Assembly: GCA_029256485.1 (NCBI GenBank)
Contig: JAQSXU010000067.1
Span: 1 to 17,932 of the forward strand
Origin: Clostridiaceae bacterium
GTDB taxonomy: Bacteria > Bacillota_A > Clostridia > Clostridiales > Clostridiaceae
DNA: 17,932 nucleotides
Direction of reading: 5' to 3'
In this document: piece after piece, positions 1 through 17,932 of the stretch
How the letters are laid out: each line of letters begins with the position of its first letter
Position numbering within the stretch: the stretch's first letter is position 1
Program-made: the position numbers and the translations under genes
Notes under the pieces: generated by a model
What the model was told of the DNA's origin: nothing
Database searches by the model: none
The model's input: the letters and a program-made list of their open reading frames with translations, nothing else

Positions 1-111
1 CTCATTGAAGATATAGGAACTTCTTTCTATAAAGAAAATTATTTAAATCCTATAGGCCGAAAACTGGATATATCAGAAATTGAAAGAATAGCTTATGCAG
101 GAATACTTTAA
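1..111 (+). CDS. C-terminal tail of an unidentified protein (truncated by window edge)
   Basis: Frame 1 is open from the first base to a TAA at 109-111, giving 36 residues that end in IERIAYAGIL. The start lies outside the window. The codon mix resembles that of the neighbouring genes, so it is probably the end of a real gene. I recognise no family in so short a piece. The next ORF begins about 130 bases later, and I see no convincing terminator hairpin in between. Confidence 0.5.
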   Translation, partial: LIEDIGTSFYKENYLNPIGRKLDISEIERIAYAGIL

Positions 112-243
112 TGCATGAACTTATGAGAAGCAATTAATCAACATAATGTTTATATGACTTAGTGTATTATTAATATATAGTTCCATAGAGTATAGCAATT
201 TAGAAATGAGCAATATCAATTCGTAATTTTCATAAGGAGAATA

Positions 244-570
244 ATGATAATTTATAGAAAGGTGAATAAAATGAGAAGAATCCAAACTTGGGAATTTAAA
301 TTAAGTATACTAATAATTATATTTATTTCCTTCATTGTGCCAGCAAATATAAGACAAAATGAAACCATAATAGAATATAACTTTGGATTTCCTTGTGAGT
401 ATTGGTCAATATATCAAGGGAACAAAGGGAACTCTCAACTCTTCAGTAATCTATTTAATGGGAATAAAGGAATGAACATTAATATATTAGGTTTCTTTGC
501 TAATGTGTTTATTATTTATGCCTTATTGGTCTTAATAAAGAAAATATATATGAAAGTTAATGAGAAATAA
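244..570 (+). CDS. small two-helix membrane protein of unknown function
   Basis: A 108-residue ORF. Two hydrophobic stretches, at about residues 20-35 and 82-102, look like membrane segments. They flank a polar middle rich in Asn and Gly, with one Cys at residue 51. The C-terminal helix ends in a positively charged tail (KKIYMKVNEK), which favours the end lying in the cytoplasm. The start is uncertain. ATG 244 follows AAGGAG at 234-239 with only 4 bases of spacing. ATG 271, nine codons later, has GAAAGGTG at 257-264 with better spacing and would give a 99-residue protein. No family is recognised. It sits beside a DUF5071-type gene in what looks like accessory DNA. Confidence 0.5.
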   Translation: MIIYRKVNKMRRIQTWEFKLSILIIIFISFIVPANIRQNETIIEYNFGFPCEYWSIYQGNKGNSQLFSNLFNGNKGMNINILGFFANVFIIYALLVLIKKIYMKVNEK

Positions 571-720
571 TTAATAGAGTTAGAAACTAAATATAATTAG
601 TAATACAAAAACTTCTTATGTTGTGTCGTCTCTTTCATATTGCGTAACTAATTTAAAGTTGATTAAAATAGTCTTTATTCAAAGTGTAGTGGCTAAAACT
701 ACATATAACAAAATGCTGCC

Positions 721-746
721 GTCCGCCCTGGCTGGTGGACTTTTTT
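721..746 (+). terminator. rho-independent terminator-like hairpin
   Basis: GTCCGCC (721-727) pairs with GGTGGAC (734-740) through one G-T wobble, with a six-base loop, and six T residues follow directly (741-746). It probably ends transcription coming from the small membrane-protein gene. Its sequence and the following TAGTAGTAT recur at 1712-1751. Confidence 0.7.
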
Positions 747-757
747 CATATAGTAGT

Positions 758-793
758 ATGTTAATTTATGGTTTATAATCAATATATAGGTTA
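758..793. repeat. dispersed 36-base repeat, copy A
   Basis: This stretch matches 4450-4485 at 34 of 36 positions by eye. The shared core includes AATTTATGGTTTATAATC and ATATATAGGTTA. It is in direct orientation about 3.7 kb from its partner, and both copies are intergenic. It contains TATAAT, so it could carry a promoter, but no good -35 box is visible in either copy. Confidence 0.55.
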
Positions 794-906
794 CTATTTA
801 AGTTACGCAACAAGGTATGTTATATGAAATATAATGACGATTAAGTAAAATCAATATAATGTTAATAAATTACAATATTCAACAAATTGGATAATAGGAG
901 AAAGTC

Positions 907-1506
907 ATGGATAATGCTGAAGTATACGAATATATAAAAAATCTAAATTCTGCAGCACCTCAATATTTACAAGATTACGCTATAAGTAAGCTTGTTAACC
1001 TAGAAGAGTCAAAGCTACATTTACTTTTACAACCCATGTCAAAAAGTCACTGGAGGAATGCAGCAGTAGTTTTAAAGAAAATTGGATATCCAAGAGTCAA
1101 ATCAATACTTCCTGGACTTTTGGAATGGATTCAAGATATGAATTGGCCTGGTACGGAGGAAATAGTTGACTTATTGTCCACAATAGATTATGAAATAGTG
1201 CCCTATGTAAAACACGTGTTAAAATCAGGTGATGGAATTTGGATAATATGGACACTATCTGAGGTAGTAAGTAAATGGAGCGAAGAGCTAAGAAACCTAA
1301 TTAAAGACAATTTATTGGAGTTATCTATGACCTTGGATAGCCATCTAATAAAAGAAGGCGTTGATATACAATCCATGAAATTACTTTATGAAAGTAAGTC
1401 AATGGATAAGGAAAAAGTTTTGTCAATTGTTAAAAGAAAAAGTGTTTTGTATCAGGAACTATTAGAAAATCTTGAAGAATTTAAAGAAATAATTAGTACA
1501 GATTAG
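907..1506 (+). CDS. DUF5071-type helical-repeat protein
   Basis: A 199-residue soluble protein with no signal peptide or membrane segment. The middle (about residues 40-120) has the DUF5071 look: a helix ending KKIGYPRVKSILPGLLEWI, then QDMNWPGTEEIVDLL, then a segment on the VL.SGD..WI.WTL pattern. Regular amphipathic helices suggest a HEAT-like solenoid. The start is well supported by AGGAG about 6 bases before ATG 907. The biochemical role of DUF5071 is not established. Members often occur as small accessory genes, and an immunity-like or protein-binding role is only a guess. It sits alone between two related hairpin repeats, which suggests it moves or duplicates as a cassette. Confidence 0.7.
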   Translation: MDNAEVYEYIKNLNSAAPQYLQDYAISKLVNLEESKLHLLLQPMSKSHWRNAAVVLKKIGYPRVKSILPGLLEWIQDMNWPGTEEIVDLLSTIDYEIVPYVKHVLKSGDGIWIIWTLSEVVSKWSEELRNLIKDNLLELSMTLDSHLIKEGVDIQSMKLLYESKSMDKEKVLSIVKRKSVLYQELLENLEEFKEIISTD

Positions 1507-1554
1507 TGTTGATATTAAGGGTGAAGAAAATAAAAAATTTTATGATTGGAATGT

Positions 1555-1710
1555 ATGGGAAATACGATAATATCAAATTTGAGAGATCCGCAGTTTTTAT
1601 CATTAGATAAAGATACAAGGAGAAATGCTTATAAATATATCAGAAAAAAGGAGGTTGTAAAAATAGGTAAATACTTTGAATCTTATATTAAAAAGTTTCA
1701 AGAGGAATAG
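1555..1710 (+). CDS. short ORF of 51 residues, possibly the end of a decayed gene
   Basis: This ORF begins at ATG 1555, reads MGNTIISNLRDPQFL and ends in YIKKFQEE at TAG 1708-1710. The protein is highly charged and probably helical. Its ribosome binding site is poor (only GGA just upstream). An adjacent frame (about 1511-1570) encodes another protein-like stretch, DIKGEENKKFYDWNVWE, which stops just where this one starts. A single frameshift could therefore have split a longer gene. The stop codon lies inside the 5' arm of the 1701-1742 hairpin. No family is recognised. Confidence 0.35.
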   Translation: MGNTIISNLRDPQFLSLDKDTRRNAYKYIRKKEVVKIGKYFESYIKKFQEE

Positions 1711-1742
1711 AGTCCGCCTTGGTTGCTGGACTCTATTCCTCT
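1701..1742. terminator. long convergent (bidirectional) terminator hairpin
   Basis: AGAGGAATAGAGTCC (1701-1715) pairs perfectly with GGACTCTATTCCTCT (1728-1742), a 15-bp stem with a 12-base loop. On the plus strand it is followed by AGTAGTATTTTT, and on the minus strand by TTGAAACTTTTTAAT. It separates the plus-strand ORFs from the converging minus-strand ketoacyl synthase gene, whose stop is 11 bases away, so it can serve both directions. Its loop and tail resemble the 721-746 hairpin. Confidence 0.8.
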
Positions 1743-1752
1743 AGTAGTATTT

Positions 1753-2748
1753 TTAATATTTATATAGCATTGTACAAGCTGTACTTCCAGCCCCTAAAGA
1801 CCAGAACATTAAGTAGTCACCTTTTTGTACTCTACCATTTTCTATTGCTTTTTCAAATACAATCAATGGACTGCTTGAACCTGTGTAGCCATACTCATCA
1901 CCAATGAAATAAAATTTATGAAAATTTTCATTTAACCCTTCACAAATCTTTTGTGTGTTTCCTTTGGAAAGCTGTGAAAAACAATATACTTTTATATCAT
2001 CTGTTGTTAATCCATTATCCTGTAGTAGCTTCTGAATTGTATCCACTGTACTGGAAAAACCATTGCTTGCATTTGCTTCCCACATGTATCTCCTATCATA
2101 TTCGGGTAAATTATCTTCAATTAACTTTGAAAATCCACATGCAGGCAGCATAATTTGATATGCTGATCTTGAATTAGTATAGAAAGCAGAGTCTATAAAT
2201 CCACTTTCAGTATTCTCTGTTTTTTCTAGTATAACCGCCGAAGAAGCTTCACCGAAGTTTGCATAAGTAACAGCGTCCTCTCTTCTTGCATATCTGAACA
2301 TTTGATCTGAACCCACTATTAAAGCACGATTAATTTTGGGATTAGACAGCATATATCTACTAGCCTGTTCTATAGCAATAACCATACCTACGCAACTTGC
2401 ATTAAGGTCATATGCAATACAATCATTCTTTCCTTGGATTTCTTTATGAATAATAATTGCAGAAGCAGGTGAAACATATTCAGCAGTACCAGACGAAAAT
2501 ACGATCATGTCTATATCTTTTCCTTCTAATCCTGTTTTTCTCAGTACCCTTTTAGATGCTTCAATTCCCATTGTTACAACAGTCTCTTCCTTACTAGTTG
2601 AAATATATCTTCTTTCTTTTCCAAGGTATTGTAATAAATCTGTTATATCATTATCCATTTTTCTAAAATGATCAAGGAAAAAGCTATTATCAAGTACATC
2701 TTCTGGATGATAACTTGCCATATCCTTAATTACAATATTTTGCTTCAT
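1753..2748 (-). CDS. 3-oxoacyl-ACP synthase III (FabH-like) homologue, atypical active site
   Basis: The 331-residue length and thiolase fold match the KAS III family. The N-terminal half carries the nucleophile motif DLNASCVGM with Cys119, and the C-terminal half ends in a conserved glycine-rich strand (FWSLGAGSTACTML). Typical KAS III enzymes extend acyl chains by decarboxylating condensation using a Cys-His-Asn triad. Here the segment matching PHQAN reads FSQLSK, placing Ser258 at the His position, and the segment matching YGNTSAAS reads YGYTGSSS, placing Tyr288 at the Asn position. The Cys could still hold an acyl group, so acyl transfer or another condensation is more likely than ordinary fatty-acid initiation. 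The start is supported by AAGGAG upstream of the minus-strand ATG. The gene is last in a minus-strand block after a STAS-like gene and a hydrolase. The family is certain; the substrate is unknown. Confidence 0.85.
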   Translation of the reverse strand: MKQNIVIKDMASYHPEDVLDNSFFLDHFRKMDNDITDLLQYLGKERRYISTSKEETVVTMGIEASKRVLRKTGLEGKDIDMIVFSSGTAEYVSPASAIIIHKEIQGKNDCIAYDLNASCVGMVIAIEQASRYMLSNPKINRALIVGSDQMFRYARREDAVTYANFGEASSAVILEKTENTESGFIDSAFYTNSRSAYQIMLPACGFSKLIEDNLPEYDRRYMWEANASNGFSSTVDTIQKLLQDNGLTTDDIKVYCFSQLSKGNTQKICEGLNENFHKFYFIGDEYGYTGSSSPLIVFEKAIENGRVQKGDYLMFWSLGAGSTACTMLYKY

Positions 2749-2825
2749 ATAAAATCGTCTCCTTTGTATATTTATTCAAATGTCATCATATTTTATAAAT
2801 CACTGTTAATCGCAAATAAAATAAT

Positions 2826-2853
2826 AGAAACCATAATTTCTATTATAGTTTCT
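2826..2853 (-). terminator. hairpin between the STAS-like and ketoacyl synthase genes
   Basis: On the minus strand AGAAACTATAAT pairs with ATTATGGTTTCT (12 bp with one T-G wobble) around an AGAA loop, and ATTATTTTATTT follows. It lies 22 bases after the STAS-like stop and could end or attenuate transcription into the synthase gene. The stem is AT-rich, so its strength is moderate. Confidence 0.5.
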
Positions 2854-2875
2854 GTTATTATTAATATAATTTAAT

Positions 2876-3235
2876 TTACTTATTAGATTGTCTTAATGCT
2901 TCATCTAACGTATTTACAAATACTCCTGTAAAGTTGGATGACCTAGCAATCCTATTTAATTGCATTTTTGAAGTTAAATTTTTGGGATTTACCATAAAGA
3001 TATGTTTAAATCCAAAGCTCATGTATAGCTTGTAACATTGGTCAAGTGTTGATAAAATTTCCGGCTTAAATGGTAATAAATTAGACGGATCTATAATTAA
3101 AGAATACTCATTAGGTTTTACCTTGGCAACTTCCTTTCTTAATAAATCTACAAAGGATTCTGCTGTATCCAGATTAGTAAATCCCTCTAATGTAATAACT
3201 AAAGCTTTTTCATTTGTCTTATTCTCAAAATTCAT
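2876..3235 (-). CDS. small STAS/SpoIIAA-like protein
   Basis: A 119-residue protein with the alternating strand-helix order of STAS or SpoIIAA-like folds: strand ALVITLEGF, helix TAESFVDLLRKEVAKV, strand YSLIIDPSNL, helix STLDQCYKLYMSF, strand HIFMVNP, a helix, strand TGVFVN, and final helix LDEALRQ. The usual anti-sigma-antagonist motif DSSG is replaced by IDPSNLLPF, so phosphorylation switching of the SpoIIAA kind is not supported. A longer reading frame exists (start 3262), but GGAAGGAG lies 8-9 bases before the ATG at 3235 and inside the longer version, so 3235 is the better start. It sits between the hydrolase and the ketoacyl synthase on the same strand. The fold is inferred and the function unknown; an adaptor role for its neighbours is possible. 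Confidence 0.6.
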   Translation of the reverse strand: MNFENKTNEKALVITLEGFTNLDTAESFVDLLRKEVAKVKPNEYSLIIDPSNLLPFKPEILSTLDQCYKLYMSFGFKHIFMVNPKNLTSKMQLNRIARSSNFTGVFVNTLDEALRQSNK

Positions 3236-3473
3236 CTTAATCGCTCCTTCCGAAATTTTCATTTGTTTGCTTTATTGTTATTATCAACATAGAATGTGGA
3301 CAATTTTGAAAATATTGTATAACACATTACAAATATATAATTCTACTTTTTTGATAAAATTCCTTCTTTTTTTAATATATATTATTATTTTTTTAAAAAA
3401 TTTATTAAAATTATATAATTGGACAATGTTAATTATGTCTCTTACCTCTAAAAGTCAAAGCACATGAAAGGCT

Positions 3474-4286
3474 TTAGTATTCTATAAATTTCACCAATTC
3501 TTCATTAAATTCCTCACGTTGGTCATAGAATGATCCATGTCCACTATATCTAAATGGTATAAGTTTTGAATTTTTAATACTTTCTTTTTGTATTTCGCCT
3601 AGTTCAAATGGAACAACTTTGTCATGAATTCCATGGATAATTAAAGTGGGAACATTTATTGTTCCCAAATCTGAAAACAATACTTCATTTATCCAAGTAT
3701 TTGCAATGGCTGCTGTTGCCCATCCTGCTGCCTGTAATCCTAATTGGAAGAACCAATCTGAGAAGGCTTCAGATATATGCTGATAGAAAAAAATGTCGCC
3801 AAAGCCCTGAAGCATTTTGGGACGGTCATCATAAGTTCCTTTAATTATTTGAAGAACAGTTTCTTTGTTTAGACCATAAGGATAATTAGGACGCTTAATA
3901 AGACTAGGTGCCGCTGCAGCAAAAAGAGCCAGTTTTGATACCCCATAGCCTTTATGGCGAGCCATATATCTAATGGCTGTTGCTCCTCCAGTTGAATGGC
4001 CAGCTAGGATAATGTCATGTAATTTTAGTGTATCTATTACACATCTAACGTCGTCTGACAGCCTATCATATTCATAACCATTCCAAGGCTTATCTGAATT
4101 ACCGAATCCTCTTGTATCTATTCCAATGCATCTATACCCCATCTTAGGAAGTTTGTCAAATTGATACTCAAACAGTTTATGGCTTCCGGGCCACCCATGT
4201 AAAAATAAGATTGTTTTATTGCCTTTGGGGTTAAGATCCTCCACATAAATTTTTACATCAGTTTCTACTTTAATGTAGTAACCCAT
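3474..4286 (-). CDS. alpha/beta hydrolase
   Basis: 270 residues from the chosen start. All parts of the fold are visible: oxyanion-hole motif HGWPGS (His30), nucleophile elbow GHSTGG (Ser98), acid in HGIHDKVVP (Asp222) and catalytic His in SGHGSFY (His250). It resembles the arylesterase / non-haem haloperoxidase-like branch, typical of cytoplasmic esterases acting on small esters or lactones. No signal peptide is present. The ATG at 4286 is preferred over the one at 4313 because GGAGG lies 5 bases before it. It is the first gene of the minus-strand block with the STAS-like and KAS III-like genes, 238 bases before the former. The substrate cannot be told from sequence. Confidence 0.88.
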   Translation of the reverse strand: MGYYIKVETDVKIYVEDLNPKGNKTILFLHGWPGSHKLFEYQFDKLPKMGYRCIGIDTRGFGNSDKPWNGYEYDRLSDDVRCVIDTLKLHDIILAGHSTGGATAIRYMARHKGYGVSKLALFAAAAPSLIKRPNYPYGLNKETVLQIIKGTYDDRPKMLQGFGDIFFYQHISEAFSDWFFQLGLQAAGWATAAIANTWINEVLFSDLGTINVPTLIIHGIHDKVVPFELGEIQKESIKNSKLIPFRYSGHGSFYDQREEFNEELVKFIEY

Positions 4287-4596
4287 CACAACCTCCGATA
4301 AATTGGTAATCATACTTATAGAATATTCAATTAAGCATAAAGTTGCTCATTATATAACTAATATTTTAATATGGGATTACTTATTATTAAAAGAATATCG
4401 GTAGAGCTTTAAAATTAACATCTTATGTGAACTTTCTTTATATAGAATCATGTAAATTTATGGTTTATAATCTATATATAGGTTAAATGGCGAAGGACGC
4501 CAAAGCACATTCTTTAACCTGTGCAAGCACAACCAGTGGATATTTCACAGAGGCTCGGTTCAGAACGTCTTGAATGAGAAACGTTAGATGCAATAG
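4287..4596. other. intergenic stretch with a GC-richer island, no gene recognised
   Basis: The first part is AT-rich and should contain the minus-strand promoter of the hydrolase, but no clean promoter pair stands out. From about 4486 the composition changes. TGGCGAAGGACGCCA (4487-4501) is a small hairpin, and GTGCAAGCAC is another just after. A 28-codon frame starting MAKDAKAHSL opens at 4486, but I see no ribosome binding site in the AT-rich repeat before it. I matched no known riboswitch. The island may be a remnant of transferred DNA or a structured leader for the genes downstream. Confidence 0.4.
4450..4485. repeat. dispersed 36-base repeat, copy B
   Basis: This is the partner of 758-793, differing at two positions. 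It ends exactly where the local composition shifts to the GC-richer island at 4486, so it may mark the edge of an inserted piece. Confidence 0.55.
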
Positions 4597-4857
4597 CTGA
4601 AAAAAGGAGGATTCAAAATTGTATGGTGTGCAGAAATTAGCGCCCATTTTGCATCTGGCCGAATCAATGGTTATTTTCAAGGGAATGTACCTAAAGAATT
4701 TTTTAAATTAATGGCTTTGTATATTGGAAACAATACTTTGTCGTCTATACCCTGAGCAATTTCCTTTGGAGAATCAGAAGTTAAAATTATGATAAATCAA
4801 GCCAAAAGTGTTTTAAGTTGGGCAGCGTGCATGTCAGCTATAATTGTGCGTATGTGA
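4597..4857 (+). pseudogene. decayed ORF with one in-frame stop upstream of amj
   Basis: One frame stays open from 4597 to 4857 apart from a single TGA at 4753-4755. The first part reads like real protein (CAEISAHFASGRINGYFQGN, then VPKEFFKLMALYIGNN), and 33 sense codons follow the stop. A good ribosome binding site (AAGGAGG, 4604-4610) sits 7 bases before ATT 4618, where an ATG would be expected. This suggests a lost start as well as an internal stop. The family is not recognised. Alternatives are programmed readthrough or a chance frame. A separate ORF on the opposite strand (4483-4680) looks like its shadow. Confidence 0.4.
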
Positions 4858-4874
4858 TTTTAGGAGGAAAATAT

Positions 4875-5678
4875 ATGTCTACACAAGTAATAATAGTTTT
4901 AATACTTACAGTTATCATTTATATCATTGCAACGCTTGCTTATTCTGTAAGGATTGTTGGTGTTAAAACAGGAAGAATTGCAGTATCTTCAGCAATATTT
5001 AGTATTTTTGCATTAATATCTAGAACTGCAAATAGTATTCAAGCACCACTATTGTCTAAAAAAATTGAAAACTCTATAAAAATTGGAAATGCTGAAAATT
5101 TATTATATATTTTTAGGTGGATACTATTTTCTACAACAGTAGCAACAATTGTTGGTGCATTATTGATGCCAACATTTATAAAAATGTTAGGAAAAGCTGT
5201 AGAATCCTTTAGTATTAATCGTTCTGTGCCTAAATTATTGCTACATGGCTTCTCAAAATCAGGAATAGAACAGTTTAAAAGTAGTGTTACAAAACCTAAA
5301 AAAGAAAATTTATTACAATTAAAAAATTTAAAAATGATTCCTAAAAAAATTATTTTACTTAATACATTAACTTCTTCTGCACTTACTGTTGGCTCTTTAG
5401 CATCATTGTATGCAGGATGTTTAAATTCAGCACTGAGAACTACATGCAGTAATTTATCATCTGTAATAACAGGAATGGCAACATTACTTATGGTTATATT
5501 CATAGACCCTTATGTATCTATGCTGACAGATGATGTAATAAAAGGGCAATGTACCGAATTACAGTTTAATAGATGTATAATTTTTATTGTTGGAGGATTA
5601 ATTGTGGGTACCATTTTAGCTCAGTTTTTATTAGTTCCAGCAGCTGAAATGATATCCTTTATAGCAAAAATAATTTAG
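4875..5678 (+). CDS. amj: lipid II flippase Amj
   Basis: 267 residues with about six membrane segments (roughly 4-24, 36-55, 77-99, 157-180, 192-214, 232-255) and a charged loop near 110-155. The N-terminal region carries sequence I associate with the Amj/YdaH family: AYSVRIVGVKTGRIAVS followed by ISRTANSIQAPLL. In Bacillus subtilis Amj moves lipid-linked peptidoglycan precursor across the membrane and can replace MurJ. It acts in the cytoplasmic membrane in wall synthesis. The ATG at 4875 is chosen because AGGAGG lies about 7 bases before it; an ORF opening at 4818 adds 19 residues without a site. The gene appears monocistronic or shares a message with the GNAT gene 135 bases on. The family call is fairly firm and rests on remembered motifs. 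Confidence 0.85.
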   Translation: MSTQVIIVLILTVIIYIIATLAYSVRIVGVKTGRIAVSSAIFSIFALISRTANSIQAPLLSKKIENSIKIGNAENLLYIFRWILFSTTVATIVGALLMPTFIKMLGKAVESFSINRSVPKLLLHGFSKSGIEQFKSSVTKPKKENLLQLKNLKMIPKKIILLNTLTSSALTVGSLASLYAGCLNSALRTTCSNLSSVITGMATLLMVIFIDPYVSMLTDDVIKGQCTELQFNRCIIFIVGGLIVGTILAQFLLVPAAEMISFIAKII

Positions 5679-5685
5679 ATATAAT
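5658..5685 (+). promoter_or_regulatory. candidate sigma-A promoter for the GNAT gene cluster
   Basis: TTTATA (5658-5663), a 16-base spacer and a perfect TATAAT (5680-5685) straddle the end of amj. The -35 match is only four of six, so this is tentative. It would place the transcript start near 5692 and leave about 120 bases of leader before the GNAT gene. Confidence 0.35.
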
Positions 5686-5763
5686 CTATGCAATACTTTA
5701 TTAAATCAAATACATAGGAAAACTTTTAAAGAGTACAAGTTTATAAGAAGAAGGCGGATAGCA

Positions 5764-5817
5764 GTGAGAATAAAAGAGATTATTACACATGTTATTTTGT
5801 TAAGGAGAAAACTATGA
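5764..5817 (+). CDS. possible 17-residue leader peptide overlapping the GNAT start
   Basis: GTG 5764 is preceded by AAGGCGG at 5751-5757 with 6-base spacing. The frame reads MRIKEIITHVILLRRKL and stops at TGA 5815-5817, which overlaps the GNAT ATG (5814-5816) as ATGA. That layout is typical of translational coupling. The GNAT gene also has its own AAGGAG inside this ORF. No known leader peptide is recognised, and it could be chance. Confidence 0.35.
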   Translation: MRIKEIITHVILLRRKL

Positions 5818-6338
5818 TTAAAATTCAGGGGAAAAGGATTTGTTTAAGAACATTTAAAAGAGAAGAGTATCATCAGTTTTGGAAATACTATGTTGCAGAT
5901 CCCATTATGGATTCTGATATCTATGCTTACGATGAAGAAAGAGTAGACAAAAATTATGATTCCATTACAAAAAAGGAGTCATTGTATCCTAGGGTTGGAA
6001 TATTTTTGGATGAAGAGACCCCAATTGGTATTTTATCTTTCAAAAGAATTAATTATGAAAAAAGCCGGTGTGAAATTGGGATTGCAATTGCCAATGATAA
6101 TTATAAAGGATTTGGATACGGTACTGAAGCAATTGAATTAGCTATAGATTATATATTTAATACATTAAAACTGAAATATATATATGCTGACACAATGGGT
6201 ACAAATTTTAAAATGCAAAGAATATTTCACAAATTTGGTTTTGAATTTATTAGTAGAGAAGAAAATTTTTATGATATGCATAACAGGTGGGAGGATAAAT
6301 TAAACTATATACTAATAAACTCAATCTATAAAGAATAA
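5814..6338 (+). CDS. GNAT family N-acetyltransferase
   Basis: 174 residues with a single GNAT domain of the RimJ/RimL-like type. The N-terminus has the family pattern KRICLRTFKREEYHQFW. Motif A, which binds the acetyl-CoA pyrophosphate, is CEIGIAIANDNYKGFGYG (residues 86-103). Motif B is visible as NFKMQRIFHKFGFEF (131-145), including the common Asn and Phe-Gly-Phe. It would acetylate an amine on a small molecule or a protein N-terminus in the cytoplasm; the acceptor is unknown. AAGGAG at 5802-5807 supports the start. A DUF402 gene follows within 80 bases, so they are probably cotranscribed. Confidence 0.85.
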   Translation: MIKIQGKRICLRTFKREEYHQFWKYYVADPIMDSDIYAYDEERVDKNYDSITKKESLYPRVGIFLDEETPIGILSFKRINYEKSRCEIGIAIANDNYKGFGYGTEAIELAIDYIFNTLKLKYIYADTMGTNFKMQRIFHKFGFEFISREENFYDMHNRWEDKLNYILINSIYKE

Positions 6339-6414
6339 TATTATGTCTGACATTTCATTTACAAGAAAAAGCGTAACTGAAATACTAAATTATAAATTCA
6401 GGGGGAGTGAGGGA

Positions 6415-6954
6415 ATGAAGAAAACATTTGCAGATCGACCAAGTTGGACAAGAGTAATTGAGAAAAGATTTAGATTAACATATATTGAGGAAAAAGACTT
6501 TAAAGGCCATTTATCAATTATTTATATAGACAAAGTAAAAGAACCTTTAGTTTTAGAAACAGCAGGTGAAAATATATGTTTAGCAGATGATGGATTTATA
6601 TGGATTCAGCATTTCCCAAAAGATTGTAATTATGCTTTAACTACTATGTTTAATGAAAAACATGAAGTTGTACAGTGGTATTTTGATATTTGTAATGGTA
6701 ATAAAATTAATTCTTTAGGAATTCCATATTATGATGATTTATATCTAGATGTTGTTCTATTACCAAATGGAGAAATATTACTATTGGATGAAGACGAACT
6801 TGAACAGGCTTTGAAAGATAATGAGATTACTAAAGAGCAATATGAGTTAGCTTATTTTGAGACAGAAAACATTATAAATAATATAAAAAACAATAAAGAA
6901 GTATTACCACTTAATGGTGAATGGTATTTAAAATATATGGAATCGTTAGGTTAG
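6415..6954 (+). CDS. DUF402 domain protein, possible nucleotide phosphatase
   Basis: 179 residues from the chosen start. The DUF402 signature fills the middle: VVQWYFDICNG (Asp91), then YYDDLYLDVVLLPNG and LLDEDELEQAL, where conserved acidic residues bind divalent metal. Characterised relatives hydrolyse nucleoside di- and triphosphates or, as in FomD, a nucleotidylated intermediate. The substrate here is not predictable. The start matters: ATG 6343 gives 24 more residues but has no ribosome binding site, while ATG 6415 has GGGGGAG at 6401-6407 with 7-base spacing, and the family commonly begins near KKTFADRPSW. It lies between the GNAT and methyltransferase genes, 24 bases before the latter. 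Confidence 0.75.
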   Translation: MKKTFADRPSWTRVIEKRFRLTYIEEKDFKGHLSIIYIDKVKEPLVLETAGENICLADDGFIWIQHFPKDCNYALTTMFNEKHEVVQWYFDICNGNKINSLGIPYYDDLYLDVVLLPNGEILLLDEDELEQALKDNEITKEQYELAYFETENIINNIKNNKEVLPLNGEWYLKYMESLG

Positions 6955-6978
6955 GAGAAAAATTAAAGGAGGAAGTTT

Positions 6979-7641
6979 ATGGTTAAATCAAAAGCTTGGG
7001 ATTGGAGTAAAAATGAAGATAATAACTGGTTAATTCCAACAATAGAATCATGCTATTTAGCTGAATCATGGAAAGCAAAAGGCTTTAATAAGTTCCTGGA
7101 TTTAGGCAGTGGATTAGGGAGACACTCAATTTATTTTGCAAAAAAAGATTTTGAAGTGAATTCTGTAGACCTATCTGATTATGGTATAAATCATCTAAAA
7201 AAATGGGCAGAAAAAGAACAATTAAACATTGAAATGAGAGTATGTGATATGCTTAATCTGCCATTTGATGATGAGACTTTTGATTGTATAATGGCTTACA
7301 ATGTTATCTATCATACAGATACAGAAGGGTTTATTAAAGCACTTGCAGAAATAAAGCGAGTATTAAAAGATAAAGGAGAGTTATTTATTACTTTAATTTC
7401 AAAAAACACTTGGTCATACCAAAAGGCTGATCAGTATAAACGTATTGATGATAATACTATACTGAGAAATGAACATGACACAGAACTTGATGTTCCTCAT
7501 TTTTATGTAGATATTGAGGATATAAAAAAATATTTTATAGATTTTAATTTCATTAAAATACCTATCGAGCAAACGGAATATAACATGGAGAATACAGAAT
7601 ACTTTTCAAAACACTTCAGTTTAATTGTGAGTAAGAAATAG
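6979..7641 (+). CDS. class I SAM-dependent methyltransferase
   Basis: 220 residues with the full Rossmann methyltransferase core. Motif I is FLDLGSGLGRHS (39-50), binding the methionine part of SAM. The acidic residue ending strand 2 is Asp64 in VNSVDLS. Asp90 in CDMLNLPF matches the adenine-contact motif. FDCIMAYNVIYH (101-112) is the motif before the catalytic loop, and EIKRVLKDKGELFI is the usual late helix-strand. It belongs to the Methyltransf_11/25 type, acting on an unknown small molecule in the cytoplasm. AAAGGAGG about 9 bases ahead supports the ATG. A second methyltransferase-like gene starts 35 bases after its stop. Confidence 0.88.
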   Translation: MVKSKAWDWSKNEDNNWLIPTIESCYLAESWKAKGFNKFLDLGSGLGRHSIYFAKKDFEVNSVDLSDYGINHLKKWAEKEQLNIEMRVCDMLNLPFDDETFDCIMAYNVIYHTDTEGFIKALAEIKRVLKDKGELFITLISKNTWSYQKADQYKRIDDNTILRNEHDTELDVPHFYVDIEDIKKYFIDFNFIKIPIEQTEYNMENTEYFSKHFSLIVSKK

Positions 7642-7676
7642 CTGCAGTTTATAAAGTGAATTTATGGGGGTGCATT

Positions 7677-8243
7677 ATGGATTTAATGAATTACTCTGAT
7701 TTTCAAGATTTATTAAACAGTTCCCTTGGTAAATATTATGAGGGGAGATGGGCTTACTTTAGTGAAGTCATAGGTATTATTCAGGAAAATAAAGATATAA
7801 AAAAAGTTTTAGAATTAGGACCATCTTTTCAAACTATGGTAAAAAATTGCGATATTATGGTTAAGCCAGAGAATGATGTGTGGGGCAGACCTCAAAAGTA
7901 TTTTGCTAAACAATACCAACATGATGCTACAGTAATACCTTGGCCAATAAAGGATAAGGAATATGATTTGTTCATTGCACTACAAGTATGGGAACACTTG
8001 GCTGGGAAGCAAAAGGAAGCATTTAAAGAGGTTATGAGGACCTCTAAAATGGCAATTTTAAGTTTTCCTTACATGTGGGATTGCCCTAAGGACAATGCAA
8101 ATTATCCTGAACATCACATGATTGATGAAAAAATTATTGCAGATTGGACTTTAAATGTAGCACCCATAAAGACAATAAAAATACCAAGGACTGGTGACAG
8201 GATATCAAAGGGTCCGAGAATAATTTATTTTTGGAAATTTTAA
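7677..8243 (+). CDS. methyltransferase-like protein with degenerate SAM motif
   Basis: 188 residues. The order of elements follows a class I methyltransferase: VLELGPSF (44-51) at motif I, YDLFIALQVWEHLAG (96-110) at motif IV, and a late strand MAILSFP. The glycine-rich loop lacks the normal GxGxG, having GPSFQT, so SAM binding is uncertain. The C-terminal part has many His, Asp and Trp residues (MWDCPKDNANYPEHHM). ATG 7677 is chosen over 7656 because GGGGGTG lies 4 bases before it. It pairs with the true methyltransferase upstream and may act in the same modification or merely share the fold. Confidence 0.65.
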   Translation: MDLMNYSDFQDLLNSSLGKYYEGRWAYFSEVIGIIQENKDIKKVLELGPSFQTMVKNCDIMVKPENDVWGRPQKYFAKQYQHDATVIPWPIKDKEYDLFIALQVWEHLAGKQKEAFKEVMRTSKMAILSFPYMWDCPKDNANYPEHHMIDEKIIADWTLNVAPIKTIKIPRTGDRISKGPRIIYFWKF

Positions 8244-8298
8244 ATTATTTTCCTGAGACACAATTGTAGGATGTGAACTAATAAGGGGGAACACAGCT

Positions 8299-8775
8299 AT
8301 GATTTCATTAATAGTTGCAGTAGCAAAAAATAATGTAATAGGCAATAATGGCATGATACCTTGGAAAGTAAAGGGAGAGCAAAAAAGATTCAAAGAATTG
8401 ACTACAGGTAAAACAATAATTATGGGAAGAAAATCTTTTCAAGAAATAGGGGAACCGCTTCCAAATAGAAAAACCATTCTTATTTCAAGTACACAAAATA
8501 TAAAAGCAGAAAATTGCATAACAGTAAAATCACTAGGGGAGGCATTTGATTTAGTAAAGGATGAACATGAGGTGTTTGTTGCTGGAGGAGGACAAGTGTA
8601 TAGGGAGGCTTATCCTTATGCAGACAGAATATATATCACGGTTATAGATGAAGTAGTTAATGGTGATGTATATTTTCCCCAAATTGATGAGAAGGATTTT
8701 GTGAAAATATATGAAAAAAGAGTTCATGGAGATATACCATATACATATTATACTTACGAAAGAATAAAATTGTAA
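8299..8775 (+). CDS. folA: dihydrofolate reductase
   Basis: 158 residues, the usual bacterial length. It reduces dihydrofolate to tetrahydrofolate with NADPH in the cytoplasm, supplying one-carbon carriers for thymidylate and purine synthesis. Visible landmarks are the Met20-type loop (GNNGMIPWK), the folate-binding acid Glu27, Phe31, the NADPH segment IMGRKSFQEIG (41-51) and the FVAGGGQVYREA strand-turn-helix (93-104). AAGGGGG upstream supports the start. No thymidylate synthase gene is nearby. Its place among modification genes rather than folate genes hints at an accessory copy, though it could be the sole chromosomal enzyme. Trimethoprim sensitivity cannot be judged from the sequence alone. 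Confidence 0.92.
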   Translation: MISLIVAVAKNNVIGNNGMIPWKVKGEQKRFKELTTGKTIIMGRKSFQEIGEPLPNRKTILISSTQNIKAENCITVKSLGEAFDLVKDEHEVFVAGGGQVYREAYPYADRIYITVIDEVVNGDVYFPQIDEKDFVKIYEKRVHGDIPYTYYTYERIKL

Positions 8776-8806
8776 TACATTATGTTTTAAATCAGGGGGA
8801 TAAAAA

Positions 8807-9538
8807 ATGGTGAAAATGCAGCATAAAAAGACTGTTACCGTAATTCTATTATCCTTTATGCTATTAATAGCAGAAGGGATTGCGGCTTATAAAATAATGA
8901 ACTCAAGGAAATTTCAATTTTTCGGAGGTATTGTAAATAGAATTAACACAAAAGATAAGGTGGTAGCATTAACTTTTGATGACGGGCCATCACAAAAGGT
9001 TGATGATATCTTATCAATTTTGAACTCTGAAAATGTAAAAGCAACTTTTTTTCTCATTGGAAGTGAAATAAAACAATATCCTGAAGAGGCTAAAAAGCTC
9101 ATTTCTTCCGGGCAGGAAATTGGGAATCATACATATTCACATAATAGAATGGTTTTTAAGACCCCTTCATATATTAAAAATGAAATTGAAGATACTGATA
9201 ATTTGATAAGAAATATGGGGTACAAGGACCCAATTCAATTCAGACCGCCAAATGGGAAAAAATTAATATTTCTTCCTTACTATTTGAAGCAGCACAACAG
9301 AAAAACTATTTTATGGGATTTGGAGCCTAATTCATACCCGGAAATAAATTCAAGCTCTGATAAAATTGTTAAGTATGTAGCTGATAATGTAAAGCCAGGA
9401 TCTATAATAATTTTACACCCAATGTATGATAATAAAGGCACAACTATAGGTGCAATAAGAGGAATTATACAGGAATTAAAAAATAAAGGCTATGAGTTTA
9501 AAACCATAAATGAACTTTTAAAAAATTATAGTAACTAA
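8807..9538 (+). CDS. membrane-anchored polysaccharide deacetylase (NodB domain)
   Basis: 243 residues. An N-terminal hydrophobic helix (about 9-28) acts as an uncleaved anchor or signal. The NodB homology domain follows with all catalytic motifs: TFDDGP (56-61), the metal pair in GNHTYSH (His108, His112), RPPNG (146-150) and ILHPM (His204). Such carbohydrate esterase family 4 enzymes remove N-acetyl groups from peptidoglycan or other amino sugars outside the membrane, often giving lysozyme resistance. GGGGG about 7 bases ahead of ATG 8807 supports the start. Its stop overlaps the ORF of the following HAD gene. The substrate is not determined. Confidence 0.88.
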   Translation: MVKMQHKKTVTVILLSFMLLIAEGIAAYKIMNSRKFQFFGGIVNRINTKDKVVALTFDDGPSQKVDDILSILNSENVKATFFLIGSEIKQYPEEAKKLISSGQEIGNHTYSHNRMVFKTPSYIKNEIEDTDNLIRNMGYKDPIQFRPPNGKKLIFLPYYLKQHNRKTILWDLEPNSYPEINSSSDKIVKYVADNVKPGSIIILHPMYDNKGTTIGAIRGIIQELKNKGYEFKTINELLKNYSN

Positions 9539-9570
9539 TGTATGATAATAATTTATTAATGGAGGGCAGT

Positions 9571-10191
9571 ATGTATAACTATATAATATTTGATATTGAC
9601 GGCACACTTTTAGATACAGAAACTGCAGTTCTTTCATCACTTCAAAAATTAATATCAGAGGAGCTTAATAAAGAAATGAACTTCGATGATCTAAAATTTG
9701 CTTTAGGTATTCCTGGAGAGATAACTCTTAATAAACTAGGAATAGCCAATATTTTAGATTGCAATATAAAATGGAATAGATATTTAAAAGAATATTTTCA
9801 TCATGTGAAGGTTTTTGATAATATTCAGGAGACTTTAGACAGACTAAAGGAAATGGGAATTATAATGGGTATAGTTACTTCAAAAACAAAAGAAGAGTTT
9901 AAAAATGATTTTTTACCCTTTGGCCTAAACTATTACTTTAATATAGTAGTATGTGCAGATGACACAGAAAAACATAAGCCTGATGCTGAACCAATTTTAA
10001 GATTTATTGAATTGGCCTGCGCAGATAAATCAAAGACCATATATATTGGGGATACTAAATATGACATGGAGTGTGCATTTAATGCCGGTATAGATTTTGC
10101 ACTGGCCTTGTGGGGGGCTAAATCATCCTCTGGAATTTATGCAGATTATATACTTGAAACACCTGAACAAATATTAAAGCTTGCGAAATAA
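9571..10191 (+). CDS. HAD-superfamily phosphatase, phosphoglycolate phosphatase-like
   Basis: 206 residues with the four HAD motifs: FDIDGTLLDT (nucleophile Asp8, acid Asp10), VTSKT (Ser104), Lys136 in KHKPDAEP, and YIGDTKYDM (Asp161, Asp165). The helical cap between motifs I and II places it in subfamily IA (Gph/PgmB-like), cytoplasmic enzymes acting on small phosphate esters. The substrate is unknown. The frame opens at 9538, but GGAGGG at 9561-9566 sits 4 bases before ATG 9571, which also starts right at the conserved motif, so 9571 is used. It is the last gene before the 350-base leader of the ABC-F gene. Confidence 0.85.
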   Translation: MYNYIIFDIDGTLLDTETAVLSSLQKLISEELNKEMNFDDLKFALGIPGEITLNKLGIANILDCNIKWNRYLKEYFHHVKVFDNIQETLDRLKEMGIIMGIVTSKTKEEFKNDFLPFGLNYYFNIVVCADDTEKHKPDAEPILRFIELACADKSKTIYIGDTKYDMECAFNAGIDFALALWGAKSSSGIYADYILETPEQILKLAK

Positions 10192-10226
10192 TAATTTGAG
10201 ACTTTTATTTAATGCTTATAAATAAG

Positions 10227-10255
10227 TTGCAAATATTGTAATTATAAGTTAAAAT
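10227..10255 (+). promoter_or_regulatory. sigma-A promoter for the ABC-F gene
   Basis: TTGCAA (10227-10232), a 17-base spacer and TAAAAT (10250-10255) form a near-consensus housekeeping promoter. Transcription would start near 10262, leaving about 280 bases of leader before the ABC-F start codon. Confidence 0.6.
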
Positions 10256-10286
10256 TATCATGTAAAATATACAGTAGGAAAGCTTA

Positions 10287-10310
10287 ATGCTTTCTATAAA
10301 GAAAGGGTAA
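10287..10310 (+). CDS. candidate leader peptide MLSIKKG of the ABC-F gene
   Basis: ATG 10287 has AGGAAAG (10276-10282) just ahead and ends at TAA 10308-10310 after seven residues. It overlaps two mutually exclusive hairpins: GAAAGC/GCTTTC (10278-10283 with 10289-10294) and CTTTC/GAAAG (10290-10294 with 10301-10305). A ribosome stalled on this ORF would change which forms. Such leaders are known for inducible ABC-F and methylase resistance genes. That this one works is inference. Confidence 0.5.
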   Translation: MLSIKKG

Positions 10311-10369
10311 GGTATTTAAACGTGAAGATGTAATCTGCTTTTAAATGGTTTGTAAAATGTAATAAACTT

Positions 10370-10413
10370 ATGCAAAATCTTCTCAATGAAGGTTTGTTGT
10401 TTATGCATTTTTT
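10370..10413 (+). terminator. candidate transcription attenuator in the ABC-F leader
   Basis: ATGCA (10370-10374) and AATCTTC (10376-10382) pair with GAAGGTT (10388-10394) and TGCAT (10404-10408). The loop is TCAAT, there is a bulge on the 3' side, and a T run follows (10408-10413). It lies inside the leader, after the promoter and leader peptide and 130 bases before the coding start, so it would act as an attenuator rather than a gene-end terminator. Confidence 0.5.
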
Positions 10414-10510
10414 AAAAACTTGTGAGTGGATGGTATCTTAGGTTTAAACTGAAGTCTTATTTTGTTTTAAACGCTATATTTATATAAATTTTTATATAAA
10501 AAACTACTAT

Positions 10511-10541
10511 CCTCTCCGGGCTAATAAGGAGGGGTATTTTT
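10511..10541 (+). promoter_or_regulatory. hairpin that sequesters the ABC-F ribosome binding site
   Basis: CCTCTCC (10511-10517) pairs with GGAGGGG (10528-10534) across a ten-base loop, with one T-G wobble. The 3' arm is the ribosome binding site, 7-9 bases before ATG 10542, and TATTTTT follows the stem. It could block translation, end transcription, or both. Confidence 0.6.
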
Positions 10542-12182
10542 ATGCTATTAATTGAAGGTGCAAATATTAAAAAATATTATGGTGACAGATTAATATTAAA
10601 TATTGAAAATATAAAAATTTATTCTGAGGATCGTATAGGAGTAGTAGGACTTAATGGAATGGGTAAGACCACTTTAATGAATATACTGTACGGGAAACTT
10701 CAGCCTGAGGAAGGTTTTGTTAAAAGCTATGGATCAATCAGCTTTATATCTCAGTTAGAGCCTTCAGAGCAGGAAGAAATTAATAAGGAGATTGCCAGTA
10801 AATTTGGTGTTGGACACAGTTGGAAGGATCATATGAGCGGAGGAGAAAAAACCAAATTTAAACTGGCTCAAAGCCTGTATGAAAACAGCGAAATTATATT
10901 TGCTGATGAGCCCACTTCAAATCTTGATATGGAAGCTGTTAAGCTTCTTGAAGAAAAGTTTAAAGCATATAATGGTGCCTTGGTCATAGTATCTCATGAC
11001 AGAGAATTTCTTGATGAGTTATGTAATAAAATTGTGGACATTGACAGAGGTGAAATTAAGTTTTATACAGGTAATTATACTTCATATAAGCAGCAAAAGG
11101 AAAAAGAACGTGAAAGAGCTGAATTTGAATACGATGAGTACGAAAAGGAAAAGAGAAAACTGGAAGCTGACATGTTGGAAACAAAGGAAAAGACAAGGAA
11201 TATAAAAAATGCACCATCTAGGATGGGAAATTCCGAAGCCAGACTTCATAAGATGGGAAACCAGAAGGCTAAAGCAAACCTAGACAGAGCTGTAAAGAAT
11301 ATGGAGGCAAGACTGGTGCATCTGGAGGCTAAGGAAAGGCCAAAGCACATTGATAAAATAAAACTGGATGCTCTGAGTACAGATAAGCTTCACAGTAAAA
11401 TTCTCATTAGCGGAAGAAATATAAATAAATCCTTTGACGGTAAAATTATTTTTCAAGGCGCAGAGTTTGATATATATAATGGATCAAAGACAGCATTGAT
11501 GGGACCTAATGGCAGCGGAAAAAGCACACTTATAAATATGATAATGAATGGTGACAGTTCTATTAAAACATCACAGGGAGCCAGAATAGGATATTTCAGC
11601 CAGGCTCTTGATATATTGGATGATAAGCAAAGCATAATTGAAAATGTCATGGAAGAATCCATTTATGACGAAACCTTTGCCAGAACACTGTTAGCAAGAC
11701 TTTTATTTAAAAGGGAGGATATTTATAAAAAGGTGCAGGTGCTTAGCGGAGGAGAGAGGGTAAAAGCCTCCTTTGCAAAAATATTTTTAAAGGATATAAA
11801 TCTTCTTATTTTAGATGAGCCTACAAACTATTTGGATATCAACTCCATGGAAGCCTTAGAAGAGGCTTTGAAGGAATATTCCAGAACTATATTGTTCGTT
11901 TCTCATGACAGAAGATTTGTTAGCACCATAGCAGACAATATAATATCTATAGAGAATAAGAGCCTTGTTTCCTTTCATGGAAACTATGAGGAATTTATTG
12001 AAAGAAAAAGCATTAAGGCTGATGTTTATAAACAGGAAAAGAAAAAGAGGATTTTTGTACTTGAAAATAGAATTTCTGAGCTTATTGGAAGGTTATCTAT
12101 GCCAGGCAAAAAGGATGATTTAGAGAAACTGGATATAGAGTATACGGAGACACTTTCTGAATTGAGAGAATTAAGAAAATAG
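10542..12182 (+). CDS. ABC-F ATPase, ribosome-protection (antibiotic resistance) type
   Basis: 546 residues with two ATP-binding domains and no membrane segments, as in ABC-F proteins. Domain 1 has Walker A GLNGMGKTT (36-44), signature MSGGEK (98-103) and Walker B IIFADEPTSNLD (118-129). A charged linker spans about 185-285 and includes SRMGNSEARLHKMGNQK. Domain 2 has GPNGSGKST (321-329), LSGGER (401-406) and LLILDEPTNYLD (421-432). A basic coiled-coil tail follows. The first domain is short between Walker A and signature, as in Vga, VmlR and the clostridial CplR proteins, which bind the ribosomal E site and dislodge lincosamides, streptogramin A and pleuromutilins. The leader also fits an inducible resistance gene. 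Resistance is inferred from family only; a translation-factor role is the alternative. The radical SAM gene follows 46 bases later. Confidence 0.85.
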   Translation: MLLIEGANIKKYYGDRLILNIENIKIYSEDRIGVVGLNGMGKTTLMNILYGKLQPEEGFVKSYGSISFISQLEPSEQEEINKEIASKFGVGHSWKDHMSGGEKTKFKLAQSLYENSEIIFADEPTSNLDMEAVKLLEEKFKAYNGALVIVSHDREFLDELCNKIVDIDRGEIKFYTGNYTSYKQQKEKERERAEFEYDEYEKEKRKLEADMLETKEKTRNIKNAPSRMGNSEARLHKMGNQKAKANLDRAVKNMEARLVHLEAKERPKHIDKIKLDALSTDKLHSKILISGRNINKSFDGKIIFQGAEFDIYNGSKTALMGPNGSGKSTLINMIMNGDSSIKTSQGARIGYFSQALDILDDKQSIIENVMEESIYDETFARTLLARLLFKREDIYKKVQVLSGGERVKASFAKIFLKDINLLILDEPTNYLDINSMEALEEALKEYSRTILFVSHDRRFVSTIADNIISIENKSLVSFHGNYEEFIERKSIKADVYKQEKKKRIFVLENRISELIGRLSMPGKKDDLEKLDIEYTETLSELRELRK

Positions 12183-12228
12183 TTTAAAATTATTTTGTAA
12201 ATAGTATTTTAGCAAAGAGGGAAATATT

Positions 12229-13107
12229 ATGCATGAAACTCAGGTAAAGGGTATATTATCTGCTCAAAATGGAATGAATATTTATCGCGGCTGTACTCAC
12301 GGGTGCATTTACTGTGATTCAAGAAGCACATGCTATCAGATGCATCATGATTTTGAAGATATAGAGGTAAAATCCAATGCACCAAGTGTTTTAGAGGGTG
12401 CATTGCGCAGGAAAAGAAAGAAATGCATCATAGGAACCGGGGCTATGTGTGATCCATATATTCCTCTAGAAGAGAAACTTATGAACACTCGTAGGTGCAT
12501 AGAGCTTATTTATTCCTATGGCTTTGGATTAGCCATACTGACCAAGTCTGCAAGAATTTTAAGGGATTTGGATCTGCTTAAGAAAATTAATGAAAACACA
12601 AAATGTGTAGTACAGATGACTCTAACCACTTATGATGAAGCCTTGTGTAAAATTATAGAACCTAATGTGAGTACTACAAAACAGCGGCTTGAAGTGCTGA
12701 AGGTAATGCGTGATAACGGAATCCCCACTGTAGTCTGGCTGAGTCCTATTCTGCCTTTTATTAATGATACAGAAGAAAATATCCGTGGAATCCTTGATTA
12801 TTGTATAGAGGCGAAAGTGAAGGGCATAATTTGCTTCGGCATGGGACTGACCTTAAGAGAAGGGAACAGGGAGTATTTCTATAAAAAGCTGGATGAACAT
12901 TTTCCTGGAATGAAGGCTCGATATATGGATAGATATAAGTATGCTTATGAGATAATAAGTCCTAATAATCAAAAGCTCATGAGTATATTCAAAAGCACCT
13001 GCAAAACTCACGGTATAATGTGTGACATTGGAGAATGCTTCAATTATCTCCATAAATTCGAGGAAAAAAATCATCATGAGCAGTTAAAGCTTCCCTTACT
13101 TGATTAG
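12229..13107 (+). CDS. radical SAM protein, spore-photolyase-like (COG1533-type)
   Basis: 292 residues. The iron-sulphur cluster motif CxxxCxxC is at Cys22, Cys26 and Cys29 in YRGCTHGCIYCDSR, which is characteristic of the SplB-related family. A GTGAMCDPYIPLE segment (about 74-86) and LAILTKSARILRDLDLL are also family-like. Further Cys residues near the C-terminus (MCDIGECFNYL, CKTHG) might hold a second cluster or bind substrate. The enzyme would cleave SAM to a radical in the cytoplasm. True spore photolyase has a longer, different N-terminus, so DNA repair is not assumed. AGAGGG precedes the ATG. It may share the ABC-F message. No terminator is visible before the riboflavin promoter. Confidence 0.8.
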   Translation: MHETQVKGILSAQNGMNIYRGCTHGCIYCDSRSTCYQMHHDFEDIEVKSNAPSVLEGALRRKRKKCIIGTGAMCDPYIPLEEKLMNTRRCIELIYSYGFGLAILTKSARILRDLDLLKKINENTKCVVQMTLTTYDEALCKIIEPNVSTTKQRLEVLKVMRDNGIPTVVWLSPILPFINDTEENIRGILDYCIEAKVKGIICFGMGLTLREGNREYFYKKLDEHFPGMKARYMDRYKYAYEIISPNNQKLMSIFKSTCKTHGIMCDIGECFNYLHKFEEKNHHEQLKLPLLD

Positions 13108-13117
13108 TATTATACAC

Positions 13118-13146
13118 TTTACAAAAATTTTTTTATGTGCTATATT
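13118..13146 (+). promoter_or_regulatory. promoter of the riboflavin operon
   Basis: TTTACA (13118-13123), a 17-base spacer and TATATT (13141-13146), with an extended -10 TG directly ahead (TGC before TATATT). The transcript would start near 13153, about 35 bases before the FMN riboswitch. Confidence 0.7.
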
Positions 13147-13186
13147 GTCAATGTGAAATAGTTATCATGAATTGAAAATTAAATAG

Positions 13187-13292
13187 TTCTTCAGGGCAGG
13201 GTGAAATTCCCTACCGGCGGTATAGCCCGCGAGCCGTAAGGTTGATTCGGTGAAACTCCGAGGCCGACAGTAAAGTCTGGATGGAAGAAGAA
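13187..13292 (+). promoter_or_regulatory. FMN riboswitch (RFN element)
   Basis: The conserved RFN segments occur in order: TTCAGGGCAGGGTGAAATTC, then CCTACCGGCGGT, GCCCGCGAGCC, GATTCGGTGAAACTCCGAGG, CCGACAGTAAAGTCTGGATG and a closing GAAGAAGAA that pairs with the opening TTCTTC. The element binds flavin mononucleotide and turns off riboflavin genes when FMN is plentiful. A strong terminator lies downstream, so control is probably by early termination. All core elements appear intact. Confidence 0.97.
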
Positions 13293-13309
13293 TGTGTGGA
13301 TAATATTAG

Positions 13310-13349
13310 TCTATTATGCATAGCTTTTTAGCTATAGTGGCATAATAGA
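13310..13349 (+). promoter_or_regulatory. extra long hairpin between FMN aptamer and terminator
   Basis: TCTATTATGC (13310-13319) pairs perfectly with GCATAATAGA (13340-13349). Inside, ATAGCT (13320-13325) pairs with AGCTAT (13330-13335) around TTTT. The result is a long stem with only a small bulge. It lies in the expression platform and may be an insulating stem or part of the switch. Confidence 0.6.
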
Positions 13350-13368
13350 TTTAAATGGTTTGAATTAT

Positions 13369-13406
13369 AAAGCCCTGAGAATAAAATCTCAGGGCTTTAA
13401 TTTTTT
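13369..13406 (+). terminator. riboswitch-controlled terminator
   Basis: AAAGCCCTGAGA (13369-13380) pairs perfectly with TCTCAGGGCTTT (13387-13398), a 12-bp stem with a six-base loop. AATTTTTT follows. It sits 25 bases before the ribD start and is the likely OFF structure of the FMN riboswitch. Confidence 0.92.
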
Positions 13407-13430
13407 ATTAATGAAACTGGAGTGATTGTG

Positions 13431-14543
13431 TTGGATGTGAGATATATGAAAAGAGCACTAGAACTGGCTGAAAAAGGGGCAGGTTATACTAATCCAAACC
13501 CACTGGTAGGCGCGGTTATAGTAAAAAATGAGAAAATTATCGGAGAAGGATATCATCAGGTGTTTGGCAGCAGTCATGCTGAAGTAAATGCATTTAAAAA
13601 TGCAACCGAGGATGTTAAGGGAGCAACTATGTATGTTACTCTGGAGCCCTGTTCTCATTATGGAAAAACACCTCCATGCGCAAATGCCATAGTAGAAAAA
13701 GGGATAAAGAAGGTAATAATAGGTTTGGTAGACCCTAACCCCCAGGTATCCGGCAGGGGAATAAAAATTCTTCAGGATAATGGTATTGAGGTGATTACAG
13801 GTGTTCTTGAAGAGAAGGGACGAAAGCTTAATGAAATATTTCTTAAATACATAACCACAAAACTTCCCTTCTGCACAATGAAAACCGCCATGACCCTGGA
13901 TGGAAAAATTGCTGCTTACACAGGAGACTCAAGGTGGGTTACAGGAGAACTTTCAAGAAAATACGTTCATCAATTAAGGCATAGAATGTCTGGTATTATG
14001 GTGGGAATAGGCACAGTACTTGCAGATGATCCTATGCTGACAACAAGGTTTGACAATGGAGAAGGAAGGGATCCTGTGAGAATAATTGTGGATACCAGAG
14101 CAAGAATACCACTTGAAGCTAAAGTTTTAAATGTTACATCAAAAGCAAGGACAATTATAGCTGCTTCTGAAAAAGCACATAGTGAAAAGTTAAAGGCTCT
14201 GGAAGAAAAGGGTGCTGAAGTTATCATTGCGCCATTAAAAAGTGGCAAAGTGGATTTGAGCTTTCTTATGAAAGCTCTGGGAGAGAGAAACATAGACAGT
14301 GTACTTTTAGAGGGTGGAAGTGAATTAAACTATGCTGCTCTTCAGGAAGATATCGTTGACAAGGTAAATGCCTTTATAGCTCCTAAAATTGTGGGAGGAA
14401 GCTCATCAAAAACTCCCGTTGGCGGTGAAGGAAAGGCTTACATGAAAGATGCATTTTTGCTTAATGAAATAGACATTCATCGTTTTGGTGAAGACATAAT
14501 GATAGAAGGATATATAGATAAACAACTTGTTTATCAATATTAA
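13431..14543 (+). CDS. ribD: bifunctional riboflavin deaminase/reductase RibD
   Basis: 370 residues. The N-terminal deaminase domain removes the amino group from the pyrimidine product of GTP cyclohydrolase II. Its zinc site is His49 and Glu51 in HAEVNA with Cys74 and Cys83 in the PCSHYGKTPPC segment. The C-terminal domain (about 145-370) is the NADPH-dependent reductase, with TMKTAMTLDGKIA, SRWVTG, GIGTVLADDPMLTTR and LLEGGSELN visible. The frame opens at GTG 13422. CTGGAG (13417-13422) is best placed for TTG 13431 (8 bases), which gives the typical RibD start MDxxYMKRALELA, so TTG is preferred; GTG 13428 is the alternative. It is the first gene of the FMN-controlled operon. Confidence 0.96.
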   Translation: MDVRYMKRALELAEKGAGYTNPNPLVGAVIVKNEKIIGEGYHQVFGSSHAEVNAFKNATEDVKGATMYVTLEPCSHYGKTPPCANAIVEKGIKKVIIGLVDPNPQVSGRGIKILQDNGIEVITGVLEEKGRKLNEIFLKYITTKLPFCTMKTAMTLDGKIAAYTGDSRWVTGELSRKYVHQLRHRMSGIMVGIGTVLADDPMLTTRFDNGEGRDPVRIIVDTRARIPLEAKVLNVTSKARTIIAASEKAHSEKLKALEEKGAEVIIAPLKSGKVDLSFLMKALGERNIDSVLLEGGSELNYAALQEDIVDKVNAFIAPKIVGGSSSKTPVGGEGKAYMKDAFLLNEIDIHRFGEDIMIEGYIDKQLVYQY

Positions 14544-14560
14544 AAAGGAGGACTAGATCA

Positions 14561-15211
14561 ATGTTCACTGGACTCATTGAGGAAATAGGGATTGTTGAAG
14601 CTGTCATTAAGTCCGCAAAGTCAGCAAGGATATCAGTTAAAGCCCATGAGGTTTTAGAAGGGGTAAAAATTGGAGACAGCATATGTACTAATGGGGTATG
14701 TTTAACAGTGACATCATATGACAGAGGCAGGTTTACTGTGGATGTAATGGCAGAAACTATGAGGAGAAGTAATTTAAAAAGTCTTTCACCAGGTGATGAA
14801 GTGAATCTTGAAAGAGCTATGCTTGTAGGTGATAGATTAGGAGGCCATATTGTAGGCGGCCACATTGATGGTACTGGAATTATTGAAAAGTATGAGCAGG
14901 AGGATAATGCAGTATGGATTACCATTGCAGCTTCATCTGAAATTTTAAAATATATAGTTCAAAAGGGTTCCATTGCAATAGATGGAGTAAGTCTTACAGT
15001 AGCTAATGTAGATGAAAGTGTATTTAAAGTTTCAATTATTCCGCATACTAAAGATATGACCACACTTCTTAAAAAGAAAATGGGTAATGAAGTAAACCTT
15101 GAATGCGATATCATAGGAAAATATGTTGAAAAGTTCCTAGGAGCCAAGGAGCAGACCCCGGTTAACAAAGGAATAGACTTTAATTTTCTTAGTGAAAATG
15201 GTTTTGCATAA
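14561..15211 (+). CDS. ribE: riboflavin synthase (alpha chain)
   Basis: 216 residues, the normal length. It dismutates two molecules of 6,7-dimethyl-8-ribityllumazine into riboflavin and the ribityl-pyrimidine. The protein has two tandem similar barrels, each with the lumazine-binding pattern: MFTGLIEEIG at the N-terminus, CTNGVCLTV (42-50) and AETMRRSNL (64-72) in the first, GGHIVGGHIDGTG (94-106) and IAIDGVSLTV (138-147) in the second. AAAGGAGG ahead of ATG 14561 supports the start. It lies 17 bases after ribD and 19 before ribBA. Some nomenclatures call it ribC or ribB; ribE follows Bacillus usage. Confidence 0.96.
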   Translation: MFTGLIEEIGIVEAVIKSAKSARISVKAHEVLEGVKIGDSICTNGVCLTVTSYDRGRFTVDVMAETMRRSNLKSLSPGDEVNLERAMLVGDRLGGHIVGGHIDGTGIIEKYEQEDNAVWITIAASSEILKYIVQKGSIAIDGVSLTVANVDESVFKVSIIPHTKDMTTLLKKKMGNEVNLECDIIGKYVEKFLGAKEQTPVNKGIDFNFLSENGFA

Positions 15212-15230
15212 ATTAATAGGAGGATGAAAA

Positions 15231-16454
15231 ATGTATAAGTTTAATACAATTGAAGAGGCAATTGAGGATATCAAAGAAGGTAAAATGATAGTGGTAATAG
15301 ACGATGAGGACAGGGAAAATGAAGGAGATTTGTTAATGGCTGCAGAGAAGGTTACTCCGGATGCTATTAACTTTATGGCTAAGTATGCCAGAGGGCTTAT
15401 CTGCATGCCTATTATGGGCGAAAGGTTAAGACAGTTAGACATCAATCCTATGGTAGAGGAGAATACAGATGCCCATTGTACTGCCTTTACAGTGTCTATA
15501 GACGCAGCAGATGCAAAAACAGGAATTTCTGCATATGAAAGAGCTGCTACAATACAAAAGGTTTTAGATTTAAACTCAACAGCAGAAGATTTTAGCAGAC
15601 CTGGTCATGTATTTCCCTTGGAAGCAAAGGAAGGCGGAGTTCTCAAGAGAACAGGTCACACAGAAGCATCAGTGGACTTAGCTAAACTGGCAGGTTTTTA
15701 TCCTGCAGGAGTAATATGCGAAATAATGAATGACGATGGAACAATGGCCAGAACTCCGCAGCTTATGGAATATGTAAAGGAACATGGACTTAAAATAATA
15801 ACTATTGCAGATTTAATTACCTATCGCAGGAAAAATGAAGCTTATGTAAAAAGAGCCGCAGAAGCAAAATTGCCTACGAAATATGGTGAATTTAGGATGA
15901 TTGGTTATGAAAACACTTTAAATGGGGAACATCATGTTGCCTTAGTAAAAGGGGATGTTTCAAATGGAGAACCTGTACTTGTAAGAGTTCACTCTGAATG
16001 CCTTACAGGGGATGCCTTTGGCTCCATGAGATGCGACTGCGGGGAACAGCTTGCTGCGGCCATGAAACTCATAGAGAAAGAAGGAAGAGGAATACTACTT
16101 TATATGAGACAAGAGGGAAGAGGCATAGGACTTATAAATAAAATAAAGGCTTATGACCTTCAGGATAAAGGCATGGATACAGTGGAGGCTAATCTGGCTT
16201 TGGGCTTTCCTGCAGATATGAGAGATTACGGAATTGGTGCTCAAATTCTAGCTGATCTGGGAGCAAAAAAGCTGAGACTTATGACAAACAACCCTAAAAA
16301 AATGTCAGGTCTTTCTGGATATGGCATAGAGATTGTTGAGAGAGTGCCAATTCAAATGAACCATAATGAAAGAAATGAATTTTATTTAAGAACCAAGAAG
16401 CAAAAGCTTGGACATATACTAAATTTTAATGATAAAAATGGAGGAGAAAAGTAA
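15231..16454 (+). CDS. ribBA: DHBP synthase / GTP cyclohydrolase II fusion RibBA
   Basis: 407 residues, a two-domain enzyme making both precursors of the pathway. The N-terminal domain (about 1-200) turns ribulose 5-phosphate into 3,4-dihydroxy-2-butanone 4-phosphate; its acidic active-site loop [11 protein letters not shown] (24-34) and [12 protein letters not shown] (140-151) are intact. The C-terminal domain (about 215-400) opens GTP; its zinc ligands Cys257, Cys268 and Cys270 lie in [18 protein letters not shown], followed by RQEGRGIGL and [15 protein letters not shown]. No key residue is missing. AGGAGG precedes the start. The stop is one base before the ribH start codon, so translation is probably coupled. 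Confidence 0.97.
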
Positions 16455-16455
16455 G

Positions 16456-16917
16456 ATGAAAATGTATGAAGGAAAATTAGTTGCTGAAGGATTAAAATTT
16501 GGAATTATTGTAGGAAGATTTAATGAGTTCATTGGAGGTAAGCTTCTCACAGGAGCATTAGATGGATTAAAGCGCCATGGGGTAGAGGAAAATGATATTG
16601 AAATAGCCTGGGTTCCTGGAGCTTTTGAAATCCCTCTTACTGCGAAGAAAATGGCTAAATCCCAAAAATATGATGCGGTTATCTGTCTTGGTGCTGTAAT
16701 AAGAGGAGCTACACCTCACTTTGATTATGTTTCAAATGAGGTTTCCAAGGGTATTGCAAGTGTGTCCTTAGAAACAGAAATTCCAGTAATATTTGGAGTA
16801 TTAACTACTGACACAATAGAACAGGCTATTGAAAGAGCCGGAACAAAGGCTGGAAATAAAGGGTATGATGCAGCAGTTACTGCAATTGAGATGGCAAATC
16901 TGCTTAGGCAGCTTTAA
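16456..16917 (+). CDS. ribH: 6,7-dimethyl-8-ribityllumazine synthase
   Basis: 153 residues. It joins the ribityl-pyrimidine and dihydroxybutanone phosphate to make lumazine, usually as a 60-subunit shell. Family motifs are GRFNEFI (20-26, with the stacking Phe22), WVPGAFEIP (52-60), [14 protein letters not shown] (79-92, catalytic His88) and [19 protein letters not shown] (113-131). The frame opens at 16429 inside ribBA, but GGAGGAG lies about 9 bases before ATG 16456, and [16 protein letters not shown] is the usual family start. It is the fourth operon gene. Confidence 0.97.
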
Positions 16918-16936
16918 TATCAAGGAATACTAAATC

Positions 16937-17596
16937 TTGATTGCATTTAAAGACGTAAAAACAATATTTTTTGATTACGATGGTACCCTTCACAACAGCA
17001 TAAATATTTATGGTCCTGCCTTCAGAAAAGCCTATGATTTCATTGTAACACAGGGGCTTGCTGAGACAAGACAATGGTCAGATAAAGAAATAAGCTATTG
17101 GCTGGGCTTTAATCCCCAGGAAATGTGGAAGTCCTTCATGCCGGAACTTAGCCAAGAATTAAGACGAAAATGCAGCAGCATTATCAGTAAAGAGATGGCA
17201 GCGCAAATCAATCAAGGCAAGCCTGTTCTCTATGAAGGCGCATTGGAAACATTGGATTACCCCAAGGGTAAGGGATATCATCTTGTGTTTATAAGTAACT
17301 GTAAAGTCTATTATAAGGAATGTCACAGCAGGCTGTTTAATCTGGATAAATACTTTGAAAATCTGATTTGTTCCGATGATTACAAATTCATTTCAAAGGC
17401 AGATATTTTAAAGTCAATAAAGCATAATTACCCTGAAAAAATGATAATTGTGGGTGACAGAACACAAGATATTGAGGCAGGAAGGAAAAACAATATCTAT
17501 ACTATTGGATGCAGATATGGTTTTGCACGTGAAGGTGAGTTAGACCATGCAGACATGATTATCCACAGCATTAATGAATTAACTAAATATCTATAA
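16937..17596 (+). CDS. HAD phosphatase at the end of the riboflavin operon
   Basis: 219 residues with the HAD motifs FFDYDGTLHN (nucleophile Asp13, acid Asp15), FISNCK (Ser120), Lys154 in ISKADIL, and VGDRTQDIE (Asp174, Asp178), plus a helical cap between motifs I and II (subfamily IA). It would hydrolyse a small phosphate ester in the cytoplasm. The start is TTG 16937, preceded by AAGGA at 16922-16926. It lies 19 bases after ribH with no terminator between, and the operon terminator comes after it, so it is cotranscribed under FMN control. Riboflavin synthesis needs a phosphatase for 5-amino-6-ribitylamino-uracil 5'-phosphate, which the four rib genes do not supply. Known Bacillus enzymes for this are other HAD proteins. 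That role here is inference. Confidence 0.85.
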   Translation: MIAFKDVKTIFFDYDGTLHNSINIYGPAFRKAYDFIVTQGLAETRQWSDKEISYWLGFNPQEMWKSFMPELSQELRRKCSSIISKEMAAQINQGKPVLYEGALETLDYPKGKGYHLVFISNCKVYYKECHSRLFNLDKYFENLICSDDYKFISKADILKSIKHNYPEKMIIVGDRTQDIEAGRKNNIYTIGCRYGFAREGELDHADMIIHSINELTKYL

Positions 17597-17615
17597 ATCA
17601 GTAAGTTTTTTGCTG

Positions 17616-17649
17616 AAAAGCTGTAATCCAAATGAATTGCAGCTTTTTT
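17616..17649 (+). terminator. terminator of the riboflavin operon
   Basis: AAAGCTGTAAT (17617-17627) pairs with ATTGCAGCTTT (17636-17646) with one T-G wobble, and the T run reaches 17649. It lies about 20 bases after the HAD stop codon and has no competitor between ribH and the HAD gene. Confidence 0.88.
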
Positions 17650-17697
17650 AGAATCATATCCTGGTCTGGCATTCATTTAGTGAAATGAGGAGAAATA

Positions 17698-17865
17698 ATG
17701 CCGGAAATTAATTCATTAAAGCCCATAGTCCATAATAGATCAAAAGTTTTAGTCCCTCACATATTAAAAAAGATTGCTTTATATAGTAAACTGTGTTATT
17801 CTTATTTAGAACTTAAATTAGTAGTAAATAATGAAACACAAATATATTTCAACTGGTACTTATAA
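17698..17865 (+). CDS. small ORF of 55 residues, unknown
   Basis: ATG 17698 follows GAGGAG (17687-17692) with 5-base spacing, a good initiation site. The product begins MPEINSLKPIVHNRSKVLV and ends NETQIYFNWYL at TAA 17863-17865. It is basic and shows no clear membrane segment. No family is recognised. The strong ribosome binding site argues for translation, but it could also be the shortened start of a decayed gene. Confidence 0.45.
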   Translation: MPEINSLKPIVHNRSKVLVPHILKKIALYSKLCYSYLELKLVVNNETQIYFNWYL

Positions 17866-17907
17866 TATAGTAAGTTAACATCGAGATTTTATTGGTGAGT
17901 TATTACA

Positions 17908-17932
17908 ATGAGTTTAAGAAATATAAAATTTC
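17908..17932 (+). CDS. start of a further gene, cut by the window edge
   Basis: ATG 17908 with GGTGAG at 17894-17899 opens a frame reading MSLRNIKF to the last base. Chemotaxis receptors often begin in a similar way, but eight residues cannot identify it. Confidence 0.25.

Follow-up and report, generated by a model that had tools for sequence, protein, structure and literature searches.

The leader of the C. difficile cplR gene, as set out in the text compared here (PMC10201436, Obana et al. 2023), contains an upstream open reading frame (uORF) encoding MRI in a 5′ hairpin, a terminator with a polyU tract that sequesters the Shine-Dalgarno (SD) sequence, and an antiterminator that belongs to the induced state. 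According to the reporter mutants in that text, the uORF is required, and transcriptional and translational attenuation are additive (PMC10201436); the published consensus of the cplR uORF is MR[I/M] (PMC10201436). Figure 3B of the same paper places the Lmo0919/VgaL leader in an alignment with CplR leaders. The B. subtilis vmlR leader, in the compared text of a second report (PMC9226507, Takada et al. 2022), carries a uORF (MIN) in the anti-antiterminator SL-1, a pause hairpin (SL-2) with a NusG TTNTTT motif, a terminator, and an SD-sequestering hairpin.

Here, the leader of an ABC-F gene is described in a 17,932-nucleotide stretch of DNA from a Clostridiaceae bacterium (the window). We consider it very probable that this leader is a CplR-type attenuator, in which an antibiotic stall on an ORF encoding MKM would free a switch arm and break the hairpin that carries the SD sequence and the terminator. 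A first-pass annotation of the same DNA had proposed an ABC-F leader laid out as for ribosome-mediated attenuation, its last hairpin uniting a transcriptional with a translational gate, and in this it was right. Its promoter site, ORFs, and mid-leader and last hairpins are indeed present, and the leader folds beyond shuffled sequences; its choice of sensor ORF and its controlled mid-leader terminator are probably wrong.

Organization of the Locus

The features of the locus and the basis of each assignment are as follows.

10227..10255, + strand: probable promoter TTGCAA-17-TAAAAT; consensus scan, position conserved in relatives
10277..10295, + strand: 5′ hairpin GGAAAGC/GCUUUCU; folding, with similar sequences seen by eye in relatives L012 and L106
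10287..10310, + strand: MLSIKKG ORF; no counterpart in the nearest relatives, uncoupled from the switch in folds
10302..10314, + strand: conserved block AAAGGG-T-AAGGTA, probable SD region of the sensor ORF; alignment A1
10322..10333, + strand: sensor ORF GTG-AAG-ATG-TAA (MKM), counterpart of the relatives' MRM/MRI uORFs; alignment with relatives, stall model
10333..10340, + strand: 5′ arm of SL1 (anti-antiterminator), pairing with 10424-10431; pairing frequency, compensatory changes
10345..10362, + strand: MVCKM ORF; without a counterpart among the closest relatives; blocking its start would also open SL1
10372..10402, + strand: mid-leader apical hairpin and T-rich stretch TTTGTTGTTT (10393-10402), probable polymerase pause hairpin at the SL1 tip; folding, likeness to vmlR SL-2
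10424..10434, + strand: switch arm; 10424-10431 with 10333-10340 (repressed), 10424-10434 with 10506-10516 (induced)
10506..10516, + strand: 3′ side of the antiterminator, overlapping the 5′ arm of the SD-terminator hairpin; pairing, swap test, compensatory changes
10510..10541, + strand: terminator-like hairpin whose 3′ arm is the ABC-F SD sequence (GGAGGGG, 10528-10534), then TATTTTT; sequence, alignment A2, folding
10542..12182, + strand: CplR-like ABC-F ribosomal protection protein, 546 amino acids; NCBIfam scores

The best NCBIfam score of the ABC-F protein, among the 187 families listed, was obtained with ABCF_CplR (NF043038). This score of 616 bits is below the curated CplR cut-off of 780 bits, and the protein was therefore called CplR-like rather than CplR. 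The model for ribosomal protection-like ABC-F proteins (NCBIfam NF000355) was passed with 499 bits against a cut-off of 380, and the solved structures closest by sequence are 7nhl, a lincosamide-streptogramin A resistance protein, and 7nhn, Lmo0919.

With a transcription start inferred near 10262, the leader between the likely promoter and the ABC-F gene comprises approximately 280 bases. Its whole fold reaches −69.9 kcal/mol, compared with −52.0 kcal/mol for dinucleotide shuffles (z −4.4; 0/200 as good). At the Rfam gathering score, the sole match in the whole window is an FMN riboswitch at 13183-13296, the leader falling in no family, and the loci of five relatives gave no match; a permissive threshold yielded two matches within 10200-10600, both far under gathering. 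The FMN riboswitch (120.5 bits) is located upstream of apparent riboflavin synthesis genes at 13422-16917, as judged by eye from the ORF list.

The promoter had been described as near-consensus. It agrees with only 9 of the 12 consensus positions, a score reached by 45% of shuffled upstream regions, and in a consensus scan of 9900-12400 promoter-like sites were not in excess (9 vs 11.6 in shuffles). Support for the promoter comes from its position rather than from this score, because a match of at least 10 of 12 positions is found upstream of the sensor ORF in 29 of 39 relatives' leaders, compared with 9% of shuffles (one short upstream region being left out), and because both hexamers of the nearest relative, L012, are identical to those of the window. 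The two mutually exclusive 5′ hairpins that had been proposed can likewise be drawn, at 10277-10295 and 10290-10305, and both appear in folds, with the qualification that the second would cover the SD sequence of the MKM ORF. By eye, both hairpins (10277-10305) are common to L012, and L106 has a similar arrangement with a changed sequence.

A Conserved Three-Codon ORF as the Putative Sensor

A family-wide search found an ABC-F match at E 1e-150 or better in 40 of 206 genomes; one of them (G115), whose match starts at residue 128, was dropped, and the leaders of the remaining 39 relatives were compared. The nearest relatives by protein identity are L012 (79%), L013 (72%), and, from a later search, L106 (73%). 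In all 39 family-level relatives and in the window, an AAAGG-type SD block precedes an ORF of three or four codons; in most of the 40 leaders, the block reads AAAGG(G)-N-AAGGTA. The ORF was located by a pattern scan in 34 of the 40 and positioned by hand in the other six. Tripeptides are encoded in 38 leaders and tetrapeptides in two, and the start codon is ATG in 35, GTG in four, and TTG in one. ATG-AGA-ATG-TAA and ATG-AGA-ATA-TAA are common forms, and the nearest relatives have TTG-AGA-ATG (L012), GTG-AAT-ATT (L013), and ATG-AAG-ATG (L106). Thus, as in CplR-type leaders, a very short uORF with an SD sequence is found ahead of an ARE-type ABC-F gene. The window's MKM departs from the published consensus MR[I/M]; since the relatives also vary (MKM, MRK, MKK, and others), this consensus was not treated as defining for a CplR-type leader.

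The conserved ORF at 10322-10333 was overlooked in the first-pass annotation, whose choice of sensor ORF was probably wrong. Comparison of relatives makes such an ORF findable even with a GTG or TTG start, and ATG-only searches would miss it. In the literature searched, mostly titles and without supplements, no title on a GTG- or TTG-started sensor in leaders of this kind was found, and the variant may already be in print. In four leaders (L014, L015, L016, and L021), the SD block contains an upstream ATG in the reading frame of the tripeptide, and the sensor could equally be an 11-residue peptide, for example MKGKVFGDMRI.

Two Alternative Helices Sharing a Switch Arm

The first-pass annotation had suggested aligning the relatives' leaders for covariation, and both predicted alternative helices show compensatory changes. 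RNAalifold run on alignment A1 returned no consensus structure and no pairs, and was replaced by column counts for the helices named from the window. One leader (L026) was left out of A1 and A2, and seven (L026 and six divergent leaders) were left out of A3, a selected set of 33 leaders, and of the covariance model R1 described below. The shuffle tests of the helices ignore kinship, and the register of SL1 was picked with prior sight of the alignment columns.

The 5′ arm of SL1 starts with the final base of the sensor ORF and continues into its flank, and the pairing of 10333-10340 with 10424-10431 corresponds to the 5′ hairpin by which CplR-type leaders keep the uORF region paired when repressed. 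In the 39 leaders, 94% of SL1 cells can pair, compared with 33-59% when the register is slid and 86% in shuffles (0/2000), and the value is 97.3% in A3. Double-changed cells number 18, compared with 5.0 in shuffles (0/2000). By the number of pairs that show a double change and by the number of pair types, SL1 was matched by 73 and 9 of 2000 shuffles, and in A3 by 45 and 121 of 500, respectively. The pair 10337-10427 illustrates this variation, being A-U in 22 of the 39 leaders, U-A in nine, G-U in two, G-C in two, U-G in one, and unpaired in three, with at least five changes among the paired rows on the protein tree.

For the antiterminator, 83% of cells can pair in the 39 leaders, compared with 44-59% in slid registers and 79% in shuffles (0/2000), and 18 cells are double-changed, compared with 8.0 in shuffles (1/2000). 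Its counts of doubly changed pairs and of pair types do not exceed those of shuffles (1228 and 1127 of 2000), and its pair 10427-10513 is a mismatch in most rows. In a swap test of 37 leaders (three near-duplicates dropped), duplexes with the own partner (−15.9 kcal/mol) were stronger than those with swapped partners (−11.9 kcal/mol; 0/10000 permutations), a result favoured by the selection of the arms for fit to their own target. The window's own target ranks 14th of 37, and 13 of the 36 other targets bind its arm better.

Folding with a Modelled Stalled Ribosome

A stalled ribosome was modelled by blocking 29 bases around the MKM start. In the transcript to 10541, this block decreased the probability of SL1 from 0.99 to 0.00 and that of the SD hairpin from 0.94 to 0.41, and increased that of the antiterminator from 0.00 to 0.75. 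Across the 40 leaders, blocking the sensor ORF reduced the probability of the terminator hairpin by over 0.1 in 28 and raised it by that much in none; the exclusion of the terminator hairpin by an antiterminator upon a uORF stall, which characterizes CplR-type leaders, was thus seen in silico for the window and for these 28 leaders. The modelled stall caused no switching in the other 12, including the second-nearest relative L013 (1.00 to 0.92) and L044, which has no SD hairpin where the script looked. When the block was moved by −30, −15, 0, +15, +30, +45, and +60 bases from the ORF, a drop was found in 2, 4, 21, 16, 7, 4, and 1 of 29 leaders, respectively, L044 and leaders with a folded stretch above 420 bases being left out. 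The effect is therefore commonest at the ORF and weaker to either side. With the stall on MKM, the terminator-hairpin probability of the window fell from 1.00 to 0.44.

The first-pass annotation had instead taken the seven-residue MLSIKKG peptide as the antibiotic sensor, whose stall would switch the two 5′ hairpins and so decide termination in the middle of the leader. This ORF does exist at 10287-10310, with a suitably spaced SD-like AGGAAAG and a start within a hairpin. The peptide is absent from L012, L013, and L106, and although 19 of the 40 leaders contain some ATG ORF of at least five codons starting in the same region, their sequences are varied. A block on MLSIKKG left the terminator-hairpin probability at 0.99-1.00, and in the transcript to 10541 the mid-leader hairpin stayed at 1.00, SL1 at 0.99, and the antiterminator at 0.00, with the SD hairpin about unchanged (0.94 to 0.89). 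A sensor role for MLSIKKG is hardly credible in view of this lack of conservation and of the unmoved switch, and the candidate was rejected.

A second mini-ORF, MVCKM, is also present at 10345-10362 and likewise has no counterpart in the three nearest relatives. Upstream, an unrelated 17-residue ORF is found in L012 and MEN in L013; downstream, L012 carries MLILKSS. L106 has neither. A block at the MVCKM start decreased the terminator-hairpin probability to 0.17 and opened the switch, because the same stem is covered. MVCKM was therefore rejected as the sensor on conservation only.

The Mid-Leader Hairpin

The mid-leader hairpin is formed by pairs between 10378-10382 and 10388-10392, with a weaker extension between 10372-10376 and 10393-10397, and the fold of 10355-10420 has an energy of −13.5 kcal/mol (z −3.2; 1/200 shuffles as good). 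In the 40 leaders, a hairpin of −4 kcal/mol or lower is located directly 5′ of a T-rich stretch, 45-72 bases past the ORF, in 22, compared with 5% of shuffles; the same count at −3 kcal/mol gave 27 (shuffles 9%), and a wider count, anywhere in 100 bases at −4 kcal/mol or lower, gave 25 (shuffles 14%). TTNTTT, the motif of vmlR, was found in 30 of the 40 leaders, compared with 17 expected from mononucleotide shuffles, and in the window the hairpin is followed by TTTGTTGTTT. A longer motif, TTTNTT[GT]T, picked after the alignment was seen, occurs in 29 of the 40 leaders, compared with 4.7 expected, and is absent from L012 and L013.

The first-pass annotation had named an intrinsic terminator here, and the position of this hairpin before a T-rich stretch would suit a true intrinsic terminator (10355-10410) acting as the main gate. 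The hairpin itself is real and conserved in many relatives. Its five apical pairs, however, have a probability of 1.00 with a ribosome on MKM, on MLSIKKG, or on neither, and since it forms in every tested state, neither stall could relieve a strong terminator at this place. In addition, the T-rich stretch of the window is interrupted, a consensus terminator scan of the + strand at 9900-12400 reported no terminator-like site, either here or at the last hairpin, and the text compared reports the cplR start codon as the point where C. difficile transcripts end (PMC10201436). A main gate at this position is thus improbable, and the controlled mid-leader terminator was downgraded. The element is probably a polymerase pause hairpin, a reading that draws on its independence of the stall and on the vmlR pause hairpin, which has TTNTTT between the uORF and the terminator. 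If it is a pause signal, it would add a timing step to these leaders, as in vmlR.

A broader proposal can be made tentatively, namely that clostridial CplR-type leaders possess a third device, a drug-independent RNA polymerase pause hairpin (hairpin and T-rich stretch) that would sit at the anti-antiterminator tip and hold the polymerase until a ribosome loads on the three-codon sensor, and that the GUG or UUG start in the branch of the window sets a lower basal loading. Our confidence in it was slightly lowered because the tightened count gave 22 of 40 leaders and because the longer motif is absent from L012 and L013.

The Last Hairpin

The stem of the last hairpin pairs 10510-10517 with 10528-10535. 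As had been noticed, its 3′ arm is the ABC-F SD sequence and a T run follows, and by anatomy it corresponds to the SD-sequestering terminator hairpin with a U tract of CplR-type leaders; its role as a terminator is predicted, and the consensus scan did not report it. Folded alone, it has a z of −1.6 (12/200 shuffles as good), and it shows no covariation beyond shuffles.

A purely translational switch, in which this hairpin hides the SD sequence without terminating transcription to a useful degree, would be consistent with the interrupted U tract of the window (TATTTTT) and with the C. difficile polyU mutant, which is still tightly regulated according to the text compared (PMC10201436). Such a gate would not need a T tract after the SD sequence, and the tract is kept in relatives, with four invariant T columns in alignment A2. 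This alternative is accordingly judged unlikely, and a hairpin serving both gates is preferred.

Distribution of the Leader

The covariance model R1, covering the leader from the sensor to the arm, gave a single match per genome in 66 of the 225 genomes searched in the order. Of these 66 genomes, 33 are among the 39 already compared (most of them trained the model) and 33 are new. Thirty of the 33 new places precede a tblastn match to the ABC-F query, some of these matches being fragments or running off a contig end; of the other three, L122 is followed by a truncated ABC-F gene, L134 stops at the edge of its contig, and L132 precedes an MFS efflux gene. The three- or four-codon ORF was found by the strict pattern in 26 of these 33 matches, by the loose pattern in one, and not in six. 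At the class level, R1 matched 17 of 391 genomes, some of them the same as in the order set, and one match (L147) is inside a coding sequence. In 23 class-level leaders, the ORF was found by the strict pattern in 15 (two of them odd), by the loose pattern in four, and not in four.

Several single loci may be mentioned. At 100-240 of L132, a weak R1 match (38.9 bits) directly precedes the MFS efflux-like gene; the locus shares the small hairpin and TTTTTTGTTATGC, with a different mini-ORF. A second regulon for this type of leader was considered on this basis and set aside, one weak match being insufficient. Leaders also remain before a truncated (L122, 301-510) or degraded (L145, 1500-1860) ABC-F gene, and the ORF lists of L102, L103, L104, and L107 suggest interrupted ABC-F frames. 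In L118 (G153), a leader of the same kind with an MNN mini-ORF precedes an ATP-binding cassette protein that matches the ABC-F protein of the window weakly (33% over 227 residues).

Proposed Mechanism and Comparison with Known Systems

In the proposed mechanism, SL1 (10333-10340 with 10424-10431) and the SD hairpin would both form without a stalled ribosome, as folding predicts. An antibiotic would stall the ribosome translating the three-codon ORF (10322-10333), which would free 10424-10434 to pair with 10506-10516, and the resulting antiterminator would break the hairpin that ends transcription and hides the ABC-F ribosome binding site. By analogy with the experiments on C. difficile cplR and B. 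subtilis vmlR, induction would be expected from drugs such as pleuromutilins and lincosamides, and the two gates, on transcription and on translation, would act additively. The mid-leader hairpin and its T-rich stretch may pause RNA polymerase, letting the ribosome load on the short ORF.

The combination of gates, which had been thought possibly new in detail, is already demonstrated in the compared text on C. difficile cplR (PMC10201436) and resembles that of vmlR (PMC9226507). The leader of the window has the same parts in the same order as the cplR leader, the C. difficile sequence being compared by description. Unlike the latter, as far as the text compared goes, it has a sensor with a GTG start that encodes MKM rather than MR[I/M], a length of approximately 280 bases (from the inferred start) instead of 212, and a mid-leader hairpin with a T-rich stretch, which is absent from the cplR text compared; the word NusG has no occurrence in the main text of PMC10201436. 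Its protein also differs in scoring under the CplR cut-off. The likeness to vmlR, again by description from the text compared, lies in a uORF at the anti-antiterminator, a pause-like hairpin, a terminator, and SD sequestration, whereas the SL-3 terminator and the SL-4 SD hairpin are separate in vmlR and one hairpin seems to do both in the window. The vga(A) leader, judged by the title of the paper on it, is a further case of ribosome-mediated attenuation of a related ABC-F gene. Collectively, the leader of the window looks like another example of the known clostridial switch. The GTG- or TTG-started sensor and the pause-like element are details absent from the cplR and vmlR text compared, and the compensatory changes in both helices support the C. 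difficile cplR switch as a leader found in many clostridial genomes.
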